DNA of 64,000 bases, taken from contig NZ_KE383873.1 of NCBI RefSeq assembly GCF_000422545.1, positions 289,905-353,904 of the forward strand. Direction: 5' to 3'. Made by a program: the position numbers and the translations under genes. Below, piece after piece: positions 1 to 64,000 of this stretch. Positions within the stretch are counted from its first letter, which is position 1. Each line of letters starts with the position of its first letter. Origin of the DNA: Desulfocurvibacter africanus subsp. africanus DSM 2603 (GTDB taxonomy: Bacteria; Desulfobacterota; Desulfovibrionia; Desulfovibrionales; Desulfovibrionaceae). The notes under the pieces are model-generated. The model was not told where the DNA came from, did not search any database, and saw only the letters and a list, made by a program, of their open reading frames with translations.

Positions 1-1
1 G

Positions 2-136
2 ATAGGGAAAGAGTATACACTAGATCCAGCCAATGACCTAAGGCCCTTATGCCCCAATTGTCATGCAATGATACATAGATCCAGCCCCATCATCTCCATT
101 GATGAACTAAAAGAGGTTATTAAACCTGATTATTAA
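2..136 (+). CDS. HNH endonuclease, C-terminal fragment (5' end outside window)
   Basis: The open frame enters from the left edge and ends at TAA. The visible 44 residues carry the core of an HNH nuclease fold: DPANDLRPLCPNCHAMIHR, with the two zinc-type cysteines in CPNC and the catalytic-type H-x3-H ending. In HNH enzymes this beta-beta-alpha metal finger cuts DNA and is common in restriction and mobile-element nucleases. The gene is AT-rich like the island to its right and converges on the KAP NTPase fragment. The N-terminal specificity part is not visible, so substrate and system type cannot be named. Confidence 0.8.
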   Translation: MGKEYTLDPANDLRPLCPNCHAMIHRSSPIISIDELKEVIKPDY

Positions 137-320
137 GCCAACCTATCTACTGAGCATTGTCGAGCGTTCAAAGCCATATCTAAGCTGTACTCAGTTATAA
201 CTCATTCTATTTGTAAACCTCCCTGGGAGAGAGGGTCGCCAACATTTCTTTAGTTAGATTGAGGATAATATGTTCCAAAGCTCAGGAGGTAGTAAGTCAA
301 ATCACTTCACGAATGATATG

Positions 321-1295
321 TTATTTATAAAGACCGTATTTAACTATCTTCTTGAAGAACCAATCCAGAGTGGCGTCGTTTTCAACATAGAACATAAATT
401 CTTTCCAGCATGAACAAAAAAGATCGTTAATCCCAATAGGCAAAACATTACGGCCATGTTGTAAGTTAATGAATCGACCAATACCACCTTCAGCTTGTAT
501 AAATCTGCAAAGCGCGGCCGATACTTTGTCATAAGATTGCAACTGGCCATATATGTGAAGAACCCAAATGAAAGATTCTTCAGAATCGACCGCATCTGAA
601 AATGTTTTATGAACTTTAATTATGCTATTAATTTTCTCGCACCAGTGATTCTTTAACAATATAATATCTCTGGTAGAAAGATTAAGGCTTTGATGGAAGA
701 TGTCTTGTGCCTCTGATTCTGCTTTGTACTCACCATCGCTGTAGAGTTGTGCTTTAGATAATAAGGTAATAAGCAGGCTCGTTGACACCGCAAGATAGCT
801 GCAATCTCTGATTATACTTTCAATTAATATCGACTTGTCTTTCGGCTTAGCGTTATCAATAAGCTGCAGAATAAATCTAGAAAGGTCTTCATGCAAATGA
901 TGAACAAATAAAGGCTTAGCCCGTTTAGTTATCAATTTTGCCAAATCTAATGGATTTTTTGCCTCTACCCTTGTAAGAAAAGGAAAAAGGAAATCCAACC
1001 ACGATATAAAGTTTTTGCTATCCACAGATCTCATAATCTCTTGCAAAATACGAATACGTTCATCCACTGATTGGAGAAATGTATATGCCATCTGCGAAGA
1101 AAACGTGTTTGAGCTTAAATCGGCATGAAAATACTTAGTAAAAGCTTGAAGAGAACTAATCCTATTCTCTACGTTATAATCATGACTTGCATGGCTGAAC
1201 TCATTAATAGCACCAGGAAATAAAATCTGCAGCAAAGAGATCAGTTCACTCTCTTCAGCACGATCAAGCTTTTTAAATATGGCGATATAAGGCAA
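321..1295 (-). CDS. C-terminal half of the KAP-family NTPase (second frame)
   Basis: This 324-residue frame lies immediately behind and overlaps the KAP ATPase frame by 55 bp. It lacks a convincing start of its own: the first possible start is a TTG inside the overlap with no clear ribosome-binding site. Its first residues (KKLDRAEESELISLLQILFPG) read as a natural continuation of the KAP ATPase after residues SPYLK, so it is best seen as the tail of the same protein, helical and without known motifs. Either a -1 frameshift joins the two frames or a single-base indel has broken the gene. AT-rich composition marks it as part of the imported island. Confidence 0.6.
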   Translation of the reverse strand: MPYIAIFKKLDRAEESELISLLQILFPGAINEFSHASHDYNVENRISSLQAFTKYFHADLSSNTFSSQMAYTFLQSVDERIRILQEIMRSVDSKNFISWLDFLFPFLTRVEAKNPLDLAKLITKRAKPLFVHHLHEDLSRFILQLIDNAKPKDKSILIESIIRDCSYLAVSTSLLITLLSKAQLYSDGEYKAESEAQDIFHQSLNLSTRDIILLKNHWCEKINSIIKVHKTFSDAVDSEESFIWVLHIYGQLQSYDKVSAALCRFIQAEGGIGRFINLQHGRNVLPIGINDLFCSCWKEFMFYVENDATLDWFFKKIVKYGLYK

Positions 1296-2638
1296 TTAAC
1301 TTGTTCATATCTTTTCTTTGATTCAAGACCAATGTTCATTGTATAGTTATCTACCTCTGTAAATTTTGTATCAAAGCAAAACAATTTAGGAGTGGATTTA
1401 ATTATATTATATAGATCCGGAAATTCATTTTGAATAACTTGCATCAAAATTATATCCGCAATGTTGACCTCTCCTCTTAGTGGCATTCCAATAAATATAG
1501 ATCTGTTTAACACTTTAGTAATCTTGCGTGGGGTAGATAGCATAGATGACGCTATGACAGTAGAGGATCCTATTAGTCTGGCTTCTGAATCATCCAGTTG
1601 AATTTCATATTCGTGAAGTAATTTATCTAAAGATTTTTTAAAGAATTGCTTTCTTTGTAGGTAAGTTGCTGCCGGTAAATGCAGTCGTAAATCAATTATC
1701 TTGTCTAGAAACTCATGAGGCTTTTTTATGCCCTCCCTCTTAAGCAGAATCCCGGTTTGTTTTGGATCATATGCTAGTAAATATGAGACCTGCGGGAAGT
1801 CACAGATTATTTTTACAAGTTGGAAAACCACTTTAACCTCGGATGAAAATAATCTTTCAATGTCGTCAATTGATATAACAATTGGTTGGTCTATTGATTT
1901 TAATAGGCAGCTCAACCTTTCCTTTTTTTGATAAATATCCGTATTGTCATTTAAAACGCTCTTACCTCTTAGTAAATCCCATCCTATCTTTAAAATGCCG
2001 TCAATGCTTCCGGCTTTCAATTTAAGAATGGCAGTAGAAAACTCTTGAAATGCATCTAGCACTTCACTTGAAATATTTGTATTCAATTTTTTGCGCTTAA
2101 GAGCTGCTTCAAATTCAGTTAAAAAGACTTCAAATACAGAATTTAACGAACTGGCCATCCACAAATTAATATTTATAAATATACATCTTGGGTACTGGCT
2201 TCTAATTAGTTGCTTCGTCATATTTATCAGTGACGTTTTCCCACTACCCCAGTCGTCTTCCAGGGCAATAACAAAGCTATTTGTGTCGCGTTTTGATACC
2301 AAATATTTGGATAGTGAATTTGCAAAGGAGTATCTCTCAAATTCGTCATCACTTAATTGTTCTACTGGTCTATCCATTAGGCAAAAGCTATTAGTATTAT
2401 TTTGATTTTCTTTTGAGCGAATGCGGATAAGATTAATAGCAAGCTTTACAAAGTAATACAGCGCCAGCGCCGACAAGAGGATGCTGAACGCAATATAGAA
2501 GTGATATCTGTTGGCAACTAAGAATCCAACAAATCTACTAAAGTGTAAGTAGACAAAGAATATGCCCAAGGCTGTTAAGCATACAAAACCAAACTCTACT
2601 CGGCTTGGCAAACTTATCTTTAATAGTCTTGAATACAT
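1241..2638 (-). CDS. KAP-family P-loop NTPase with N-terminal membrane anchor
   Basis: KAP NTPases are membrane-associated P-loop ATPases, often plasmid- or phage-linked and repeatedly found in bacterial defence loci. The protein has two hydrophobic helices at about residues 15-65, a Walker A EDDWGSGKTS near residue 125, and a Walker B VISIDDIER near residue 265, followed by YLLAYDP, which is typical of the family. I chose the ATG at 2638 because AGGTG lies six bases upstream; a GTG three codons earlier is possible. The frame stops at 1241, too early for the family, and continues in the -1 frame as the 321-1295 frame. Low GC unlike the flanking chromosome suggests transfer. Confidence 0.8.
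   Translation of the reverse strand: MYSRLLKISLPSRVEFGFVCLTALGIFFVYLHFSRFVGFLVANRYHFYIAFSILLSALALYYFVKLAINLIRIRSKENQNNTNSFCLMDRPVEQLSDDEFERYSFANSLSKYLVSKRDTNSFVIALEDDWGSGKTSLINMTKQLIRSQYPRCIFININLWMASSLNSVFEVFLTEFEAALKRKKLNTNISSEVLDAFQEFSTAILKLKAGSIDGILKIGWDLLRGKSVLNDNTDIYQKKERLSCLLKSIDQPIVISIDDIERLFSSEVKVVFQLVKIICDFPQVSYLLAYDPKQTGILLKREGIKKPHEFLDKIIDLRLHLPAATYLQRKQFFKKSLDKLLHEYEIQLDDSEARLIGSSTVIASSMLSTPRKITKVLNRSIFIGMPLRGEVNIADIILMQVIQNEFPDLYNIIKSTPKLFCFDTKFTEVDNYTMNIGLESKKRYEQVNCLISPYLKSLIVLKRVN
1271..1277 (-). other. TTTAAAA slippery heptamer at the KAP frame junction
   Basis: On the minus strand the zero frame reads TAT TTA AAA AGC, so T TTA AAA fits the X XXY YYZ slippery pattern exactly. 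A -1 slip there enters the downstream frame at AAG CTT GAT (KLD), giving one continuous protein of roughly 770 residues. Whether this is programmed or a chance indel in a homopolymer cannot be told from one sequence. Confidence 0.5.
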
Positions 2639-2989
2639 GTGAATCACCTAGTGTAGCTGCTTGTTCGCTTTTCCAAATTTAGATAGCTTAAAGTATGATT
2701 GAACTTCGTCCTGTGCGTGTTTATTTAATTGATGGTTGCATGCATGAAGCAAGAATCCTGAATAAATGCTACTTTTGGTATATACATGTCTGCTGCCTTT
2801 GTTCGTACTGAATAATCCTTTCGCCATCTAGTCAAGTAAATTCAGCAATAGTTTGGCTTTATCAGGGTAAATCTGTTCGTTTTCTCGACATTTCCCTCTC
2901 CACAAAACCGCCTGCCTTCTCCCGCGAGTATCTTGATAAATAACCCCCGGACCAGTGTTTCATCGAGATCGACAGAAAGGAGCTAGAAC
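2639..2989. other. AT-rich intergenic region of the island
   Basis: No coding frame with a believable start is seen. The stretch must hold the promoter of the leftward KAP gene and, near its right end, an AGAAAGGAGC ribosome-binding site for the recombinase remnant that starts at 2990. Composition changes from AT-rich to GC-rich at roughly 2900-2990, which marks the right edge of the imported segment. Confidence 0.5.
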
Positions 2990-3115
2990 ATGGGCCGGGC
3001 AATCGCATACCTGCGGGTGAGCACAGACGGGCGGGACCTCAGGAAGCCAAAATGGGTAGCAGTAACCTGGGACAGGACCGGCCCTAGGCGAGGACGGCTT
3101 AGCCGTTGCCGATAA
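2990..3115 (+). pseudogene. Serine recombinase/resolvase, truncated N-terminal remnant
   Basis: A 41-codon frame opens with MGRAIAYLRVSTDGRDLRKPK, which matches the start of resolvase/invertase-type serine recombinases (the AYLRVST segment contains the catalytic serine). It has a good AAGGAG ribosome-binding site, but after about 20 residues the similarity is lost and a stop follows, so the catalytic domain is gone. In Desulfovibrio-type genomes such genes often sit at the edge of integrated elements. Here it lies between the AT-rich island and a decayed tRNA copy, which supports an integration scar. Confidence 0.7.
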
Positions 3116-3223
3116 GCTCTTGTTTAGAGATGTGCTCGGTAGGGTTTTGTACCAGTATGTATACCAAAGAGAGAAGGGTTAGAACCGTGATGGCTCTAAC
3201 TCTTTCTTGATATTTGCAATTCC

Positions 3224-3279
3224 TGGTCGGGATGAGAGGATGTGAACCTCCGGCCCCTTGAACCCCATGCAAGTGCTCT
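3224..3279 (-). pseudogene. Decayed 3' part of tRNA-Pro(GGG), probable attachment-site relic
   Basis: Read on the minus strand, the segment resembles the anticodon arm, variable loop, T arm and acceptor end of tRNA-Pro, ending in CGACCA. The anticodon loop ATGGGGT is kept (GGG). Defects are visible: the anticodon stem is mispaired (CTTGC against TCAAG), the T loop reads TTCACAT with the conserved A58 replaced by C, and no proper D arm or 5' acceptor strand follows. Integrating elements often use the 3' end of tRNA genes, so this is likely a duplicated and decayed att half. Confidence 0.6.
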
Positions 3280-3371
3280 GCGCGACTCCAGGGCCGCGCC
3301 CTGTTCGGACTAGCCCTGGCGAGTAAGGGCAGGGGAGGGCAGGACCCTTCCCCGTTCCTATGCAGACAGCC

Positions 3372-4169
3372 TTACCTCCCCACCACTGCAAAGGCCTCCT
3401 CCACGCCCTTGTTCTCGTGCACGATGGCGTTCAAGGCCCGCACGAGATTCACGGGATCCTCATGCTGGAACACGTTGCGGCCGATGGACAGGCCCGAGCC
3501 GCCGGCGTCGAGCGAATCGCGCACCATCTGCAGCAGGTCGCGGGTGCTGTCGAGCTTGGGGCCGCCGGCGATGAGCACCGGGATGCAGCAGCCCTCGATG
3601 GCCTGGGCGAAAGTCGCCTTGTCGCCGGTATAGGGCACCTTGACCACGTCCGCGCCCAGCTCCATGCCGATGCGCGCGCAGTGGGCCACCATCTCGGGAT
3701 CGAATTCGCCCTGCACCTTGGGGCCGCGGGCGTACACCATGGCCAGCAGCGGCATGCCCCAGTTGGCGGCGCTGGAGGCCACCTTGCCGAAGTCGGCCAG
3801 CATGTGGCGTTCGGTTTCGTCGCCCAGGTTCACGTGGATGGACACGGCGTCCGCGCCCAGGCGGATGGCGTCCTCCACGGTGGTGGTCAGGACCTTGGCG
3901 TGCGGGAAGGGCGACAGGCAGGTGGAGGCCGACAGGTGCACGATGAGGCCGAAGTCGCGGCCCTGGGTGCGGTGGCCGCAGGCCACCAGCCCGCGATGGA
4001 CCAGCCCGGCGTTGGCGCCGCCCTCCACGAGCCTTGTCACGGCGTCGCGGACGTGTACGAGTCCCTTGATGGGCCCGACGCTCACGCCGTGGTCCATTGG
4101 TACGATGATGGTGCGGTTGGTATTGCGATTGAAAATGCGTTCAAGCCGAATGGCTTTGCCGACGTGCAT
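3372..4169 (-). CDS. 2-amino-3,7-dideoxy-D-threo-hept-6-ulosonate synthase (class I aldolase family)
   Basis: This 265-residue TIM-barrel aldolase belongs to the DhnA/MJ0400 group, which in archaea and sulfate reducers performs the first step of the alternative route to 3-dehydroquinate. Visible family features are [11 protein letters not shown] near residue 25, the Schiff-base strand VVKVPYTGD near residue 180, and the phosphate-binding segments LIAGGPK and [10 protein letters not shown]. The ATG at 4169 is preceded by AGGAGG at the right distance, so a long upstream extension of the frame was rejected. The usual partner, 3-dehydroquinate synthase II, is not next to it. A plain fructose-bisphosphate aldolase role is the alternative. 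Confidence 0.8.
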
Positions 4170-4355
4170 GGCGGTCCTCCTGCTGTGCCGCCCGCGCCGT
4201 TTGCGCCATCCGTGCAATTTGCGCTGGACGGATTGGACCGGACGCGACGATGCGGCGGTGGGTTGGCTTATGGGGTACGAGAAAAGGCCGTGTCGCCGGG
4301 AGGTTATAAACGAGCTGCGGGGCGCTGGCAATTTGGCCTGGCGCAGAGGACAAGA

Positions 4356-4386
4356 AAAGGCCCGGAACATGCTGATCCGGGCCTTT
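4356..4386 (-). terminator. Hairpin terminator after the betaine transporter operon
   Basis: An 11-bp perfect stem (AAAGGCCCGGA with TCCGGGCCTTT) and a 9-base loop lies 25 bases beyond the stop of the substrate-binding gene. It separates the transporter operon from the aldolase gene, both read leftward. Confidence 0.7.
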
Positions 4387-4411
4387 ATTATCGAGTGTAG
4401 CGGGGCTGGAC

Positions 4412-5266
4412 TTACTTGCCCAGCCACCCGTTCACGAGCTTCGGATTCTCGTTGATGAAGCGCACGGCATTCTTGTAGGGATCCGCGTCGGGCTCCTGGT
4501 TCCAGGCCATGACCATCTGCAGCTGGTCCGGGCTATCCCACTGGAAGCGGTCCATGAAGGCATACACCTTAGGCATGTCCTGCTTGAGGCCCTTGCGCAC
4601 GATGGTGTCGATGTGCTCCTCGCCGCCCAGGATGCCCTTGGGATCGTCCAGGTACTTCAGCTCCCAGCGGCCGAACATCCAATGTGGCGACCAGGCCGTA
4701 ACCACCACCCACTGCTTGTGCTTGATGGCGTCGGCCAGGGCGGCGGTCATGGTCGCGCCGCTGCCTTCCATGAGTTCAAACTTGTTAAGCTTATACTCTT
4801 CCATGGCCTTTTCCGAGAGCTGCATGAGGCCGGCGCCGGGATCGATGCCGTACACGCGGCCGTCGAACTTGTCGGCGTGCTTGTTCAGGTCGGCAATGGA
4901 ATCGATGTCCACATACTTGGGCACGGCCCAACCGAGCTTGGCTCCGCCCACGATGGGGCCGAGATTCTCGAACTTGCCCTTGAGCCTGTCGGCGTAATTC
5001 TTGTGCGTCTCGGGCAGCCAAGCCGTGACCATGCCGTCCACATCGCCGGTTGCAACGGCTTGCCACATGGCTGCGGCGGCCACGGGCAGGATCTCGACAT
5101 CATAGCCGAGCTTTTCCTGCAGCACGGCGCGGGCCACGTTGGTGCTGGCCACGGCGCAGTCCCATTCGACATAGGCCAGGGTGACCTTCTTGGCGGCGAA
5201 AGCCGAAGGCGCGGAGATCAAAAGCACGGCCATGGCCGTGAGGAATACCTTCAGGGTGAAGCGCAT
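4412..5266 (-). CDS. proX: Glycine betaine/proline betaine-binding periplasmic protein (OpuAC/ProX)
   Basis: Periplasmic receptor for compatible solutes, delivering betaine to the ProVW transporter during osmotic stress. The 284-residue protein begins with a clear Sec signal peptide (hydrophobic 6-20, cleavage after SAFA). The OpuAC fold is recognisable, with tryptophans in YVEWD, WLPETH and AWSPHWMF that in this family build the aromatic cage around the trimethylammonium group. The ATG at 5266 sits behind AGGAGGCTCC; a longer upstream reading is a shadow of the permease. It is the third gene of the operon, 41 bp after the permease, and is followed by a terminator. Confidence 0.88.
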
Positions 5267-5307
5267 GGAGCCTCCTATTGTAGTTGGTGTGATAACTGGA
5301 TGGCGGA

Positions 5308-6153
5308 TCAGCTGCGCTTGCGCACGACGATCCGCTGCATGACACGGTCGAAGATCATGGCCACGATGACGATGCCCAGGCCGGCCTCGAAGCCGCGCGC
5401 CGGGTCCAGGCGTTGGATGGCCTTCCAGACTTCGCCGCCCAGGCCTTTGGCGCCGATCATGGCTGCGACGACCACCATGGACAGGGCCAGCATGACCGTC
5501 TGGTTCACTCCGGCCATAATGGTGGAAGCGGCCATGGGCAGTTGCAGCTTTAACAGCTTCTGCCCGCGCGTGGCTCCGAAGGCGTCGGAGGCCTCGACCA
5601 GCTCGCGTGGCACCTGGCGGATGCCCAGGCAGGTCAGGCGGATGGCCGGCGGCATGGCGAAGATCACCGTGGAGAAGATGGCCGCCACCTTGCCCAGGCC
5701 GAAGAATGGGATGGCCGGGATAAGGTAGACGAAGGCCGGCATGGTCTGCATGAAGTCCAGCACCGGCATGATCAGGCGATAGGCCGGCTGACTCAAGGCC
5801 GTGAGGATGCCAAGCGGCATGCCGATAATGATGGCCAAGCTCGTAGCCACAAGCACCAGGGCGATGGTGGATATCGTGGGGCTCCAGAAGCCCAGGTTCC
5901 AGATCAGGCCCAGGCCCAGCATGGTGAACAGGGCCACGCCGCGGCTTTTGCTCAGACGCCAGCACAGGCCGGCGGCAAGCAGGATAAGCAGCCAGGGCGG
6001 CAGGAACATCATGGTTCCCACGAGCAGGTCGATGCCGCTTTCCACCACCTTGGCAAAGGCCTTGGTGGCGAAGGACAGGTGCTCGGCCAAAAAGTCGATG
6101 CTCGTTTCGATGGATGCGCCCAGGGGAATTTTGGGGATGATCGGCATGGTCAT
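5308..6153 (-). CDS. proW: Glycine betaine ABC transporter permease (ProW/OpuAB)
   Basis: Inner-membrane channel of the osmoprotectant importer. The 281 residues hold about six to seven hydrophobic helices and the binding-protein-dependent permease signature with the EAA loop at RELVEASDAFGATRGQKLLK. MQTMPAFVYLIPAIPFFGLG and VNQTVMLALSMVVVAAMIG are characteristic of ProW. Its ATG overlaps the stop of the ATPase gene by four bases (ATGA), which implies coupled translation. The gene lies between the ATPase and the binding protein in the usual order. Confidence 0.9.
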   Translation of the reverse strand: MTMPIIPKIPLGASIETSIDFLAEHLSFATKAFAKVVESGIDLLVGTMMFLPPWLLILLAAGLCWRLSKSRGVALFTMLGLGLIWNLGFWSPTISTIALVLVATSLAIIIGMPLGILTALSQPAYRLIMPVLDFMQTMPAFVYLIPAIPFFGLGKVAAIFSTVIFAMPPAIRLTCLGIRQVPRELVEASDAFGATRGQKLLKLQLPMAASTIMAGVNQTVMLALSMVVVAAMIGAKGLGGEVWKAIQRLDPARGFEAGLGIVIVAMIFDRVMQRIVVRKRS

Positions 6154-7352
6154 TGCGCGTTGCCTCCTCTTTCGGCCAGGCCGGCTATGAGCGAGCCGCG
6201 CACGACCACGCCGACAAGGCGTCCGCGATCATCAACGACCGGCAGGGGCGACTGGCCAGCGGCCATGAGCGGGATGATGTCCGCGGCCGGTGTTTCGACC
6301 CGCACCGTGGAAACCTCGGCCTGCATGATCTCGTCGATGCGCCCGTTGCCGTTCTTGAGGGCGATGTCGGTCATATCGGCAGTGACCCAGCCCTTGAGCA
6401 GGCCGTCGCGCGAGACCACGAACAAGCTGGACAGGCCGGCCTTCTGCATGCGCCGAAGGGCGGTGCGCGGTCCGTCACTGCCGTAGGCCACGGCCTCGGT
6501 GCGCTTCATGACCTGGCCGGCGGTCACGGCCTTGGTCACATCCACGTCCTCCACGAAACGGCGCACGTATTCGGTGGCCGGATTGGCCAGGATTTCCTCG
6601 CCCGTTCCGCACTGCTCGATGCGGCCGTCGCGCATGAGCACGATGCGGTCGCCGAGCTTGAGGGCTTCGTCGAGGTCGTGGCTGATGAACACGATGGTCT
6701 TGCGCATGGATTCCTGCAGGGACAGCAACTCGTCCTGCATGTCCTTGCGGATGAGCGGGTCCAGGGCGCTGAAAGCCTCGTCCATAAGCAGTATGTCCGG
6801 GCTCACCGCCAGGGCGCGGGCCAGACCCACGCGCTGCTGCATGCCGCCCGAGAGCTGCGCGGGATAGCTCCCTTCCCAGCCGGCCAGACCCACGAGCTCC
6901 AAGGCTTCGTGGGCTCGCTTGCGGCGCTCCTCCTCGGCCACGCCCTGGATTTCCAGGCCAAAGGACGCGTTGTCCAGCACGGTGCGGTGGGGGAACAGGG
7001 CGAAGGACTGGAAGACCATGCTCATCTTGTGCTGGCGGAGCTTGCGCAGCTCTTCGGCGGTCATTGTCGTGATGTCCTGGCCGTCGATGAAGATGCTGCC
7101 GGCGGTGGGCTCGATAAGGCGGTTGATGCAGCGCACCAGGGTGGACTTGCCGCTGCCGGACAGGCCCATGACCACGACGATCTCGCCGCGCCTGGCCTCG
7201 AAGCTTACGTCGGCCACGCCTACGCCCTGTTTGGTGGAGCGGAAGATTTCGTCCTTGGAGCGGCCATCCCGGAGCATCGTCATGGCTTTTTCGGGATGGG
7301 TGCCGAAGATCTTGTAGAGATTCTGGATGCGGATGATCGCTTGCTCAGCCAT
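6150..7352 (-). CDS. proV: Glycine betaine ABC transporter ATPase with tandem CBS domains (ProV/OpuAA)
   Basis: Energises betaine import. In the 400-residue protein, Walker A GLSGSGKST lies at about residues 63-71, the signature LSGGMQQRVGLARAL near 160, and Walker B ILLMDEAFSALD follows. Residues about 280-395 form two CBS repeats (LSSLFVVSRDG and SPLPVVDDRGRLVG), which in OpuA-type ATPases sense ionic strength or cyclic di-AMP; which applies here is unknown. The ATG at 7352 has GGAGGGG upstream, so the 19-residue longer frame was not used. It is the first gene of proV-proW-proX. Confidence 0.9.
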   Translation of the reverse strand: MAEQAIIRIQNLYKIFGTHPEKAMTMLRDGRSKDEIFRSTKQGVGVADVSFEARRGEIVVVMGLSGSGKSTLVRCINRLIEPTAGSIFIDGQDITTMTAEELRKLRQHKMSMVFQSFALFPHRTVLDNASFGLEIQGVAEEERRKRAHEALELVGLAGWEGSYPAQLSGGMQQRVGLARALAVSPDILLMDEAFSALDPLIRKDMQDELLSLQESMRKTIVFISHDLDEALKLGDRIVLMRDGRIEQCGTGEEILANPATEYVRRFVEDVDVTKAVTAGQVMKRTEAVAYGSDGPRTALRRMQKAGLSSLFVVSRDGLLKGWVTADMTDIALKNGNGRIDEIMQAEVSTVRVETPAADIIPLMAAGQSPLPVVDDRGRLVGVVVRGSLIAGLAERGGNAQ

Positions 7353-7951
7353 GCTTCGGGAACCCCTCCAGAGCCTCGCGGAGCGCGCGGGCGGCAGCTT
7401 CGGCCCCAATGGAACCGATCATCGGCGGATGGCCGTAAGTTGAGGGCATCATGTGTCAATCTCCAATGATGTAGTGCTTAGTTACAGTTAAAGCATCATA
7501 GCAATAAACGTGTCTTGCATGAAGATGCAGAAAAAATGCATGACGCATCAGCATGCCTTGATGGAAAAATCAAGGCACAGTTGGTTTCTCTAGACGGGTC
7601 GAATATGTATACAGTACGCAGAAATTCTTGTCAAACACATGACAGGATTTATTTGATATTGTTCAGTATGCTCAGATGTGAATCGCGATTTAAAATAATT
7701 TTGGTGACATGAAGGCGGGTGGACAGGGTAGTTGCTCGTTCTGGAATGCGGAAAGCCGAACGGGGGTGGGCTCTCTCCGACAGGCGTTTCAGTCGGTTCA
7801 ACCGGCAGTAGGTGCTCAGGAGGGAAGGGCCAGAGATGACGACAATGTTGGGCTCGCCCACGGGGCGACGGGGGCCTGGATGACGGTCGGGATATAGTAA
7901 GCCGGCGGACGACGACGTGGAATTGCCCGGCGGGCCCGCCGGGCGCGGATT
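7353..7951. other. Intergenic region upstream of proV with several inverted repeats
   Basis: No protein gene is supported here; the short open frames lack ribosome-binding sites. The AT-rich part (about 7440-7710) should hold the proV promoter. I see a hairpin TGCCTTGAT-GGAAAA-ATCAAGGCA near 7553-7576, an operator-like TGTCA-N6-TGACA near 7632-7647, and a perfect 20-bp GC palindrome GCCCGGCGGGCCCGCCGGGC at 7925-7944. None can be tied to a named regulator. Confidence 0.5.
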
Positions 7952-8077
7952 AGAGCATTTTGCTTTTGAAAATGCTCTGCAAGCCATGCGTCGGCATGGC
8001 TTGCCGCCGCGTAGGCGTAGGCGCAATTCACTTGCGCCGTCAACGCCGGAGCGGGCGTCTTAAAAGCAATCTGCTTT
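7952..8077 (-). repeat. 126-bp hairpin repeat, copy 1 (MITE-like)
   Basis: Copy in minus orientation. It has imperfect terminal inverted repeats (GAGCAGATTGCTTTTAAG against GAGCATTTTGCTTTTGAA), TA on both flanks, and three internal hairpins. Its 5' end overlaps the TAA stop codon of the lpxR-like gene. Confidence 0.85.
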
Positions 8078-9131
8078 AGAATTTAACAGAGAGGGTCAGG
8101 GAGCCGTATTCGTGGAGCCCTGTCTCGCCGTCGAACTCCGGGGTGCGGAATATGTGGGTGTAAGCCAGGCGGTAATCCCGCCAAGTCACGGCCGCTCCGG
8201 TGATGAAGTCGGCGACGAAGTATTTCTTGTCCACGCTGCGGCTGTCCCGGAACAAGGAGCCGTCCAGAAACATATTGCGGCTCACGGCGCGGCCCATGGC
8301 TCCGCCGAACAGGTAAAAGCCGAAATACGGACTGGATAGGAAATAGCCTGATCCTGGAGGGCTGGGCTGGATGCGCGGCGGGCCATAGTCCAGCATCAGG
8401 TTCTGGCCCAGGCGCAGCATGGCTCCGGTCTCGACATGGTCGTAGACCGTGCCCAGGGCCAGGCCGAACTGTGGCGTCAAATCCGCGCCGAATCCTTGGT
8501 CGCCGATCGCGGCCAGGGCGCGCCAACTGCGCAGGTAGGTCAGCTGGAGGGTTGGTTCGTTGGGCAGCTGCGTGTCCCAGCCTTGAGGTTCGTCGGAGTA
8601 GGTTATGTATTCGTGCACGAACTTCTGCGTCTTGCCGGCCAGGGAAGCCGGCCCGACCATGCCGACCTGCAGTTCCAGCTGATGCAGGCGCTTGCCGTTC
8701 TCCGCGATCAAGCCGACGGAGCCATACAACCAGCCGGCATAGGGCCGATCGTCTTCAGGCGGCGTGGTGAGCGTGATATCCGACGGCGTGTACATGTTCT
8801 GACCAAGGGCGAACTCCACGCGCGCGTTCCCTTCCTCGGGAAAAAGAAGGGACTTGGCGGCCGCCTCGCGCAGGAACTCAGGCACGTCATTCAGGCCCGA
8901 CAGCCAGGAAATACGCACGCCGTTGGTATAATGCTGGTCCGTGTTGTAGAAGACGTCGTTTTCATAGATGAGGCTCAAGGTGCCTTTATCGTCTTCGTCC
9001 TGGGCATAAGCTACGCTGGGGAAGCTGAGCAGGACAAACGCGAAAAGCCACAAGCCGTGGCAGAGATTCAGCGTTGCGCGCGCAGGCCTGGGGAGGGTAG
9101 CCATGTATGGTCTACGCATCGTGTTCAGCAT
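8076..9131 (-). CDS. lpxR: LpxR-like lipid A 3'-O-deacylase (DUF2219), outer-membrane beta-barrel
   Basis: LpxR enzymes remove the 3'-acyloxyacyl chain of lipid A at the outer-membrane surface. The 351-residue protein has a signal peptide at about residues 25-43 (cut after AYA), then the family hallmark YENDVFYNTDQHYTNG, with the Asn-Asp pair and TNG that form the active site and calcium region in Salmonella LpxR, and RPYAGWLYGS further on. It ends SLTLSVKF, an outer-membrane C-terminal signature with terminal phenylalanine. The start could be any of three early Met codons. The gene is bracketed by two inverted repeat copies, suggesting it moved or is insulated as a unit. Confidence 0.85.
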   Translation of the reverse strand: MLNTMRRPYMATLPRPARATLNLCHGLWLFAFVLLSFPSVAYAQDEDDKGTLSLIYENDVFYNTDQHYTNGVRISWLSGLNDVPEFLREAAAKSLLFPEEGNARVEFALGQNMYTPSDITLTTPPEDDRPYAGWLYGSVGLIAENGKRLHQLELQVGMVGPASLAGKTQKFVHEYITYSDEPQGWDTQLPNEPTLQLTYLRSWRALAAIGDQGFGADLTPQFGLALGTVYDHVETGAMLRLGQNLMLDYGPPRIQPSPPGSGYFLSSPYFGFYLFGGAMGRAVSRNMFLDGSLFRDSRSVDKKYFVADFITGAAVTWRDYRLAYTHIFRTPEFDGETGLHEYGSLTLSVKF

Positions 9132-9715
9132 GGTTGGCGATGTATATGGGACTAGAACTGGTCGCCTCTTATGACTGAGGCATACTCAGTAATCTGGACG
9201 CCGTGCGAGTCCCGGTTGACGGGGTCTTGTCCTTGAGCTTGCGCAGAAGCTGCGCAATATGTGCGAGTATGACCTCATTATGGCTGCAGAGGAATATGCA
9301 AAATTGAATTACTAGTCAAATTTTAAATTTGATTTTTAATTTAGAACGGATTGCTTTTAAGACGCCCGCTCCGGCGTTGACGGCGCAAGTGAATTGCGCC
9401 TACGCCGAAGCTAGCGGCAAGCCAAGCCGACGCATGGCTTGCAGAGCATTTTCAAAAGCAAAATGCTCTAATGGCATGACTGGAGCAGTCAGGGGAATAC
9501 CGAAGCGGCACCTCAACCATTTGTTGAGATGATAACGGCGTCCAGGCGGTGAAAAGGCTGTTGCAACCTGGGAGAGAGTCCACATTGCGAGCGGCCACTG
9601 GATGTAGGGTGGCTCCCGGAAGCATCCGAGTGGCGTCGCTGTTCAAGACAACGGGTCTGTACGCAAGGCATGGCGCGGGGTTAACGGATGCGACGCCGAC
9701 CCGCGCGGTAAACCG
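9132..9715. other. Intergenic region between lpxR and the kinase gene, containing repeat copy 2
   Basis: Apart from the hairpin repeat at 9343-9469, no gene is supported. Small hairpins are visible: ACTGAG-N5-CTCAGT near 9173, TTGCGCA-N5-TGCGCAA near 9238, CTCAAC-N5-GTTGAG near 9512, and longer competing inverted repeats around 9670-9720 next to the kinase stop codon that may terminate it. A minus-strand frame near 9170-9290 (with LLRKLKDKTPSTGTRT) has no start and may be a gene remnant. Confidence 0.4.
9343..9469 (+). repeat. Hairpin repeat, copy 2 (MITE-like)
   Basis: Plus orientation, opposite to copy 1, about 210 bp upstream of the lpxR start. TA flanks both ends. The most diverged copy: GAACGGATTGC at the left end and a changed spacer (GCCGAAGCTAGCGG) between the first two hairpins; one arm of hairpin 2 has a mismatch. 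Confidence 0.85.
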
Positions 9716-11842
9716 TTATGCGCGAGCCGTGCTGTCCGAGGTTAGCGCCCGGTGAATGGACTCGGCGAGTTGGCGTTTGAGAATGGGCTTCATGACGATT
9801 TCCCTGATGCCCATCTCGCGAACCTTGCTGTAGGAGACGATCTCCGAAAAGCCCGTGCATAGAATGACAGGCACATCGGGGCGCGTCTGCAGCGCCTTCT
9901 CGGCCAGTTCCATGCCTGTCAGGTTGGGCATGTTCTGATCCGTGAGGATGAGGTCGAACTTGTCAGGCTGAAAGCGGAAGGCCTCCAGGGCTTCCACGGA
10001 ACTCGTGCGGGCCACCACCTCGTAGCCCAGGCCTTCCAGGATTTCTCGGCCGATGTCCACCAGGGCTTTCTCGTCATCCACGAAGAGAATGCGCCCCTTG
10101 CCAATGGGCAGCATCCTGGACTCCTCATCGGTAACGGTATCATCCATAAGCCCGGTTTGAGGCAGGAGCACCTGGAAGGACGCGCCCTTGCCCTCTTCGC
10201 TTTGCACGTAGACCACGCCGTTGTGTTGCTTGACGATGCCGTGCACCACGGCCAGCCCCATGCCCGTGCCTTCGCCCGGTTTCTTGGTGGTAAAGAATGG
10301 GTCGAAGATCTTTTCCTGGATCGTCTTTGGGATGCCATGGCCTGAATCCGTGACGGTGATGACCACGTAGGCACCGGCGGACAGGCCAGGCGTCTTGGAG
10401 ACGGTGGCCTCGTCAAGATGCACCTCGGCCAGGCTGATCTCCAGCAGGCCGCCGCGCTCGCGCATGGCATGGGCCGCATTGGTGCACAGGTTGAGCAGGA
10501 TCTGGTGGATCTGAGAAGGATCGGCCATGACCGTGTCGTTGCCGGTCATGATGTTCTCGCGGATATCCAGGCTCGCCGGCAGCGAGGTGCGCAGGAGCTT
10601 GACCGTCTCCTTGATGAGCGGTGAGACGCGCAGGGCTTTCTTTTCCTGGGTACCCTGGCGGCTGAAGTTGAGGATCTGGTTTATGAGATCCTTGGCCCGA
10701 CGGCATGCGCCCAGGATTTCCTTGAGTCTGCGCTCCAGGGACGAGCCCTTGTCCGTATTCTCCAGGATTATCTCGGTATAGCCGGTGATGACGCCCAGAA
10801 TGTTGTTGAAGTCGTGAGCTATGCCGCCGGCCAGCGTGCCGATGGCCTCCATCTTCTGGGCGATGCGCAACTGCTCCTCTAGGCGCTTGCGCTCGGTCAC
10901 GTCCAGCAGATAGCCGCGGATCTCCACGATCTGGCCGCGCACATTCAAGATGCCAATGATGGTGCCGATGACATGCACCGTGCGCAGATCGCGCCGTCGA
11001 AACACACCTTCGAAGTTTTCCAGTTTTTTGCGCGTGAGAATCAGATCGCGCAGGGAGTCGTCCGAGCCGGTCAACTGCAAGTCGAAAATGTTGACGCTCA
11101 TGGCGTCCGGCACCGTTCCGAAGCCGAAGATGCGTGCAAAAGCTTTGTTGCAGGCCTTGAGAACGCCGTCCGGCGCGGCCACGAAGTCGCCGGTGATGTC
11201 CTCCTCGAAGAGCAGTCGGTAGCGTTCTTCGCTCTCCAGCAGCTCCTGAAGCATGCGCATGCGCACGGCCATGTCGCGCTTGAGGCGCTTGTTGGCCTCG
11301 CTGAGCGCATTGGTGCGCATGTCCACCTGCTTCTGCAGCGTGGCGTTGAGCATGATCAGGTCACGGGCCGTCTTCCACTTGGCGCACAGGGACTTGGCGA
11401 GCTGACGCAGCTCCTCGGGGTGCAGCGGTTTCTGGATGTACAGCAGCTTCTCGGGCGGGGTCACCCTGCGGTTCAGCTCTCGCGTATTCACATCGGAATA
11501 TGCGCTGACGATGACGATCTCAATGTTGGGGTCCAGGGCGCGGATGTTTTCCGCGGTCCAGACCCCGTCGGGGCCGGGAGGCATGCGCACGTCGAGCAAG
11601 GCCACGCTGTAGGGGCGGCCTTCGGCCATGGCCCCGCGCACGGCATCCACGGCCTGATCGCCCTGATTGCACATGGTCAACTCGAAATCCGGCAGCAGGG
11701 GTTCCTCATCTAGGTCGCCGCCGAGGTCCTCGGCCGGCGAGAGGATTTCCTTGTATAAGCCGAGGATGCTCTCCTCGTCGTCCACGACGAGCAGGCGATA
11801 GCGGCTCATGGGAGTCTCGTTGACAGGAATTTGTTCGTTCAT
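9716..11842 (-). CDS. Hybrid sensor histidine kinase: REC-PAS-HisKA-HATPase-REC
   Basis: Soluble phosphorelay protein of 708 residues with receiver domains at both ends. The first receiver (about 5-145) keeps LLVVDDEES and the phosphoacceptor in [12 protein letters not shown] domain follows (about 265-380), then the H-box [15 protein letters not shown]-box [13 protein letters not shown]-boxes [11 protein letters not shown], and a C-terminal receiver with ILFVDDE and LILTDQNMP. The N-terminal receiver suggests it takes phosphate from another kinase, plausibly the membrane kinase encoded 16 bp upstream. I chose ATG at 11842 just after that gene's stop; the longer frame is its shadow. No transmembrane segment is seen. 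Confidence 0.85.
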
Positions 11843-11858
11843 GTCTTGTGAGGGCGCA

Positions 11859-13664
11859 TCAGCCCGCCCGAAGATGGATGTGAATTGCGAAGCCTTGGCC
11901 CAGACCTGGGCTCTCGGCCCAGATGCGCCCGCCCATTTCGTTGATGGCATTGGAGCACCAATGCAGTCCGAGGCCCAGCCGTTTTTCTTTGTTCGAGGTG
12001 TATCCTCTCTGGAAGATGCGTGCAAGCTCGGGCTCTGGAAGTCCAGGGCCCCGGTCGGACAGAATCAGGTGCACAATGCCGTGGTTGCCGTGCATTTCGA
12101 GTTCGGCCCTGGCCTCGACTGTACCGGACTGTTGACCGGCCTGACCGTATGCCTGGGCCGAGTTGTTGAGCACGTTGGAGAACACCTCGAGCAATGTCAC
12201 TCGGTTGGCCATGACCGTTGGCATGGCGGCAAGGGATTCGTCGGCCTTCAGTTCAAGCATTTGGCGCAACGGGTCCGGCACGAAGAGAAATGAGTCAGCG
12301 AGAATGACGCGCAAGGCCAGGGGCTCGGTGGAGCGTGCGCCCAGGTTGAAGCGCTGCAGGGAATCCAGATCCTTTTCCAGGGCCTGGGCCTGCTCGTACA
12401 ACTCGGCGGTCTTGTTCTCGGCGTTACGCAGCCCCAGGCCCGGGCGCACGTGGTCAGGGCGGGCGGATTCTGGAGGCAGGGCGGCCAGAGCGCCTTCCCG
12501 GGCCAGCCGCTCGCGAAGCATGAACAGCCCGGCTTTGAGCGGGCTGAAGGTGTTACGCACGTTGTGCAGCACCTCCGAGGCCATCTCAGCCATGCCCAGG
12601 CGGTATGTCTGGCGCAGGGCCTCATGGCGCGAGTCGCCCAGGCGGTCGAGCATGGCATTGTATTCGCGGGACAGCAGGCCCACTTCATCCTTGCGCCGAG
12701 TGGGCAGTCGCCGGGACAGATCGCCATCCTGGCGCATGCCCGTCATGTGCCTGCGGATGTCGCCGAGGGGTCTGAGCACTGTCTGGTCCAGGAATATCCA
12801 TAGACACAGGAGCACCACGATGCCCGCCAGCAACCCTCCGGTGAGGCTCATGCGCAAGGCCGACTCGCTCACGTCGGTAATCGTGCGGGGCACTTCGGCC
12901 CAGAGCACGAAGGTAGACCGGCCGAAGAGATCGGGTTTGAGCATGGAGACGCGCTTGAGCGCGGAAGAGGTGTTTTCCACCAGCAAGTCCGGCTCGGCCC
13001 GTGACGAGGGAGAGCGCAGCGAAGCCTGTAATAATGGCGGCGCGTCAAGCCGGTCCAGATGGAAGCCTGCCTGAACCTTGCGACGCAGTGCTTCCAGGTA
13101 CTCCTGATCCAGGTACAGGCCCATGGCCAGCCAGCCTCGGCTGGGGCCTTGCTTATGGCTGTTCAGGATGGGCGATACGGCCAGGAGCAGAGGCGCTTGA
13201 TCCGTCGAGCAGATGCCCGTCAGGGGCTGCTCCCCTTTGCGGGCGGCCAGCATTTTTTTCATTTGGAGGTGGAAGGCGTCGCCCGGATCCATGGCCTGGC
13301 CGCTGCGCCAGTCCCAGGCTCCGCCGGTCACGAATTCGGCCTTGGCATCATAGATATGGATCATGTGCACGCGCAATTCGGCGAAGGCCGTCTGCGTCAG
13401 ATTGGACTCGATAAAGCGGGCGTCAGGTGCGGATACGAAGGCATAGGTATCGTCCCAGATACCCCAGTCCGCCGCGGCGGACGCCAGATGGGCGAGTTCG
13501 TCCTCCAGGGCATAGACGCAACGCAACAGGTCTTTCCTGGCGTGTTCCTGTTCGAGTTTTTCAAACTCCGGGGAAACACACAAACGCTGTACGCTGAGAG
13601 TGATCACGGCGTAGGCGGCCGTGAGCAGTATCAGTATCAGGACCGCCTTGATGCGAAGGGACAT
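11859..13664 (-). CDS. Membrane sensor histidine kinase with CHASE4-like sensor and HAMP
   Basis: The 601-residue protein begins with a transmembrane helix (about 6-28). Next is a periplasmic domain containing DWGIWDDTYAF, a CHASE4 hallmark, then a second helix (about 275-297), a HAMP region and a kinase core. The H-box reads MASEVLHNVRNTFSPL, as in the LHNV-type kinases, with the ATP-binding N-box SNVLNNSAQAY and GLGLHWCSNAI. The signal is unknown. It is the first of two co-directional genes with the REC-PAS hybrid kinase, so they likely form one phosphorelay. ATG 13664 was chosen at the start of the membrane helix; no strong ribosome-binding site is visible. Confidence 0.85.
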   Translation of the reverse strand: MSLRIKAVLILILLTAAYAVITLSVQRLCVSPEFEKLEQEHARKDLLRCVYALEDELAHLASAAADWGIWDDTYAFVSAPDARFIESNLTQTAFAELRVHMIHIYDAKAEFVTGGAWDWRSGQAMDPGDAFHLQMKKMLAARKGEQPLTGICSTDQAPLLLAVSPILNSHKQGPSRGWLAMGLYLDQEYLEALRRKVQAGFHLDRLDAPPLLQASLRSPSSRAEPDLLVENTSSALKRVSMLKPDLFGRSTFVLWAEVPRTITDVSESALRMSLTGGLLAGIVVLLCLWIFLDQTVLRPLGDIRRHMTGMRQDGDLSRRLPTRRKDEVGLLSREYNAMLDRLGDSRHEALRQTYRLGMAEMASEVLHNVRNTFSPLKAGLFMLRERLAREGALAALPPESARPDHVRPGLGLRNAENKTAELYEQAQALEKDLDSLQRFNLGARSTEPLALRVILADSFLFVPDPLRQMLELKADESLAAMPTVMANRVTLLEVFSNVLNNSAQAYGQAGQQSGTVEARAELEMHGNHGIVHLILSDRGPGLPEPELARIFQRGYTSNKEKRLGLGLHWCSNAINEMGGRIWAESPGLGQGFAIHIHLRAG

Positions 13665-14086
13665 GGCTTTGCTTGAGCAGAAAAGCCAGTGAAAGTAAAG
13701 GCGTGTGCCATCGGGCTGCCTGGCGGATAATACATGCTTCGTGGAGGAGGGTAGGCTGAAGGCCGCTAGGGTGCATGGGAAGTAAGCCGCTCTCGGCAGC
13801 GGCAATCCATCCTGGATGGTCTGGACCGCATGGGTTCTTGTCTGTTTCGGCGGAATGGGAAGCGGGTTGGCGCGGATAGCCGGTTGAATAATTTTTGCTG
13901 TATCCATGGGCAGTGGAGATGAAAAAGGGCGAGTTGAATAGTGCGAATGCATAAAGGATAAATCGTGGTGCCTCGCCACTCGGAAAATCGGAAAGTAGTG
14001 CAGTGGAGCAATCAGCGTCTCTATGCATGCATTGAAAATGCTTTGGCATGCACGTTGCTGTGTGGCATTCAAGGAGCGCTTTGAAG
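13665..14086. other. Intergenic region between divergent kinase and TadE-like genes
   Basis: The stretch separates the leftward kinase from the rightward TadE-like gene and must hold both promoters. Frames that cross it on the minus strand extend the kinase upstream but lack family similarity and a ribosome-binding site. I see no clear sigma-54 or operator motif. Confidence 0.4.
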
Positions 14087-14647
14087 ATGCATAATCAAAT
14101 GCGTATCAGCGAAGATAAGAGAAAAGGACATAAAGTAATTCCTCGCAGCCTTGTTTTGCTGAGAGAGATGACGTTTATCCTTCCCCTCTTCTTGGTGGTC
14201 TATTGGGGAGCCTTGGAAGGGGGAAACATGATGTTGACCTGGATGACCTTGCAGACTGCTGCCCGCGAAGGGGCAATGACCGCCTTACAGCACGCCGACG
14301 GGACGGATTCCGAGCGCGTGGCGCGCATCATGGACGTGGTCAGCAATAAAGCTTCCTGGTTAAAGGCCGGAACGTCCGTCGTGCGGGTAAGCCACGAGCC
14401 TGGGGCTGCGGCGGAAGGGTCGCTTCAGGAGTGCGATCCCGACCGCGCGGGGGAAAAAATCCTGGTGCATATAGAGATGGCCTACAAGCCGCTGACTCCG
14501 CTGCTCGCAAGCATGTGGTCCGGGATAGCCTTGAGCGGCAAGGCTGCCGCGCTGCTCAAGGGGCAAGGGCAATCCGCTCCGTTCACGAGTGATCCAGGCG
14601 GCGAGGCTCGCCAGGAGAATCCCTGGTCCGCTATTCATTTGTATTGA
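14087..14647 (+). CDS. Orphan TadE-like pseudopilin
   Basis: The 186-residue protein has a short positively charged N-terminus, a single hydrophobic segment MTFILPLFLVVYWGALEGGN at about residues 25-44, and TLQTAAREGAMTALQ just after it, which is the TadE/TadG pattern (hydrophobic helix with a Glu, then AAREGA). TadE-like proteins are minor pseudopilins of Flp/Tad pili. No Tad ATPase, prepilin peptidase or other pilus gene is in the window, so its machinery is elsewhere or it works differently. The ATG at 14087 has AAGGAG upstream; an in-frame earlier start gives 13 extra residues. Low similarity beyond the helix limits certainty. Confidence 0.6.
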   Translation: MHNQMRISEDKRKGHKVIPRSLVLLREMTFILPLFLVVYWGALEGGNMMLTWMTLQTAAREGAMTALQHADGTDSERVARIMDVVSNKASWLKAGTSVVRVSHEPGAAAEGSLQECDPDRAGEKILVHIEMAYKPLTPLLASMWSGIALSGKAAALLKGQGQSAPFTSDPGGEARQENPWSAIHLY

Positions 14648-14777
14648 ATCAGGCAGGGAAAACGGCCGGCAGCAACTTTCGATCCTGAGCCGGCCTATGG
14701 TTCCGTCGTCCGGGCGTGAAACGAGACGGCTTTATGGGAACGGAGGCTCAGGCGTGAGACGGGTTGGAAACCTCAGG

Positions 14778-16169
14778 CTACTGCGCTTCGTATTCGTCGG
14801 ATCCTATGGAATGCTTCTGGAGCTTGTTCCACAGATTCTTGGGGCTGATGCCCAGAAGCTGTGCGGCCTTGGTCTGCACGCCACTGGATCTCTTTAGCGC
14901 GCCGAGGATGAGATTCTTCTCCATCTGCTGCAAGGTATCGCGCAGGGACATGGCCTCGCCGGGAGTGATGGTCAGGACATCCGGCTCTGCCTGAGGCCTT
15001 TTCTGCAAAGCTATATTGACGTCTTGAGCCGTGATGATCGAGCCTTGGCAGAAGATGGCCGCCCGTTCCATGGCGTTGGCGAGTTGGCGCACGTTGCCGG
15101 GCCAGTCGTAACGGAAGAGTATGTCCATGGCCTCGGAGGATACGGAGGAGATGTCCGTTCCTATCTTCAGGTTCACTTCCTTGAGGATGTGGTTGATGAG
15201 CAGGGGGATGTCCTCCTTGCGCTCGCGCAAGGCAGGCAGATGAATCGTGGCGATGTTCAGACGGTAGTAAAGGTCCTCGCGGAACTTCCTTTCCTGTATG
15301 AGAGCGGGCAGGTCCTGGTTGGTGGCGGCTATGATGCGCACGTCATAGGCCACGGGCTTGACCCCGCCCAGGCGTTCCATCTGCTTCTGCTCCACGGCGC
15401 GCAGGAGCTTGGGCTGCAGGTGCAGTGGCATGTCACCGATCTCGTCGAGCATGATGGTGCCGTTCTTGGCCATCTCGAACTTGCCCTTCTTGACCGCGTT
15501 TGCGCCGGTGAAGGCTCCCTTCTCGTGGCCGAACAGCTCGCTCTCGATGAGGGTTTCGGGTATGGCCGCGCAATTGATTTTGACGCAGGGGCCTTCGGCC
15601 CTCGAACTCAGGGCGTGCAGGGTGTCGGTGATGAGTTCTTTGCCCGTGCCCGACTCGCCGGTGATGAGCACCGTGGTATCCAGCCTGGCCAGACGCTCGA
15701 CCAGCGCCACCACTCGTTTGGTTGCCTCGCTTTGGCCGATGATCCTGGAGGAGGGGCCTTCGCGGCGAAGCGTCTTCTGCAGGGCCAGGATACGTTCCTG
15801 CAAGCGGCGTTTTTCCACGGCACGCTTGATGACTATCTCCATTTCAGCCAGGCTGAACGGCTTGGTGAAGAAGTCGTAGGCTCCATTCCTGATGGCTTCC
15901 AGGCCTGGGTCCTTCTCGCTGTAGGCGGTCATGACAATGACGTCGGCCTGGGGATCGGTGCGGCGGATGATAGGCAGGGCCTCCAGGCCGGACATGCCCG
16001 GCAGGCGCACATCCAGGAGGATAATGTCGAACTGGCCCTGCTCGATCTTGCCGATGCCTTCCTCGGCCGAGGTGGCGCGCTCGACCTCATAGCCTCGCTC
16101 GACAATAGCCTCGCAAAGCATGGTCCCGAACGCTACATCATCATCCACGACGAGAATTCTGTCTGGCAT
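14778..16169 (-). CDS. NtrC-family sigma-54-dependent response regulator
   Basis: Classic three-domain activator of 463 residues. Receiver domain 1-120 with ILVVDDDVAFG and phosphoacceptor in IILLDVRLPG; AAA+ domain about 140-380 with Walker A GESGTGKE, the sigma-54 contact loop GAFTGA, Walker B GTIMLDEIG and the arginine segment FREDLYYRL; and a Fis-type helix-turn-helix at the end (TKAAQLLGISPKNLWNKLQK). It is read convergently with the TadE-like gene and lies in a block of histidine kinases, so it may answer the CHASE4 kinase pair. The cognate kinase cannot be assigned from sequence alone. Confidence 0.92.
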   Translation of the reverse strand: MPDRILVVDDDVAFGTMLCEAIVERGYEVERATSAEEGIGKIEQGQFDIILLDVRLPGMSGLEALPIIRRTDPQADVIVMTAYSEKDPGLEAIRNGAYDFFTKPFSLAEMEIVIKRAVEKRRLQERILALQKTLRREGPSSRIIGQSEATKRVVALVERLARLDTTVLITGESGTGKELITDTLHALSSRAEGPCVKINCAAIPETLIESELFGHEKGAFTGANAVKKGKFEMAKNGTIMLDEIGDMPLHLQPKLLRAVEQKQMERLGGVKPVAYDVRIIAATNQDLPALIQERKFREDLYYRLNIATIHLPALRERKEDIPLLINHILKEVNLKIGTDISSVSSEAMDILFRYDWPGNVRQLANAMERAAIFCQGSIITAQDVNIALQKRPQAEPDVLTITPGEAMSLRDTLQQMEKNLILGALKRSSGVQTKAAQLLGISPKNLWNKLQKHSIGSDEYEAQ

Positions 16170-16469
16170 CAGGCAAACTCCACTGGTCTACAAAGGTATT
16201 CGGCTGTCTTTAGTCAATTCTCAGGCCGGGAACAAGTCTCGTCTTCCTTGCAAAGTGGCGTGTTTAAGTGCAAGTGTCCAGCAATCGTGGATTATTGGCC
16301 GGCAGAAAATTTATTGAGAGGTGAATACGGGTGATATATGCCATGGAGCAGACTATTTTTATTGAAGGCTGGTATGGAAGATGAAAATGATTTATTGTCA
16401 GTATCGTGCTAGGTGTAGCGCTGATAATGCTTAAAGGATATCTTTCCTGCCGGGTGGCGATGAGGCAAA
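16170..16469. other. Intergenic region between divergent NtrC-type and HDOD genes
   Basis: 300 bp with no supported gene. I looked for a sigma-54 promoter: a TGGC...TGC element near 16256 has the wrong spacing by one base. AT-rich stretches near 16300-16400 may hold the HDOD promoter. Confidence 0.35.
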
Positions 16470-17537
16470 ATGACCGGAAACCTGACTTCAGACACGGCGC
16501 ACAGGATGATCAACGACGGTCAGCTAAACGTTACGGATCTTTTCAGGCATGCCGGTATCAGCCATCCGGTCATGCAGGAACTCCGTGCCATGGCGATGAG
16601 ACGAGCTGAAGCCAAGCCAGGTCTTTTCACTCATCCCAAGCCGCGTGTGGATGAGGCTTCCGAAGCTTTGCGACACAAGGCAGCCACTGCAGGTGCAGGC
16701 GTCGATCCCATGGAAATCGTTTCCAGGGAGATCAAGCTGCACTCTCTGCCCCGTGTAATCATTGAGCTGCAAAGAGCTATCGACAACCCTGCCAGCTCGG
16801 CCGAGGACCTGGCCAGGATCATCAGCCTTGATCCCGGACTCTCCGTTTATCTTCTACGCATAGCCAATAGCGCGCTGTACAGTTTCCCTTCCCGCATCGA
16901 CACTGTTTCACGAGCCGTGGCCCTATTGGGTACGCGGCAAGTCTCGGTTCTGGCGCTGGGAGTATCGGTGCTCAAGTCCTACAATCAGCGGCCCGTGCAG
17001 TTGCTGAACATGGAGCATTTCTGGCGGCACAGCATCGCCTGCGCCATCCTGGCCCGGGCCATAGCCGCGCGCAGCGGCAGGAAGGATGGCGAGCGCTACT
17101 TCGTGGCCGGCCTGCTGCACGACCTTGGACGCCTGGCCATCTTCGAGGCCATCCCCGACCTGGCCCGCGAGGTTTTGGAGTTGGCCGAGGCCGAGCACCT
17201 GCAGGTCGTGCAAGCCGAGCGCAAGGTGCTCGGCTTCGATCACGCCCGCCTCGGGGCCATTCTGCTGCGCAAATGGAATTTCCCGCTCAATCTGGCCCTG
17301 GCCGTGCTCCATCATCATGAGCCGAGCAGGGGCGAACCTCGCGGCGAGGCAGCCGTGGTGCATCTAGCGGACATATTGAGCAAGGCCTTAGGATATGGCG
17401 GCACGCCTGTCTTTTTCGTGCAGCCTCTGGACTCCGGTGTCTGGGAGTCCCTGGGCTTGGCCGCGGAAGACCTGGCCGGCCTGGAGGCCGATCTCGACGC
17501 CCGCTTCGACGAGACATTGGCGATGCTTGGCTGGTAG
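16470..17537 (+). CDS. HDOD-domain signalling protein
   Basis: HDOD proteins are related to HD-domain phosphohydrolases but usually lack full catalytic sites and act in signalling, often in chemotaxis, cell-cycle or second-messenger control. In these 355 residues the HDOD module starts near residue 95 (LPRVIIELQRAIDNP) and continues through LARIISLDPGLSVYLLRIANS, RAVALLGTRQV and HSIACAILARAIA. It retains a true HD in GLLHDLGRLA, and AVLHHHEP later, so some metal-dependent hydrolase activity is possible. It is monocistronic and sits among kinase genes. The GTG/ATG choice is supported by GATGAGG upstream of ATG 16470. Confidence 0.85.
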   Translation: MTGNLTSDTAHRMINDGQLNVTDLFRHAGISHPVMQELRAMAMRRAEAKPGLFTHPKPRVDEASEALRHKAATAGAGVDPMEIVSREIKLHSLPRVIIELQRAIDNPASSAEDLARIISLDPGLSVYLLRIANSALYSFPSRIDTVSRAVALLGTRQVSVLALGVSVLKSYNQRPVQLLNMEHFWRHSIACAILARAIAARSGRKDGERYFVAGLLHDLGRLAIFEAIPDLAREVLELAEAEHLQVVQAERKVLGFDHARLGAILLRKWNFPLNLALAVLHHHEPSRGEPRGEAAVVHLADILSKALGYGGTPVFFVQPLDSGVWESLGLAAEDLAGLEADLDARFDETLAMLGW

Positions 17538-17567
17538 GCTTCCGGGGGCGTAGCGCGAGCGAACCGT

Positions 17568-20300
17568 CTAATCCGCGGCTCCTTTATCCGATCCAAGTCG
17601 CTCAAGAACCCGATCCAGCTCCTTCAGGTCAAGAGGCTTGGACAGGTAATCGTCCATGCCGGCGGACATGAATTTCTCCCGGTCTCCCTTGAGGGCATAG
17701 GCGGTCAGAGCGACGATGGGTATGCGCGGGTCAGTGTCCGGAACCTTACCTGCTCGGATGCGCCGGGTCGCCTCCACACCGTTGACCTCCGGCATCTGCA
17801 CATCCATGAGCACGAGATCGAAACGCTCTTTAGCCAGCATATTCAAGGCATCCCTGCCGTTCTCCACGGCCGTGACCACGTGCCCGCGCTCCTTGAGCAG
17901 TTCCAGGGCCAGGAAGCGGTTGATTTCATTGTCCTCGGCGAGCAAAATCCGTAGCGTCCGGGCGTCCGGCAGAACCGCCGCCTGTACGGACTCTTGGGTG
18001 GTCGCCGTATTGCTTGCCGGTTCGAGCGCGGCCGAGAAGGTGAAAGTGCTTCCTTGGCCGGGCTCGCTTCTGACAATGATCCTGCCACCCATGAGTTCCA
18101 CGAGCCGATTGGTAATGGTCAGTCCCAGGCCAGTGCCGTCGTGTTTGGCCCCGCGGGCGCCCGTGTCGAAGGGGTCGAAAATCTTTTCTAGCTTATTCTT
18201 GGGGATGCCGATGCCCGTGTCCTTGACAGAGGCCAGTAGGCATATGTGCTCGGGCTTGTCGCTATCCCCCGCGACCGGCGAATCATGGGCGTTCTCCAGA
18301 CCCACGTGCACGGAGACCTGTCCCGTCTCGGTGTATTTGACCGCGTTGCCGATGAGGTTGACGAATATCTGCCGCAGCCGGCCCTCGTCGCCCTTGATCC
18401 AGTCAGGAACGCCCGGATCAATGGCTGCGGTGAAAGACAGTCTCTTGCGCTCGGCCGTGAGGCGCATGGTTTCGAACAGGCTGTCGAGCATGTCGCGCAG
18501 GTCGAAGTCGGCATGCTCCAGCTCCACGCGACCCGCCTCGATCTTGGACAGGTCGAGAATGTCGTTGATGATGTCGAGCAGCGAGTTGGCGGATTGCTTG
18601 ACCAGACCCAGATAGTCGCGGACCTTGCCCTTGGGTTCCTGCATGAGCGCAAGCTCGGTCAGGCCTATGACTCCGTTCATGGGCGTGCGTATCTCGTGGG
18701 ACATGCTGGCCAGAAACTCGGATTTGGCACGGTTGGCGGCTTCGGCTTCAGCCTTGGCCTGGAACAGATCCTCCTCCAGGCGCTTGCGCTCGGTGATGTC
18801 GTGGACGATGGAGTGGAGAAGCAGTCTGCCCTCGACGCGCACGGGACCACTGTAGACTTCCACATCCCTAACCTCACCCGAAGCCAGCCTGTGCCTGAAC
18901 TCGAACTTGTTTTGCTCCTTGGACGCAGCCTCCATCATCCTGGCGCGAAACTCCTCAATGGGCAGGGTATTGATCTGGCCGATGGTCATGCGCCGGCACT
19001 CTTCTGGCGAGTAGCCGTAGTAGGCGCATGCGGCTGGATTGACGTCCACGAGTTCCCCTGTTTGGGGATCAGCTAGCAGCATGACTGCGTGGCTGTTATG
19101 GAAGATGGAGCGGTAGCGCTCCTCGCTCTCGCGCAAAGCCTCTTCGGTCCGCTTGCGCTCGGTGATGTTGATCAGTGTTTGGATCGCTCCGAGGGTTCTG
19201 CCATCGCTTGTCCTGACAGGAGCCGCGCTGGAGAGGATATTGGACGAAAGAGAGGAGCCTTGTGGGTAGATGATGAACTCCTCGCCGTGGACAGTTGCGC
19301 CATGGAGCGCCCTCCAGCCCACCAGCTCCTCTTTGGTGGGGATGCTCCCGTCTAATTTGCGAACTGTGAAAAGCTTGACCCGCGCATCCGCTGGCAAATC
19401 GCTTACATTCTCCAGGGAGAAGCCTAGGATCTTCTCAGCCGAAGGGTTCAGGTACGTGATTTGATGTTCCGTGTTATAGAAAATGATGCCCTCAGCCAGT
19501 GACATAAGCGCTGCATCCAGCTCGGCCGCCCGCTTCTCGGACTCATCTCGGGCCTCTTGGGCCCGGCGGTTGGCTTCCGAAAGGTCAGCCAACCGCTCCC
19601 GCAGGGCAACCCTCATGTCCTCGAAACTTGCCGCAAGCTTTGCGACCTCATCGTTTCCCGACACCCGGATCGGATGATCGAGGCGGCCGATACTCAAAGC
19701 CTTCGTGGCCGCTTCCAGGCTCACGACGGGGGAGACGACCCTGCGTTGCAGAGTGTACAGCAGCGACACGACGACCCCCGCCAGGAATGCGACCGCGCTT
19801 GCCGTCCAAACCAGCATCCATCGCCTTTCGCGGTACATATACTTATCCGTCAGGTCATTGATGGCGAGCACGTCGGCTACCATGGATGCGGTTCTGACAA
19901 CCAGTTGCCCCTGGATCATCTGCCTGACATCCATCTCAACGTCGGCTTGACCGGTCACCGCCAGATTCTTGAACAGGGCGCCTATCGAGGCATGTTCCTG
20001 AAGAATTCGGATTTTCAGGATTCGTGACTGTTCATCAAGCGTCGGCAGGGCCTTGAGTACCGATGCCAGATCCGCATAATGGGTTTGCCACTGCAAGGCT
20101 GCGCGTAGATTCTGGAAACCTGAGGGCTCTTGCACCAGACCGAGGAGTAAGGTGATCTTTCGCACCGCGCTATTCAGATGTTGCGATTCCGAAGCATGCC
20201 GATCTTCCATGGTCCTCAAGGCGAAGATGGTCGCTGATACCATCAAGACACTGGCAATACCGACAACTGCGGCTATCTGAAGGATTCTTCGAATGCTCAT
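17568..20300 (-). CDS. Membrane hybrid histidine kinase: HAMP-PAS-PAS-HisKA-HATPase-REC
   Basis: A 910-residue phosphorelay kinase. Two transmembrane helices (about 8-28 and 163-185) frame a helical periplasmic sensor, followed by HAMP (about 185-240), two PAS domains (about 255-385 and 390-515), the H-box FLASMSHEIRTPMNGVIGL, the ATP domain (NLIGNAVKYTETG, GTGLGLTI) and a C-terminal receiver with LLAEDNEIN and LVLMDVQMP. Its start is four bases after the stop of a solute-binding-protein gene, so it forms an operon with two binding proteins and probably senses their ligand. The receiver segment is nearly identical in DNA to that of the kinase at 22779-25151. Confidence 0.88.
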   Translation of the reverse strand: MSIRRILQIAAVVGIASVLMVSATIFALRTMEDRHASESQHLNSAVRKITLLLGLVQEPSGFQNLRAALQWQTHYADLASVLKALPTLDEQSRILKIRILQEHASIGALFKNLAVTGQADVEMDVRQMIQGQLVVRTASMVADVLAINDLTDKYMYRERRWMLVWTASAVAFLAGVVVSLLYTLQRRVVSPVVSLEAATKALSIGRLDHPIRVSGNDEVAKLAASFEDMRVALRERLADLSEANRRAQEARDESEKRAAELDAALMSLAEGIIFYNTEHQITYLNPSAEKILGFSLENVSDLPADARVKLFTVRKLDGSIPTKEELVGWRALHGATVHGEEFIIYPQGSSLSSNILSSAAPVRTSDGRTLGAIQTLINITERKRTEEALRESEERYRSIFHNSHAVMLLADPQTGELVDVNPAACAYYGYSPEECRRMTIGQINTLPIEEFRARMMEAASKEQNKFEFRHRLASGEVRDVEVYSGPVRVEGRLLLHSIVHDITERKRLEEDLFQAKAEAEAANRAKSEFLASMSHEIRTPMNGVIGLTELALMQEPKGKVRDYLGLVKQSANSLLDIINDILDLSKIEAGRVELEHADFDLRDMLDSLFETMRLTAERKRLSFTAAIDPGVPDWIKGDEGRLRQIFVNLIGNAVKYTETGQVSVHVGLENAHDSPVAGDSDKPEHICLLASVKDTGIGIPKNKLEKIFDPFDTGARGAKHDGTGLGLTITNRLVELMGGRIIVRSEPGQGSTFTFSAALEPASNTATTQESVQAAVLPDARTLRILLAEDNEINRFLALELLKERGHVVTAVENGRDALNMLAKERFDLVLMDVQMPEVNGVEATRRIRAGKVPDTDPRIPIVALTAYALKGDREKFMSAGMDDYLSKPLDLKELDRVLERLGSDKGAAD

Positions 20301-20304
20301 GATT

Positions 20305-21309
20305 TTACTTCAGGATGCTTACGCCAGACGGCTTGAGTGCGCGCAGCGGCTCCGGCGCGAAGGCATTCAATATATCAGGAAAGGGACCTTCTTGCACGAG
20401 GCCGCGACGGAAGTGCCAATTTACCTCGTTTTCCGTGGCCAGCAGCAGTGACTGTTTAAGCGACAATTCATAGGTCAACGGCTCTCTTGATCCACGCTGG
20501 GGACTGGGGTCGGCTCCCGAAGCCGAGGCGATTATCCGATTGGCCTCGTTCGGGTGGCTGCTGGCAAACAACTCCGCCTTGAGCAGCGCGCGAAGCAACC
20601 TGTCCACCGTTTCCCGTTTTTTCGACAGGTAATCCGGGCGCACGACCAAATTGTACGTCTCGGCGTAGAACTTGTCGGGATAGAAGGTTTGCGCGTTGCC
20701 CCCCAGTTGCTGTTGCACCTGAGTCAAGTGAGGGTTCCATGTCGCGGCTGCATCCAGCTCTCCGGAAGTCAGGTCGGCTTCGATGGCCTCCGGCTTGGTG
20801 GCGACAATTGTGACCGCATCCACGGGAATCCTGTGGAATGCCAGAAAGGTTTCCAGCATGTAATGCGTGGCTGTTCCAAATACGACACCGATCCGCTTAC
20901 CTTTCAGATCCTGCGGTTCAGTGATGCCGCGGTCCTTGCGCGCAACAATGCCCACATTCATGGATGAGGTAAAAATTGTGGCGATGACTTTGATCTGCTT
21001 TCCCTCCGCCAAGGTCTTGGCTATCGGGGTTTCGGCTGCCGCTCCGACATCGGTTTCGCCTCGCAAAAGTTCCTGGATCGCCTCGTAACCGGTAGACGAG
21101 GTCCTCATGATCGCCGCGAGCCCTTCTTCGGTGAAGAAGCCTTTGGCCTCTGCAATGTGCAGCAGCCCGGAATGCGGCACATCCATCCTTGAAATGGCGA
21201 TTGGGATGGGTGATGTGTGGGATTGCCAATGCGGACGGTACAGGAAAAACGCGAGAGCGGTCCCTATACCTAACAAAGCAAATAAATATGTTATGCGCTT
21301 TCGATGCAT
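20305..21309 (-). CDS. NMT1/SsuA-type periplasmic solute-binding protein, membrane-anchored
   Basis: The 334-residue protein has the NMT1 (aliphatic sulfonate, nitrate or thiamine-precursor binding) fold. It begins with an uncleaved-looking hydrophobic anchor (about 6-25), then GLLHIAEAKGFFTEEGL, the hinge segment DLKGKRIGVVFGTATHYML, and DAAATWNPHLTQVQQ, all typical of the family. ATG 21309 has AGGGGAAG upstream. No ABC permease or ATPase lies nearby; instead a hybrid kinase starts four bases after its stop. The likely role is ligand presentation to that kinase, which is an inference. The ligand cannot be predicted. Confidence 0.82.
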   Translation of the reverse strand: MHRKRITYLFALLGIGTALAFFLYRPHWQSHTSPIPIAISRMDVPHSGLLHIAEAKGFFTEEGLAAIMRTSSTGYEAIQELLRGETDVGAAAETPIAKTLAEGKQIKVIATIFTSSMNVGIVARKDRGITEPQDLKGKRIGVVFGTATHYMLETFLAFHRIPVDAVTIVATKPEAIEADLTSGELDAAATWNPHLTQVQQQLGGNAQTFYPDKFYAETYNLVVRPDYLSKKRETVDRLLRALLKAELFASSHPNEANRIIASASGADPSPQRGSREPLTYELSLKQSLLLATENEVNWHFRRGLVQEGPFPDILNAFAPEPLRALKPSGVSILK

Positions 21310-21323
21310 TGCTTCCCCTAGGC

Positions 21324-22349
21324 CTACCTGTAGAGCGTGACTGCCTTCGGATCGATCTCCTCCAAGGGAGCCTGATGGATCTTGCTCAGGATGTTCGGCA
21401 TCTCTTCCGTCTTGCCCTTGTTACGCATTCTCCAGCGAATGGCGTTCTCAAGCGAAATGATCAGGGGCTGGTCGAGAGCAACCCGCAGCTTGTTCTTGCT
21501 CCAAACCTGCGTGACGAAATCCTGCTCAAGGCCCCATTTTTGGGTAATTATGGCTCTTGCCGCTTCTTCGTTGCTCAAGACGAACCGTTCAGCTTGTTTG
21601 AGCGCCAGGAGAAACCGTTTGGCTACCTCCGGCGAGTTGGCCAACAGATCCTCCTTGGCCGCCAATACCCAATGGTAGTCCAGGGAATACTGAGAAGGCC
21701 AGGATACGCTGTTCTCCCCTAACCTTTTTATCGCCAGGTAGGAAAATTTGCCCCAAACGGAGATTGCGTCCACTTCGCCACGGGCCAGGGCCTCGGGCAT
21801 CTCGGGCGGGGAGATGTCAACCAACGTCAGTGTGGCGGGATCAATGTTGTTCATCTGAAGGAACATGGACAGGGCGTATTCACTCACCGTGTCCAAGACA
21901 ACGCCGATCCGCTTGCCCTGCAGGTCGGACGGCCTGAGGATTCCTCTGTCCTTTCTGGCCACGATCTCATGGTCGCTCGTGGATCCGACAGAGGCCAGGA
22001 CGCGCAGGGAGGGGTCATCCTCCATCATCCCCGAGAAGACAAAAGCAGCCCCCGTGGCCATCTGGACCTCGCCGCGTTCAAGCGCCTGCATGCTCTGCAG
22101 CCCGGCTGGATAGTCGCTTCGGATCGACACATCCAGGCCAGATTGCCTGAAAAAGCCTTCTTGATCGGCAACGGCAATGAGCCCTGTGTAGATTACGGGA
22201 GTCGTTGCCAGAGAGATTTTGATGAGCTCTTCTTTCGCCTCCTGTCCCCCCTGGCATCCGCTAAAAGCGAACCCCAGGGACAGAACCAACATGGAAAAGC
22301 TCAGGATTCCCATCTGTTTACAAGCATTGCTTAGGGCCTTGCATCGCAA
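21324..22349 (-). CDS. NMT1/SsuA-type solute-binding lipoprotein
   Basis: A second member of the same family, 341 residues, only distantly similar to its neighbour. It carries a lipobox FSGC near residue 32, so it should be a membrane-tethered lipoprotein; then GLIAVADQEGFFRQSGLDVS, DLQGKRIGVVLDTVSEYALS and GEVDAISVWGKFSYLA. It is the first gene of the three-gene unit, 14 bp before the second binding protein. The start codon is a TTG at 22349; an ATG twelve codons later (22313) gives a more normal lipoprotein signal and may be the true start. Two receptors and one kinase, no transporter, point to sensing. Confidence 0.82.
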   Translation of the reverse strand: MRCKALSNACKQMGILSFSMLVLSLGFAFSGCQGGQEAKEELIKISLATTPVIYTGLIAVADQEGFFRQSGLDVSIRSDYPAGLQSMQALERGEVQMATGAAFVFSGMMEDDPSLRVLASVGSTSDHEIVARKDRGILRPSDLQGKRIGVVLDTVSEYALSMFLQMNNIDPATLTLVDISPPEMPEALARGEVDAISVWGKFSYLAIKRLGENSVSWPSQYSLDYHWVLAAKEDLLANSPEVAKRFLLALKQAERFVLSNEEAARAIITQKWGLEQDFVTQVWSKNKLRVALDQPLIISLENAIRWRMRNKGKTEEMPNILSKIHQAPLEEIDPKAVTLYR

Positions 22350-22778
22350 TTTGAGTTATCCTGCCTGTAAAAGTTATCCAGACACCTTTTCAATGGAGAG
22401 CTGTTGCCATTACGCGTCGCTGTTTGCCTTGGCCGTGAGCGGCCAATCCCTATCGCTTTGGGGTTGCCCATGGAGATGAGCACCAAATTATAAAAAAATC
22501 AAAGATAGCATAAGTAATGGTTTTAGGGTGCTTGTAAAGCGTTGCTATTGGACAGTTAGGGTCGCGCCTTCGGACATACCTGACAAACTGGAAGGTTGCT
22601 CTTGGCTGAAGTAGCCTTTGGTTTTCCTGTCCGAGAAGGGGAATAGACTCTTCCGCTCTTCCGGAAGAATTGCGAACAGTTCGCTCAACACGATCCGCGC
22701 AAACCCCAGGAAGATTGGCTCTTGACGGGGGGCATATCACTTCTCGCCTGGGGCCTTTCTGCGCAACGCCTATTCAAC
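22350..22778. other. Intergenic region between the binding-protein operon and the next kinase gene
   Basis: 429 bp without a convincing gene. The AT-rich part near 22480-22530 follows the end of the larger kinase gene to its right only at a distance and may hold the promoter of the binding-protein operon closer to 22350-22400. No hairpin or operator motif stands out. Confidence 0.35.
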
Positions 22779-25151
22779 TTATTCTACGCTTTTTCCAGCC
22801 GACCCGATCCGCTCCAGCACCCGGTCCAGCTCTTCCATATCGATGGGCTTGGACAGGTAATCGTCCATGCCGGCGGACATGAATTTCTCCCGGTCTCCCT
22901 TGAGGGCATAGGCGGTCAGAGCGACGATGGGTATGCGCGGGTCAGTGCCCGGAACCTTGCCTGCTCGGATGCGCCGGGTCGCCTCCACACCGTTGACCTC
23001 CGGCATCTGCACGTCCATGAGCACGAGGTCGAAACGCTCTTTAGCCAGCATATCCAAGGCATCCCTGCCGTTCTCCACGGCCGTGACCACGTGCCCGCGC
23101 TCCTTAAGCAGCTCCAAAGCCAGGAAGCGGTTGATCTCGTTGTCTTCTGCAAGCAGGATCTTGAGCGGCCGGAGTTCCGGCTCGGCAGCGGGTTGTGCGG
23201 CCATCTCGGGCTTCTCTTCCGGTATTGCAAGTTCGAGCATGACCGAGAAGCTGAACGTGCTGCCCTTGCCGGGTCGGCTTTTGACTGTGATCCGGCCGCC
23301 CATGAGATCGATGAGCCCCTTGGTGATGGTCAGTCCAAGCCCCGTACCGCCATGCCTGGTACTTCGCGTCCCGGTGTCGAAGGGCTCGAAGATCGACTCC
23401 AGCCTGTTCGCCGGGATGCCGATGCCTGTGTCGCGGATGGAAGCAATGATCTCCACTGGTCCAGGCTTGGCCAAATCCAAATGATCTTCTGCAGTTACCT
23501 GCACGGAAACGCTCCCGGCCTCGGTGAACTTGAGGGCATTGCTGATGAGATTGACGAAGATCTGTCGTAGACGCCCCTCGTCGCCAAAAAGACTTGCAGG
23601 GACGCGTGGGTCGATCTTGGTCGAGAAGGTGATCCCCTTGCGCTCGGCCTCGATACGCATGGTTTCAAAGAGTCCTTCGAGCATTTCGCGCGGGCTGAAA
23701 AAGCTTTTCTCCAGCTCGATGCGCCCCGCCTCGATTTTGGACAGATCGAGAATATCATTGATGATGCCAAGTAGCGAGTCCGCTGACTGCTTGACCATGC
23801 CGAGGTAGTCGCGGACCTTGGGCTTGGGCCTCTGCATGAGCGCAAGCTCGGTCAGACCGATGATGCCGTTCATGGGTGTCCTGATCTCGTGGGACATGCT
23901 GGCCAGAAATTCGCTCTTGACCCGGTTGGCCCGCTCGGCCTCCCGCTTGGCCTGCGCTAGGTCGGTGATATCGCGGCTCACCGCGAGCACGGTTTTCATT
24001 TCGCCATCCCGCCCGACCTCGGGGACGAACCTGATATCGATGAGCTTGATTCCCTGCGGCCCCTCCCAGGCTATTTCGCAGGACTGCTCCTGGCCGGTCG
24101 CCAAGGCCTCACGGACTGCCCCTGCGACTCTCTGTTGCATCTCCAGAGATAAGCCTAATATTCCAAGTTTATTGCCGACGATGGCCTGGGCCGGGAGCCT
24201 TGTCATCCTCGCGAAGCACGGGTTGACGTAGAGGTAGCGCAGGTCCTTGTCATAACGGACAATCCCATCCGGCGAGTTCTCGACCAGGGCGCGGTAGTGC
24301 TCTTCCCGGATGTGCAGGTCGGCCTCGGTCTCCTTGAGCGCCGTCATGTCCCGGCTGATGGACATGACCTGCCTGACCTCACCGTCAGGGGAGCGCAGGG
24401 GCGCCATGCGCAACTGGTGGAACTTCCTCTTGCCCGCCGTAGTGAGATAGGTGAAATCGACCGTTACCAGCTCGCCCGTCTCGAAGATCCGCCGGACCCC
24501 TTCCTCGAACGAATCGACCATTTCCTGGGTGTAGACCGCACTCTCCGCCTGCAGCTTCCGCAAGGTCTTGCCGACGAGATCATCCCGAGAGAGCCCGGTT
24601 TCCATTTCGATAGCCGGGCTTACGTAGACGCGGCGCAGGTCCCGGTCATAGACCGAGATGACGTCGGGTGAGTTCTCGGCCAGGGTGCGGAAGAGATCTT
24701 CGCGGAGGTGTAGCTCGGCCTCGTCCTGCTTCCGCCGCGTAATGTCCTCGACCACGGCCAGAAGGAAGAGGGGTTCGCCGTGCTCGTTCCTGGTCAGGGT
24801 GGCTGTGAGCATGGCCCAGATGATCCGTCCATCCTTGCGATGGTAGCGCTTTTCCATGCTGAAGCGGTCGATTTCCCCACGCATGAGCTGGTCAATGCGT
24901 GCCAGATTCTTCCTCAGATCCTCGGCATGGGTGATCTCCCGCAATGTGCGCTGCGTCAGTTCGTCCGGCGAGTAGCCGAGGATCTCGCACAGGCGCCGGT
25001 TGACGCGCAGGAAACGTCCCTCAAGGTCCAGGTGCGCCATGCCCATGGGGGCCTGCTCGAAGGTGGAGCGCTCGGCCTCCCGGCGCTCGTACTCCGCAAG
25101 CTTTGCCCGCAGATCCTCGATGATGTGGTCTTTATGCTCCTGTTCGGCCAT
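22779..25151 (-). CDS. Cytosolic hybrid histidine kinase: three PAS domains-HisKA-HATPase-REC
   Basis: A 790-residue kinase without membrane helices. A short coiled coil (1-30) leads into three PAS/PAC units at about 30-145, 150-270 and 275-395, joined by repeats of REEHYRALVENSPDGI type. The H-box FLASMSHEIRTPMNGIIGL, N-box NLISNALKFTEAG, GTGLGLTI and a receiver with LLAEDNEIN and LVLMDVQMP follow. Its receiver is almost the same as that of the membrane kinase at 17568-20300, at both protein and DNA level, while the sensor parts are unrelated. It is probably monocistronic. The PAS ligands are unknown. Confidence 0.87.
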   Translation of the reverse strand: MAEQEHKDHIIEDLRAKLAEYERREAERSTFEQAPMGMAHLDLEGRFLRVNRRLCEILGYSPDELTQRTLREITHAEDLRKNLARIDQLMRGEIDRFSMEKRYHRKDGRIIWAMLTATLTRNEHGEPLFLLAVVEDITRRKQDEAELHLREDLFRTLAENSPDVISVYDRDLRRVYVSPAIEMETGLSRDDLVGKTLRKLQAESAVYTQEMVDSFEEGVRRIFETGELVTVDFTYLTTAGKRKFHQLRMAPLRSPDGEVRQVMSISRDMTALKETEADLHIREEHYRALVENSPDGIVRYDKDLRYLYVNPCFARMTRLPAQAIVGNKLGILGLSLEMQQRVAGAVREALATGQEQSCEIAWEGPQGIKLIDIRFVPEVGRDGEMKTVLAVSRDITDLAQAKREAERANRVKSEFLASMSHEIRTPMNGIIGLTELALMQRPKPKVRDYLGMVKQSADSLLGIINDILDLSKIEAGRIELEKSFFSPREMLEGLFETMRIEAERKGITFSTKIDPRVPASLFGDEGRLRQIFVNLISNALKFTEAGSVSVQVTAEDHLDLAKPGPVEIIASIRDTGIGIPANRLESIFEPFDTGTRSTRHGGTGLGLTITKGLIDLMGGRITVKSRPGKGSTFSFSVMLELAIPEEKPEMAAQPAAEPELRPLKILLAEDNEINRFLALELLKERGHVVTAVENGRDALDMLAKERFDLVLMDVQMPEVNGVEATRRIRAGKVPGTDPRIPIVALTAYALKGDREKFMSAGMDDYLSKPIDMEELDRVLERIGSAGKSVE

Positions 25152-25391
25152 TGGCGTTCCCCCGGTAAACAGCTCAGGCCGATACAGTATGAGCTGTATG
25201 GCATTTTACCAAGGGCGAACTGCAATGAGGAAGGTGCTTCAGGCCGGCAACCAGCTGCGTCAGGCAGGGAAGCACTTGCAGCGGGTCGAGGGGCGTACCC
25301 TGTTCGGACTGGTGGACTGGCGAATTGGTGGAATGGCCCCAGCGGGTGGGGTCCAGGCAGGGCTTTGCCCTGCCCGGTTATTACGCGAGAC

Positions 25392-25697
25392 TTATCCGAG
25401 CAGCCAGCGGAACAGGAGTACGCTGCCCAGGCCCGAAGCCAGGGCGGGCACGAGTCCGCCGAAGCGGAAGGCCACGGCCAGCGTGACCGCCGAAGCCAAG
25501 GCCTCGGCCGGGCCGGCGGTAAACACGGTGGGAGCCACCAGGGCCACGAGAATGGCGCCGGGCAGACCTTTGAGGAAAGCTTCCACTCTGCCGCCCATGG
25601 GCAGGCGCGCGGCCAGGGCAGGGCCGAGGGCCCGTGTCGAGTAGGTGGCCAGGGCCATGCCGACAATAGTCAGGAAAGGCTTAATTGCGGCGTCCAT
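25392..25697 (-). CDS. azlD: AzlD-type branched-chain amino acid export subunit
   Basis: AzlD is the small partner of AzlC in a two-protein exporter for branched-chain amino acids and analogues. The 101-residue protein has about three to four hydrophobic helices and the family pattern of TYSTRALGP near residue 20 and LPGAILVALVAPTV near residue 45. The ATG at 25697 overlaps the end of azlC by 17 bp, which indicates coupled translation; the longer frame upstream is a shadow of azlC. A divergent MocR-type regulator lies on the other side of azlC. Confidence 0.87.
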   Translation of the reverse strand: MDAAIKPFLTIVGMALATYSTRALGPALAARLPMGGRVEAFLKGLPGAILVALVAPTVFTAGPAEALASAVTLAVAFRFGGLVPALASGLGSVLLFRWLLG

Positions 25698-26406
25698 GCC
25701 TGATCGCCTCCGTGAATCCGCCGGCCATTCCGCCGACAAGGATGTACCATTTGCCCGGCAGGAACTCCGCTGCCGCCACCGCGCACAAGGCCGCCACGGC
25801 CCAGGCCGGCAGGTCGCCGCGACCCCGGTACATGCCGGCCAGCAGGGCCAGGAAGCATGCGCAGAACACGAAATCCAGCCCCCAGCGCGCCGGATCGTCC
25901 ATCTCGGGCACCAGTAGGAAGCCGGCCAGCGTGGCCAGATCCCAGCACAGGTAGAGCAGCACGCCGCTGCCGAGCAGGAAGGACGCCTTGTCACGCACGG
26001 GCACGCGCGAGGCTGCGGTCATGGCCCAGCTCTCGTCGATCATCACGAAGTAGGCCAGCATGGCCTTGCCCCTGGAGCAGCCTTCGAACCAACTGGCGGC
26101 CGACGCGCCCATGAGCACGTGGCGCAGGTTGACCACCAGCGTCGTGAGCACCACCACGCCCAGGGACATGGACGGCCCCCACATGTCCAGGGCCACGAAC
26201 TGCGAGGCCCCTGCAAACACCAGCAGGCTCATGAGCCCGCCTTCGGTGAGCGACAGTCCGCCCTGGCGGGCCAGGATGCCGAAAGCCAGTCCGTAGACAG
26301 CCACGGCGACTCCCACCCCCAAGCTGGCACGCGCGCCGGCCGTGAAGGCCGCGCTACGGCGAGCTGTTTCCGTCGATACGGTCGTATGCATGACATCCGC
26401 GTTCAT
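25681..26406 (-). CDS. azlC: AzlC-type branched-chain amino acid exporter
   Basis: Main membrane subunit of the AzlCD exporter, 241 residues with about six to seven hydrophobic helices. GVGVAVAVYGLAFGILARQ near residue 30, SLLVFAGASQFVALDMWG near 65 and NLRHVLMGAS near 115 are characteristic of AzlC. The family exports excess leucine-type amino acids and toxic analogues; the actual substrate here is not known. The gene starts 75 bp from a divergent regulator gene and is followed by azlD with an overlap. Confidence 0.9.
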   Translation of the reverse strand: MNADVMHTTVSTETARRSAAFTAGARASLGVGVAVAVYGLAFGILARQGGLSLTEGGLMSLLVFAGASQFVALDMWGPSMSLGVVVLTTLVVNLRHVLMGASAASWFEGCSRGKAMLAYFVMIDESWAMTAASRVPVRDKASFLLGSGVLLYLCWDLATLAGFLLVPEMDDPARWGLDFVFCACFLALLAGMYRGRGDLPAWAVAALCAVAAAEFLPGKWYILVGGMAGGFTEAIRHGRRN

Positions 26407-26481
26407 GGCTTGGAATCAACCATGAAATCTGCTACCTGCACAGATGCAGTTTTTTAAAAAAGCGACCAGGACAGATCGGCC
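26407..26481. promoter_or_regulatory. Shared control region of azlCD and the MocR-type regulator
   Basis: A 75-bp divergent spacer. It contains CTGCA-CAGA-TGCAG at about 26432-26445 followed by an AT tract (TTTTTTAAAAAA). MocR regulators usually bind sites in such divergent spacers, so this is the probable operator region; the exact site is not proven. Confidence 0.45.
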
Positions 26482-27906
26482 ATGAGCAGTGAACAGTTCC
26501 TTTATTCCCAGGTCGAGCAGGCCATCGTCGAGCGCATCCGCCGTGGCGCGCTCCTGCCGGGTCAGCGCCTGCCCAGCCTGCGCGCCCTGAGCAGACGCAT
26601 GGGCATGTCCCTGGCGACCGTGTCCCAGGCCTATGCCGAGTTGGAGCGCAAAGGAATGGTCGAAGCCAGGCCCCGCTCCGGCTACTTCGTGCGTCCGGCC
26701 ATGCGCGAGCCGAAGCCTCCGGTGTGCAGCCCGTCGTTGGCCTCGACCCCGCGCGAGGTCACGCGCGCCGCGCTCATCCGTAGCGTGCTCGACGCCCTGG
26801 GCCGCACGGACCTGTTGCCGCTCGGCGTATCCTTGCCCCAGTCCGAGCTGTTGCCCATCAAGGCTCTGTCGCGTTGCCTGACCGAGGTCATGCGCTCGCG
26901 CGCAAGCCGTGCCTTGGACTACGAGCCCGTGACCGGCTACCCCGAGTTGCTGCGCCAGATCGCCATGCTGGACATGGACAATGGCCCGGCCGCGCCCGGT
27001 GAACTGGTCATTACCAACGGCGCCATGGAGGCCCTGCACATCGCCTTGCGTTGCGTGACGCGGCCGGGCGACAATGTGATCATTCAGTCGCCCACCTACT
27101 ACTGTTTCCTGCAACTGCTGGAAAGCCTGCAGCTGCGGGCCATCGAGATACCGTCCTGCCCCGAGGGCGGCATTGATCCAGCCAGCCTGGACCAGGCTCT
27201 ACGCTCCTTTTCCGTGGCCGCCTGCGTGCTCACACCCAACTTCAACAATCCCGATGGCAGCCTGACCTCCGAGGAGGCCAAGGCAGAGATCGTGGAACTG
27301 CTGGCCCGGCGCTCCATCCCGCTCATAGAGGACGAGGTCTATGCCGAGCTGCACTTCGGTCCCAGCCGTCCGCCTTCCTGCGCGCGCTACGATAAGCAAG
27401 GTCTGGTACTGACCTGCTCGTCCTTCTCCAAGACCTTGGCCCCGGGCTTCCGTGTGGGCTGGCTGCGGCCCGGCAGCTTCCACGAGCAGGCCCTGGCCGT
27501 GAAGATCACCACCAACGTGTGCACGGCCAGCCCCATGCAGATCGCCGTGGCCGAATACTTGCGCTCGGGCGCGTACACCCGCCATCTGCGTCGCCTGCGC
27601 CAGCGCTTGGCTGAACAGGCCGCGACCATGCGTCTGGCCATCGGCCGCCATTTTCCGCCCGGCACGCGCGTGACCAGTCCGCGCGGCGGCATGCAGCTGT
27701 GGCTGGAACTGCCGGGCGAGGCCGACGGCATCGAATATTTCCGCCGCGCCCGCGCCGAGCGCATCGGCGTATGTCCAGGGAGCATCTTCTCAGCACGGGA
27801 TGGCTTCCGCAGCTTCGTGCGCATCTGCTGCGGCAACATCTGGTCCGAGGAGATGGAGAAGGGGCTGAAGACCCTGGGCAGGCTGGCCGGGGAGTTGACC
27901 GGGTAG
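26482..27906 (+). CDS. MocR/GntR-type regulator with aminotransferase-like domain
   Basis: Residues about 1-75 form a GntR winged helix (LLPGQRLPSLRALSRRMGMS); residues about 105-474 form a fold-type I aminotransferase domain. The PLP lysine is in SSFSKTLAPGFRVGW, and the PLP-contact segments PNFNNPDG and IEDEVYAELHF are present, so it should bind PLP. Such regulators respond to amino acids or PLP. Divergence from azlCD suggests it controls that exporter in response to an amino acid. Length (474) is standard. ATG 26482 lies after a weak ribosome-binding site. Confidence 0.9.
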   Translation: MSSEQFLYSQVEQAIVERIRRGALLPGQRLPSLRALSRRMGMSLATVSQAYAELERKGMVEARPRSGYFVRPAMREPKPPVCSPSLASTPREVTRAALIRSVLDALGRTDLLPLGVSLPQSELLPIKALSRCLTEVMRSRASRALDYEPVTGYPELLRQIAMLDMDNGPAAPGELVITNGAMEALHIALRCVTRPGDNVIIQSPTYYCFLQLLESLQLRAIEIPSCPEGGIDPASLDQALRSFSVAACVLTPNFNNPDGSLTSEEAKAEIVELLARRSIPLIEDEVYAELHFGPSRPPSCARYDKQGLVLTCSSFSKTLAPGFRVGWLRPGSFHEQALAVKITTNVCTASPMQIAVAEYLRSGAYTRHLRRLRQRLAEQAATMRLAIGRHFPPGTRVTSPRGGMQLWLELPGEADGIEYFRRARAERIGVCPGSIFSARDGFRSFVRICCGNIWSEEMEKGLKTLGRLAGELTG

Positions 27907-28192
27907 GAAGAACCGCAGGCTCACGACCTTCCCAGGAAGCGTCTGTTTCCATGGCATGGGGCCCTGCGGAACGCGCGATGCGTATGCTGCGGGATCTGCT
28001 TGTGAACGAGCCTTCGGTATTGCCATAGGGTCGTTATTGCCCCCCTGTAGCTCTAAGGGACTGCTTTTCAAGGGAACGAAAAAGACGGAAGATGAAGTCC
28101 GGCCATGGCCAGCGAGCGCAAGCTAGCGGCGATATCAGCAAGTAAGCTTTCCATGAGATGAAAAGAGTCCTCGCCCGAGGCTGGAGGTAGCG

Positions 28193-29212
28193 GTGTTTGC
28201 AAGTTATGCGGTAACAGACCAGCAACAAAACTGGGATGAGGTTTACGGCAAGAACGAGGAGTTCTTCGGGGAGGAGCCGAGCGGTTTTGGCCAGGAGGCG
28301 CTTGGCATCTTCCGGCAGAACGGCGTGAAAAGCGTGCTGGAGCTGGGTCCCGGCCAGGGGCGGGATACTCTGTTCTTTGCGGAGAATGGCCTGGAAGTCG
28401 TGGGCCTGGACTACTCGCAGCAGTCCGTCGCCGAGTTGAGCGCCAAGGCACAGGCGCGGGCGCTTTCAGCGCGCATCAAAGCCCAGCCCCACGATGTGCG
28501 CCAGCCGATCCCCTTCCCGGATGGGAGCTTCGACGCCTGCTATTCGCACATGCTGTTGTGCATGCACCTGAGCAGGCAGGAAATCGCCTTTGCCTTGCGG
28601 GAAATCCATCGCGTGCTGCGTGCGGGCGGATTGGCCGTCTATTCGGTACGCAGTATCTTCGACAAACATTACGGAGTCGGTCGCCATCTGGGCGAGCAGA
28701 TATACGAGATAGGCGGCTTCGTCGTTCACTTCTTCAGCGAGGAGATGATCCGCCGCTTTGCCCGAGGGTTTGAAATCGTACAAATCGGCCGCATGGAGGA
28801 GGGCAGTCTTCCCCGCGACCTGTTCACCGTGTACCTGAGAAAGACCGGCCCCATTGAGGGCACGGACGAGGAGAATGCCATGCCGGACCTGTCCGCACTG
28901 TTTCAAAGCTTTTTCAACGCCACCTACGGCAGTGGCGCTTTGGACAAGAAAACGAAGTTCCTCATCGCCCTTGGAGCCTCGCTGGCGGCTGGCTGTGATC
29001 CCTGCGCGCAATTTGCCCTGGCGGGCGCGAAGGAAGCCGGAGCTTCCCAGGATGAGCTTGATGAAACAGCCGCCGTGGCCATGACGATCCAGGCGACACG
29101 CATCCGCAACACCCTCGGGCGCGTAACCCAGGCGGTAGTGGGGCCCTCGGAACCCTCGGATTCGTTCGGGATCGCGGCGGCTCCCCTTGCGGAGCAGCCC
29201 GGACGTAGCTGA
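28193..29212 (+). CDS. SAM-dependent methyltransferase fused to an AhpD/carboxymuconolactone-decarboxylase-like domain
   Basis: Residues about 10-220 are a class I methyltransferase of the TehB/thiopurine type: NWDEVYGKNEEFFGEEPSGF, the SAM motif VLELGPGQGRDTLFFA, then VGLDYSQQSV. Residues about 235-320 are an AhpD/CMD-like helical domain with GCDPCAQF, the CxxC pair used for peroxide or thiol redox chemistry in AhpD. The GTG start at 28193 is supported by GGAGG five bases before it. The fusion suggests methylation of a soft nucleophile (thiol, metalloid or halide) tied to redox handling, but the substrate is not known. A strong hairpin follows the stop. Confidence 0.8.
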   Translation: MFASYAVTDQQQNWDEVYGKNEEFFGEEPSGFGQEALGIFRQNGVKSVLELGPGQGRDTLFFAENGLEVVGLDYSQQSVAELSAKAQARALSARIKAQPHDVRQPIPFPDGSFDACYSHMLLCMHLSRQEIAFALREIHRVLRAGGLAVYSVRSIFDKHYGVGRHLGEQIYEIGGFVVHFFSEEMIRRFARGFEIVQIGRMEEGSLPRDLFTVYLRKTGPIEGTDEENAMPDLSALFQSFFNATYGSGALDKKTKFLIALGASLAAGCDPCAQFALAGAKEAGASQDELDETAAVAMTIQATRIRNTLGRVTQAVVGPSEPSDSFGIAAAPLAEQPGRS

Positions 29213-29247
29213 GGCAAATAGGCCGCTTCGGTTGAAGCGGAAAAAGC

Positions 29248-29284
29248 ATAAGGCGCAGTCGCTGAAAGGTGGCTGCGCCTTATG
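29248..29284. terminator. Bidirectional hairpin between convergent genes
   Basis: CATAAGGCGCAG pairs perfectly with CTGCGCCTTATG (12 bp) around a 13-base loop, between the ends of the methyltransferase fusion and the haloperoxidase gene. Flanking T tracts are poor, so efficiency is uncertain. Confidence 0.6.
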
Positions 29285-29394
29285 TCTACCTTATGCTGAC
29301 GGGTCCAAGTCGGACAGTTCAGCCTTGAAGGCGTTTTGCCCCAAGAAACGGGAAGGCCTTTGCCTCCCCGATTCTTGTGCGCATCGAACTTTCG

Positions 29395-31017
29395 TCACTC
29401 GCTCGGCTTGAGAGTGCGCTCGAACACATAGTCCGCCACCTGCCTGCCTTGGACAATGCCCTCGGTACTGTCGAATCCCCAGTGCACACCAAGATAGATC
29501 CGACTCAGGCCGTTTTCCTCCTCGGCCTCGGAAAGCGACGAATAGTGCCGCGGAGCGTACGGCCGTACGCTTCCGTCGTTGTCCGTGGTCACGCCGTTGA
29601 GTTCATCGGATACGAAGGTGAAGGCGATGTCATCGGTGCCGTAGAAATGGCGCAACATCTGGAAGAGAGTTCCCCCGAAGCAGGCATGCCCGGACGGGTA
29701 GGACGGGAAGGGCGGCGTGAAGTCGGGCTCTTCGGGGAGGTTGCTCGCCGGAGCGCCAAGCGGGGTGAAGGTCGGGTCTCCGCTTGTCTCGGGGTTGCCG
29801 TCGCCGGCGCCGCTGGGGCCGGTGCCCGGATCGGCCTCGCGGATTCCGTTCACCGGACGCCAGAACTCGTAGAACCACTTGCAATCCCAAGCCGCGATGG
29901 CCGCGTCGGCAAAGCCAACGTTCACCAGGGCCAGAAGGCGCGCGAGCTCGATGCCGTCCGCACTCATGGTCTCGGCAATGGTCAGAGCGATCTGGTTGTA
30001 TTGCCGTGGCGGCGAACCCAGTCCAGGGGTTTTGTCGTAGGCCCAGAATATGCCCGCAAGGGTCTGGTCTTCGGTTCGCTGCGTGGGAGTAACGACGCCG
30101 TCCCCGCCCAAACTCTTCACCTCGTTGAAAGCTTGCGCATACTCCCAGCTATCCAACGCGGGTGGCGGCAACGACCGGAATTGGTCGGCCGAGGCCAGGA
30201 CGAACGGCCTGACCTGATGCCAATACATGCCTATGCAGTACGGAAATTGGCTGATGGGATCCTGTCGCCACTGGCCCGGTTGGTGGCCCGGCTTGTAGTC
30301 CTCCCCGTAGAGAGGCTCGTCATGTTGCGAGCCGTCGTTCTCCCGCTCCTCCAGGATCGCCGTGGCCGCGCACTGTCCGAGTTCGATACCGGCCGCCTTG
30401 GCGGAGCCGTCCTGGTCCTTGATCCCCTCGATGTCTGTGGCGAGCAGCGCGTCAAGGCGCTCCAGTTGTCTTGGGTAGAGGGCGATGAGTGTGTCGTGCG
30501 CCGCCTGCGCTACGGCAGCCTCCAGGGATATGCCTCCAGCAGAGGCATGGCGGGGCGCTGGGGGCAGGTCGGTGTAGCATTGATAGCCGCCCATGATGGC
30601 GTTCACCGCGTCGAAGATCGCGATATGCACGATGGCCAGGGCCCGACTCGTTCGCGCCGGCCCGAACTGATCCCCGAATACAAGATCCTCCTCCTCTTCG
30701 ACATAGGAGTGGTCGACGACCACGGCATCGAGCGCGATGGCATTCCAGTGTCGAACCGCATTGAGCGCCGCCTTGGAGGCGTGCGCCTCTTCGGTGGACG
30801 TTCCCGAGTGCTTATGTGCAGTCCCCTGAACTCCGCCTGCATGGGCCTGGACAGCCAAGATCAGAGCAAGGATGGCCCATATGGTAACTATCAGTCCTCT
30901 TGTGAGGATCATTCGCAAATAAGACATGTTGAAGGCCGGATGGTAAATGCCGCCAAACAGGTCTATGGCGGTAAATATAGGTTCAGAGAGATAAGAAAAT
31001 ATACTCTTGCAATGCAT
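29395..31017 (-). CDS. Vanadium-dependent haloperoxidase / PAP2-like acid phosphatase, exported
   Basis: The 540-residue protein has the three vanadate/phosphate-binding motifs of this superfamily: KWFYEFWRP near residue 378, PSYPSGHACFGG near 438, and SRIYLGVHWGFD near 500. Vanadium haloperoxidases oxidise halides with peroxide; close relatives act as phosphatases, and sequence cannot separate the two. Start ATG 31017 is supported by GGAGG twelve bases upstream. This puts the signal-like helix (about 40-60, ending VQAHA) behind an unusual 30-residue leader; ATG 30927 would give a normal signal peptide but lacks a ribosome-binding site. The gene stands alone, convergent with the methyltransferase fusion. 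Confidence 0.82.
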   Translation of the reverse strand: MHCKSIFSYLSEPIFTAIDLFGGIYHPAFNMSYLRMILTRGLIVTIWAILALILAVQAHAGGVQGTAHKHSGTSTEEAHASKAALNAVRHWNAIALDAVVVDHSYVEEEEDLVFGDQFGPARTSRALAIVHIAIFDAVNAIMGGYQCYTDLPPAPRHASAGGISLEAAVAQAAHDTLIALYPRQLERLDALLATDIEGIKDQDGSAKAAGIELGQCAATAILEERENDGSQHDEPLYGEDYKPGHQPGQWRQDPISQFPYCIGMYWHQVRPFVLASADQFRSLPPPALDSWEYAQAFNEVKSLGGDGVVTPTQRTEDQTLAGIFWAYDKTPGLGSPPRQYNQIALTIAETMSADGIELARLLALVNVGFADAAIAAWDCKWFYEFWRPVNGIREADPGTGPSGAGDGNPETSGDPTFTPLGAPASNLPEEPDFTPPFPSYPSGHACFGGTLFQMLRHFYGTDDIAFTFVSDELNGVTTDNDGSVRPYAPRHYSSLSEAEEENGLSRIYLGVHWGFDSTEGIVQGRQVADYVFERTLKPSE

Positions 31018-31738
31018 TACAATTCCTCCTTCAATTGCAATCTAATTATTAAAATTACCTCCCACTTAGTTCCGAACGCCGTATAGCAAGGTAGGATATA
31101 TTATTAACGAAGGAGTGGAATGTGAAACTTGTGCCACCTGCCGGCCAAATTGAACGTCTATAGAATAGATCTGGTCGCAGACTGCCTATGGAATCCGCGG
31201 ATTCCGGCTCCAGGTGATCGATCGTGGGGCCTTTCGCTGTTCAGGAAAGCCCTTCCATTAGAAGTGTTTAATATTAAAGCAGCTTGCATTTGAACTAAGA
31301 GAGGGCGGTGCCATCCCCAGGTCCACTCGCCAAGGAAATGATTTCCCTGGAACCTCATTTCATTTGCAAACTGATTTAGCGTGTACGGCGCCGGGAATGC
31401 TGAGGGCTTACGGCCCATCAGTGGCAGGCCGCCAGCTACCTACACGGGTCGGTCTTCGTGCAAGAGGCCCGAATGGCCGATAGTAAAGCTGCGTGCCAAC
31501 TGAATGGGGAAGCAGAGAATGATTTCCGGCTCTTATGCATGTGCGCTGTGATTGCCCTGCGGGCCATGGCGGTAAGCTTGGGACTTGGATGGATTTCTGG
31601 TATAATTTAAGTTGTTGCCGAGGGGCCTCGGAGAGAATCCAGGCCTGCGGCGGACATAAAATTACGAAACAAAGACAATCGCCCGCAAGCCCTTGGGCAC
31701 GAGGGGCTGAGCGGGTATCGCCCTTAGGTGCGCGCCCC
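31018..31738. other. Long intergenic region without a supported gene
   Basis: 720 bp of mixed composition between two leftward genes. A minus-strand frame at 31158-31418 (86 codons, starting MGRKPSAFPAPYTLNQFANE) has no ribosome-binding site and no family I recognise. It could be a gene remnant. The haloperoxidase promoter should lie near 31020-31100, where AT content rises. Nothing else stands out. Confidence 0.35.
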
Positions 31739-32230
31739 TTAGTCCTCCAGCGTCTCTTCGATCATTTCGGCGCGATCAAGATCCCAGTAGGGCGCGCCGT
31801 GGCTCGTGGAGCGCAGCTTGAGTTCGAAGATCTCGGCGTTGCGGACCTTGGACGCCATGAACACGGATTGGCCCGCGATGGTGGCGAACGCGCCCTTGAG
31901 CTTGAGGTTCGCGCCAGGATGGATGACCTCGGGCAGAAAACCTACGTAGGTTTCGGGACCGAGGTGCGCGGTCACGGTCTTGCCGTCCCTGGTGCGCAGC
32001 TTGGCGGCCAAGCCTGGGCTCATGCCCGGCAAAGGCCGGATATTTTCGTAACCGAGCAGTTCGCCCTTCAGGGTCTCGTGTTTGGCGGGATTATAGTGCC
32101 GGTCGTAGACCCCGTCTTTTTCCCAGCCCGGCGCGGGCGCGAACTCCAGGGCCGGCGCAGACGCAGAGGCTGCCAAGACGAGCAGTAGGGCCGAGACGAG
32201 GCTGACGTTGAAACGGGAAATGGCTGGCAT
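31739..32230 (-). CDS. Small exported protein with OB-fold-like domain, unknown function
   Basis: The 163-residue protein starts with a signal peptide (hydrophobic about 8-25, cut near SAPA). The mature part has LKGELLGYENIRPLPGMSPG and LRTRDGKTVTAHLGPETYVG, a pattern seen in periplasmic beta-rich proteins of deltaproteobacteria that are sometimes annotated as DNA-binding or OB-fold proteins. It is probably a ligand- or metal-binding periplasmic domain, but I cannot name a function. ATG 32230 is preceded by CAGGGAG; an upstream in-frame ATG at 32266 was not used because it lacks such a site and would put charged residues before the signal. Confidence 0.6.
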   Translation of the reverse strand: MPAISRFNVSLVSALLLVLAASASAPALEFAPAPGWEKDGVYDRHYNPAKHETLKGELLGYENIRPLPGMSPGLAAKLRTRDGKTVTAHLGPETYVGFLPEVIHPGANLKLKGAFATIAGQSVFMASKVRNAEIFELKLRSTSHGAPYWDLDRAEMIEETLED

Positions 32231-32405
32231 GGCGCGACTCCCTGACCTGAGGTGCCATGTGGCCATGTGGCCACGTGGTCATGGTGCTGAGCATAGCCCA
32301 GAGCCGCCGCGCTGAATAGTCTGCGGCGGCGCTTCTTGTGACTCGCGCGGGGTTGCCGTATGCTCCGATTTCATGCCCCTTTATCCCTTGGAATCCGGAG
32401 AGACA

Positions 32406-33338
32406 ATGGCCCAGGATGTACGCACGAGATATGGGACGCTGTTAGGCGCGACTTTCGCGGTTTTTCATGGCAACGGCTCGCCCAGCGAGATCTGGCCGGG
32501 GCAGGCCAGCCCTCTGGAGACGCCTCTTGGCCGTCTCGTGCCGCAGCACACGGGCGAGGACCTGCGCAAGCCCAGGGTCGAGCCGGTGACGTTCCATCCG
32601 GACGGCACGCTCAGATCATTGCCGCTGGAAACTCAGACGCGCGTATCTACGCCACTGGGCGAAATCCCGGCGGAATTGGTGAGTTTCCATCCGTCCGGGA
32701 CCGTGCGGCGGGTCTTTCCGCTCAACGGCAAACTCTCGGGCCCCTGGACCTGGGAGGACGAGCAGCGGCTGGCCGAGCCTTTGGCCCTGAAAACTCCCGC
32801 CGGTCGCGTGGAGGCCAGGCTGATTTGCGTGCACTTTCATCCGTCCGGCGCATTACGCAGCCTGACCCTGTGGCGTGGCGAGGAAGTGGAGGTGGACAGC
32901 CCCTTGGGCCGGGTAAAGGCACGGCTGGGGCTGGCTTTTCACGAAAATGGCGCATTGCGCTCCTTGGAGCCGGCCGAACCCTTGGCCGTGCCCACGCCCA
33001 TCGGCACGCTCAGAGCTTTCGACAGCGACGCGCTGGGCGTGAGCGGCGATGCGAACTCACTGGTCTTCGCCCCTGACGGAAAGCTGGAGGAGTTGGCCAG
33101 TGTGGATTGCGCCGTGGCTGTATCTTGCGGCGGCCAAGGCCGACGCTTTGCTCCGGGCAAGCGGCAAAACCTGTGCGAAGAGAACGTCGTGGATCCCGTG
33201 CCCCTGCGCCTGCGCTTTGAAAGCGGCCTGGTTCGCATCGGCGACGACGAGGCCCTCGAGCTGGACCGCTGCACCTTCCGGGTCGAGCGGCAGATCTTCG
33301 CGCTTTTCTCCGATTTTCAAGGCGCGCGCGGCTGTTGA
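32406..33338 (+). CDS. FHPDG-repeat protein, unknown function
   Basis: The 310-residue cytosolic protein is built from repeated units of about 35-50 residues, each containing an aromatic-H-P/E-(D/S/N)-G-(T/A)-(L/V)-R turn: TFHPDGTLRSL, SFHPSGTVRRV, HFHPSGALRSL, AFHENGALRSL and VFAPDGKLEEL. Between them are TPLG(R/E) segments. The arrangement recalls MORN or toxin-antitoxin-type beta-hairpin repeats, but I do not recognise a named family with certainty. Start ATG 32406 follows CCGGAGAGA. It has no operon partner: the gap to the radical SAM gene is 127 bp. A structural or binding role is a guess. Confidence 0.6.
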   Translation: MAQDVRTRYGTLLGATFAVFHGNGSPSEIWPGQASPLETPLGRLVPQHTGEDLRKPRVEPVTFHPDGTLRSLPLETQTRVSTPLGEIPAELVSFHPSGTVRRVFPLNGKLSGPWTWEDEQRLAEPLALKTPAGRVEARLICVHFHPSGALRSLTLWRGEEVEVDSPLGRVKARLGLAFHENGALRSLEPAEPLAVPTPIGTLRAFDSDALGVSGDANSLVFAPDGKLEELASVDCAVAVSCGGQGRRFAPGKRQNLCEENVVDPVPLRLRFESGLVRIGDDEALELDRCTFRVERQIFALFSDFQGARGC

Positions 33339-33465
33339 GCTTAGAGAGAGCAACCCTCTAGTCACCTTTGCGATTTCGCGGCTTGCAGGGTAAGGGGGTG
33401 CGAGACCGCGCTTGCTCGCTTGCTCCAAGTGAGCCCGCGAGAACTTTCTAGATCTGGGCGAGAGG

Positions 33466-34431
33466 ATGCCAATGAGCTTGCTTCCGGACCTGAACATCAG
33501 GTTTCTTACCAACTATATCAAATGCAATTACAGCTGTCCCTATTGCATTGTCGGGTCCATGAAAGGTGACCCGAGATATGATGTATTCAATGAGAACGCG
33601 TTAAGCAGAATTGCCACGCATATTACGCAAATCGAAAGCAGAATTAACATCAGATTGGGCGTATTGGGCGAATTCTTCCTGAGCTCGGCGTTGGTGGGCG
33701 TTGCGGAACAGCTTTCGCACGCGCCCAATATTAAGACCCTGAATTTGATCACCAACCTCAGCTTTCCATTCAAAAAATACTCCGACGATCTCAAGAACTT
33801 CGATCAATCCAAGTTGGGCCTAGTGGCCAGCCTGCATCCGACTGAAATCAAGGATTTCGAGGCTTGGTTCGATACGGCGCGGCGTCTTAACGAGCTTGTT
33901 GATTTCTCTGTCGCGCTGGTCGCCTACCCCCCGCTCATCCCCACACTGCCAACCCTCGTCTCCAAGCTTGGCGAACTCGGTATACACGCCTTCGTGCAGG
34001 GTTTTGTCGGCAAATTCAATGACCGCGAGTATCCGTTTTCATACAGCGCGGAGGAGCAGAGAATCCTGCGCACGATTTCGACATCTCGCCACGATTATGC
34101 ATATTTCGTGGAGGCTAAACGCGCAGGGCTTTGCAATGCCGGCCATAAAAGCGTTTTCGTGGACATCACCGGCCAGGTCCGGCCTTGCGGAATGGGGCGA
34201 GGAGGGGAATCGCTCGGCAACTTCCTGCAAAGCCCCGGCTTGCGTTTGTACGACGCTCCGAGGCCCTGCACCAGAAAGACGTGTTTTTGCGATACGGAAA
34301 ACATCAATACTGTTTCATTCGAGACCCACTACGCACACACCGGGCCCAATCAGCATAAATTCATGTACCGCTTCGCCGAGCTGGCCGCCGAGAACCCGGA
34401 ATACGGGGAATGGTCCATCAGATATCCTTGA
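33466..34431 (+). CDS. Radical SAM protein with auxiliary cysteine cluster
   Basis: The 321-residue protein has the radical SAM motif CNYSCPYC (Cys 20, 24 and 27) right at the N-terminus. Further cysteines near the C-terminus, in LCNAGHKSVFVDITGQVRPCG and PCTRKTCFCD, resemble a SPASM-type auxiliary iron-sulfur region. SPASM enzymes modify peptides or sugars. No precursor peptide is seen, and the nearest partner is a convergent glycosyltransferase whose stop lies three bases away. Codon use is more AT-rich than neighbouring genes, hinting at transfer. Substrate unknown. Confidence 0.8.
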   Translation: MPMSLLPDLNIRFLTNYIKCNYSCPYCIVGSMKGDPRYDVFNENALSRIATHITQIESRINIRLGVLGEFFLSSALVGVAEQLSHAPNIKTLNLITNLSFPFKKYSDDLKNFDQSKLGLVASLHPTEIKDFEAWFDTARRLNELVDFSVALVAYPPLIPTLPTLVSKLGELGIHAFVQGFVGKFNDREYPFSYSAEEQRILRTISTSRHDYAYFVEAKRAGLCNAGHKSVFVDITGQVRPCGMGRGGESLGNFLQSPGLRLYDAPRPCTRKTCFCDTENINTVSFETHYAHTGPNQHKFMYRFAELAAENPEYGEWSIRYP

Positions 34432-34433
34432 CT

Positions 34434-35213
34434 TCAGGCGGGCAGGAAAGGGGCGAATCTGGCCACGACTGCCTGCTTGACCAGATTGCGTCCTAGCTCT
34501 TTCTCGAGCCAGTCGCGATTCTTATACAGCGTGGCAAGCGTCCAATAGAGATGATCCTCGGGACCCGTATTGGAGCCACCACCTGGATGTCTTCTCCAGG
34601 CGAGCCCCGGGACGTTGCTGGCTTTCCATATGGCGCCCGCGCGAAACAGCCGCAGCTTGAAATCCCAGTCCTCATACAGGGCCGCCTTGTGGTCGAACCC
34701 ACCCGACTCGAGATAGATTTTTTTTGAAAACAGCATGTCCCGAGGCAGGGGGAAGGCTCGCAGCACGAATCCGGAAAGCTGGTCCAATCTTGACAGGGCG
34801 TTCAGGAACTCGAAATCCATAATCTTGAGCACCCGCCCTTCCAAGTCCACCCAATGAAATGCTGAACAAGCCACGCATTGCCCGCCATGCGCCCTGACCA
34901 ATGCCGCCTCGGAAGAGATCTTGTCCGGGTAGTAATAGTCATCGCCATCCAGTGTGCTGACGAAATCCCCCTGGCAGTCACGAATAGCCAAGTCCCTGTT
35001 TGCGGATGTCCCGAGATTGGATTCCCTGAGTATCCCCCTTACGCGGGAATTCGCACTGGCCCAGGCCTGGATTATGTCCCTGGACGAATCCGTGGAGCCA
35101 TCATCGGCTATGATGATCTCATGCAAGTCGAAATTTTGCGCAACAACACTGGCAATAGCCTTGTGCAGCCACTTTTCGCTGTTGAAGCTGACGATCACGC
35201 AGGAGACTTTCAT
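34434..35213 (-). CDS. Family 2 glycosyltransferase
   Basis: The 259-residue protein is a GT-A fold enzyme: CVIVSFNSEKWLHKAIASV at the start, EIIIADDGSTDSSRDII, and the metal-binding STLDGDDYYYPD near residue 90. YEDWDFKLRLFRAG near residue 190 supplies the ED acceptor-base motif. It transfers a sugar from a nucleotide-sugar donor, probably for a surface glycan, but donor and acceptor are unknown. It converges on the radical SAM gene with a three-base gap. No obvious ribosome-binding site precedes the ATG. Confidence 0.88.
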   Translation of the reverse strand: MKVSCVIVSFNSEKWLHKAIASVVAQNFDLHEIIIADDGSTDSSRDIIQAWASANSRVRGILRESNLGTSANRDLAIRDCQGDFVSTLDGDDYYYPDKISSEAALVRAHGGQCVACSAFHWVDLEGRVLKIMDFEFLNALSRLDQLSGFVLRAFPLPRDMLFSKKIYLESGGFDHKAALYEDWDFKLRLFRAGAIWKASNVPGLAWRRHPGGGSNTGPEDHLYWTLATLYKNRDWLEKELGRNLVKQAVVARFAPFLPA

Positions 35214-35401
35214 GGTAGATCGGTATGCTGCAATATTTTGGCGTGCTCAACTACATGGCTTGAGACTCGAGTCCAGAAACTCCATTCCATCAGTGATCTG
35301 GCAATAACCTTGCCCCTTCGGTGATTCGTAGTAGCGACAAAATTCAGCGGAAGGAATTCGTAGCCGCCACATCGTCACATCGCGGCGGTTCGTGACAACC
35401 T

Positions 35402-35647
35402 CTAACGCTTGGTGACGAAGCCCACCAAGAAGAGCGCTGCGCCCACGCCAGCAAGAATAAAGCCGTATTCGTTGAAGAACAACGCAAGCTGCGTCTGCCA
35501 GGGCACATCGCTGCCCAGCTTGCCAAGAACCGTGCCCAGGATGCCTCTGCCGGGATGTTTTTGCAGGTAATCCTCGGCCAGGAAGCGGCCGAGGATGCCG
35601 ATGATCGCCACAAGGATTCCCACGCCCACAAGTCGCTTTTTGTTCAT
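35402..35647 (-). CDS. Small two-helix membrane protein (DUF3185-like)
   Basis: 81 residues with two hydrophobic helices (about 5-24 and 57-78) and a polar middle. The N-terminal charged start MNKKRLVGVGILVAIIGILG and the C-terminal FILAGVGAALFLVGFVTKR suggest a hairpin in the inner membrane. Small proteins of the DUF3185 kind look similar, but similarity is too short for certainty. AAGGACATC precedes the ATG. It stands between a glycosyltransferase and a DUF2914 gene without tight spacing. Confidence 0.55.
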   Translation of the reverse strand: MNKKRLVGVGILVAIIGILGRFLAEDYLQKHPGRGILGTVLGKLGSDVPWQTQLALFFNEYGFILAGVGAALFLVGFVTKR

Positions 35648-35884
35648 GATGTCCTTCTTGATATAGTGCGCTAATCGGCCGCCTGGACTTGTCTTCCCGG
35701 GAGCCTTGGCAATAAGTTCATGAAGTCCGGGTATGCCGTGTCCGCCCTGTGACAGGTCAAGTCGGGAAACCCTAAATTGGTATCATGCTCGTTATCATGG
35801 CCTGTACGGAGCGCAAAGCGTGCAGGCGGGGCGTATCTTACACCACCCTGGCGCCGCACCAGCCTTATCGACCCGAGTGCAGGA

Positions 35885-36340
35885 CTACTTTACCTGGAAG
35901 GCTTCCTGGTAAAGGATATTGTTCGGATCGGCGGCAGTGGTCACGGTCACGCGCCACATACCCTCGGAGACCCCGGGCATAAGGCTTGTGGTGCTCCAGG
36001 TGCGGAATCCGTCGCTTGGGTGTATCCGCAACTCGATTTCGGTCATGGGGTGCAGATCCGGTCCGAGTTCGGCCACGTCAGGATTCTCCTTGTACCAGGA
36101 ATGCACCACCACGGTTTCCTCGGATGCTTTGATCTTGGTCCATAAGAAAATCTGTCCGGTCTTGCCTGCTTCCACCACGGGCAGCATGGATTGGTCGGTT
36201 GAGGTGATGAGGTCCACTGGCTCTCGATTCACAACATCCTCGCATAGAGCGGCCTCGACAACCAGGACCTGGGCGAATGCGGGACAAGTCGTCAGCACCA
36301 TCGCAAGGATCGCGGCAAAGAGCACAATGGACTTTCTCAT
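35885..36340 (-). CDS. Exported DUF2914 protein
   Basis: The 151-residue protein has a signal peptide (1-23, cut after PAFA) followed by a DUF2914 domain: VVEAALCEDVVNREPV, IFLWTKIKAS, VVHSWYKENPD and GMWRVTV, with a beta-sandwich pattern. The family is exported and sometimes fused to other envelope domains; its function is unknown. GGAGGGACGAC stands before the ATG. It is monocistronic and divergent from the histidine phosphatase gene. Confidence 0.78.
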   Translation of the reverse strand: MRKSIVLFAAILAMVLTTCPAFAQVLVVEAALCEDVVNREPVDLITSTDQSMLPVVEAGKTGQIFLWTKIKASEETVVVHSWYKENPDVAELGPDLHPMTEIELRIHPSDGFRTWSTTSLMPGVSEGMWRVTVTTAADPNNILYQEAFQVK

Positions 36341-36506
36341 GTCGTCCCTCCCGTGGGGTTGTCAGCTTTGATTCTTATTGTGTAGTAACCATACAAGCAG
36401 CCCAAGGACATGTCAAAAATCATCCTGCAACATACCATGCCCTCGCGAGAGCATATCTTGGACGCTGCTTGCCAGCAATGCTCCGGGATACTGCCGGACG
36501 CGGTCA

Positions 36507-37181
36507 ATGCACAACATAGGTCATGAGATCTGGCTCATTCGCCATGGCCAAAGCATGGCTAATGCGGGCGAGATGACCACTGCTCCAGGCTCGGCCGGCT
36601 TGACCGATCTGGGTAGGCGTCAGGCCGCCATGATCGCCAAGGCCATCCCCAGGAAGCCGGAGCGTATCATCGTCAGCCCGTATGATCGCACCCGCCAGAC
36701 CGCCAGGCCGAGCATGGCGCGTTTCCCGGACACGGCCGTGGAGGAATGGCCGCTGCAGGAGTTCACCTACCTCTTGCCTGCGAAATACAACGGCACGACT
36801 CTGGAGCAGCGCAGGCCCATGGAAAACGAATACTGGAGCAGGCTAGATCCAGCCTATGTGGAAGGTCGGGGCACCGAGAGCTTCCTGGGCATGCTCGATC
36901 GGGTGGAAGCCGCCTGGGAGCGGCTCAGGCAAATGCAGGGATTCACGCTGCTCTTCAGCCATGGGCAGATCATACGCGCCTTTTTCATGCTGCTCTTCGA
37001 GGGCTTTCTTGATTACCGCCAGGACACTGGACGGGCCATGAGCATGTTTCTGGGGTTGCGCACGGGGCTGTTCATTCCCAATGGCTCGATTATGAGGATC
37101 GTTCTGTCCGAGGAGAACGCGGTTCCAGTGCTCAGCCCCTTGTCCATGGCGCATATCCCGCCCGAGCTGCGCTCGCGTTGA
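36507..37181 (+). CDS. Histidine phosphatase (phosphoglycerate mutase-like)
   Basis: A 224-residue member of the branch 1 histidine phosphatase superfamily. The catalytic LIRHGQS lies near residue 10, the phosphate-binding RTRQTA near 65, and the second histidine in FSHGQIIRAF near 150. Such enzymes remove phosphate from sugars, cofactors or proteins; the substrate here is not clear, and central phosphoglycerate mutases are longer and have different insertions. ATG 36507 was chosen at the start of family similarity; the upstream extension has no support and the ribosome-binding site is weak. Confidence 0.85.
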   Translation: MHNIGHEIWLIRHGQSMANAGEMTTAPGSAGLTDLGRRQAAMIAKAIPRKPERIIVSPYDRTRQTARPSMARFPDTAVEEWPLQEFTYLLPAKYNGTTLEQRRPMENEYWSRLDPAYVEGRGTESFLGMLDRVEAAWERLRQMQGFTLLFSHGQIIRAFFMLLFEGFLDYRQDTGRAMSMFLGLRTGLFIPNGSIMRIVLSEENAVPVLSPLSMAHIPPELRSR

Positions 37182-37294
37182 GCTGCCTGATCGCCTGCTC
37201 CTCCTTGCCTTTTGCCGCGGATCATGGCCTAACATGGAGTTTCGCAGCCTGTGTGCGGCGCGAACCCACAACGCGAGCCCATTAAGGAGGAGCC

Positions 37295-37951
37295 ATGGTC
37301 ACACGCAGGATTGGAAATGCTTACGACAGCCTGGACGAGGAGACCCGGCGCTGGATGCTTGTGGAACTGGACGAGGACGAGCAGGGCGGCGTCCTGTACT
37401 ATCCCCCGCTGCTCACGGACCGAGGACGCGAGGAGTACAGATGGTTGCTGCGCGAAGCCCTCAAACATCACGATGACGCCTGGCTGGCTCACGGCCTGGA
37501 CAAGCCGGGCCTGTTGCGCATCGAAGAGGCCGATTCCGGAGCCGTGGGCCTGACACAACGCAAGCGGTACGGGACTCACGAGAGGAAACGCATAGAGAAG
37601 CCCAACTCGGAGGTCATGGGCAGGAGCCCGGACGCGGTCCCCACAGATGTCATCGAGAACATGGCCGCGGACGAGTTCAACCGCTACTACTCCCGCGGCG
37701 TCTGCCGCCGGGTGCTGGAGTCGGGCCTGGGCCAGGTGGAGATTTACAAGATAGAGGCCGGCGCCAACCTGCACCTGTCCTATCCGGTGCCCGGCTCGGA
37801 GAACGCGGACCATGCCCGCGAGGTCGAGCTCGGCCGGGGCATCGATGCCGATTACCTGCTCGGCATGCTGCGCCGCAATCCCGAGGATGAGACGGGTGAG
37901 GCCTTGCCCGGCGCACCCGGCTCGGGCCTCAGTGTACGTTTGCCGGCCTGA
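37295..37951 (+). CDS. Conserved-type hypothetical protein
   Basis: The 218-residue soluble protein starts at an ATG with AAGGAGGAGCC in front, so it is very likely expressed. It is rich in charged residues. The middle part reads DEFNRYYSRGVCRRVLESGLG followed by EIYKIEAGANLHLSYPVPG, which looks like a mixed alpha/beta domain. I do not recognise a family, see no signal peptide or membrane helix, and the neighbours (histidine phosphatase, DUF3096) give no clear role. The sequence fits a single structured domain with a flexible C-terminal tail. Confidence 0.6.
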   Translation: MVTRRIGNAYDSLDEETRRWMLVELDEDEQGGVLYYPPLLTDRGREEYRWLLREALKHHDDAWLAHGLDKPGLLRIEEADSGAVGLTQRKRYGTHERKRIEKPNSEVMGRSPDAVPTDVIENMAADEFNRYYSRGVCRRVLESGLGQVEIYKIEAGANLHLSYPVPGSENADHAREVELGRGIDADYLLGMLRRNPEDETGEALPGAPGSGLSVRLPA

Positions 37952-38120
37952 TCCTGCCTCGAAGGGCTGGAAGTAGTTGCGTAAGGTTTGCTGTGTGTTG
38001 GCAGGTTTAAATCCGCCGACTTGGCGTATAAGTTCAATTTGCTGAAGGGAACGCCTTTTGCAAAACATTCTGCGTTTGACGTTCAAACTCGTTTCCCATT
38101 CAGCCCAGCCAGGAGGCGGC

Positions 38121-38261
38121 ATGTACATCAACTTGCACAACATGCAGGCGATCATCGCACTCGCATGCGGCGTTCTCATTCTCATCATGCCCAAGCTGCT
38201 CAACTACATCGTGGCCCTGTATCTTATCATATTGGGCGTCATGGGCATCGTACGCTTTTAG
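38121..38261 (+). CDS. DUF3096 small membrane protein
   Basis: A 46-residue protein with two hydrophobic segments around a short PKLLNYI turn: AIIALACGVLILIMPKLLN and YIVALYLIILGVMGIVRF. This matches the DUF3096 pattern of tiny inner-membrane hairpins. AGGAGGCGGC precedes the ATG at 38121, which decides the start over an upstream in-frame ATG. The TAG stop is shared with the first bases of repeat copy 3, and a strong terminator follows the repeat. Function unknown. Confidence 0.75.
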   Translation: MYINLHNMQAIIALACGVLILIMPKLLNYIVALYLIILGVMGIVRF

Positions 38262-38385
38262 AGCAGATTGCTTTTAAGACGCCCGCTCCGGCGTTGACGG
38301 CGCAAGTGAATTGCGCCTACGCCTACGCGGCGGCAAGCCATGCCGACGCATGGCTTGCAGAGCATTTTCAAAAGCAAAATGCTCT
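38260..38385 (+). repeat. 126-bp hairpin repeat, copy 3 (MITE-like)
   Basis: Almost identical to copy 1. Hairpin 1 is GGCGCAA-GTGAA-TTGCGCC, hairpin 2 is GCAAGCCATGC-CGAC-GCATGGCTTGC, and hairpin 3 is AGAGCATTTT-N7-AAAATGCTCT at the right end. TA flanks both ends, and the left TA is part of the DUF3096 stop codon TAG. Confidence 0.9.
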
Positions 38386-38431
38386 AAGAACGTTTGCGCA
38401 TGGCCCAGCAGGTTTGTTCCTGCTTGGCGCT

Positions 38432-38470
38432 AAAAAGCAAGAGGCCCGGTCATCCGGGCCTCTTGCTTTT
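38432..38470. terminator. Strong bidirectional terminator
   Basis: AAAAGCAAGAGGCCCGG pairs over 17 bp with CCGGGCCTCTTGCTTTT around a TCAT loop. A and T tracts on both sides serve transcription from the DUF3096 gene and from the convergent exporter gene. Confidence 0.9.
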
Positions 38471-38487
38471 AAAGAAATGATTTACAC

Positions 38488-39390
38488 CTATGGTTTGGTC
38501 GTCAAGGGTCTGGCCGGACGGGTTTTCTGCAGAAGGGGAGACAGGCGGGGTCCCAAAACGGCCAGAAAAACTCCGAAGAAGACCAGGGCAGCCGCCGTGA
38601 GCCGGTACGGCCCGAAATCCTCGCCCAGCAGCAGCGCCGCGAAGGCCATTCCAAACACCGGCACCAGCAGGGAGAACGGCGCGACCACGGTCGGCGAATG
38701 CTTGCGGATGAGCCGGCTCCAGATGCCGAAGGCTAGCACGGTGGAGGCCAGGCCGGTGTAGAGCACGGCCGCCACACCGGTGAAGGTCAGTCCGCGCAGG
38801 GCTTCGGCCTGCCCGGTCTCAAAGAACAGGCTTAGCAGGGCCAAGGGCACGGGCGGCACCAAACTCATCCAGATGATCAACCGGAAAGCGTCGATGTTCC
38901 CGGCCTGTTTGATCTGGATGTTGGCCATGGCCCAGGAGGCGGCTCCGCCCAGAACCAGCAGCATGCCAAGGACGGAAGCCGAAGCCGACAGTTCCCAGCC
39001 GATGAAGGCGATGCCCGCGACGGCCACGCCGATTCCGGCCTTCTGCCAGCCTGAGGGCCGGTCCCCCAGCACTGCTAAAGCCAAAATCGGTGTGATCAGG
39101 GCCTGGAACTGCATGAGCAGAGAAGCCAGCCCGGGCGGCACGCCATGGGCCATGCCCAGGGTCAGGAATGAGAACATGCCCGCTCCGAGTGTCAGGCCCA
39201 CGCCCAGAATGACCCGCCAGGGAATGCCCCCGCGGCCCACCAGCAGCACTGCGGGCACCGCGGCGGCCACGAAGCGCAGGCTGGAGAAGAGCAGCGGCGG
39301 AAATTCGTCCAGGCCTGTCTTGATGACGATGAAGTTGAAGGCCCACAGCACCACGACGAGCAAGGCCCACAGAGTATCCCTGAAGCTCAC
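38488..39390 (-). CDS. EamA/DMT-family metabolite exporter
   Basis: The 300-residue protein has about ten hydrophobic helices in two EamA repeats, the drug/metabolite transporter architecture. The first repeat starts LWALLVVVLWAFNFIVIKTG; the second contains GAASWAMANIQIKQAG. The closest relatives by pattern are the amino-acid-metabolite exporters of the YdeD/EamA kind, but substrate prediction is unsafe. It ends in a strong terminator shared with the convergent DUF3096 gene. Confidence 0.88.
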   Translation of the reverse strand: MSFRDTLWALLVVVLWAFNFIVIKTGLDEFPPLLFSSLRFVAAAVPAVLLVGRGGIPWRVILGVGLTLGAGMFSFLTLGMAHGVPPGLASLLMQFQALITPILALAVLGDRPSGWQKAGIGVAVAGIAFIGWELSASASVLGMLLVLGGAASWAMANIQIKQAGNIDAFRLIIWMSLVPPVPLALLSLFFETGQAEALRGLTFTGVAAVLYTGLASTVLAFGIWSRLIRKHSPTVVAPFSLLVPVFGMAFAALLLGEDFGPYRLTAAALVFFGVFLAVLGPRLSPLLQKTRPARPLTTKP

Positions 39391-39668
39391 TTGAGTCTCC
39401 TTGCGCCAGGCCCGCCCCCTATGTGCTGGTCGGCAGGTTGATGAACCGGTCCCCGCTGGCGCGCATTGCCGGCGCAGCCAAACTGCCTAGCCGGTCAGGC
39501 ACAATCCGGTCACGACCCGGCGGAAAGCGCTGAAAAACGCACACGAGACCCCGCTCGGCGGCACATGCGTAAAACGCCTTTGCGGATAGGCAATAGAGCA
39601 CATGCTGCTGCGGCTTTACAGGTGCAGTTGCCTGCATTTTCGTCCGGGACAGAGCTGGGCAGAATGCT

Positions 39669-40271
39669 CTATTCGGGCTTGGGTTCCGCGGGTGCGGCGG
39701 CTTCAGGGCCGTCTTGTTCAGCTCCAGGTTCAGCGCCTTGCGCGACACCGCGTGTAGTGCTGTTCATGCAGCTCTCCTGCATGAGGCACAGTTCGCACCC
39801 ACCGGAGTAGGGATGATTCGTGAGCACGGCATAGGTCCGGTCCACGCGGCCCTCGGGGTTCCACTCCAGGCCCATGCGCTTGAGCTGCGAGCGCATGGTC
39901 TTGTCCGGCCTGGGCAGCGGGGCGCAGGCCCCGTCCAGGAGTTCCGGCGTGAGGCTCTGGACCGTGGACATGCACAGACATATGGCCAGGTTGTGCGAAG
40001 CCAAACCCAGGGCCGGCGACTTCTGCCAATCAACCTCCACCTCGTCCTCCACGGCCTTGTCCAGCCACACGAGCAAGTAACCTTTGTCTTCTTTGGCGAA
40101 TTCCGGGAGGAGCTTCCAGACGCTTAGATACTGGTCGCGCCAGCGGTTCCAGCGTTCCTGAAGTTGGACCAGCAGGTTCTGCTCCACACGGGTCTGACCG
40201 GCCAACTCCATGTAGTAGATCATGTCGAAGTGCGGATTGCTCTTTATTCTGCGGGCGATCATCTTGCCCAT
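39669..40271 (-). CDS. Hypothetical protein, unknown family
   Basis: A 200-residue soluble protein. ATG 40271 is preceded by AAGGAG at six bases, so the 78-residue longer frame was rejected. The first 150 residues look helical (QERWNRWRDQYLSVWKLLPE and LGLASHNLAICLCMSTVQSL). A cysteine cluster CELCLMQESC lies near residue 170, which could bind a metal, before a low-complexity Ala/Glu/Pro tail. I do not recognise a family. It stands between the exporter and the lytic transglycosylase without tight spacing. Confidence 0.55.
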   Translation of the reverse strand: MGKMIARRIKSNPHFDMIYYMELAGQTRVEQNLLVQLQERWNRWRDQYLSVWKLLPEFAKEDKGYLLVWLDKAVEDEVEVDWQKSPALGLASHNLAICLCMSTVQSLTPELLDGACAPLPRPDKTMRSQLKRMGLEWNPEGRVDRTYAVLTNHPYSGGCELCLMQESCMNSTTRGVAQGAEPGAEQDGPEAAAPAEPKPE

Positions 40272-40691
40272 GACGAACTCCTTGGCTTTGGTTGTGGCCT
40301 GCATGGTGTACTCGACACCGCGCTGGGTTTCAAGGCGGCATGCGCCGGATTGTAGTAGCCGATCGTCCGGAAAGTCTTGACCGGTGCGGCCAAATCGGTC
40401 AGGCTTGCATCGGCAGGTGTGATCAGGGAGAGAAGGTTCCGGCAGTTCATGCTCGCAATGCGTTCTCCACGGCCGTCCCGGTTCTGCTTCGTTTCCTGCC
40501 CTCAACGGCCTTAGGTCGACGGGCCTTCATGCATGGGTGTCCTTGGCGGATCGTACCCATGTTCCCGGCTCTGCCCATATCATCAGTCATCACCGGCACG
40601 CGGGCGTACCGTGAAGCGTTGCTGCTTTGCGGCCAGTATCAAGGTGCGTCGAGCGTCGGGCAGCAGGGGCGCAATGCCTCAAGGAAAGTTC
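40272..40691. other. Intergenic region between divergent genes
   Basis: 420 bp without a supported gene; frames crossing it are upstream extensions that lack ribosome-binding sites. Promoters for the leftward hypothetical gene and the rightward transglycosylase must be here. No clear motif seen. Confidence 0.35.
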
Positions 40692-41810
40692 ATGCCTTCG
40701 CACATCGAGCCTACAGCTGCAAGCGTCGGGACCGGTCTGTCCAGGCGTCAGGTCATCACCACTCTCGTCATCGCCGCCGCGGCTCCCCTGCTTTCGCCCG
40801 CCGCAGCCCTGGCCACCAAGGGGCCCTCACGGGGGCTTCATGATACAGGCGGCCGGGTGAACATCGTCGTCCCCGACAACTACGACCCCTTCGCGCGTAC
40901 TTCCCGCACCACCTACCGCGCCAAGCTGACAAAAGCCACGCTCAGATTCGTGGAGCAGGGCTATGGAGGCCGCAACATGCCCATTTGGGGCAAACGGCTC
41001 GATCAGGTGGACCTGGAGAAGCGGGTTTCCAACCTCGCCTATTGGGTTTTGGCTGGCGTGGAGCAGCACGCCGGCATCTGGCCCATGGACCCGGCCTGGG
41101 TCATGGCCCAGATGATGGCCGAGTCCTTCTTCTATGAATTCGCCATTTCCTGGGCCTTTGCCGTGGGCCCGTGCCAATTCATTCCTGACACAGCCCGGGG
41201 GTACGGCATGCTCGTGGCCGGCGACAAGCCCGAGCATTTCGCCTCTCCATACGCCAAGGCCGAGCTGGCCCCGCGCTACAAGGATTACCTGCAGGCCAGG
41301 AGCAAGCTGAGCGACTTGCGCAGGTCATACGCGGCCGAGGGCATATTGCCCCCGGAAAAGGCCGGGGAGAAGTCCTGGCGCGAAACGCTCCGGGAGATTC
41401 TGGACGGCGGCACGAGCAAGGCAGAGCGCTACCTGGAGTACCTGGAGTTGGCCGAGAAGCACAATCAGGAACTGGACGCCGCAAGGAACGACTTCACGGA
41501 TTACATGCGCGCCAATTTCGAGGGCCGCGACATCTTCCGCAAGGAGGACAACAACTTCCTCAAGGCATTTGATGGCCGCGTCTTCTACCGGGAGCCTTGC
41601 TCGTCTATGGTGCGCATGCTGGCCGAGGGGTTGCGCGCCCGCAGTGGCAACATCATAGCTGCAGCCGCCAGCTACCACGCCGGCCTGTTCAGCACCCGCG
41701 ACGTGGGTTGCTATGAGCCCTACGGCCGACTTCCGCCTATCGAATCCACAGTGACCTACGTCAGCCGCATTCTGGTCAATCATCACGAGATAGTAGCTCG
41801 CATGGGCTGA
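40692..41810 (+). CDS. Lytic transglycosylase-like protein with twin-arginine signal
   Basis: The 372-residue protein begins with a Tat-type signal, SRRQVITTLVIAAAAPLLSPAAALA (twin arginines near residues 17-18). The mature part has SLT-type elements: MAQMMAESFFYEFAIS with a candidate catalytic Glu, and AFAVGPCQFIPDTARGYGM, matching the G-x-x-Q-F-x-P-x-T-A-x-x-Y-G signature. AAASYHAG follows in place of the usual YNAG. Such enzymes cut peptidoglycan glycan strands. Tat export is unusual for this family. ATG 40692 has AAGGAAAG upstream. The middle (about 190-290) is a charged helical insertion. Confidence 0.75.
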   Translation: MPSHIEPTAASVGTGLSRRQVITTLVIAAAAPLLSPAAALATKGPSRGLHDTGGRVNIVVPDNYDPFARTSRTTYRAKLTKATLRFVEQGYGGRNMPIWGKRLDQVDLEKRVSNLAYWVLAGVEQHAGIWPMDPAWVMAQMMAESFFYEFAISWAFAVGPCQFIPDTARGYGMLVAGDKPEHFASPYAKAELAPRYKDYLQARSKLSDLRRSYAAEGILPPEKAGEKSWRETLREILDGGTSKAERYLEYLELAEKHNQELDAARNDFTDYMRANFEGRDIFRKEDNNFLKAFDGRVFYREPCSSMVRMLAEGLRARSGNIIAAAASYHAGLFSTRDVGCYEPYGRLPPIESTVTYVSRILVNHHEIVARMG

Positions 41811-41849
41811 GGCCCACCCGGCTTAGAGCCCCAGCCTGCGTTGAGCAAA

Positions 41850-42200
41850 TCAGCTGGGAGAGGGCAGCGCCCTCTCCCAGTCCTGCCGGAAAAGCGCGGC
41901 CAGCCGAAGCTGTCCGCCGTGTCGAGCGTGGCCGGAAAAATCCCGGGAGTCTGTCCCGGATGCCTGCTGCCGCAGTCGATGTCGGCAGATCATGTCCGAG
42001 CAGCAGCCCATCTGTCTGGTAAGTCTCTCCCAGAGCGTTCCTGTTTCCAGGATGAACAGGAGCTCGCAGGGTCTCCTTGTCACCAACGCGCAGCCGTCCG
42101 TCCTTGGACTCTTTGGCGGTTCCGTGGGCAGCAGGGGCCGGATGACGGCCCACAAACGTTCGAACTCGGCGGGTTCATGGCTCCTTCCACCGGGAACCAT
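41850..42200 (-). pseudogene. IS5-type (DUF4096) transposase remnant
   Basis: The minus-strand frame opens FERLWAVIRPLLPTEPPKSPR and continues LLFILETGTLWERLTRQMG, the N-terminal domain of IS5-family transposases (normally LIEPLLPP...GILWVLRTGAPWRDLP). After about 80 codons similarity continues only in another frame (IRDRLPGFF), and the DDE catalytic region is missing. It is therefore a frameshifted, truncated insertion-sequence remnant. It lies 43 bp from repeat copy 4, between a transglycosylase and a beta-barrel gene. Confidence 0.65.
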
Positions 42201-42242
42201 AAGCCCGTAGAGATTGTCGGCTGGGTTTTGTTACTGGCTCCT

Positions 42243-42368
42243 AGTGCGGATTGCTTTTAAGACGCCCGCTCCGGCGTTGACGGCGCAAGTGAATTGCGCC
42301 TACGCCTACGCGGCGGCGAGTCATGCCGAAGCATGGCTCGCAGAGCATTTTCAAAAGCAAAATGCTCT
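42243..42368 (+). repeat. Hairpin repeat, copy 4 (MITE-like)
   Basis: Same structure as the other copies. Hairpin 2 is GCGAGTCATGC-CGAA-GCATGGCTCGC: the third A-T pair of the other copies is replaced by G-C through changes in both arms. TA flanks both ends; the right TA belongs to the TAG stop codon of the leftward beta-barrel gene. Confidence 0.9.
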
Positions 42369-43788
42369 AAAAGAAGTACGTGATCCAGAACTCCGTGCGG
42401 GCGTCCTGCAGCTTTTCCCCGAACTCGCTCTTCTCAGGTCCAAAGGGCATGATGAGCCTGGTCCTCAGCTCAAGGTCGGACCGGATCAGGTAAGACACCT
42501 CAGGGTTGATGCTGAAGCTGTGGTCGCCCAGGTTGGCGATGACCGTCAGCGTGGGCGTCAAGTAAAGGATGTCGAACGGCTCCTTCTGCGAAACCCTGAA
42601 ATAGAGGTAATTCCGGCCCACGCTGCTCTGGTTAAAGTCCTGGCCGGCCAGAGTGCTCCGTTTCAGGAGCCGGTCGTTGCCCGTCTCCAGGTACTGCTGG
42701 TAGCCGTTCTCAATGAGCGTGAAGTAGTCGTCCATCTCGCCAGGCGAGTAGCCCTCGCCGTTGTGGTAATATTCAAGGATAAAGGTCGTGTCGTAGGCGT
42801 TCAGGTAGCGCAGGCCCAGCAGGAAGCTATAGGCATCGTAGCGCTCCGTGCGCAGGTTGCCCTGCTCGTCGGTGAGCGTCTTGTCGTAATCAAGGCGCAG
42901 GGCCGCCTCGCCGTGGATCTCTAGGTTACTGCTCAGATTTCTGGAGAAATCCAGGCCATAGCGCGTGTCGTAGTCCTCGCCGGTTGCAAAGAGCAGGTCG
43001 ATGTCGGTGTCCATGAGCAGGAAGTACAGCTTTCCGGCATAGACCAGGGAACCATCGTCGGCGAGGTCGGCATTGACGTCCTCGTCTACCGGGACGAGCA
43101 CCGGGGTGAAGGCCACGTTGGTCAATGGACCCTGGAAGCTCTTGATGTAGTCGGCGTAGGCCAGGACATAGCCCTGGCGGGCATAATCGGGATCATCGAC
43201 GTCCTTGGGCCGGCTGACGAAGGCCACGGGGTTCCAGGCATAGCCCTTGCCCCAGTTGAGGACCTTTTTGCCGGCTTCAAGCGTGAACGCGTGGGAGGGC
43301 CGCCAGGTGGCGAAGCCTTCCTCAAGGAGCACCTGGCTTGCCCAGTGCTCCTCGTCGCGCAGGAACTCCTCCGACGGCTCGTCCGGGGCCGTACCCCCGC
43401 GCTTAGCCTCGCTCCAGGCAATATCGAAGCGCGGGCGGGCGTACAGGCCGACCTCGGTCCATTTGTAGGAAACCTCGGGCTTCAGGCTGAGCAGGAAGTC
43501 CGCCAGCAGCGAGTCCTGCGGCTCATTATAAAAGCGCTGCTTGTAGAGCAAGGCGTCCGTGTCCAGGAAGCGCGCGATCGAACGCTGCTCGACCCGGCCC
43601 CAGAGATTGAAGGGGTTGGGAGTCTCGGCCTCGGGAATCTCGAAGTCCAGATCGTATTCGTCGCCTTCGGCATTCTGGGCACCTTGGGCCAGGGCTGTCG
43701 CAGGGCACAGCGCGTGCGCCAGGAACAGCAGGGCCGCCAGGGTCGCCATGAGCGGCTTGGCAATGGGCGTGAAGAAAGCGCTGCGCAT
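42367..43788 (-). CDS. Outer-membrane beta-barrel protein (DUF1302-like)
   Basis: The 473-residue protein has a signal peptide (hydrophobic about 13-33, cut after ALA), then long alternating beta-strand patterns (NLWGRVEQRSIARFLDTD, GKKVLNWGKGYAWNPV) and a C-terminal FWITYFF with final phenylalanine, which fits an outer-membrane barrel. GKKVLNWGKGYAWNP resembles DUF1302/DUF1329-partner barrels. It is the last of four co-directional genes with a MacB/LolD-type ATPase, an FtsX-type permease and a LolA-like protein. It may be the outer-membrane end of an export route. AAGGACGGAGCC precedes ATG 43788. Confidence 0.8.
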   Translation of the reverse strand: MRSAFFTPIAKPLMATLAALLFLAHALCPATALAQGAQNAEGDEYDLDFEIPEAETPNPFNLWGRVEQRSIARFLDTDALLYKQRFYNEPQDSLLADFLLSLKPEVSYKWTEVGLYARPRFDIAWSEAKRGGTAPDEPSEEFLRDEEHWASQVLLEEGFATWRPSHAFTLEAGKKVLNWGKGYAWNPVAFVSRPKDVDDPDYARQGYVLAYADYIKSFQGPLTNVAFTPVLVPVDEDVNADLADDGSLVYAGKLYFLLMDTDIDLLFATGEDYDTRYGLDFSRNLSSNLEIHGEAALRLDYDKTLTDEQGNLRTERYDAYSFLLGLRYLNAYDTTFILEYYHNGEGYSPGEMDDYFTLIENGYQQYLETGNDRLLKRSTLAGQDFNQSSVGRNYLYFRVSQKEPFDILYLTPTLTVIANLGDHSFSINPEVSYLIRSDLELRTRLIMPFGPEKSEFGEKLQDARTEFWITYFF

Positions 43789-43883
43789 GGCTCCGTCCTT
43801 GTAAACGCACTTGGGAACGCACTTGCATTGGCTCGGCGACCCTCCCGGCGGTGCAGGAGGGCCGCAAGCGGACAGGTCGGGAG

Positions 43884-44636
43884 CTACTGCCGAAGGCTCT
43901 CCACCCTGGGCAGGTAGTTCAGGGTGAAGACTTCGTCGGGCAAATCCCGACGCTGGACCTTGGCGAAAATCATCACGGACTTGTAGCCTTTGTGCAGGGG
44001 GCTGTCGGTCTCGATGACCGCCGGCCGCATGAAGCCGTCGCCGAAGTCGGTGGGCTTCTTGAAGTACAGGGTCTTGATGAGCATGCCCGAGGCCGCCAGA
44101 CACCTGATCTCCGTGGGCAGGAGGGCCTGCTTGTCCACGAGCATCTCCAGGCGGTCATAGGCCACTTCGCGCGTCTTGGCCTTCAGGCGCAGCAGGTGGG
44201 ACTCGCTTTTGTCCTCCACGCCCTCAACCGTGTACTCGACATGGAAGTCGAGGCGCATGATGTCGGCGTTGTTGAAGATGCCGCCGGTCACGGACTGCAG
44301 GCTGGTGATGCGTACGGGCTTGCCCACGTTGGGGATGTGCAGCCACATGTTCTCGCCCAGGCGCAGCGTGGCGCGTCCCTTGTCGCTGGTGGGCGCGAGG
44401 AAGACCGAGGCGATCCTGTCCTGGCCTTTCTTGACCGTGTAGAGCGTGTACTCGCGCTTGGAGCCGTCCGGCTCGATGTTGATGAGCTTGCGGTAGGACT
44501 CGTAGCTCTCCGGGGCCAGATTGCGGTCGATGGTGCGCAGCAATTCATCACCATCGATGGCTTGGGCGGACCAAGCGGGCTGGGCCAAGCCCAGTGCCAG
44601 GATAAGCGCCAGGATGAACTTATGGGCGTTGCGCAT
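43884..44636 (-). CDS. LolA-like outer membrane lipoprotein-sorting protein
   Basis: A 250-residue periplasmic protein with a signal peptide (1-23, cut near AWSA) and the LolA-like half-barrel seen in proteins annotated as outer membrane lipoprotein-sorting proteins: YTLYTVKKGQDRIASVFLAP, LGENMWLHIPNVGKPVRI, DKQALLPTEIRCLAASG and KTLYFKKPTDFGDG. Proteins of this group usually lie beside FtsX-type ABC transporters and carry lipid-like cargo across the periplasm. It sits between the permease and the barrel gene. GGAGAATCACTC precedes ATG 44636. The cargo is unknown; it is not the housekeeping LolA by context. Confidence 0.83.
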   Translation of the reverse strand: MRNAHKFILALILALGLAQPAWSAQAIDGDELLRTIDRNLAPESYESYRKLINIEPDGSKREYTLYTVKKGQDRIASVFLAPTSDKGRATLRLGENMWLHIPNVGKPVRITSLQSVTGGIFNNADIMRLDFHVEYTVEGVEDKSESHLLRLKAKTREVAYDRLEMLVDKQALLPTEIRCLAASGMLIKTLYFKKPTDFGDGFMRPAVIETDSPLHKGYKSVMIFAKVQRRDLPDEVFTLNYLPRVESLRQ

Positions 44637-44655
44637 GAGTGATTCTCCTTGGCGG

Positions 44656-45909
44656 TTAGACATGGCCCAGGGCCTCCACCGGCTCCATGCGGCTGGCCTT
44701 CCAGGCGGGCTGCAGCGCGGCCAGTGTCGAGGCTGCCAGGACGATGATTGCTATGGCCAGGAACTCGCCGATATCGATCGTCGGTCGCAGGGCCAGGTTG
44801 TCCATGCGGGCGAAGGAGAAAGTGATGTTGGCGTACTTGACCGCTAAAAGTCCGGCCAGGCCAAGGGCGCTGCCCACGGCTGCTCCCAAAAGGCCCAGGA
44901 CAAAGCCCTCGACCACGAACAGACCTAGTATCTTGCCCGGCGTTGTGCCCATGGCCGCAATGGTGCCGATCTCCCTGACGCGCTCGAACACGGACATGAG
45001 CATGACGTTGAGCACGCTGATGAGCACGATGGCGATCATGATGATCTTCACCGTGACGATCATGAGGTCGATCATGCCCGCGATGTTGGCGAACGGGGAG
45101 AGCTTGGCCCAGGTGTGTGCCTCGAAAGCCGGCTTGCCCTGCTTGTTGGTGAACTGCTGGATTTGCATATTGATGCGGCCAGCAATTTTGTCGAGGGAGC
45201 CGAAGTCCTTGACCCGGATGACTACTTCCGAGACCTCGGCGCTGTCGATGCGCAGAAGCTCCCGGGCATCCTCGATGTGCAGGTAGGCGTCCTTGCCGCT
45301 TGGCCCGGCCACGTCCTCGATGAGGTTGCCGACGGTGAACGGCATGCCGTTGACCGAGCCGTCTTTGTTTGTGGCGATCAGGACCACCGAATCTCCTGCC
45401 TTGACGCCCATGGCAGCGGCCACCCTCTGCGGGATGACGATCTCGCCTGGCGAAACCAGAGGTGCGGCGACCAGGACCGACTTGTCGAGCAGGCGATCAG
45501 GCAGCGCGGGGCATACGACCGTTTCCTTGCTCGGGTCCACGGCCGTGACGCGCACGTTGGTGGTCTCGGCGTAGTTGCTGAGCATGGCCCCGAGCTTGAT
45601 CCGAGGCGCGTACGCAGCCACGTCAGGGTCCTTGTCGAGCACGCCGGCGAGCTGTTCGTAGCCCTTGGCGCTCATGTTCAGGTTCAGCGGCAGGCTGTCT
45701 ATGGACGCCACGTAGCCCTTGCGGTGGATCTGCAGGTGGCCGAGCGTCGAGTCGGTGATGATGCCGACCATCATGGCCTTGAACGACCCGGCTAGCCCAG
45801 AGAAGAGCAGGACCATGGTCACGCCCAGCACGATGAGCAGGGAGGTTAGGATGGTCCGCCGTTTGTAGCGCAGCAGGTTCCGCAGCGCGATCTTGAACAT
45901 GCTACGCAT
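44656..45909 (-). CDS. FtsX/MacB-family ABC transporter permease (LolC/E-like)
   Basis: The 417-residue protein starts with [24 protein letters not shown], the amphipathic lead and first transmembrane helix of MacB/LolCE permeases. A large periplasmic domain (about 45-280) follows, then three more helices ([40 protein letters not shown] and [20 protein letters not shown]) and the closing [17 protein letters not shown] typical of FtsX domains. The family uses ATP to push lipoproteins or other envelope molecules outward. Its start overlaps the ATPase stop by eight bases; GGAGG lies before the ATG. Confidence 0.88.
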
Positions 45910-46612
45910 GGGACAGACCTCCGCTCAGAAAGGTGGAGTCCTGGACGAGCCTGCCGTCCTCGATGGTGTGGACCACATCCGCGTGCTCGACAATCCTTGG
46001 ATCGTGCGTGGAGAAGACGAAGGTCGTGCCGAAGCTGTCGCGCATCTCGCGCATGAGCGTGATGATCTTGTGCGCGGTGGCCTGGTCCAGGTTGGCGGTC
46101 GGCTCGTCGGCCAGCACGACTTCGGGGTTGGTGACCAGGGCACGGGCCACGGCCACGCGCTGCTTCTGGCCGCCGGAAATCTGGTCGGGCATCTTGTCCT
46201 TTAAGGCCATCATGCCCACGGCCTCCAGCACCCGCCAGACCCTGGCCTCCCTCTCCGTTGCCGAGACGCGCTTGATCATGAGCAGCGGGTACTCCACATT
46301 TTCGTAGACGCTCAGCACGGGGATGAGGTTGAAGGACTGGAAGATGAACCCCAGGTGCTCGCCACGGAACCTGGCCGCCTGGCGGCGATCCAGGGTGTCC
46401 ACGCGCGTTCCGGCCACGCGGACCTCGCCTTGCGTGGGCTTGTCCATGCAGCCGATGATGTTGAGCAGGGTCGTCTTGCCGCTGCCCGAGGGGCCGACAA
46501 AGGTGACCAGCTTGCCCTGGTCGATGGTGATGGTGATGTGCGTGAGCGCCTGCTGCGACACGTGGCCGATGGTGTAGGACTTGGAGATGTCGCTGAGTTC
46601 AATGAGGGCCAT
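45902..46612 (-). CDS. MacB/LolD-type ABC transporter ATPase
   Basis: The 236-residue nucleotide-binding subunit has Walker [10 protein letters not shown] near residue 40, the Q-loop [18 protein letters not shown], signature [14 protein letters not shown] near 145, and Walker [13 protein letters not shown]; all belong to the LolD/MacB branch. It energises the permease encoded next in overlap. It is the first gene of the four-gene operon and starts about 120 bp downstream of a double palindrome. ATG 46612 was chosen at the start of family similarity; the 54-residue upstream extension runs into the operator region and was rejected. Confidence 0.9.
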
Positions 46613-46696
46613 GGGCGCACTCCGGGTTAGAGGTGAAGCTGCCCCCTGTGAGCAAAAACAGGTCCAAGGAAATAAGTCACGCAAATTAAGGTAATT

Positions 46697-46702
46697 AGTA
46701 TA
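46697..46702 (-). promoter_or_regulatory. Possible -10 element of the ABC/LolA/barrel operon
   Basis: On the minus strand TATACT occurs about 85 bases before the ATPase start. A good -35 at 17 bases is not evident (AACTTG fits the spacing but is weak). The palindromic sites lie just upstream. Confidence 0.3.
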
Positions 46703-46727
46703 GGTGGGGGCAGGATGTGCAAGTTTA

Positions 46728-46745
46728 TGTGCAGTCCGATGCACA
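46728..46745. promoter_or_regulatory. Operator-like palindrome 1, TGTGCA-N6-TGCACA
   Basis: TGTGCAGTCCGATGCACA with extra A/T symmetry outside (20 bp). It lies upstream of the ABC/LolA/barrel operon and has the same half-sites as palindrome 2. A further TGTGCA half-site occurs near 46716. Confidence 0.6.
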
Positions 46746-46757
46746 TGAATCTGCTTG

Positions 46758-46775
46758 TGTGCAGTCGACTGCACA
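46758..46775. promoter_or_regulatory. Operator-like palindrome 2, TGTGCA-N6-TGCACA
   Basis: TGTGCAGTCGACTGCACA, an 18-bp perfect palindrome. Its centre is 30 bp (about three helical turns) from that of palindrome 1, as expected for two dimers of one regulator bound on the same DNA face. TetR-type or similar regulators use such sites; no regulator gene is adjacent. Confidence 0.6.
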
Positions 46776-46988
46776 GGTGGCAGCCATGACGGCTTGCCTG
46801 GGATGGGGCTAGCCCCTCACTATAAGAGCAGCATGGCATCCGGGAGCAGGGCAGCCGCGGCGAAGCATGCTGCGTCAGGACTCCGGGCAGGTACGAGGCA
46901 GATACATGGCGGTATGATATCAGCCGATCAGGCAATGGCTATGGAGCCAAAACAGCAATGCTGAATCAGGCCTTGAGGTCAATGCCGC

Positions 46989-47546
46989 TCAGGCTCCGCT
47001 GCCCGGGCTTGCGGCCAGGTATTGCGCCGCCAGATCGTCCATGAGCTTATGGAAGGACTCGTGGACGCCGGGGCCGATCCGCTCCTCCTCGATCCGCTCG
47101 AAGCTCCGAAACATCTCCTCCTGCTTTTCGGCCGGCAGGACCTTGTCCGCCATGACGAAGAGAACCTCGTTCTCCTTCTGAATATGTGCGCTCAGCAGGG
47201 CGATGTAGCCTGTCGCGGCCTCGGCGAATTCCTTGTCGTTCCTGGCCGGCAGCGCCTCCGACATGCGCCGGATGAATTCCCGGCCGGACACGTGCTCGTG
47301 TAGCATAACTCCGATCGGCCCGCCCTGCCTGGCGATCCCCGCCTTCTCGAGTTCCGGGAACAGGACGTCCTCCTCCTTGCCGTGGTGGCATTTGTCGGCG
47401 AACACCCGCAGGAACTCGATGATCTTTCCGGCCTGGCCCCGGTCGAAAGGCTCGCCGCTGCTTGCCTTCCGGGCCAGGATCGTGAGCACCTTGAGCATGA
47501 GCTGGATACCTTCATGCTCGTTGCGCAGCTCTTGTGTGGCTTTCAT
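46989..47546 (-). CDS. Hemerythrin-domain protein
   Basis: The 185-residue four-helix protein binds a non-heme diiron centre. The ligand pattern is visible: LRNEHEGI near residue 10, KCHHGKEEDVLFPELE near 55, MLHEHVSGREF near 82, and HIQKENEVLF near 120. Such HHE proteins bind oxygen or nitric oxide or protect iron-sulfur clusters, fitting an anaerobe that meets oxygen. A desulforedoxin gene follows about 80 bp to the right, in the same direction and upstream of it, so the two may be co-expressed. Promoter not identified. Confidence 0.88.
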   Translation of the reverse strand: MKATQELRNEHEGIQLMLKVLTILARKASSGEPFDRGQAGKIIEFLRVFADKCHHGKEEDVLFPELEKAGIARQGGPIGVMLHEHVSGREFIRRMSEALPARNDKEFAEAATGYIALLSAHIQKENEVLFVMADKVLPAEKQEEMFRSFERIEEERIGPGVHESFHKLMDDLAAQYLAASPGSGA

Positions 47547-47595
47547 ACTATATCCCTCCTGTGCTGATTCAGCCCGAGCGGGTGCGGGGGGAGGA

Positions 47596-47618
47596 GGCGA
47601 GGGGCTGCGCCCCTCGCC
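47596..47618. terminator. GC-rich hairpin between desulforedoxin and hemerythrin genes
   Basis: GGCGAGGGGC pairs perfectly with GCCCCTCGCC around a three-base loop, just downstream of the leftward desulforedoxin stop. There is no T tract, so it may only attenuate or stabilise mRNA ends. Confidence 0.5.
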
Positions 47619-47627
47619 GGGATTTGC

Positions 47628-47744
47628 CTATGTTACCTTCTTCATGGGCTGCTCGCAGCACACGAGCGTGCCCGCGCCGCCCGTCTGCACCTTGACCACC
47701 TGCCCGCACACGTCACACTTGTAGGTCTCGCCGCTGTTGGCCAT
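47628..47744 (-). CDS. Desulforedoxin
   Basis: A 38-residue protein that fits desulforedoxin in full: MANSGETYKCDVCGQVVKVQ, then GTLVCC. The four iron ligands are Cys 10, 13, 29 and 30, with the adjacent Cys pair that distinguishes desulforedoxin from rubredoxin. Desulforedoxin is a small homodimeric Fe(Cys)4 protein of Desulfovibrio and corresponds to the N-terminal domain of desulfoferrodoxin (superoxide reductase); no second domain follows here. AAGGAGACTTTC precedes the ATG. Located next to a hemerythrin, it likely serves as an electron carrier in oxygen defence, though its partner is unknown. Confidence 0.9.
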   Translation of the reverse strand: MANSGETYKCDVCGQVVKVQTGGAGTLVCCEQPMKKVT

Positions 47745-47880
47745 GAAAGTCTCCTTTTTACTGCAAAGGGTTGGAAGGCTTTTGACTATCCTAGCACAAC
47801 TCGGGGCGATGGCAAGGCGATCCGGGCCGCGCCTGCGGTAAGCTTGGGCGCGCGGCAGCAGGGCCTGGGCGGGCGCGGCT

Positions 47881-48525
47881 TCAGCGTGCAGCGTCCAGGC
47901 TGCCCAGGTCGGCTGACAAGGCCCGCAGGACAGCGGAGAAAGCCTGGTTCATGGCAGCCATGAGTCCCTCGGGCGTGCGCTCGGGCAGTTGCGCCTCGCG
48001 GCGATAGGAGCGGCTCAGGGCTATCTCGCGCCCGGCTCCGCGTTCATCCAGCAGGAAGAACTGCGCCGCGACCACGGCCTTGGCATTCTTACCGTCCCGA
48101 AAGTCGCCGTACAGCTCGGTTACCAGGCCTTCGAGAATGAAATCGGCGTTCAGGCCGCTGCCGGGCAGGGCCACGTTTCGGAACAGCCCGCTTTGGCCCA
48201 GCCAGGTGCGCACCTGCTGGGTCACCAGATCGCCCGGCTGAGCCAGGTATAGGTGGTAGTAGTCGGCGGCGTATTCCGACGGGCCGGAGCGGTAGGTCAG
48301 GCTGCGCGTGTTGAAGGGCGGAGCTACGCGGATGTCGCGCACCAGCAGCGTGCCTTTCAGGGCGGGCTCGCGCAGGGGCTGCTCCGGCTGGCGGGCTTCG
48401 AGCACGTAGTAGCTCTTGGGCTCCGGGTCCTGCTGCAAGGCTCCGAGACAGCCTGACAGCAGGACGGCCGAGACGGAGAGCACAAGGGCGAGCAGGGTGT
48501 GGGTGAGGCCGCGTGGCTGTGTCAT
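47881..48525 (-). CDS. ABC-type transport auxiliary lipoprotein (PqiC/LetC-like)
   Basis: The 214-residue lipoprotein carries lipobox LSGC at about residue 26, then SYYVLEARQPE, LLVRDIRVAPPFNTRSLTYR and YAADYYHLYLAQPGDLVTQQV, the ABC_trans_aux pattern of PqiC-like proteins. In Mce systems these sit on the inner leaflet of the outer membrane and work with the MCE protein. Its ATG overlaps the stop of the MCE gene by four bases. It is the last gene of the MlaE-MlaF-MlaD-lipoprotein operon. Confidence 0.87.
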   Translation of the reverse strand: MTQPRGLTHTLLALVLSVSAVLLSGCLGALQQDPEPKSYYVLEARQPEQPLREPALKGTLLVRDIRVAPPFNTRSLTYRSGPSEYAADYYHLYLAQPGDLVTQQVRTWLGQSGLFRNVALPGSGLNADFILEGLVTELYGDFRDGKNAKAVVAAQFFLLDERGAGREIALSRSYRREAQLPERTPEGLMAAMNQAFSAVLRALSADLGSLDAAR

Positions 48526-49679
48526 CTGTTCTCGAAGGGGCTTTGGACCTGAGCCGGCGGCTGTCCGAAAAGGGCGCGCGACGGGTTCTGGTTCAGGTCC
48601 TCGACCAGGGCGTTGAGGTTGTCCATAAGCGTATTGAGATTACCCAGCACGGCTTCCAGATTCTGACGCTGGCTCAGGGTCAGGTCGTTAATGTTGCCGG
48701 CCACACTGCTCAGGTGCTTGGCCGTACGGTTGAACTCGTTGGTGGTGACCAGGATGCTATCCATGACTTCAGGGAATCGGCCCAGACCACGCTTGAAGTC
48801 TGGGTTGGCCATCAACTGGCTCAAAGCTTCGGAGGCCTGGCCTATGCTCTCGGAACTCTGGCGCAGGTTGCGGGCCAGGGTCAGCACGTCCTGTTCGGCT
48901 CCTTCGGACATGCGCCGCATGCTGGCCATGGCTTTGGACGCATCGGTGATGATGGCCGAAGTCTCGGGGGCAGAGATCAGCTTATTGGCTTGCCGAATGG
49001 TCTCGCGCAACTCGGTCAGGCTTTGGGCCATAAGTTCCCCGAGACTGCCGACGTCGGCGTCCTTGAGGGCCTGGTCCAGGGTGGTTATGACCGAGTTGAT
49101 CGAATTCACGAGTCCGCCGAAATCGACGCGCGCGATTTCATCCAGGGTGGTGGAAATGTTTTCGATGGCCCCTTCCAGACGGCTGTAAGTGCTGGGCGCC
49201 GAGGGGATATACAACGTCTCGGGCCGCCAGTCCGTGGGCAGGAGCGGGTTGCGCAGGGGATCGAGGTAGTCGATTTCCAGGTAGGCCACGCCGGTCAAGC
49301 CCTGCGTGGTCAGGCGGATGCGCAGGCCGCGGGCGATGCGCTCTTCCAGGTTTCTGCCGACGTCTTCCGCGGACAAGGTCTCGGCCACATGCTGGCGTAT
49401 ATCCATGCGCACCAGCACATAGCGCTCGGCTGCGCCCTGCACGCCGGGGTAGGCATCGACCAGGAAACCGATCTCGGACACGCTGCCGATGGTCACGCCC
49501 CGGTACTTGACCGGCGAGCCTTGCTCCAGCCCTTCCACGGATTCGTTGAAATAGCTCTCGGCGGGAATGGTCTCGGTGAACAGGGTGCCCAGGCCGAAGG
49601 CGATGGCCAGACCGGCCATGAGCAACAGGCCCGTAAGGACGAACAGGCCGAGCCTGAAGTATTTGCTATCCCTGGCCAT
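48522..49679 (-). CDS. mlaD: MCE-family lipid-binding protein (MlaD-like)
   Basis: The 385-residue protein has one N-terminal membrane helix (about 9-30), then an MCE domain (about 38-130) beginning YFNESVEGLEQGSPVKYRG and including VRMDIR and GLTGVAYLEIDY. A long helical tail (about 160-370) is likely to form a periplasmic channel or needle as in longer Mce proteins. It is longer than E. coli MlaD (183 residues) and closer to the ABC-linked MCE group with tails. It links the MlaEF transporter to the lipoprotein encoded next. Its start abuts the ATPase stop directly. Confidence 0.9.
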   Translation of the reverse strand: MARDSKYFRLGLFVLTGLLLMAGLAIAFGLGTLFTETIPAESYFNESVEGLEQGSPVKYRGVTIGSVSEIGFLVDAYPGVQGAAERYVLVRMDIRQHVAETLSAEDVGRNLEERIARGLRIRLTTQGLTGVAYLEIDYLDPLRNPLLPTDWRPETLYIPSAPSTYSRLEGAIENISTTLDEIARVDFGGLVNSINSVITTLDQALKDADVGSLGELMAQSLTELRETIRQANKLISAPETSAIITDASKAMASMRRMSEGAEQDVLTLARNLRQSSESIGQASEALSQLMANPDFKRGLGRFPEVMDSILVTTNEFNRTAKHLSSVAGNINDLTLSQRQNLEAVLGNLNTLMDNLNALVEDLNQNPSRALFGQPPAQVQSPFENR

Positions 49680-50450
49680 TTAGGTTTGCTCGGGCTCGCG
49701 TTTGAAAAACCGTCTTACCCACTCGTTGTCCGAGCTGTCGCGCAGATCACGGGGAGTACCCTGGGCCACGATGGATTTTGTTTCCGAGGAGAGCATTATC
49801 ACTCTGTCGGCAATTGTGTAAATGGAAGGCAGTTCATGTGTTACCACTACGAAGGTGATGCCCAGGCTGTCGCGCAGGCGCAGGATGAGCTGGTCTAGCC
49901 CGGCGGAGGTGATGGGGTCCAGTCCGGCCGAGGGTTCGTCCAGGAAGACGATCTTGGGGTCTAGGGCCAGGGCCCTGGCAATGGCCGCGCGTTTCTGCAT
50001 GCCGCCGGACAGTTCGGAGGGCATGAGCTGGTTGGTGCCGGCCAGCCCGACCAGGGCCAGCTTGATGCAGGCGATGAAGTCCATGGCCTCGCGCGGCAGG
50101 CGCGTGAACTCCTCCATGGGCAGGCGCATGTTCTCCTGCACGGTCATGGAGCCGAACAGGGCTCCCGACTGGTACGAGACGCCGATCTTGCCCAGGATGC
50201 GCTTGCGCATGGCCTCGTCCGCCGTGACCATATCGTCGCCGTCGATGAGAATCTCGCCCGCGGTCGGTTTGTACAGCCCGATGATGTGCTTGAGCAGCGT
50301 GCTCTTGCCGCTGCCCGAGCCGCCCAGGACGACGAACACCTCGCCCTGGCGCACGCTGAAGTCGATAGCCTTGAGCACCGCTTTGCCGCCATAGGCCGCG
50401 TCGAGTCCGCGGACCCTGATGATCTCCTTGCCTTGCTCCTGACCTGCCAT
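49680..50450 (-). CDS. mlaF: Mce/Mla lipid transport ATPase (MlaF-like)
   Basis: A 256-residue ABC ATPase of the MKL/MlaF group: Walker A GGSGSGKST near residue 44, LIGLYKPT after it, signature LSGGMQKRAAIARAL near 148, Walker B IVFLDEPSAGLDP near 170, and the H-loop VVTHEL. It powers phospholipid movement between membranes with MlaE and the MCE protein. The gene starts three bases after the permease stop, so it is tightly coupled. Typical lipid transport in this family concerns outer-membrane asymmetry; direction is not predictable. Confidence 0.92.
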   Translation of the reverse strand: MAGQEQGKEIIRVRGLDAAYGGKAVLKAIDFSVRQGEVFVVLGGSGSGKSTLLKHIIGLYKPTAGEILIDGDDMVTADEAMRKRILGKIGVSYQSGALFGSMTVQENMRLPMEEFTRLPREAMDFIACIKLALVGLAGTNQLMPSELSGGMQKRAAIARALALDPKIVFLDEPSAGLDPITSAGLDQLILRLRDSLGITFVVVTHELPSIYTIADRVIMLSSETKSIVAQGTPRDLRDSSDNEWVRRFFKREPEQT

Positions 50451-50453
50451 GCT

Positions 50454-51602
50454 TTAGACCCCCAGGGCGAAGAAGACCACGGCGAAGAGGCCGTCGGCCA
50501 CGGCGATGAGCACCAGGCCCGTGACCACGGCCGAGGTCGTGGAGCTGCCCACCGCGCTTGCGCCCGTGCCGGTGGTCAGCCCCTTCTGGCAGCCCACGGC
50601 GGCCACGATGATGCTGAAGGCCGCGGCCTTGATCAGGCCGCCGGCGATGTCCAGCCACGTGACCATGTACAGGATGCGGTTTACGTAGGTGATGAAGGGA
50701 TAGCCGAAGCCCATGACCACAAACGAGCCGCCGGCCAGGGCGAACAGGTTGAAGAAGGTGGTCAGGATGGGCGTGACCACGAGTGCGGCGATGATGCGCG
50801 GAATAGCCAGGAACTGCACAGGGCTGATGCCCATGGTCGCCAGGGCGTTTATCTCCTCGTTGACCTTCATTGTCCCGATTTCGGCCGCGAAGGCCGAGCC
50901 CGAGCGGCCGGCCAGTAGGATGGCCGTGGTCAGGGTGCCCAGCTCGCGGAACATGGCCAGGCCGAGCAGGTCGGCCACGAAAAGCTCCGCGCCGAAGCGC
51001 TTCATGGGCACGGCCGACTGGAAGGCCATTACCAGGCCCATGAGCACGCCGATGAGCGCCACGATGGGCAGGCCGTTGACCCCGGCCTCCTCGGCCACGG
51101 CCAGCACGTCCTTCCAGCGCACCAGCCGGGGGTTGCGCGCGGCGGCAGCCAAGGCGGCCGTGCATTGGCCCACGAAGGTCAGGAAGTTTGCGAAATTGCG
51201 CGCGGTCAGGGCGGTCCTGCGGCCCACCTCGTTTACAAAGCTGTGCTGTTCCGGCACGACGTTGTTCAGCGGCCGTGTGGGCATCTCCCGGCGGTAGAGA
51301 TCCAGGAGTTTGGCCGGTTCCCCCGCAAGTCCCCGGACTTCCAGCTTTCCGCCGGCATCCCGCGCGGCCAGTTCCAGGCGCAGGATCAGCGAGGCGCCGG
51401 AGCCGTCCAGGTAGTCCACGTTTGCTGTATCGGCCACGATGCTCCTGCCGGCCAAAGTGCCGACCAGGCGCAGGGACTCGCTCCAGACCGCGGCCACGCC
51501 GTGGCTGTCCAGGCGCCCCTGCAGCACGAGCCTGGCTCCGCCCGGTTCGTCGGAGAGCCGCACTTCGGCTGGCGGTGTAGATTGCTTCCCTGATCGCATC
51601 AT
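50454..51602 (-). CDS. mlaE: MlaE-family permease with N-terminal STAS domain
   Basis: Residues about 10-110 form a STAS-like domain (LVLQGRLDSHGVAAVWSES and VDYLDGSGASLILRLE). Residues about 130-380 form the MlaE permease, with GVLMGLVMAFQSAVPMKRFG, MFRELGTLTTAILLAGRSGS and EINALATMGISPVQFL. E. coli separates the STAS protein (MlaB) from MlaE; here they are one chain of 382 residues. ATG 51602 (or the next codon, also ATG) follows GCGGAG; the TTG-started longer frame was rejected. It heads the Mla operon. Confidence 0.88.
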   Translation of the reverse strand: MMRSGKQSTPPAEVRLSDEPGGARLVLQGRLDSHGVAAVWSESLRLVGTLAGRSIVADTANVDYLDGSGASLILRLELAARDAGGKLEVRGLAGEPAKLLDLYRREMPTRPLNNVVPEQHSFVNEVGRRTALTARNFANFLTFVGQCTAALAAAARNPRLVRWKDVLAVAEEAGVNGLPIVALIGVLMGLVMAFQSAVPMKRFGAELFVADLLGLAMFRELGTLTTAILLAGRSGSAFAAEIGTMKVNEEINALATMGISPVQFLAIPRIIAALVVTPILTTFFNLFALAGGSFVVMGFGYPFITYVNRILYMVTWLDIAGGLIKAAAFSIIVAAVGCQKGLTTGTGASAVGSSTTSAVVTGLVLIAVADGLFAVVFFALGV

Positions 51603-51700
51603 GTCTCCGCTACTGTTATTTATTCCAGCGTACGGTATGGTATCGATGGATTGCCGTTTTAGCGACAAATTGCAAGAGCCTGCTGTAAAAGAGGTGAATA

Positions 51701-52411
51701 ATGTCGGGGCGATTCTTCGAGAGTGAGGGGTACAGGAACCGCGACAGGGTGTTTGCCGATCGCGCCGAGGCCGGACAGATGCTGGCCGAGATGCTGGCCT
51801 CGGAGTATGTGGGCTTGCCCGGCGGGCTCGTGCTGGCCATCCCCTCGGGCGGCGTGCCCGTGGCCCTGGAGGTATGCAGGCGGCTGCGCCTGCCCCTGGA
51901 TTTGATCATAGCCCGCAAGCTGCAGATCCCCGGCAACACCGAGGCTGGCTTCGGGGCCATGGCCATGGGCGGCGAGGTGCTGCTCAACGAGCCGCTGGTA
52001 TCGAGCCTGGGGCTGACAAAAGCCGAAATCGAGGCGGAGCAGGGCAGGGTGGAGGCGGAGCTGGCCGAGCGTAACGCCCTGCTGCGCGGCGGCCGGCCGC
52101 TGCCGGACATGTATGGCCGCACGGCCATTATTGTCGATGACGGACTGGCCTCGGGTTACACCATGCAGGCGGCCGTGCGCGACCTGCGCGCCCGTGGCGC
52201 GGCAGGCATCACCGTGGCCGTGCCCACGGCTCCTCTGGAAACAGCCAGGCGCATGGCGGATATCAGCGACGCCGTCTACTGCATCAGCATCCAGGACTAC
52301 TATCCTTTTGCCGTGGCCTCGGCCTATCGCAACTGGCGGGACCTGAGCCGCGAAGAGGTGGCGGACATGCTGGGTCAGACCAAATGCCAGATGGGCGACG
52401 GAAAAGGCTAA
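51701..52411 (+). CDS. Phosphoribosyltransferase-type protein
   Basis: A 236-residue type I phosphoribosyltransferase fold. The PRPP loop is clear: TAIIVDDGLASGYTMQAAV, with two acidic residues. Early residues RDRVFADRAEAGQMLAEML and LAIPSGGVPVALEVCRRL match the family of predicted phosphoribosyltransferases often found alone or fused to dienelactone hydrolase-like domains. Substrate is unknown; it lacks the purine enzyme signatures. The next gene starts two bases after its stop, forming a transcription unit with the lipid-kinase-like gene. GAGGTGA precedes the ATG. Confidence 0.85.
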   Translation: MSGRFFESEGYRNRDRVFADRAEAGQMLAEMLASEYVGLPGGLVLAIPSGGVPVALEVCRRLRLPLDLIIARKLQIPGNTEAGFGAMAMGGEVLLNEPLVSSLGLTKAEIEAEQGRVEAELAERNALLRGGRPLPDMYGRTAIIVDDGLASGYTMQAAVRDLRARGAAGITVAVPTAPLETARRMADISDAVYCISIQDYYPFAVASAYRNWRDLSREEVADMLGQTKCQMGDGKG

Positions 52412-52413
52412 GC

Positions 52414-53433
52414 ATGGACAAGGACGGTGTGGAGCAGCAGACCGCGCTCGACCCTCGGGCCACGCACCCTGTGCGCCCCTTGTATATCAAGGCGGTGGTC
52501 AACGCCGGAGCCGGCATCACGCCGGCCGGCAAACGCGCGGATATCGCCGGGAGCCTGGAGCAGGCCTTTGCCCTGCACGGTCTGCAGGCCGAGATCGAAC
52601 TGGTCCAGGCCGAGGAATTCGAGGCCGCCGTGGAACGCGCGGCCTCCGGCCCCTGGGATGCCGTAGCCGCGGGCGGGGGCGATGGCAGCATAGGCAGCGC
52701 CGCGCGCATCCTGGCCCGAGCGGGCAAACCCATGGCCGTGCTGCCCATGGGTACCTGGAACTATTTCGCCCGCCTGCTGAACATCCCTCTGGACCTCGAT
52801 GGCGCGGTAGCTGTCATGGCCGCCGGCCGGTTCGGCCCCGTGGACGCCATAGAGGTCAACGGCCGCTTCTTCGTCAGCCACTGCACCCTGGGCATTCATC
52901 CCCGCTTCGTGCGAGAGCGCATCCGGCTTCAGCATTCGCGGGGCTGGTTCAAGCCGCTGGCCATCGTGTGGGCGCTCATGAAAAGCTTTGTGCGCTACCC
53001 CGTGCTCCTGGTGGAAGTGCTGCACGAGGGCCGCCGTGAAGTCCTGCGCACTCCTTTCGTCATGGCCGGCAACAGCTTGAGCGCCCTGAATCCCTTGACT
53101 GTGCCGACTCATCTGGCTTCCCTGAGCGACGGACTGCTGGCCTTGATTCTTGGCCGGCGGCTGGGGCGCATGGGTCTCATGGCCTCGGCCTTGCGCACTT
53201 TTCGCGGACGCCTGGACCCGGAGAAGGATTTCCGGCTCATCCTCGTACCCGAGTGCGCGGTGCGCGTGAACCGCCGCCGGGTACGCGCGACCTTGGACGG
53301 CGAGCTGACCTGGCTCACGCCGCCCTTGCGCTTCCGCATCCTGCCTCACGCCCTGACCCTGCTGCTGCCGGAGAGCGCGGCCAAGGCCAAGGAGCAGCAA
53401 GCTTCAACGGGCCCTCATGGTCCGGTAGTTTGA
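52414..53433 (+). CDS. Diacylglycerol/sphingosine kinase-like lipid kinase
   Basis: The 339-residue protein has the DAGK catalytic fold: VVNAGAGI near residue 25, the nucleotide loop AAGGGDGSIGSAA near 88, and PMGTWNYFARLL near 110, where family members usually have PLGTGNDFAR. The TWN replaces TGN in this binding segment. The C-terminal DAGKc accessory part follows. Such kinases phosphorylate diacylglycerol or related lipids. It starts two bases after the phosphoribosyltransferase gene. A GGAAAAGG ribosome-binding site favours ATG 52414 over an earlier in-frame start at 52384. Confidence 0.82.
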   Translation: MDKDGVEQQTALDPRATHPVRPLYIKAVVNAGAGITPAGKRADIAGSLEQAFALHGLQAEIELVQAEEFEAAVERAASGPWDAVAAGGGDGSIGSAARILARAGKPMAVLPMGTWNYFARLLNIPLDLDGAVAVMAAGRFGPVDAIEVNGRFFVSHCTLGIHPRFVRERIRLQHSRGWFKPLAIVWALMKSFVRYPVLLVEVLHEGRREVLRTPFVMAGNSLSALNPLTVPTHLASLSDGLLALILGRRLGRMGLMASALRTFRGRLDPEKDFRLILVPECAVRVNRRRVRATLDGELTWLTPPLRFRILPHALTLLLPESAAKAKEQQASTGPHGPVV

Positions 53434-53442
53434 GAGGCAAGC

Positions 53443-53814
53443 ATGCTCAAGCTCAAACGTATCCATGATCAAACCGGTCCTGACGACGGCAAACGCTATC
53501 TCGTGGATCGCGTCTGGCCGCGCGGAGTGCGCAAAGCGGATGCGCACCTGGACGAGTGGCTCAAGGCCCTGGCGCCCAGCACTGAGCTGCGCAAATGGTT
53601 CAATCATGACCCGGCCCGCTGGGAGGATTTCCAGGCACGCTATCGCCTGGAACTGGACGCGCCCGAGCTCCGTGCGCTCTTGGATCGCCTGGCGAGCGAG
53701 GCGGAGACGGGAACCGTGACGCTCCTGTATGGCGCCAAGGATGAGCAACGCAACCAAGCCGTGGTCATTAGGCGGGTCGTCGAGGAACGCCTTGAAAAAA
53801 AAGCGCACCGCTAA
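53443..53814 (+). CDS. DUF488 family protein
   Basis: A 123-residue protein of the DUF488 family, marked by YLVDRVWPRGVRKADAHLDEW near residue 20 and FNHDPARWEDFQARYRLEL near 55. Function is not established. It starts nine bases after the lipid-kinase gene and probably shares its transcript. The final codons (Glu-Lys-Lys-Ala-His-Arg-stop) lie inside the terminator hairpin of the convergent heme operon, with the stop codon in the loop. Confidence 0.88.
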   Translation: MLKLKRIHDQTGPDDGKRYLVDRVWPRGVRKADAHLDEWLKALAPSTELRKWFNHDPARWEDFQARYRLELDAPELRALLDRLASEAETGTVTLLYGAKDEQRNQAVVIRRVVEERLEKKAHR

Positions 53815-53824
53815 TGCGGTGCGC
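53803..53824 (-). terminator. Intrinsic terminator of the heme/rpe operon, inside the DUF488 gene end
   Basis: GCGCACCGC-TAAT-GCGGTGCGC forms a 9-bp perfect stem. On the minus strand it is followed by eight T residues, a textbook terminator about 28 bases after the rpe stop. On the plus strand the loop TAAT contains the DUF488 stop codon. Confidence 0.88.
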
Positions 53825-53851
53825 AATTAAGCGGAGCGATATCCAGAGGCC

Positions 53852-54574
53852 CTAGAGCCCCGTGGGTCCGAAGCTGACCTGCGACAGGGTCTCGAACAGC
53901 TCGCGGCGCTTGCCGTAGGGCGGGAACTTGAAGAAGGACGAGCCGGAAACGATCACTTCGGCCCCGGCATCGACTATGGGGGCGATGTTTTCCGGCGTTA
54001 TGCCGCCGTCCACCTGAATGAGCGTCTTGGCTCCCTGCTCGTCGATCATCTTGCGCAGGCGGCGGATCTTCTCCAGGGAAAAGGGAATGAATACCTGACC
54101 GCCGAAGCCGGGGTTCACACTCATGATGAGTACCATATCCAGCTCGGGCAGCAAGTATTCGATGCTAGCCAAGGACGTTGCCGGGTTGAGGGCCACGGCC
54201 GCTTTGATCCCGGCCTCGCGGATCTGGGACACGGTGCGCTCCAGGTGCGAGGTCGCTTCGGCGTGCACGCAGATGAGGTTGGCCCCGGCATCCAGGAAGT
54301 CGTTGATGTAGCGCTCGGGCTTGATGACCATGAGATGGCAGTCGAAGAAAAGCTTGCTACGGTTGCGCAAGGCCTTGATGACCGGCGGGCCAAAGGTGAT
54401 GTTGGGCACGAACACGCCGTCCATGACGTCCCAGTGTACCCACTCGATGCCACCTTCCTCCAGCGCGGCCAGTTCATCGGCCAGCCGCCCGAAATCCGCG
54501 GAGAGCAGCGAAGGGGAGAGGATGATCTTCTTGGCTGCGGGGGCTTCCTTGCCTTGCTTGGAACTCTTGCTCAT
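53852..54574 (-). CDS. rpe: Ribulose-phosphate 3-epimerase
   Basis: Interconverts ribulose 5-phosphate and xylulose 5-phosphate in the pentose phosphate route. The 240-residue TIM barrel shows ILSPSLLSADFGRL, the metal His-Asp in VHWDVMDGVFVPNITFGP, FFDCHLMVIKPE, LIMSVNPGFGGQ and IQVDGGI, all hallmark positions. A 15-residue Lys/Ala-rich leader precedes the fold. The ATG overlaps the stop of the siroheme decarboxylase subunit gene by four bases (ATGA), so the enzyme is translated with the heme genes; a functional link between them is not obvious. Confidence 0.93.
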   Translation of the reverse strand: MSKSSKQGKEAPAAKKIILSPSLLSADFGRLADELAALEEGGIEWVHWDVMDGVFVPNITFGPPVIKALRNRSKLFFDCHLMVIKPERYINDFLDAGANLICVHAEATSHLERTVSQIREAGIKAAVALNPATSLASIEYLLPELDMVLIMSVNPGFGGQVFIPFSLEKIRRLRKMIDEQGAKTLIQVDGGITPENIAPIVDAGAEVIVSGSSFFKFPPYGKRRELFETLSQVSFGPTGL

Positions 54575-55035
54575 GCGTTGTCCTCGCCGTCCTTCATTTT
54601 AAAATCGACCTTGATCTTGTAAAGTTTTTCCGTGGGCAGATAGAGCACGTCAATGCCCGTGGTCTCGCGTATTTCCTGCAAGGTGGCGCGCACCGCGTCC
54701 TGATTCGGTCCGATAAAGGTGAACCAGACGTTGAATGAGTGGGCGCGCAGATAGTTGTGTGTCACGCCGGGGTAGGCATTCACCGTGGCGATGAACTCGT
54801 CCAGCCTGTCCTCGGGCACGCGCGCGGCGCACAGGGTCGAGTGCCAGCCCAGCTTGCCGGACTGGAAGTTGCCGCCGATGCGCCGGATAACGCCCTTTTC
54901 CCTGAGGGCGCGCACTCTGGCCAGCACCTCGGCCTCGGTGAGCCTCAGTTCCTTGCCCACGGCCTCGTAAGGTCGCGGTACGAGCGGAAAGTTGGACTGA
55001 ATGATGTCCAGTAGCTGTTTATCTAGATCGTCCAC
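54571..55035 (-). CDS. Siroheme decarboxylase subunit (AhbA/AhbB type)
   Basis: The 154-residue protein looks like an Lrp/AsnC regulator with an N-terminal helix-turn-helix (LDKQLLDIIQSNFPLVPRPY) and a ferredoxin-like C-terminal half (VTHNYLRAHSFNVWFTFIGP). The segment GVIRRIGGNFQSGKLGW and its position next to ahbC mark it as a siroheme decarboxylase subunit, which makes 12,18-didecarboxysiroheme. The active enzyme is a heterodimer; I cannot decide between AhbA and AhbB from sequence alone, and the other subunit is not in this window. The start is GTG 55035 with GGAGGGGCC. It lies 22 bp after ahbC. Confidence 0.85.
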   Translation of the reverse strand: MDDLDKQLLDIIQSNFPLVPRPYEAVGKELRLTEAEVLARVRALREKGVIRRIGGNFQSGKLGWHSTLCAARVPEDRLDEFIATVNAYPGVTHNYLRAHSFNVWFTFIGPNQDAVRATLQEIRETTGIDVLYLPTEKLYKIKVDFKMKDGEDNA

Positions 55036-55057
55036 GGCCCCTCCGGACTTTAGGTGT

Positions 55058-56278
55058 CTAGTCGCCCTTGCAGGCCCGTTTCGGCGTATAGCTGCACAGC
55101 GGCTCCTCGGCCAGGTAGTCGCCCTTCATGGTCTGGGCGCGGGCGCGGCAACCGCCGCAGACTCGCTCGTACTCGCATACGCCGCACTTGCCCGTATACG
55201 TCTCCGGGTTGCGCAGGTTGGCGAACTGCATCGAATCGGCCCATATCTTGGGGAAAGGCGTCTGCTTGACCTGACCGCAGTCCAGCTCCAGGTAGCCGCA
55301 GGGCTGCACCTGGCCCGTGTGCGAGATGAAGCAGAAGCCCACGCCGCCCAGGCAGCCGCGGCTCACGGCGTCCAGGCCGAAGGTCTCGAAGGTGACGGGC
55401 GTGCCGTCCTCCTTGGCCCGCTGGCGCAGGATGCGGTGGTAGTGCGGCGCGCAGGTGGCCTTGAGCTGCATGTCAGTGGTCTTGCGGAAGTCGTAGAACC
55501 AGTTGAGCACGTCTTCGTACTCTTTCGCCGAGATGACCTGATCCTCGATCTCCGCGCCACGGCCCGTGGGCACGAGCAGGAAGATGTGCCAAGCCTGAGC
55601 GCCCAGGTCCTGGGTCAGCTGGAAGATGTCCTTGAACTGGCCGAGGTTGTTGCGCGTCACGGTCGTGTTGATCTGGAACTCGATGCCGGCATCCTTGAGG
55701 TACTGGATGCCGTGCATGGTCTGCTCGAACGCGCCGGGAGTGCCCCGGAAGAAGTCGTGACTGGCCGCGTCCGGGCCGTCGATGGAGATCGAGCAGCGTT
55801 CTATGCCCGATTCCTTCATCTTCCGCGCGTTCTCGGGCGTGATGAGCGTGCCGTTGGGAGCCATGACGCAACGCAGGCCCTTGGACTTGGCGTGGGCCAC
55901 CAGCTCGAAGACGTCCTTGCGCATGAGCGGCTCGCCGCCAGTGAAGATGATGATGGGGTTGCCCACTCCGGGGAAGGTGTCGATGAGCGCCTTGGCCTCG
56001 GCCGTGGACAACTCGCCGGGGTACGGCTCCAGGTGCGCCTCGGCCCGGCAATGCTTGCAGGCCAGGTTACAGGAGCGCGTGACTTCCCAGGCTATGAGCC
56101 GGCAGGGCGGCGTCTTACCGTCGGGGAGAGTTTTGGGGCCGGGATGTCCGCCCGGGTGGCCCTTGGGCTGACCGCCAGGATGGCCGGGCTTGCCGGCGGC
56201 GTGCGGATGGCCGGACTTTTCGCCGGGGTGGTTGCCTGAATGGCTGGTGGGGTGGCCGGGTTTCTGGTGCTCGTGCAT
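55058..56278 (-). CDS. ahbC: AhbC radical SAM enzyme (Fe-coproporphyrin III synthesis)
   Basis: AhbC removes the two acetate side chains of 12,18-didecarboxysiroheme to give Fe-coproporphyrin III. The 406-residue protein has the radical SAM cluster CNLACKHC (Cys 70, 74, 77), IIIFTGGEPL, and a SPASM-like C-terminal region with CGVCEYERVCGGCRAR. The first ~48 residues are a His/Gly/Pro-rich extension with about ten histidines (GHPGGQPKGHPGGHPG), which may bind nickel, zinc or iron. I use ATG 56278, seven bases after GGAG; a TTG four codons upstream is in frame. It is encoded between hemB and the decarboxylase subunit. Confidence 0.9.
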   Translation of the reverse strand: MHEHQKPGHPTSHSGNHPGEKSGHPHAAGKPGHPGGQPKGHPGGHPGPKTLPDGKTPPCRLIAWEVTRSCNLACKHCRAEAHLEPYPGELSTAEAKALIDTFPGVGNPIIIFTGGEPLMRKDVFELVAHAKSKGLRCVMAPNGTLITPENARKMKESGIERCSISIDGPDAASHDFFRGTPGAFEQTMHGIQYLKDAGIEFQINTTVTRNNLGQFKDIFQLTQDLGAQAWHIFLLVPTGRGAEIEDQVISAKEYEDVLNWFYDFRKTTDMQLKATCAPHYHRILRQRAKEDGTPVTFETFGLDAVSRGCLGGVGFCFISHTGQVQPCGYLELDCGQVKQTPFPKIWADSMQFANLRNPETYTGKCGVCEYERVCGGCRARAQTMKGDYLAEEPLCSYTPKRACKGD

Positions 56279-56543
56279 TTCGGTCTCCAAGGCGTGGGAA
56301 GCTTGTAATGAACCAGGACGAATCGCTCGTCAGCCCCTGGCATTCGCGGCTTCCCGCCGAATTGGCTTTGTTTCGTAATTTCCTTACCGCAGGGCGTTCT
56401 CCCCGCCGGTAACGTCGCGAACGGCGAACACTTTTTATACCACAAATCGCCTTTTCACGCACGCACGGGAAAGGGCGTATTCCCAGACAGGAGGCGGACG
56501 GCCGAATATGGAACGCAATCGTGCCTTGAGGTGGAAGCCGCCT

Positions 56544-57515
56544 CTACTTCAGCCAATCCAACGCGTCCTCGGCATAGTAGGTTAGGATCAGGTCCGCGCC
56601 GGCGCGCTTGATCCCGATCAAAGACTCCATAATCACACGCCTTTCGTCGATCCAGCCGTTGGCTGCGGCAGCCTTGATCATGGCGTACTCGCCGCTCACT
56701 TGGTAGGCCGCGATGGGCGTGTCGAAATTCTCGCGCAGGTCGCGGATGATATCCAGGTAGGGCATGGCCGGCTTGACCATGAGCACGTCCGCTCCCTCGT
56801 CCAGGTCGGCCACGGCTTCGCGCAGGGCTTCGCGGCGGTTGGCCGGGTCCATCTGGTGCGTGCGGCGGTCGCCGAACTGCGGCGTGGATTCGGCCGCCTC
56901 GCGGAACGGGCCGTAGAAGGCCGAGGCGTATTTGACCGCGTAGCTCATGATCGGCAGGTCGTTGAAGCCGTTGTCGTCGAGCATGGCGCGGATGGCTGCC
57001 ACGCGGCCGTCCATCATGTCCGAGGGCGCGACCATGTCCGCGCCGGCGCGGGCGTGGGACAGGGCGGACTTGGCCAGAAGCTCCAGCGTGGGGTCGTTCA
57101 GGATCTCCTCGCCGCGCACGATGCCGCAATGGCCGTGGGAAGTGTACTCGCACAAGCACACGTCGGTCATGACCACGAGCTGCGGGTACTTGTCTTTGAG
57201 CGCGCGCACGGCCTGCTGCACGATGCCCTCGTCGGCCCAAGCCTGGCTGGCCTGCGGGTCCTTGACCTTGGGAATGCCGAACAGGATGCAGGAGCGCAAT
57301 CCCTTGTCCACTGCCCAACCCGCACGTTCCACGAGTTTGTGCAAGCTGTACTGGCTCTGTCCCGGCATAGAGCCGATGGGCTTCTCGAAATTTTTGTCGT
57401 CGGTCTCGACCACGAACCAGGGCTGAATGAGGTCGTTGGGAGAAAGCGCGTTCTCGCGCACCAGATCGCGGATGGCAGGCGTGCGGCGCAGGCGGCGTCC
57501 TCGGAAGAATGTCAT
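56544..57515 (-). CDS. hemB: Delta-aminolevulinic acid dehydratase (porphobilinogen synthase)
   Basis: Condenses two 5-aminolevulinate molecules to porphobilinogen, the first common tetrapyrrole step. The 323-residue protein has the cysteine-rich metal site [14 protein letters not shown] near residue 120, the Schiff-base lysines in [15 protein letters not shown] near 195 and [13 protein letters not shown] near 250, and [10 protein letters not shown]. The three cysteines predict a zinc-dependent enzyme. ATG 57515 has GAGGG eight bases before it. It sits between ahbD and ahbC, as in other sulfate reducers, and links precursor supply to the siroheme-dependent route. Confidence 0.95.
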
Positions 57516-57637
57516 GGCGTATACCCTCGTGCGAAGCGTCAGAAAGGGAATGTGACTTGAAGGGCCTGAGCTTCAGCGTTCATACAGAATTTTTCTTACC
57601 GCGCAGCGAACCAGAAAGTTTAGGACAGGGTGGGGTT

Positions 57638-57678
57638 CGGGGAGGGGAGAACCCTTTGCAAAGGGTTTCCCCTCCCCG
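57638..57678. terminator. Long hairpin between ahbD and hemB
   Basis: CGGGGAGGGGA and AACCCTTT pair with AAAGGGTT and CCCCTCCCCG in one near-perfect stem of about 19 bp with a two-base loop. It follows the ahbD stop by 24 bases. No T tract on the minus strand is seen, so termination may be partial or the element may process the transcript. On the plus strand it is followed by a pyrimidine-rich stretch. Confidence 0.6.
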
Positions 57679-57701
57679 ATTACTCTTCTCTTCTTCTCTT
57701 C

Positions 57702-58943
57702 CTAATCCTGACAACCGCAGCCATCCGGCTGCTTGGACTCACCAGTTTCGCCGCCGAGCATCGGCCCGCTGATCTCTGCGTCCGTCAGGTAGCAGGCCGG
57801 GTCGTCGGCCCAGATATCGCCGTAGACAGCTTCGGCGCGAGCGCGGAAGTTGCCGGCGCAGACGTTCAGGTAGCGGCAGGCGCGGCAGCGGCCCTTGAGG
57901 TGCGGGCGCTTGTCCTTGAGCTTGTGCAGCAACTCGATATTCGGATCGTCCCATATCTGCGAGAACGGCCGTTCGAGCACGTTGCCGAAAGTATGGATGC
58001 GCCAGAACTGGTCGGCGTGCACTTGGCCGTCCCAGGAGATGCAGCCGATGCCGCGTCCCGTGGAGTTGCCTTCGTTCCAGGACAGCAGCTCCAGGACCTG
58101 CTCGGCGCGCTTGGGATCTTCCTTTTTCAGGCGCTCGTAGACCAGCGGTCCGTCGGCGTGGTTGTCCACGGTGAGCACTTCCTTGGGCAGTCCGGCGTCG
58201 TAGAGAGCGCGCGTCTCGTCCATGATGAGGTTGACCGCAGCGCGGGTCTCGGCGTGGCTCAGGTCTTCGTCCACCAGCTCCGAACCGCGGCCGGAGTAGA
58301 CGAGGTGGTAGAAACAGATGCGCGGGACTTCCAGGTCTTTGATGAGCTGGAACAGGAAGGGGATGTCCTGGGCGTTGCGCTTGTTGATGGTGAAGCGCAG
58401 GCCGACCTTGAGCCCCTCGGCCTTACAGTTCTCGACGCCGGCCACGGCCATGTCGAAGGCCTTGTCCGAGCCGCGGAACTTGTTGTGCGTCTCCGGGGCG
58501 CCATCCATGGATATGCCCACGTAGGAAAGGCCGACGTCCTTGAGTTCGCGGGCTTTTTCCTTGGTGATGAGCGTGCCGTTGGTGGAAATGACCGCGCGCA
58601 TGCCGCATGAGGTGGCGTGCTTGGCCAACTCCACGAGGTCCTTGCGCACGAGCGGCTCGCCGCCCGAGAAGAGCATGACAGGTGCGCCGTAGGCGGCCAG
58701 GTCGTCGATCATGACCTTGGCGGCATCGGTGCCGATGATGTCCGTGCCCTGCTCCTCGATGGCCTTGGCATAGCAGTGCACGCATTTCTGGTTGCAGCGC
58801 CGCGTGGAGTTCCAGACGACCACGGGCTTCTTGTCCTTGGAAAACTGAAGAAGATGCGAGGGCAGCTTGCCCGAGTGGCGTCCGTAACGCAGAGCGTCCG
58901 ACGGCTCCACCGAGCCGCAATAGAGCTTGGATATACCGATCAT
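57702..58943 (-). CDS. ahbD: AhbD radical SAM heme synthase
   Basis: AhbD oxidatively decarboxylates two propionates of Fe-coproporphyrin III to make heme b, the last step of the siroheme-dependent route. The 413-residue protein has CNQKCVHC (Cys 50, 54, 57), VMLFSGGEPLVRKDL, and a C-terminal auxiliary cluster region with GRCRACRYLNVCAGNFRARA. A further GCGC lies at the very C-terminus. The pairing with ahbC and hemB supports AhbD rather than another SPASM enzyme. The ATG at 58943 follows GGAGG at an 11-base distance. Confidence 0.92.
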   Translation of the reverse strand: MIGISKLYCGSVEPSDALRYGRHSGKLPSHLLQFSKDKKPVVVWNSTRRCNQKCVHCYAKAIEEQGTDIIGTDAAKVMIDDLAAYGAPVMLFSGGEPLVRKDLVELAKHATSCGMRAVISTNGTLITKEKARELKDVGLSYVGISMDGAPETHNKFRGSDKAFDMAVAGVENCKAEGLKVGLRFTINKRNAQDIPFLFQLIKDLEVPRICFYHLVYSGRGSELVDEDLSHAETRAAVNLIMDETRALYDAGLPKEVLTVDNHADGPLVYERLKKEDPKRAEQVLELLSWNEGNSTGRGIGCISWDGQVHADQFWRIHTFGNVLERPFSQIWDDPNIELLHKLKDKRPHLKGRCRACRYLNVCAGNFRARAEAVYGDIWADDPACYLTDAEISGPMLGGETGESKQPDGCGCQD

Positions 58944-59068
58944 GTCTTAACAAGCCTCCGATGGGTGTCCGGCGAGGGGCGTAGCATACGTGCTGGACGG
59001 CCATTCGTCCAGGAAACCGGGTGATATGCGCCTGGAAAGGTATGTAAGCCCTTGGACGGCAATGGCAA

Positions 59069-59109
59069 GAAAAAAAACGGCAGCGGCCGCACTTTGGGGC
59101 CGCTGCCGT
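59069..59109 (-). terminator. Intrinsic terminator of the lipoprotein gene
   Basis: On the minus strand CGGCAGCGGC pairs with GCCGCTGCCG across a 12-base loop and is followed by eight T residues, about 25 bases past the lipoprotein stop. It separates that gene from ahbD downstream. Confidence 0.88.
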
Positions 59110-59131
59110 GAAGGGGGTCTATTGGCGAGTA

Positions 59132-59773
59132 TCAGGAACGAGCCAAAGAGTTCCAATCGAGCAGGGGCTGGGCCATGCTGTCGAATATTTCGCTGAGCAC
59201 TGCGTACATGGGGTCCATGGGCAGGCGCGTTTTACGGGCGAAGAGGATGTAATCCTCGACATTGTTGGCTTCCATCTGCCCGGCTTGTTCCAGGGACCAG
59301 ACCAGATAGCCGGTGGCCGTGTCGTATATCTCCACGCGCACCGATGCGGCGGTGTCTCCCTGGGTGCCGCCGTGAAGCAGGTAGGTCACCACGCCGGTCA
59401 CGGCCAAATCCGCGCCCTTCTGGCGGGCCAGGCGGAGGGCCTCCTCGGGATTGCGATAGAAGCCGGTGTCATCGTAGACCATGGTGGGGAACAAGGACTT
59501 GGAGGCCCAGTCGGTCCAGAGGATGCGCATGAGCTCGCGGCCATGATGGCGGGCGTCGGAGATTTCCTGCTCCACCCGAAAGGGAATGAACAGGGCCGAG
59601 TATTCTCGCATGGATGTGCGTTTGGGCTGGACCATGATCATGAGCGGCGAGGTTCTCACCCACTGGTCCACGACAAGCACGGATTTTTCCGTGATGCGTG
59701 GCTGGAAGGCGACGCCGCCGCAACTGGCGGTCAGCAGGACGAGGGCGAGCAGAAGCAGGCTGATCGAGCGCAT
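59132..59773 (-). CDS. Outer-membrane-type lipoprotein, unknown function
   Basis: The 213-residue protein has a lipobox TASC at about residue 18 and GG after the Cys, so outer-membrane sorting is plausible. Mature residues include FPTMVYDDTGFYRNPEEAL and ADLAVTGVVTYLLHGG, then VRVEIYDTATGYLVWS. The pattern of a Rossmann-like core followed by GxxTYLLxGG resembles the GNA1162/CsgG-like or TolB-N-type lipoproteins that assemble in the periplasm, but assignment is tentative. AGAGGGACC precedes the ATG. A strong terminator follows. Confidence 0.65.
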   Translation of the reverse strand: MRSISLLLLALVLLTASCGGVAFQPRITEKSVLVVDQWVRTSPLMIMVQPKRTSMREYSALFIPFRVEQEISDARHHGRELMRILWTDWASKSLFPTMVYDDTGFYRNPEEALRLARQKGADLAVTGVVTYLLHGGTQGDTAASVRVEIYDTATGYLVWSLEQAGQMEANNVEDYILFARKTRLPMDPMYAVLSEIFDSMAQPLLDWNSLARS

Positions 59774-59830
59774 GGTCCCTCTTGAAACGGCTGTTGAAGT
59801 TTTGACGCGCCGCCACGTCGGCCCGGCTGC

Positions 59831-60166
59831 CTATTGCAACCTGTTGGTGGGCGTGGGGACGTTCTGCACGGTCTGCAGCAGGTGTTCCCTGGATTGCAGG
59901 AGGCTGCGGCGCAACAGAAGCCGCCGTCCGCGGGACAGGCATCGGAATTCCGACTGTCCGGCCAGGCTGTGCAACTGGTCCATTTCGGCCTTGATGCGCT
60001 TGAGCTTGGCCTGGAATTCGTCCTCAACAGGACCGAACAAGCCGGCCATGGCAACGAGTTCGTTGATCTCATGCGCCATTTCCTTGAAAGCCTGCGGGTT
60101 GATCTCCCTGGAGCGGCTCTTGCGCTCCATGCAGGCTCGCCAGGCGGACTTCAGCCAGCCAAGCAT
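59831..60166 (-). CDS. Small coiled-coil hypothetical protein
   Basis: A 111-residue protein, strongly helical in the middle (INPQAFKEMAHEINELVAMA and EDEFQAKLKRIKAEMDQLHS) with an Arg-rich C-terminal part (CLSRGRRLLLRRSLLQSREH). It has no signal peptide or membrane helix. ATG 60166 is chosen because GGGAGG lies before it; the longer frame has an unsupported leader. It lies between a lipoprotein gene and a Yip1-like membrane protein gene in the same direction, with 48-57 bp gaps. Family not recognised. Confidence 0.6.
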   Translation of the reverse strand: MLGWLKSAWRACMERKSRSREINPQAFKEMAHEINELVAMAGLFGPVEDEFQAKLKRIKAEMDQLHSLAGQSEFRCLSRGRRLLLRRSLLQSREHLLQTVQNVPTPTNRLQ

Positions 60167-60214
60167 ACAGCCTCCCGTTGGTATTCGACTATTTAGCAAA
60201 TACCATACCGATGC

Positions 60215-61312
60215 TTAGGAAACCATACGGAAATAGAGACCGATGAGCAGCAAGGCCACCAGAGGGATGAGCATGGCCAGGCCCACGCGCGTATAGCTGG
60301 TGCGGTGAATATACCTGTAGGCAATGATGGTTATGGACACGTTCCAGGCCAGACCCACCAGGTCGCCGACAAACGGGATGACCGCCAGCACCAGAGGTGC
60401 GCTGCCATAGGCCACGGCACGGAAGGTGGCCTCGAAGCCCCTTTGGGCGGCCTGGCTGGCCATGAGGAAAAGATGGTGCAAGCCGGCAATGGCGAACAGG
60501 GCCACGGTCAGGATCAATGGATAGATGATGAAGAGGAGGTAGCCGCCTTCGCCCAGGGACAGCCCGGACTGTTCCGCGTCCGGACGTTGCAGAAAGAGAT
60601 CCAGGAAGGTCATGCCCGCGGAGTCCCAGAACAGCTGAGCTGCAATCTGCACGCAGCCAATCACGAGAAAAAAGGCCAGCGGCATGGCCAAGCCATGCAA
60701 GGGCATGTGGCCGAAAAAGTCCTGGGGACGGAGCATGGCCCGCTTGAGGGTCTGCCAGAAGCCGCCCGCCAAGCCGAATTTATCCATGCGTTCCCAGGGT
60801 ACATCGATGAGTGGTGTTCCACCTTGTCCGTGGGTCGCGCTTTGCTCATCGGGATCAAGCTCGAGTTGTTCCAGGCTAGGAAGGACCTGGCGCTCCTCCT
60901 CAAGCGTGTTTTCCGGCTGTTTGGGGCGCATGGATTCGAGACTCTGCCAAATGTCGCCCGTGGTCTTCGATAAAGGTTTGGCAGGCGCGGCTCCCGCTTT
61001 GCGGGGCTGGTTGGCCTGCTCGCCGGTCGTACTCGCGGGCGAGTGCCTGGTTTGATCAGCCCGGGGTTGAGTAACGTCAATGGGCGGGGTGTCCGGAAGA
61101 TCTGGCCGACGCTGTGGAGCCTGCGTTTTCGGGATTGGCTCGTCATGCGGTCGGGAAACAACAGGCTTGTCCTGCTGCCGAGTGGATTCAGGCAGGTTCC
61201 TGAACTTGAATTTGCTCTTACATTTAGGGCACGTAGCCAGACTGACGCTGGCGGGCAGCTTCTCCTCGGGCACATCTCGCGAAAAACCACATTCTGGACA
61301 TTTTATAAGCAT
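60215..61312 (-). CDS. Zinc-ribbon protein with Yip1-like membrane domain
   Basis: The 365-residue protein begins with MLIKCPECGFSRDVPEEKLP and continues to CPKCKSKFKF, a four-cysteine zinc ribbon of the type seen in MJ0042-like domains. A long Pro/Gln/Thr-rich linker (about 40-170) follows, then a Yip1-like membrane region with five to six helices (PLAFFLVIGCVQIAAQLFWD and LLFIIYPLILTVALFAIAG). The architecture suggests a regulator or scaffold at the inner membrane; no activity can be named. The start follows AGGACCGCCG. Deltaproteobacterial genomes carry similar zinc-ribbon/Yip1 fusions. Confidence 0.75.
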   Translation of the reverse strand: MLIKCPECGFSRDVPEEKLPASVSLATCPKCKSKFKFRNLPESTRQQDKPVVSRPHDEPIPKTQAPQRRPDLPDTPPIDVTQPRADQTRHSPASTTGEQANQPRKAGAAPAKPLSKTTGDIWQSLESMRPKQPENTLEEERQVLPSLEQLELDPDEQSATHGQGGTPLIDVPWERMDKFGLAGGFWQTLKRAMLRPQDFFGHMPLHGLAMPLAFFLVIGCVQIAAQLFWDSAGMTFLDLFLQRPDAEQSGLSLGEGGYLLFIIYPLILTVALFAIAGLHHLFLMASQAAQRGFEATFRAVAYGSAPLVLAVIPFVGDLVGLAWNVSITIIAYRYIHRTSYTRVGLAMLIPLVALLLIGLYFRMVS

Positions 61313-61435
61313 CGGCGGTCCTGGGCTGCAGTAGAAGGACTGCAGCAAGCTATATTCTCTCCGATCAGGAATCAAGGGATGTCAGGAACAAGCATGCAGC
61401 GCATATGACCGGCATGTCGGCAAGGCCATGACGAT

Positions 61436-62221
61436 TCAGGCCAGAATGCGCGATGTGACGTCCAGCACCGGGGAAGTTCGCGTGGAGAAGAGCCGCTGGC
61501 CGGCCTTAAGTACGTCCAGATCGACCACTGTGGAGTGCACGCCGGGTTGATCGTCGCAGTCCATGAGCATCTGGCCCCAGGGGCCCACGAGCATGGAAGC
61601 ACCGGGCATCTCGCCCAGCGGAGAGGGGCCGCAGCAGTTGGCGGCCAGCACCATGGCCTGGTTCTCCAGAGCCCTGGCCCGACAGAGGAGCGTGAAGTGG
61701 TCCAGGCGCGCTTTGGGCCATTGGGCCGGCACGAGATAGACGTGCACGTCGCGGGCAGCCTGCACACGGCAGACCTCGGGAAAGCGCAGGTCGAAGCAGA
61801 TGCAGCCGCCCAGGCGCAAACCGCGCAACTCGGGCGTGACCATGGCCCCTGCGCCAGGAGTCAGCAGCTTGGCCTCATCCGAGGCAGGGAAGAGGTGGAT
61901 CTTACTGTAGAGCTTGAGCGGTTCGGCCAACTCGGGCGACAGCAGATATAGGGAATTCTGGAATCCACCGGCACTGCGCTCCAGGAATGTCCCGGCCAGG
62001 GCATGGCCAGTCGCGCGGCTGAAGTCGCTCAGAAGGGCCAGGGCTTCCTGCGCCTGGTCCGCCCAGTGCTGGCTGCGTTGCAGGTCGAAGCCGCCCAGAA
62101 ACAACTCGGGAAACAGCCACAGGCCCGGCGTCTCGGCCCTGGAGATGGCTTTAAGGTAAGGCTGCAGTTCTTTAGGTGCGGAAAGCACGGGCGTCTGGCA
62201 CACGCCAAGGCGGAAATCCAT
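61436..62221 (-). CDS. Carbon-nitrogen hydrolase (nitrilase superfamily)
   Basis: A 261-residue amidase with the Glu-Lys-Cys triad visible: LWLFPELFLGG (Glu near residue 39), LKLYSKIHLFP (Lys near 107) and CICFDLRFPEV (Cys near 141). AQWPKARLDHFTLLCRARA and NQAMVLAANCCG are typical of the YafV/omega-amidase-like branch. The likely role is hydrolysis of an omega-amide such as alpha-ketoglutaramate or another damaged metabolite; not proven. It is encoded 63 bp past a glycosyltransferase gene in the same direction. GGAGCAGCC precedes the ATG. Confidence 0.85.
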   Translation of the reverse strand: MDFRLGVCQTPVLSAPKELQPYLKAISRAETPGLWLFPELFLGGFDLQRSQHWADQAQEALALLSDFSRATGHALAGTFLERSAGGFQNSLYLLSPELAEPLKLYSKIHLFPASDEAKLLTPGAGAMVTPELRGLRLGGCICFDLRFPEVCRVQAARDVHVYLVPAQWPKARLDHFTLLCRARALENQAMVLAANCCGPSPLGEMPGASMLVGPWGQMLMDCDDQPGVHSTVVDLDVLKAGQRLFSTRTSPVLDVTSRILA

Positions 62222-62284
62222 GGCTGCTCCTGTTGATTGCGGTCGAGTCGGCGCTTGGCCGGTCTTGACGGGGTCAGGGCCGGA

Positions 62285-63508
62285 TCAGGGCAGCATAAAC
62301 AGTCTGGCCGGAAATTCCAACACCGAGGAAGGCAGCAGGGCGCGCTTCAGGCTGGGGTACTCCGTATTGAGGCGATGGCCCCAGGCGCCGCCGGTCGCTC
62401 CGTCAAAAACGCTCAGCTTGCGCCTTAGCTCCTCGGGCGTTTTGTTCAGCCGGCTGTAGTGCTCGATGGCCCCGGCGGCGAGAACCGCCCTGGCGCCGGG
62501 CAAGCCCTCCAGGATTTCGTGCACCGGCCGCTGGTATGCTATGCCCGACAGGTTGCGGAACAGCCTGAACTGGAGGTCCGGCCACAAGCCGTAGCCCATC
62601 TTGCAGGAGGATGCGTCGGGATAGAGGGTCTGGCGTTGGAAGTAGTAGCCCGCGAAATCCTGCCTGGCCATGAGCGCGGGCAAGGCCGCCCACAGCGAGG
62701 CTGGCAGGCGCTCGTCGCCGTCCAGACTGAGAATCCATTCACCACGGCACAGGCCCAGCGCGCGGTTGCGTTGGGCTGCGAAATCTCCTGCCAGCGGATG
62801 GGCCGTGTCGATGCGGCGTGGGTCCGGGGCAATGCCCAAGGCTGAAGTCGAGGGAGGTTCGTTGGCATCCCAGAGCACGCAAATCTGTTCCACCCAGGCT
62901 GGAATGGCCGCGAAGAATTCCGCCAGACCAGGCTCGGCCGGGTGTAGAATGACCGCCAAGCTAAGGGATGACGGCGCGTCCTTCTCTGACCGGGCGACCT
63001 CGGCCATGTGCAGGGCGAGCAGCCGCTCCATTTCGCTATACGGAGTGCGCTTTACAGCCGGCAACAGTGGATTGATGACCACGAACGTACTGGCGGGCTC
63101 AATTCCGGTTGAATCCAACAACAGGCGCTGGGCCCAGGCCGAGGTGTCGCAAAGCAGGGCCGCTGACGGGTGGGAAAAAACTGCCGCATCGGGTTGAGTC
63201 AGGGCCGCGCGCACGGCTTGGGGACTTTGGTCGCTTACTACGAGCAGCACGTCATCCGGCAGCAGCCGGCGCAATTCGGCAACCAGGCAGGGCTGCCAGA
63301 GTCCAAGCAGCAGGAAATGCGGCCGCCTCTCGCGGGACCAGGCCCGCACCAGGCGGGCGGCCCACTTGGCCGTGTCCGGATTCGGCTCAGCTGGTGGCAG
63401 GATGTCATGCGCTCCATCCAGGATAAATGAGAGCACCTGCCCTGTGTATTCGGCAAGACGTTCTACAGCGGACAGGTTTGGCTCATCTTTTAACATGCTG
63501 TGCTTCAT
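62285..63508 (-). CDS. Glycosyltransferase family 2-like protein with N-terminal extension
   Basis: Residues about 200-380 are a GT2 domain of the short WaaE-like kind: GDFAAQRNRALGLCRGEWILSLDGDERLP, with LDGDE as the metal-binding motif, followed by GLWPDLQFRLFRNLSGIAYQRPVHE. The first ~190 residues (HFLLLGLWQPCLVAELRRLL) look like a separate Rossmann-type domain that I cannot name. Total length is 407. Such enzymes add sugars to lipopolysaccharide core or related glycans. Its start lies inside the end of the preceding glycosyltransferase gene (26 bp overlap). ATG at 63508 is used; another ATG follows four codons later. Confidence 0.8.
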   Translation of the reverse strand: MKHSMLKDEPNLSAVERLAEYTGQVLSFILDGAHDILPPAEPNPDTAKWAARLVRAWSRERRPHFLLLGLWQPCLVAELRRLLPDDVLLVVSDQSPQAVRAALTQPDAAVFSHPSAALLCDTSAWAQRLLLDSTGIEPASTFVVINPLLPAVKRTPYSEMERLLALHMAEVARSEKDAPSSLSLAVILHPAEPGLAEFFAAIPAWVEQICVLWDANEPPSTSALGIAPDPRRIDTAHPLAGDFAAQRNRALGLCRGEWILSLDGDERLPASLWAALPALMARQDFAGYYFQRQTLYPDASSCKMGYGLWPDLQFRLFRNLSGIAYQRPVHEILEGLPGARAVLAAGAIEHYSRLNKTPEELRRKLSVFDGATGGAWGHRLNTEYPSLKRALLPSSVLEFPARLFMLP

Positions 63509-64000
63509 TGCGGCGCAGGCCGGAGACGGCTTCTGGACCGAGTTTGGCTTCCAGCAACTCCAGATAGATATTTTCTACCTGCGAGACGATGGCCTGCTCG
63601 CGGAACAACCGTCGGGCCTTGTCCCGGCCGCGTTGGCCCATGGCTCGGGCTTCATCGGGATTCGTCAACAGGCGTGCCACGGCCCCTGCGTATTCCTCTG
63701 CGCTGCCGGCCACCAAACCTGTCTTTCCATGCTCGACGAGTTCAAGCTGGGCATTGTCGCGCAGGCCCGCGGCAGGGTGGGTAACCACGGGCAGGCCCGA
63801 GGCCATGGCTTCGGCGATGGTTAGGCCGAAGCTCTCGCCCGTGTCGTTGGCGTGGGCCAGCAGGCACACGGAGCCGTAGAAGCCGGCCAACTCCAGGTCC
63901 GACTCCACCGGATCGAGCCAATGCACCTGCTCGTCCAATCCATGCGCGCGCACGAATTCATGGGCCTCGGGTATACCGCCGATGACCCGAAAAATGAAAT
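63483..64000 (-). CDS. Glycosyltransferase family 4-type protein, C-terminal part (5' end outside window)
   Basis: The frame runs to the right window edge without a start. It shows the GT-B C-terminal half: FIFRVIGGIPEAHEFV, VHWLDPVESDLELAGFYGS, then the donor-binding ESFGLTIAEAMASGLPVVTH and LVEHGKTGLVAGS. This matches the retaining GT4 family, which uses nucleotide-sugar donors. It overlaps the next gene by 26 bp and so forms a glycan operon with it. The N-terminal acceptor domain is not in the window. Confidence 0.85.
   Translation of the reverse strand, partial: FIFRVIGGIPEAHEFVRAHGLDEQVHWLDPVESDLELAGFYGSVCLLAHANDTGESFGLTIAEAMASGLPVVTHPAAGLRDNAQLELVEHGKTGLVAGSAEEYAGAVARLLTNPDEARAMGQRGRDKARRLFREQAIVSQVENIYLELLEAKLGPEAVSGLRRNEAQHVKR

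What the first reader, a model, noticed from the sequence alone, without database searches (positions are those of the whole stretch)
8070..8080. Three of four repeats supply the TA of a stop codon
Seen: copy 1 overlaps the TAA of lpxR, copy 3 the TAG of the DUF3096 gene, and copy 4 the TAG of the DUF1302-like gene; each stop follows a phenylalanine codon. Both element ends occur in this role. Inference: insertion at the TA of a stop codon keeps the protein intact and places three hairpins directly after it, so the element may act as a portable 3' end (terminator or mRNA stabiliser) kept by selection.
Basis: partly seen in the sequence, partly recalled or inferred. Interest (0 to 1): 0.65.

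Follow-up and report, generated by a model that had tools for sequence, protein, structure and literature searches.

The report
Small transposon landing on stop codons
A 128-base piece of mobile DNA, present in about 300 copies in this bacterium, inserts at the letters TA and so often lands on a gene's stop codon without harming the protein; its placement is largely explained by where it can land and where landing is harmless, so no special role is needed.

Summary
The repeat is a 128-bp MITE that inserts at TA and resembles IS630 transposons at its ends. About 302 copies lie in the 4.40-Mb genome. Of 234 full copies mapped, 63 (27%) end exactly on a gene's stop codon; in 59 of these the rejoined site restores an in-frame TAA/TAG, so the proteins are intact. 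A natural empty site in a relative's prophage shows the same event: TA duplicated, C-terminus unchanged. LpxR's Pfam profile runs to the last residue before the element.

A selected 3' end is not needed. Stops are hit far more often than all non-coding TAs predict (59 against 17.6), but about as often as matched TAs in the next 25-50 nt (ratio 1.0-1.4, not significant). They fit the Y-TA-R target and lie where insertion is tolerated: convergent gaps are over-used, divergent gaps under-used, operonic stops spared. Orientation is random, older copies are no more concentrated at stops, and 0 of 30 stop-overlapping copies hold an intrinsic terminator.

Verdict: a new family of a known kind. The phenylalanine remark follows from the pyrimidine preferred before TA.

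The parts
7951..8078 (-). MITE copy 1; left end on the lpxR stop codon
8076..8078 (-). TAA stop codon of lpxR, made of the element's terminal TA and third base
8076..9131 (-). lpxR; Pfam LpxR profile 2-323 of 323 matched up to residue 351 of 351, so the C-terminus is intact
9342..9470 (+). MITE copy 2 (sub-family with a different middle stretch); intergenic, not at a stop codon
38259..38386 (+). MITE copy 3; left end on the DUF3096 stop codon
38058..38261 (+). DUF3096 gene ending in the element's TAG
42242..42369 (+). MITE copy 4; right end on the stop codon of the gene to its right
42367..43788 (-). predicted gene (473 aa) ending WITYFF and then the element's TAG; the DUF1302 label is not confirmed

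Best explanation
The repeat is a non-autonomous, IS630 (Tc1/mariner) type miniature inverted-repeat transposable element of 128 bp. It inserts at Y-TA-R (best T-C/T-TA-A), duplicates the TA, and brings TAG or TAA into frame 1 at either end. In frame 1, Y-TA-R can only be a stop codon, so stop codons are the one in-frame part of a gene that fits the target and survives the insertion. Copies therefore pile up in 3' flanks, stop codons included, because insertions in genes, promoters and operons are lost. Shown: TA duplication, target context, intact proteins, 3'-flank bias, sparing of operonic stops, terminal similarity to IS630 elements. Inferred: mobilisation in trans by an IS630 transposase, and purifying selection as the cause of the bias.
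For: 302 places with at most 3 mismatches to the right end, 0 in the reversed control. Termini TAGAGCAGATTGCTTTT / TAGAGCATTTTGCTTTT. A natural empty site in G000 against prophage contig L138 shows TA duplicated and C-terminus VAGY unchanged. A copy nested in another fits TA duplication. 159 of 170 intergenic insertions have a pyrimidine before TA and 153 of 170 a purine after (its printed labels before TA are off by two). 59 of 63 stop cases rejoin to TAA/TAG. The stop rate against matched TAs within 25 or 50 nt is 1.00-1.39 (all p > 0.2; target-weighted fits). Convergent gaps 83 observed against 46.2 expected, divergent 25 against 58.8, operonic stops 6 of 57 against 16.0 (p = 0.0018). IS630 elements with related ends: 2 in this genome and 7 in relatives, 12-16 of 17 positions alike, against 7 of 3,050 TA-starting 17-mers of the window at 12 or more. 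No Y1 transposase.
Against: Unweighted for target context, stops are hit 1.8-2.3 times as often as TAs within 25-100 nt, so the conclusion leans on the target model. Against the next 100 nt in gaps of 60 nt or more a 1.47-1.52-fold excess remains in two weighted fits (p 0.049 and 0.036). The rate falls with distance even inside convergent gaps, where no promoter explains it. No transposase found here has exactly these ends.
Confidence: 0.85

Rival explanations
1. Portable 3' end: the element is retained after stop codons because its hairpins end transcription or protect the mRNA in both orientations.
For: Strong RNA fold on both strands (z -7.95 and -7.68). The excess in convergent gaps and the sparing of operonic stops would also follow from a polar, bidirectional terminator. 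The rate declines with distance from the stop.
Against: No stem plus T-run in 0 of 30 stop-overlapping copies, that is none has one, and none reported at the four window copies. Terminator-like motifs are no rarer after the element (4 of 30) than after control stops (8 of 132). Pairs between the two ends are often broken and never compensated. Divergence is equal at stops and elsewhere. One copy sits between two close tandem prophage genes.
Confidence: 0.12
2. Targeting: the transposition machinery is steered to gene ends (for example by converging transcription or by terminators), beyond the Y-TA-R sequence.
For: In convergent gaps of 60 nt or more the per-target rate falls from 6.6 at stops to 1.9 at 101-200 nt and 0.3 beyond 400 nt.
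Against: Long gaps may hide genes that the simple gene caller missed; loss of harmful insertions explains the same pattern.
Confidence: 0.12
3. Premature stops: the element lands in the middle of genes and truncates them, and the stop only looks natural.
For: 4 of 63 stop cases rejoin to a tyrosine codon; the one of these in the first set lost 2 codons.
Against: 59 of 63 rejoin to TAA/TAG; the LpxR and DUF3096 profiles reach the end; natural empty site. Random frames would put many stops inside the element; 1 of 234 is there.
Confidence: 0.03

Closest known systems
RUP of Streptococcus pneumoniae with IS630-Spn1 (passages of PMC2229807 and PMC3049150)
   Same: About 107 bp, around 100 copies, TA target, ends like those of an IS630 element, over-represented between convergent genes
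   Different: Different host; here the stop-codon overlap is quantified. No sequence comparison with RUP was made
BOX and SPRITE repeats of S. pneumoniae (passages of PMC3049150)
   Same: BOX encodes the stop codon at the extreme 3' end in 36 of 58 overlapping CDSs without clear truncation; [quoted passage not shown]
   Different: SPRITE has a stem and U-rich tract like a terminator; the present element has none
ERIC/RU-1 of enterobacteria and Correia/NEMIS of Neisseria (passages of PMC2229807 and PMC2759123)
   Same: Short palindromic MITEs, TA ends and TA duplication (enterobacterial repeats); effects on mRNA stability or RNase III cleavage are reported
   Different: Different hosts; no RNA data exist for the present element and no sequence comparison was made
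IS630-family insertion sequences of the same bacterial family (L131, L132 and relatives)
   Same: Ends TARAGCA..., purine after TA in 9 of 9, DDE_3 transposase
   Different: About 1 kb and encode a transposase; no perfect match of ends was found

Membership tests
MITE of the IS630/Tc1-mariner type | short, too small for a transposase | tested here: met
   128-bp consensus; length 123-134 in 129 copies
MITE of the IS630/Tc1-mariner type | terminal inverted repeats | tested here: met
   15 of 17 positions alike between the two ends (consensus)
MITE of the IS630/Tc1-mariner type | TA target duplication | tested here: met
   natural empty site; nested copy
MITE of the IS630/Tc1-mariner type | ends shared with an autonomous IS630 element | tested here: inconclusive
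   9 of 16 transposase loci have ends 12-16 of 17 alike; none identical
MITE of the IS630/Tc1-mariner type | moved in trans by that transposase | not testable with these tools
   needs a transposition assay
REP/RAYT repeats | Y1 (TnpA_REP) transposase in the genome | tested here: not met
   0 matches in G000; 5 of 14 control genomes have one
Intrinsic terminator | GC-rich stem followed by a T-run | tested here: not met
   0 of 30 copies with 9 nt downstream; none at the window copies
Known Rfam RNA family | match above gathering score | tested here: not met
   0 matches in the window
RUP, BOX, ERIC or Correia by descent | sequence homology | not tested
   no reference sequence was fetched; compared only through papers

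The most novel reading that the evidence does not exclude
Some or many copies have been co-opted as bidirectional 3' ends: the element seals convergent gene pairs and stop codons with a stable RNA fold, and selection keeps it there, giving the residual of up to about 1.5-fold at stops and the steep fall with distance from the stop.
Probability: 0.12. Interest if true: 0.55.

Novelty: new member of a known kind. Interest (0 to 1): 0.28.

Why it matters
It shows how a mobile element's target (Y-TA-R) and the genetic code combine: in frame, the target can only be a stop codon, so insertion there is nearly harmless. That gives a plain null model for claims that repeats at gene ends are functional, and a warning that a raw excess at stop codons (59 against 17.6) can largely vanish once target and neighbourhood are matched. 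If a residual is confirmed in unselected libraries or strain comparisons, it would point to co-option of repeats as 3' ends.

Tried and rejected
Intrinsic terminator scan of the copies: nothing at the element. Rfam: no match. REP/RAYT: no Y1 transposase. Phages and plasmids by distant blastn: no match with the element, nor with lpxR plus flank in plasmids. Covariation: changes on both sides occur at 4 pairs of the inner stems (19 cells, 11 of them at one pair), while pairs between the two ends are never compensated; not used as evidence for RNA function. Low variation of the right end is not used, because copies were largely recruited by an exact match to it. Age test for retention: no difference. 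In the first set of 129 copies the residual at stops in gaps of 60 nt or more looked larger (1.5-1.9 in target-weighted fits, p 0.015-0.18), so the set was enlarged to 234; it fell to 1.1-1.5.

Full report
What it is. The four copies in the window (7951-8078 -, 9342-9470 +, 38259-38386 +, 42242-42369 +) are one element with the 128-bp consensus. Its ends read TAGAGCAGATTGCTTTT (left) and, inward from the right, TAGAGCATTTTGCTTTT, alike at 15 of 17 positions. The genome (G000, 4,401,199 bases, 40 contigs) has 302 places within 3 mismatches of the 25-base right end and none for the reversed control; 244 are exact (47, 78, 72 and 47). Of the 58 relatives searched besides G000, 4 have any match (3, 1, 8 and 10).

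Family of the host. Record L137, whose match position corresponds to G003:C140, is titled uncultured Desulfovibrionaceae; G003 is of the same family as G000.

The observation. Copy 1 supplies the TAA of lpxR, copy 3 the TAG of the DUF3096 gene, copy 4 the TAG of the gene at 42367-43788. Pfam confirms LpxR over profile positions 2-323 of 323, up to residue 351 of 351, and DUF3096 over 1-36 of 37, up to residue 66 of 67. So both proteins end where their families end. The DUF1302 label for the third is not confirmed. That LpxR, and perhaps the third protein, are outer-membrane barrels, which usually end in phenylalanine, is recalled knowledge.

Genome-wide map. I wrote a small codon-usage gene caller and mapped a first set of 129 copies, then a fuller one: 257 matches in 170 fragments (970,826 bases), of which 15 partial and 8 near an edge were dropped, leaving 234. 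Of these 63 lie with a terminal TA exactly on a gene's stop codon (left end 25, right end 38), 170 are intergenic and 1 has a stop inside the element. Rejoining the flanks with one TA gives TAG 35, TAA 24, TAT 3, TAC 1, so 59 of 63 are true stop codons; the other 4 are counted as truncations.

Natural empty site. A prophage contig of IMG/VR (L138) holds three full copies. One, at 1369-1495, sits on the TAG of a phage gene. The same prophage region in G000 (C8; 97% identical over 1,371 bases) lacks it: GGCTATTAGGAGTCC against GGCTACTAGA...element...GCTTTAGGAGCC. The TA is duplicated, the protein ends in VAGY in both, and the next gene's GGAG and start codon follow directly. A second copy in the prophage also ends on a stop (gene 9478-9999). 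A copy nested in another (L001) gives a rejoined length equal to the consensus with one TA, with two base differences, and an IS630 element lies inside a copy in L131.

Target. In 170 intergenic insertions the base before TA is a pyrimidine in 159 and the base after is a purine in 153 (the script's printed labels before TA are shifted by two). In frame 1 Y-TA-R is by definition a stop codon. This also explains the phenylalanine remark: 9 of 63 occupied stops end in F; 18 of 460 unoccupied TAA/TAG stops do, but 18 of 189 of those preceded by a pyrimidine (p = 0.35).

Is the stop codon special? Against all non-coding TAs, weighted for target context, 59 of 229 are at stops against 17.6 expected (p = 9e-17). 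But the right comparison is with equally good targets nearby. In gaps of convergent or tandem genes the rate at stops relative to TAs 1-25 or 1-50 nt downstream is 1.00-1.39 in the target-weighted fits (p 0.21-1.0), and relative to 1-100 nt 1.14-1.52 (p 0.036-0.51). Without target weighting it is 1.8-2.3 (p 0.05 or less). In the first set the target-weighted fits gave 1.1-2.0. So most or all of the excess is target plus neighbourhood; a residual of up to about 1.5-fold is not excluded.

Neighbourhood. Of 221 copies with both neighbours known, 83 lie between convergent genes (46.2 expected), 113 between tandem genes (116.0) and 25 between divergent genes (58.8). Stops followed within 60 nt by a gene on the same strand hold 6 of 57 (16.0 expected, p = 0.0018; first set 1 of 28 against 8.4). 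Orientation in tandem gaps is 60 to 55. Divergence from consensus is the same at stops and elsewhere (median 4.0 and 4.0, p = 0.80), and the share at stops is 0.24, 0.25 and 0.26 from the least to the most diverged third. This is what insertion followed by loss of harmful copies predicts. It does not exclude polarity: a terminator would also be spared only outside operons.

Terminator or stabiliser. The transcript of either strand folds well (z -7.95 and -7.68). But 0 of 30 stop-overlapping copies contain a stem followed by a T-run, and terminator-like motifs are found after the element in 4 of 30 against 8 of 132 control stops (p = 0.24). No RNA data are at hand.

Mobiliser. G000 has no Y1 transposase but has IS630-type transposases (4 DDE_3 matches; the L131 frames match HTH_Tnp_IS630 and DDE_3). 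A blind search for inverted repeats starting with TA finds ends TAAAGCAACTTGCAATT / TAAAGCACTTTGCAATT (985 bp, L131) and TAAAGCAGCTTGCAAAT / TAGAGCAGTTCTCTATT (986 bp, L132) (in the second run the L132 pair tied for best). Of 16 transposase loci of this genome and relatives examined, 9 have such ends, 12-16 of 17 positions like the MITE; 7 gave none. Only 7 of 3,050 TA-starting 17-mers of the window reach 12. All 9 are followed by a purine. None is identical, so the actual mobiliser is not proven.

What is known. In Streptococcus pneumoniae, RUP (107 bp, TA target, ends like IS630-Spn1; passages of PMC2229807) is the nearest analogue. [quoted passage not shown] Both halves of the present finding thus have precedents. 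A 2024 review of prokaryotic MITEs (PMC10969869; passages) has no occurrence of 'stop codon'. Searches of the paper library for Desulfovibrio with MITE, intergenic repeat or IS630 (listing only) and for D. africanus repeats (passages of PMC3409199) showed no description of this family; most subscription papers are not held.

Limits. Copies were mostly recruited by an exact right end, so diverged copies are under-sampled; 234 of about 302 are mapped. The null TAs come from the same fragments. The gene caller is simple, though thresholds of 8 to 30 gave the same picture on the first set.

Noticed in passing
L131:421-987: The downstream reading frame of an IS630 transposase ends in a TAA made of the element's terminal TA and the first host base, so its stop codon is completed by the target; seen in 1 of 9 IS630 elements examined.
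   Followed up: partly
L131:1-1096: An IS630 element (985 bp) lies inside a MITE copy, at the TTTTAA of its left end.
   Followed up: partly
L001:1395-1640: One MITE copy is inserted in the right-end hairpin of another.
   Followed up: yes
9342-9470: Copy 2 belongs to a sub-family (24 of 129 copies) with a different stretch at consensus positions 66-71.
   Followed up: no
17588-18703 and 22799-23896: Two neighbouring long genes share stretches of 75-94% identical DNA, probably a duplication.
   Followed up: no
G000 contigs C1, C3, C11, C39, first bases: Several contigs begin within or just beside a copy of the element, so the repeat probably breaks the assembly.
   Followed up: no
L138: A prophage contig of IMG/VR carries three copies, so the element also rides in phage DNA.
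   Followed up: partly

Follow-up and report, generated by a model that had tools for sequence, protein, structure and literature searches.

A conserved four-gene ABC-FtsX-LolA-barrel operon: a candidate export line taking a lipid-like molecule to the outer membrane or across it

The Lol systems (LolCDE/LolDF-LolA-LolB) combine a type VII ABC transporter, whose FtsX-class permease has the LolC/E fold, with a periplasmic chaperone of the LolA superfamily and, at the outer membrane, the lipoprotein LolB. Comparable layouts have been described with other parts. The Borrelia cluster BBJ23-29 contains an ABC ATPase, a MacB/Lol-type permease, a LolA-like protein and an outer-membrane barrel of the Omp85 type, together with two TPR proteins and BBJ29 (PMC13078400). 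AmeABCD of Castellaniella consists of an RND pump, a DUF1329 chaperone and a DUF1302 barrel (PMC6394551), and the P. putida proteins PP_0765/0766-PP_2018/2019 join a LolA-superfamily periplasmic protein and a barrel to an inner-membrane pump (PMC10866462). For ApeLMN, which couples an RND pump to a LolA-like and a LolB-like protein, the proposed role is outer-membrane delivery of an aryl-polyene lipid (PMC8253772). MacAB-TolC is built on the MacB-class ABC/permease architecture.

Here we describe an operon of Desulfocurvibacter africanus subsp. africanus DSM 2603, found in a stretch of 64,000 nucleotides of contig NZ_KE383873.1 (the window), that resembles each of these systems in part. It shares with Lol the classes of ABC transporter, permease and chaperone superfamily, but its chaperone belongs to PF17131 instead of PF03548, and its outer-membrane partner is a barrel instead of LolB. 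Where AmeABCD and the P. putida system use RND, DUF1329 and DUF1302 proteins, the window operon has an ABC transporter, a PF17131 protein and a barrel without a DUF1302 match. ApeLMN also has a LolA-like chaperone, a dedicated inner-membrane motor and a ketosynthase cluster (as do the plasmid relatives of the window operon described below), but it has an RND motor and the LolB-like ApeN in place of the ABC transporter and the barrel. Unlike in MacAB-TolC, the window permease is separate from the ATPase and is structurally nearer to LolC/E; the four-gene operon contains neither a MacA adaptor nor TolC, and no adaptor is found among its most frequent neighbour families. No Borrelia record in the plasmid collection matched the window LolA or barrel at an E-value of 1e-5. 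An earlier note on this DNA could match the operon to no described system. Searches of the open-licence literature found only analogues and no description of the ABC-FtsX-LolA-barrel family; since comparable layouts exist (Borrelia BBJ23-29, AmeABCD and ApeLMN), the four-gene set is a variant of a known design.

The features of the locus are listed in Table 1. Gene calls and Pfam matches agree with the earlier reading that the four genes run in one direction and that the first two overlap. The ATPase and permease genes overlap by 8 nt, as do the permease and LolA_like genes, and 95 nt separate the LolA_like gene from the barrel gene. Neither an Rfam match nor a tRNA was found in the window, and a promoter/terminator scan gave no informative site. 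An interspersed repeat begins directly after the barrel stop codon; a further copy lies on the same contig near window position 38300, and the genome holds at least 41 copies with 87-100% identity (368 first-look candidates). Upstream of the operon, on the same strand, is an Mla-type operon, with a hemerythrin gene between the two; MlaD and MlaE are absent among the frequent neighbour families of the relatives' four-gene operons.

Table 1. Features of the four-gene operon and its surroundings (window coordinates)
Feature	Coordinates	Strand	Details
Four-gene operon	46612-42367	-	ABC ATPase, FtsX-type permease, LolA_like chaperone, outer-membrane barrel
ABC transporter ATPase, LolD/MacB/FtsE class	45902..46612	-	236 aa; PF00005 9.7e-35
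FtsX/MacB_PCD permease, LolC/E/F fold	44656..45909	-	417 aa; PF02687, PF12704
Periplasmic LolA_like chaperone	43884..44663	-	259 aa; PF17131 8.7e-38; N-terminal signal sequence
Outer-membrane beta-barrel	42367..43788	-	473 aa; 18 strands, C-terminal Phe; AF2 model
Interspersed repeat	42241-42368		128 bp
Hemerythrin gene	47546-46989	-
Mla-type operon	51668-47881	-	MlaE, ATPase, MlaD, ABC_trans_aux lipoprotein

The window ATPase has a Walker A motif, the signature ISGGQ and the Walker B motif VVLADEPT, and the motifs are intact in its orthologues. Its best NCBIfam match is LolD at 216 bits, below the cut-off of 307.75, and it is therefore not classed as a LolD equivalog. The permease likewise falls below the LolC/LolE equivalog cut-off (TIGR02212 lolCE, 107.8 bits against 362.45). 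By structure, however, it has the LolC/E/F fold: its AlphaFold2 model (pLDDT 83) finds LolE and LolC as the best Foldseek matches (TMq 0.68-0.71), with MacB farther away. The description of the pair as a MacB/LolD-type ATPase and an FtsX-type permease thus holds (Pfam families in Table 1), and the permease presumably forms a homodimer. In E. coli, LolA recruitment requires the Hook, whose sequence is poorly conserved even within Lol (PMC10865981). At the position of the LolC/LolF Hook, the window permease family has a hairpin of equal length in 71 of 71 members, 5 residues shorter than that of LolF, and the loop carries a strongly conserved TN(K/R)DGSVNG.

The periplasmic protein matches PF17131 at 130.2 bits (gathering cut-off 30) and has no match to PF03548; it is thus a member of the LolA_like family and not of the PF03548 LolA family. 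Its closest solved structure is NE2245 (3buu, 1.3e-24), and none of 79 aligned LolA_like chaperones has a lipobox. Together with the signal sequence, the family match confirms that it is a LolA-like periplasmic protein.

The same genome encodes a separate LolA elsewhere (PF03548, 98 bits, above the cut-off) and a separate LolC/E-type permease (397 bits, above the cut-off of 362). A second PF03548 match in this genome (G000:C27:18493-18996, L100) contains an in-frame TGA. The general family resemblance of the operon to Lol would fit the organism's ordinary LolCDE-LolA system. However, since canonical LolA and LolC/E-type genes are present separately, a housekeeping Lol identity is rejected. The ATPase and permease scores below the LolD and LolCE cut-offs and the sporadic distribution (38 of 297 genomes) also argue against it, and we consider this explanation extremely improbable. 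The operon therefore coexists with the canonical Lol set and is a separate line; that it differs from LolCDE-LolA-LolB was also the inference of the earlier note.

The AlphaFold2 model of the outer-membrane protein, built from the family alignment, has 18 strands with a mean pLDDT of 90, and its Foldseek matches are AlgE, chitoporin and MOMP (TM about 0.5). A C-terminal Phe is found in 62 of 69 aligned barrels and a lipobox in none of them. Thus, an 18-strand barrel, and not a LolB-type lipoprotein, serves as the operon's outer-membrane partner. The name "DUF1302-like barrel" given to it at first is half right: it is a barrel, but neither the window protein nor any of the 69 aligned members matches DUF1302 (PF06980) at E<=0.1, and this identity is rejected. 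Searches with PF06980 in five genomes gave no match anywhere, controls included, and are uninformative on absence. No Pfam family matched the barrel, and a sequence search found no solved relatives. The model is AlgE/porin-like and no Omp85 entry is among its 50 best Foldseek matches, so that it is not classed as Omp85-type. As judged by strand alternation, the presumed inward face is polar, has many acidic residues and shows higher conservation than the outward one (0.64 versus 0.54), although its polarity is partly circular because the face was assigned by polarity. The conserved motif GKKVxKWGKGYAWNP comes after strand 5 and in the model is probably a loop into the barrel lumen.

The barrel fold is generic (AlgE, porins and MOMP, TM about 0.5), as would be expected if an ABC-FtsX-LolA trio carried a lipid or lipoprotein and the barrel were merely a co-transcribed porin. 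The linkage of the barrel to the other genes argues otherwise. A scan of GTDB genomes with the window LolA-like protein as query, biased to the close clade, found 80 loci from Desulfobacterota, Beta- and Gammaproteobacteria, Rokubacteria, Aminicenantes and a planctomycete. LolA identity across the conserved loci is 55-80%, and the gene order is kept across phyla, far more than chance would give. The order ABC-FtsX-LolA-barrel is retained in essentially every relative with enough contig: with all four genes called, it runs along a single strand at 63 of 82 loci, the remainder being mostly cut by contig ends or having genes missed by automated start picking. The commonest LolA-barrel junction in the relatives is a 4-nt stop/start overlap.

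Since the LolA query is biased to the close clade, we searched for the barrel independently in 297 genomes of the phylum. There were 40 strong LolA places in 38 genomes, and at 38 of the 40 same-strand barrel sequence followed no more than 515 nt downstream (at two as short pieces only). One exception (G146) has a KAP-family NTPase gene (L110:5086-6549) inserted between LolA and the barrel. The other (G114) has no barrel, and its FtsX and ABC frames are split, which indicates that the set decays together. The three strong barrels without a LolA partner in this survey are all at contig ends. Weaker relatives have the same parts, at times in the rearranged order LolA-FtsX-FtsX-ABC-barrel with two permeases (L114), and the linkage is held there as well. 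With the barrel linked across phyla, commonly by an overlapping junction, and also in rearranged relatives, a merely co-transcribed porin is very unlikely. The operon is distributed sporadically, both in the phylum and in the window organism's own family. Its tree needs several changes of phylum label; these suggest transfer but fall short of proof, as bins can be mixed.

A small secreted Nitro_FeMo-Co (NifX-like) protein is encoded at about 22 of the 82 close loci. Its gene usually lies between FtsX and LolA, and in two cases directly upstream of the ABC gene. On a planctomycete contig it forms a single-frame fusion with the LolA domain (L084, 5608-6666), and a remnant of such a fusion is found in L038 (2625-3584). 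Across more than 80 loci, no other gene family recurs in or beside the operon. ArsP_1, FeoB, Metal_resist and ArsR-type genes are neighbours in a few loci. The NifX-like accessory and these neighbours hint at a metal link, which lipid export leaves unexplained. Such a link would be expected if the four genes served efflux or stress relief by removing a toxic amphiphile or a metal-bound compound, a role to which the acidic lumen of the barrel would also be suited; in Porphyromonas, an MMPL-LolA_like operon is among those most strongly induced by haem/iron limitation (PMC10470040, PMC10434189). However, among the 100 neighbours scanned on each side, any one metal-related family turns up just two or three times, a count without a matched background, and the window operon has no NifX-like gene. 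We therefore consider the efflux explanation quite unlikely.

A clue to the cargo comes from more distant relatives. The order ABC-FtsX-LolA-"hypothetical" is found on plasmids of E. coli, Enterobacter, Rahnella, Paraburkholderia, Aliiroseovarius and Vibrio, and profile-profile comparison shows that the "hypothetical" proteins are homologous to the window barrel (99.4% probability, E-value 4.7e-21). Five of the six annotated plasmid sets adjoin genes for a ketosynthase, acyl carrier protein, malonyltransferase, crotonase, P450 or phosphopantetheinyl-transferase, the one without such neighbours being that of Vibrio sp. HDW18. Ketosynthase clusters with a distant four-gene set are carried by plasmids of E. 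coli G8 (L119), Enterobacter bugandensis (L129) and Rahnella sikkimica (L130). These plasmid neighbours are the strongest clue to the cargo, pointing to an acyl- or polyketide-derived lipid. The window has no biosynthetic genes with the operon, and the close clade has none consistently, so that this clade and its plasmid relatives may transport different cargoes.

The permease and chaperone are within the Lol fold classes, and lipoproteins were considered possible for the similar layout of Borrelia BBJ23-29 by its authors (PMC13078400). The operon could accordingly be imagined as a specialised Lol paralogue for one or a few lipoproteins, which the barrel would bring to the cell surface. This is unlikely, however, as across more than 80 loci only the NifX-like family recurs in or beside the operon, leaving no dedicated lipoprotein partner, the canonical Lol genes are also present, and the distant relatives lie within ketosynthase clusters. 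The earlier note had left the cargo as a lipid, lipoprotein or hydrophobic metabolite; the acyl/polyketide biosynthesis clusters in which most plasmid relatives lie narrow this range, and the operon has no conserved lipoprotein gene.

Taken together, we propose, with a probability of roughly 0.6, that the operon encodes a dedicated export line for a lipid-like molecule, amphipathic and bearing an acyl chain, which it would bring to the outer membrane or across it. The type VII (LolCDE/MacB-class) ABC pair would use ATP to lift the cargo from the inner membrane's outer leaflet. The LolA_like protein would hold it in its hydrophobic cavity and ferry it across the periplasm, and the 18-strand barrel, replacing LolB as the receptor, would let the cargo or its polar head through its conserved hydrophilic lumen, either into the outer leaflet or to the outside. 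The order of this relay, from the ABC pair to the LolA_like protein to the barrel, is drawn by analogy with LolCDE; likewise, we infer which way transport runs, how the cargo is handed over, that the chaperone docks on the barrel and to what chemical class the cargo belongs. Counting against lipid export, the polar and acidic lumen of the barrel is ill suited to a purely hydrophobic cargo. The idea of a complete line from the inner membrane through the periplasm to the outer membrane survives, with the barrel co-occurring with the other three genes in relatives and the Lol genes encoded separately.

The route by which lipids and lipidated natural products pass through the periplasm and reach the cell surface is a standing question. 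We tentatively suggest that the operon may represent a widespread and undescribed class of ABC-powered trans-envelope lipid exporters, in which a LolA-class chaperone would deliver cargo into the lumen of a dedicated 18-strand barrel. Some branches would be ketosynthase-linked and others stand-alone, and some members would have a periplasmic NifX-like partner. The compact, co-inherited set of four genes offers a likely outer-membrane receptor of a LolA-class chaperone, namely the barrel, which makes the hand-over step directly testable, and the ketosynthase-linked sets on enterobacterial plasmids provide a route to the cargo.
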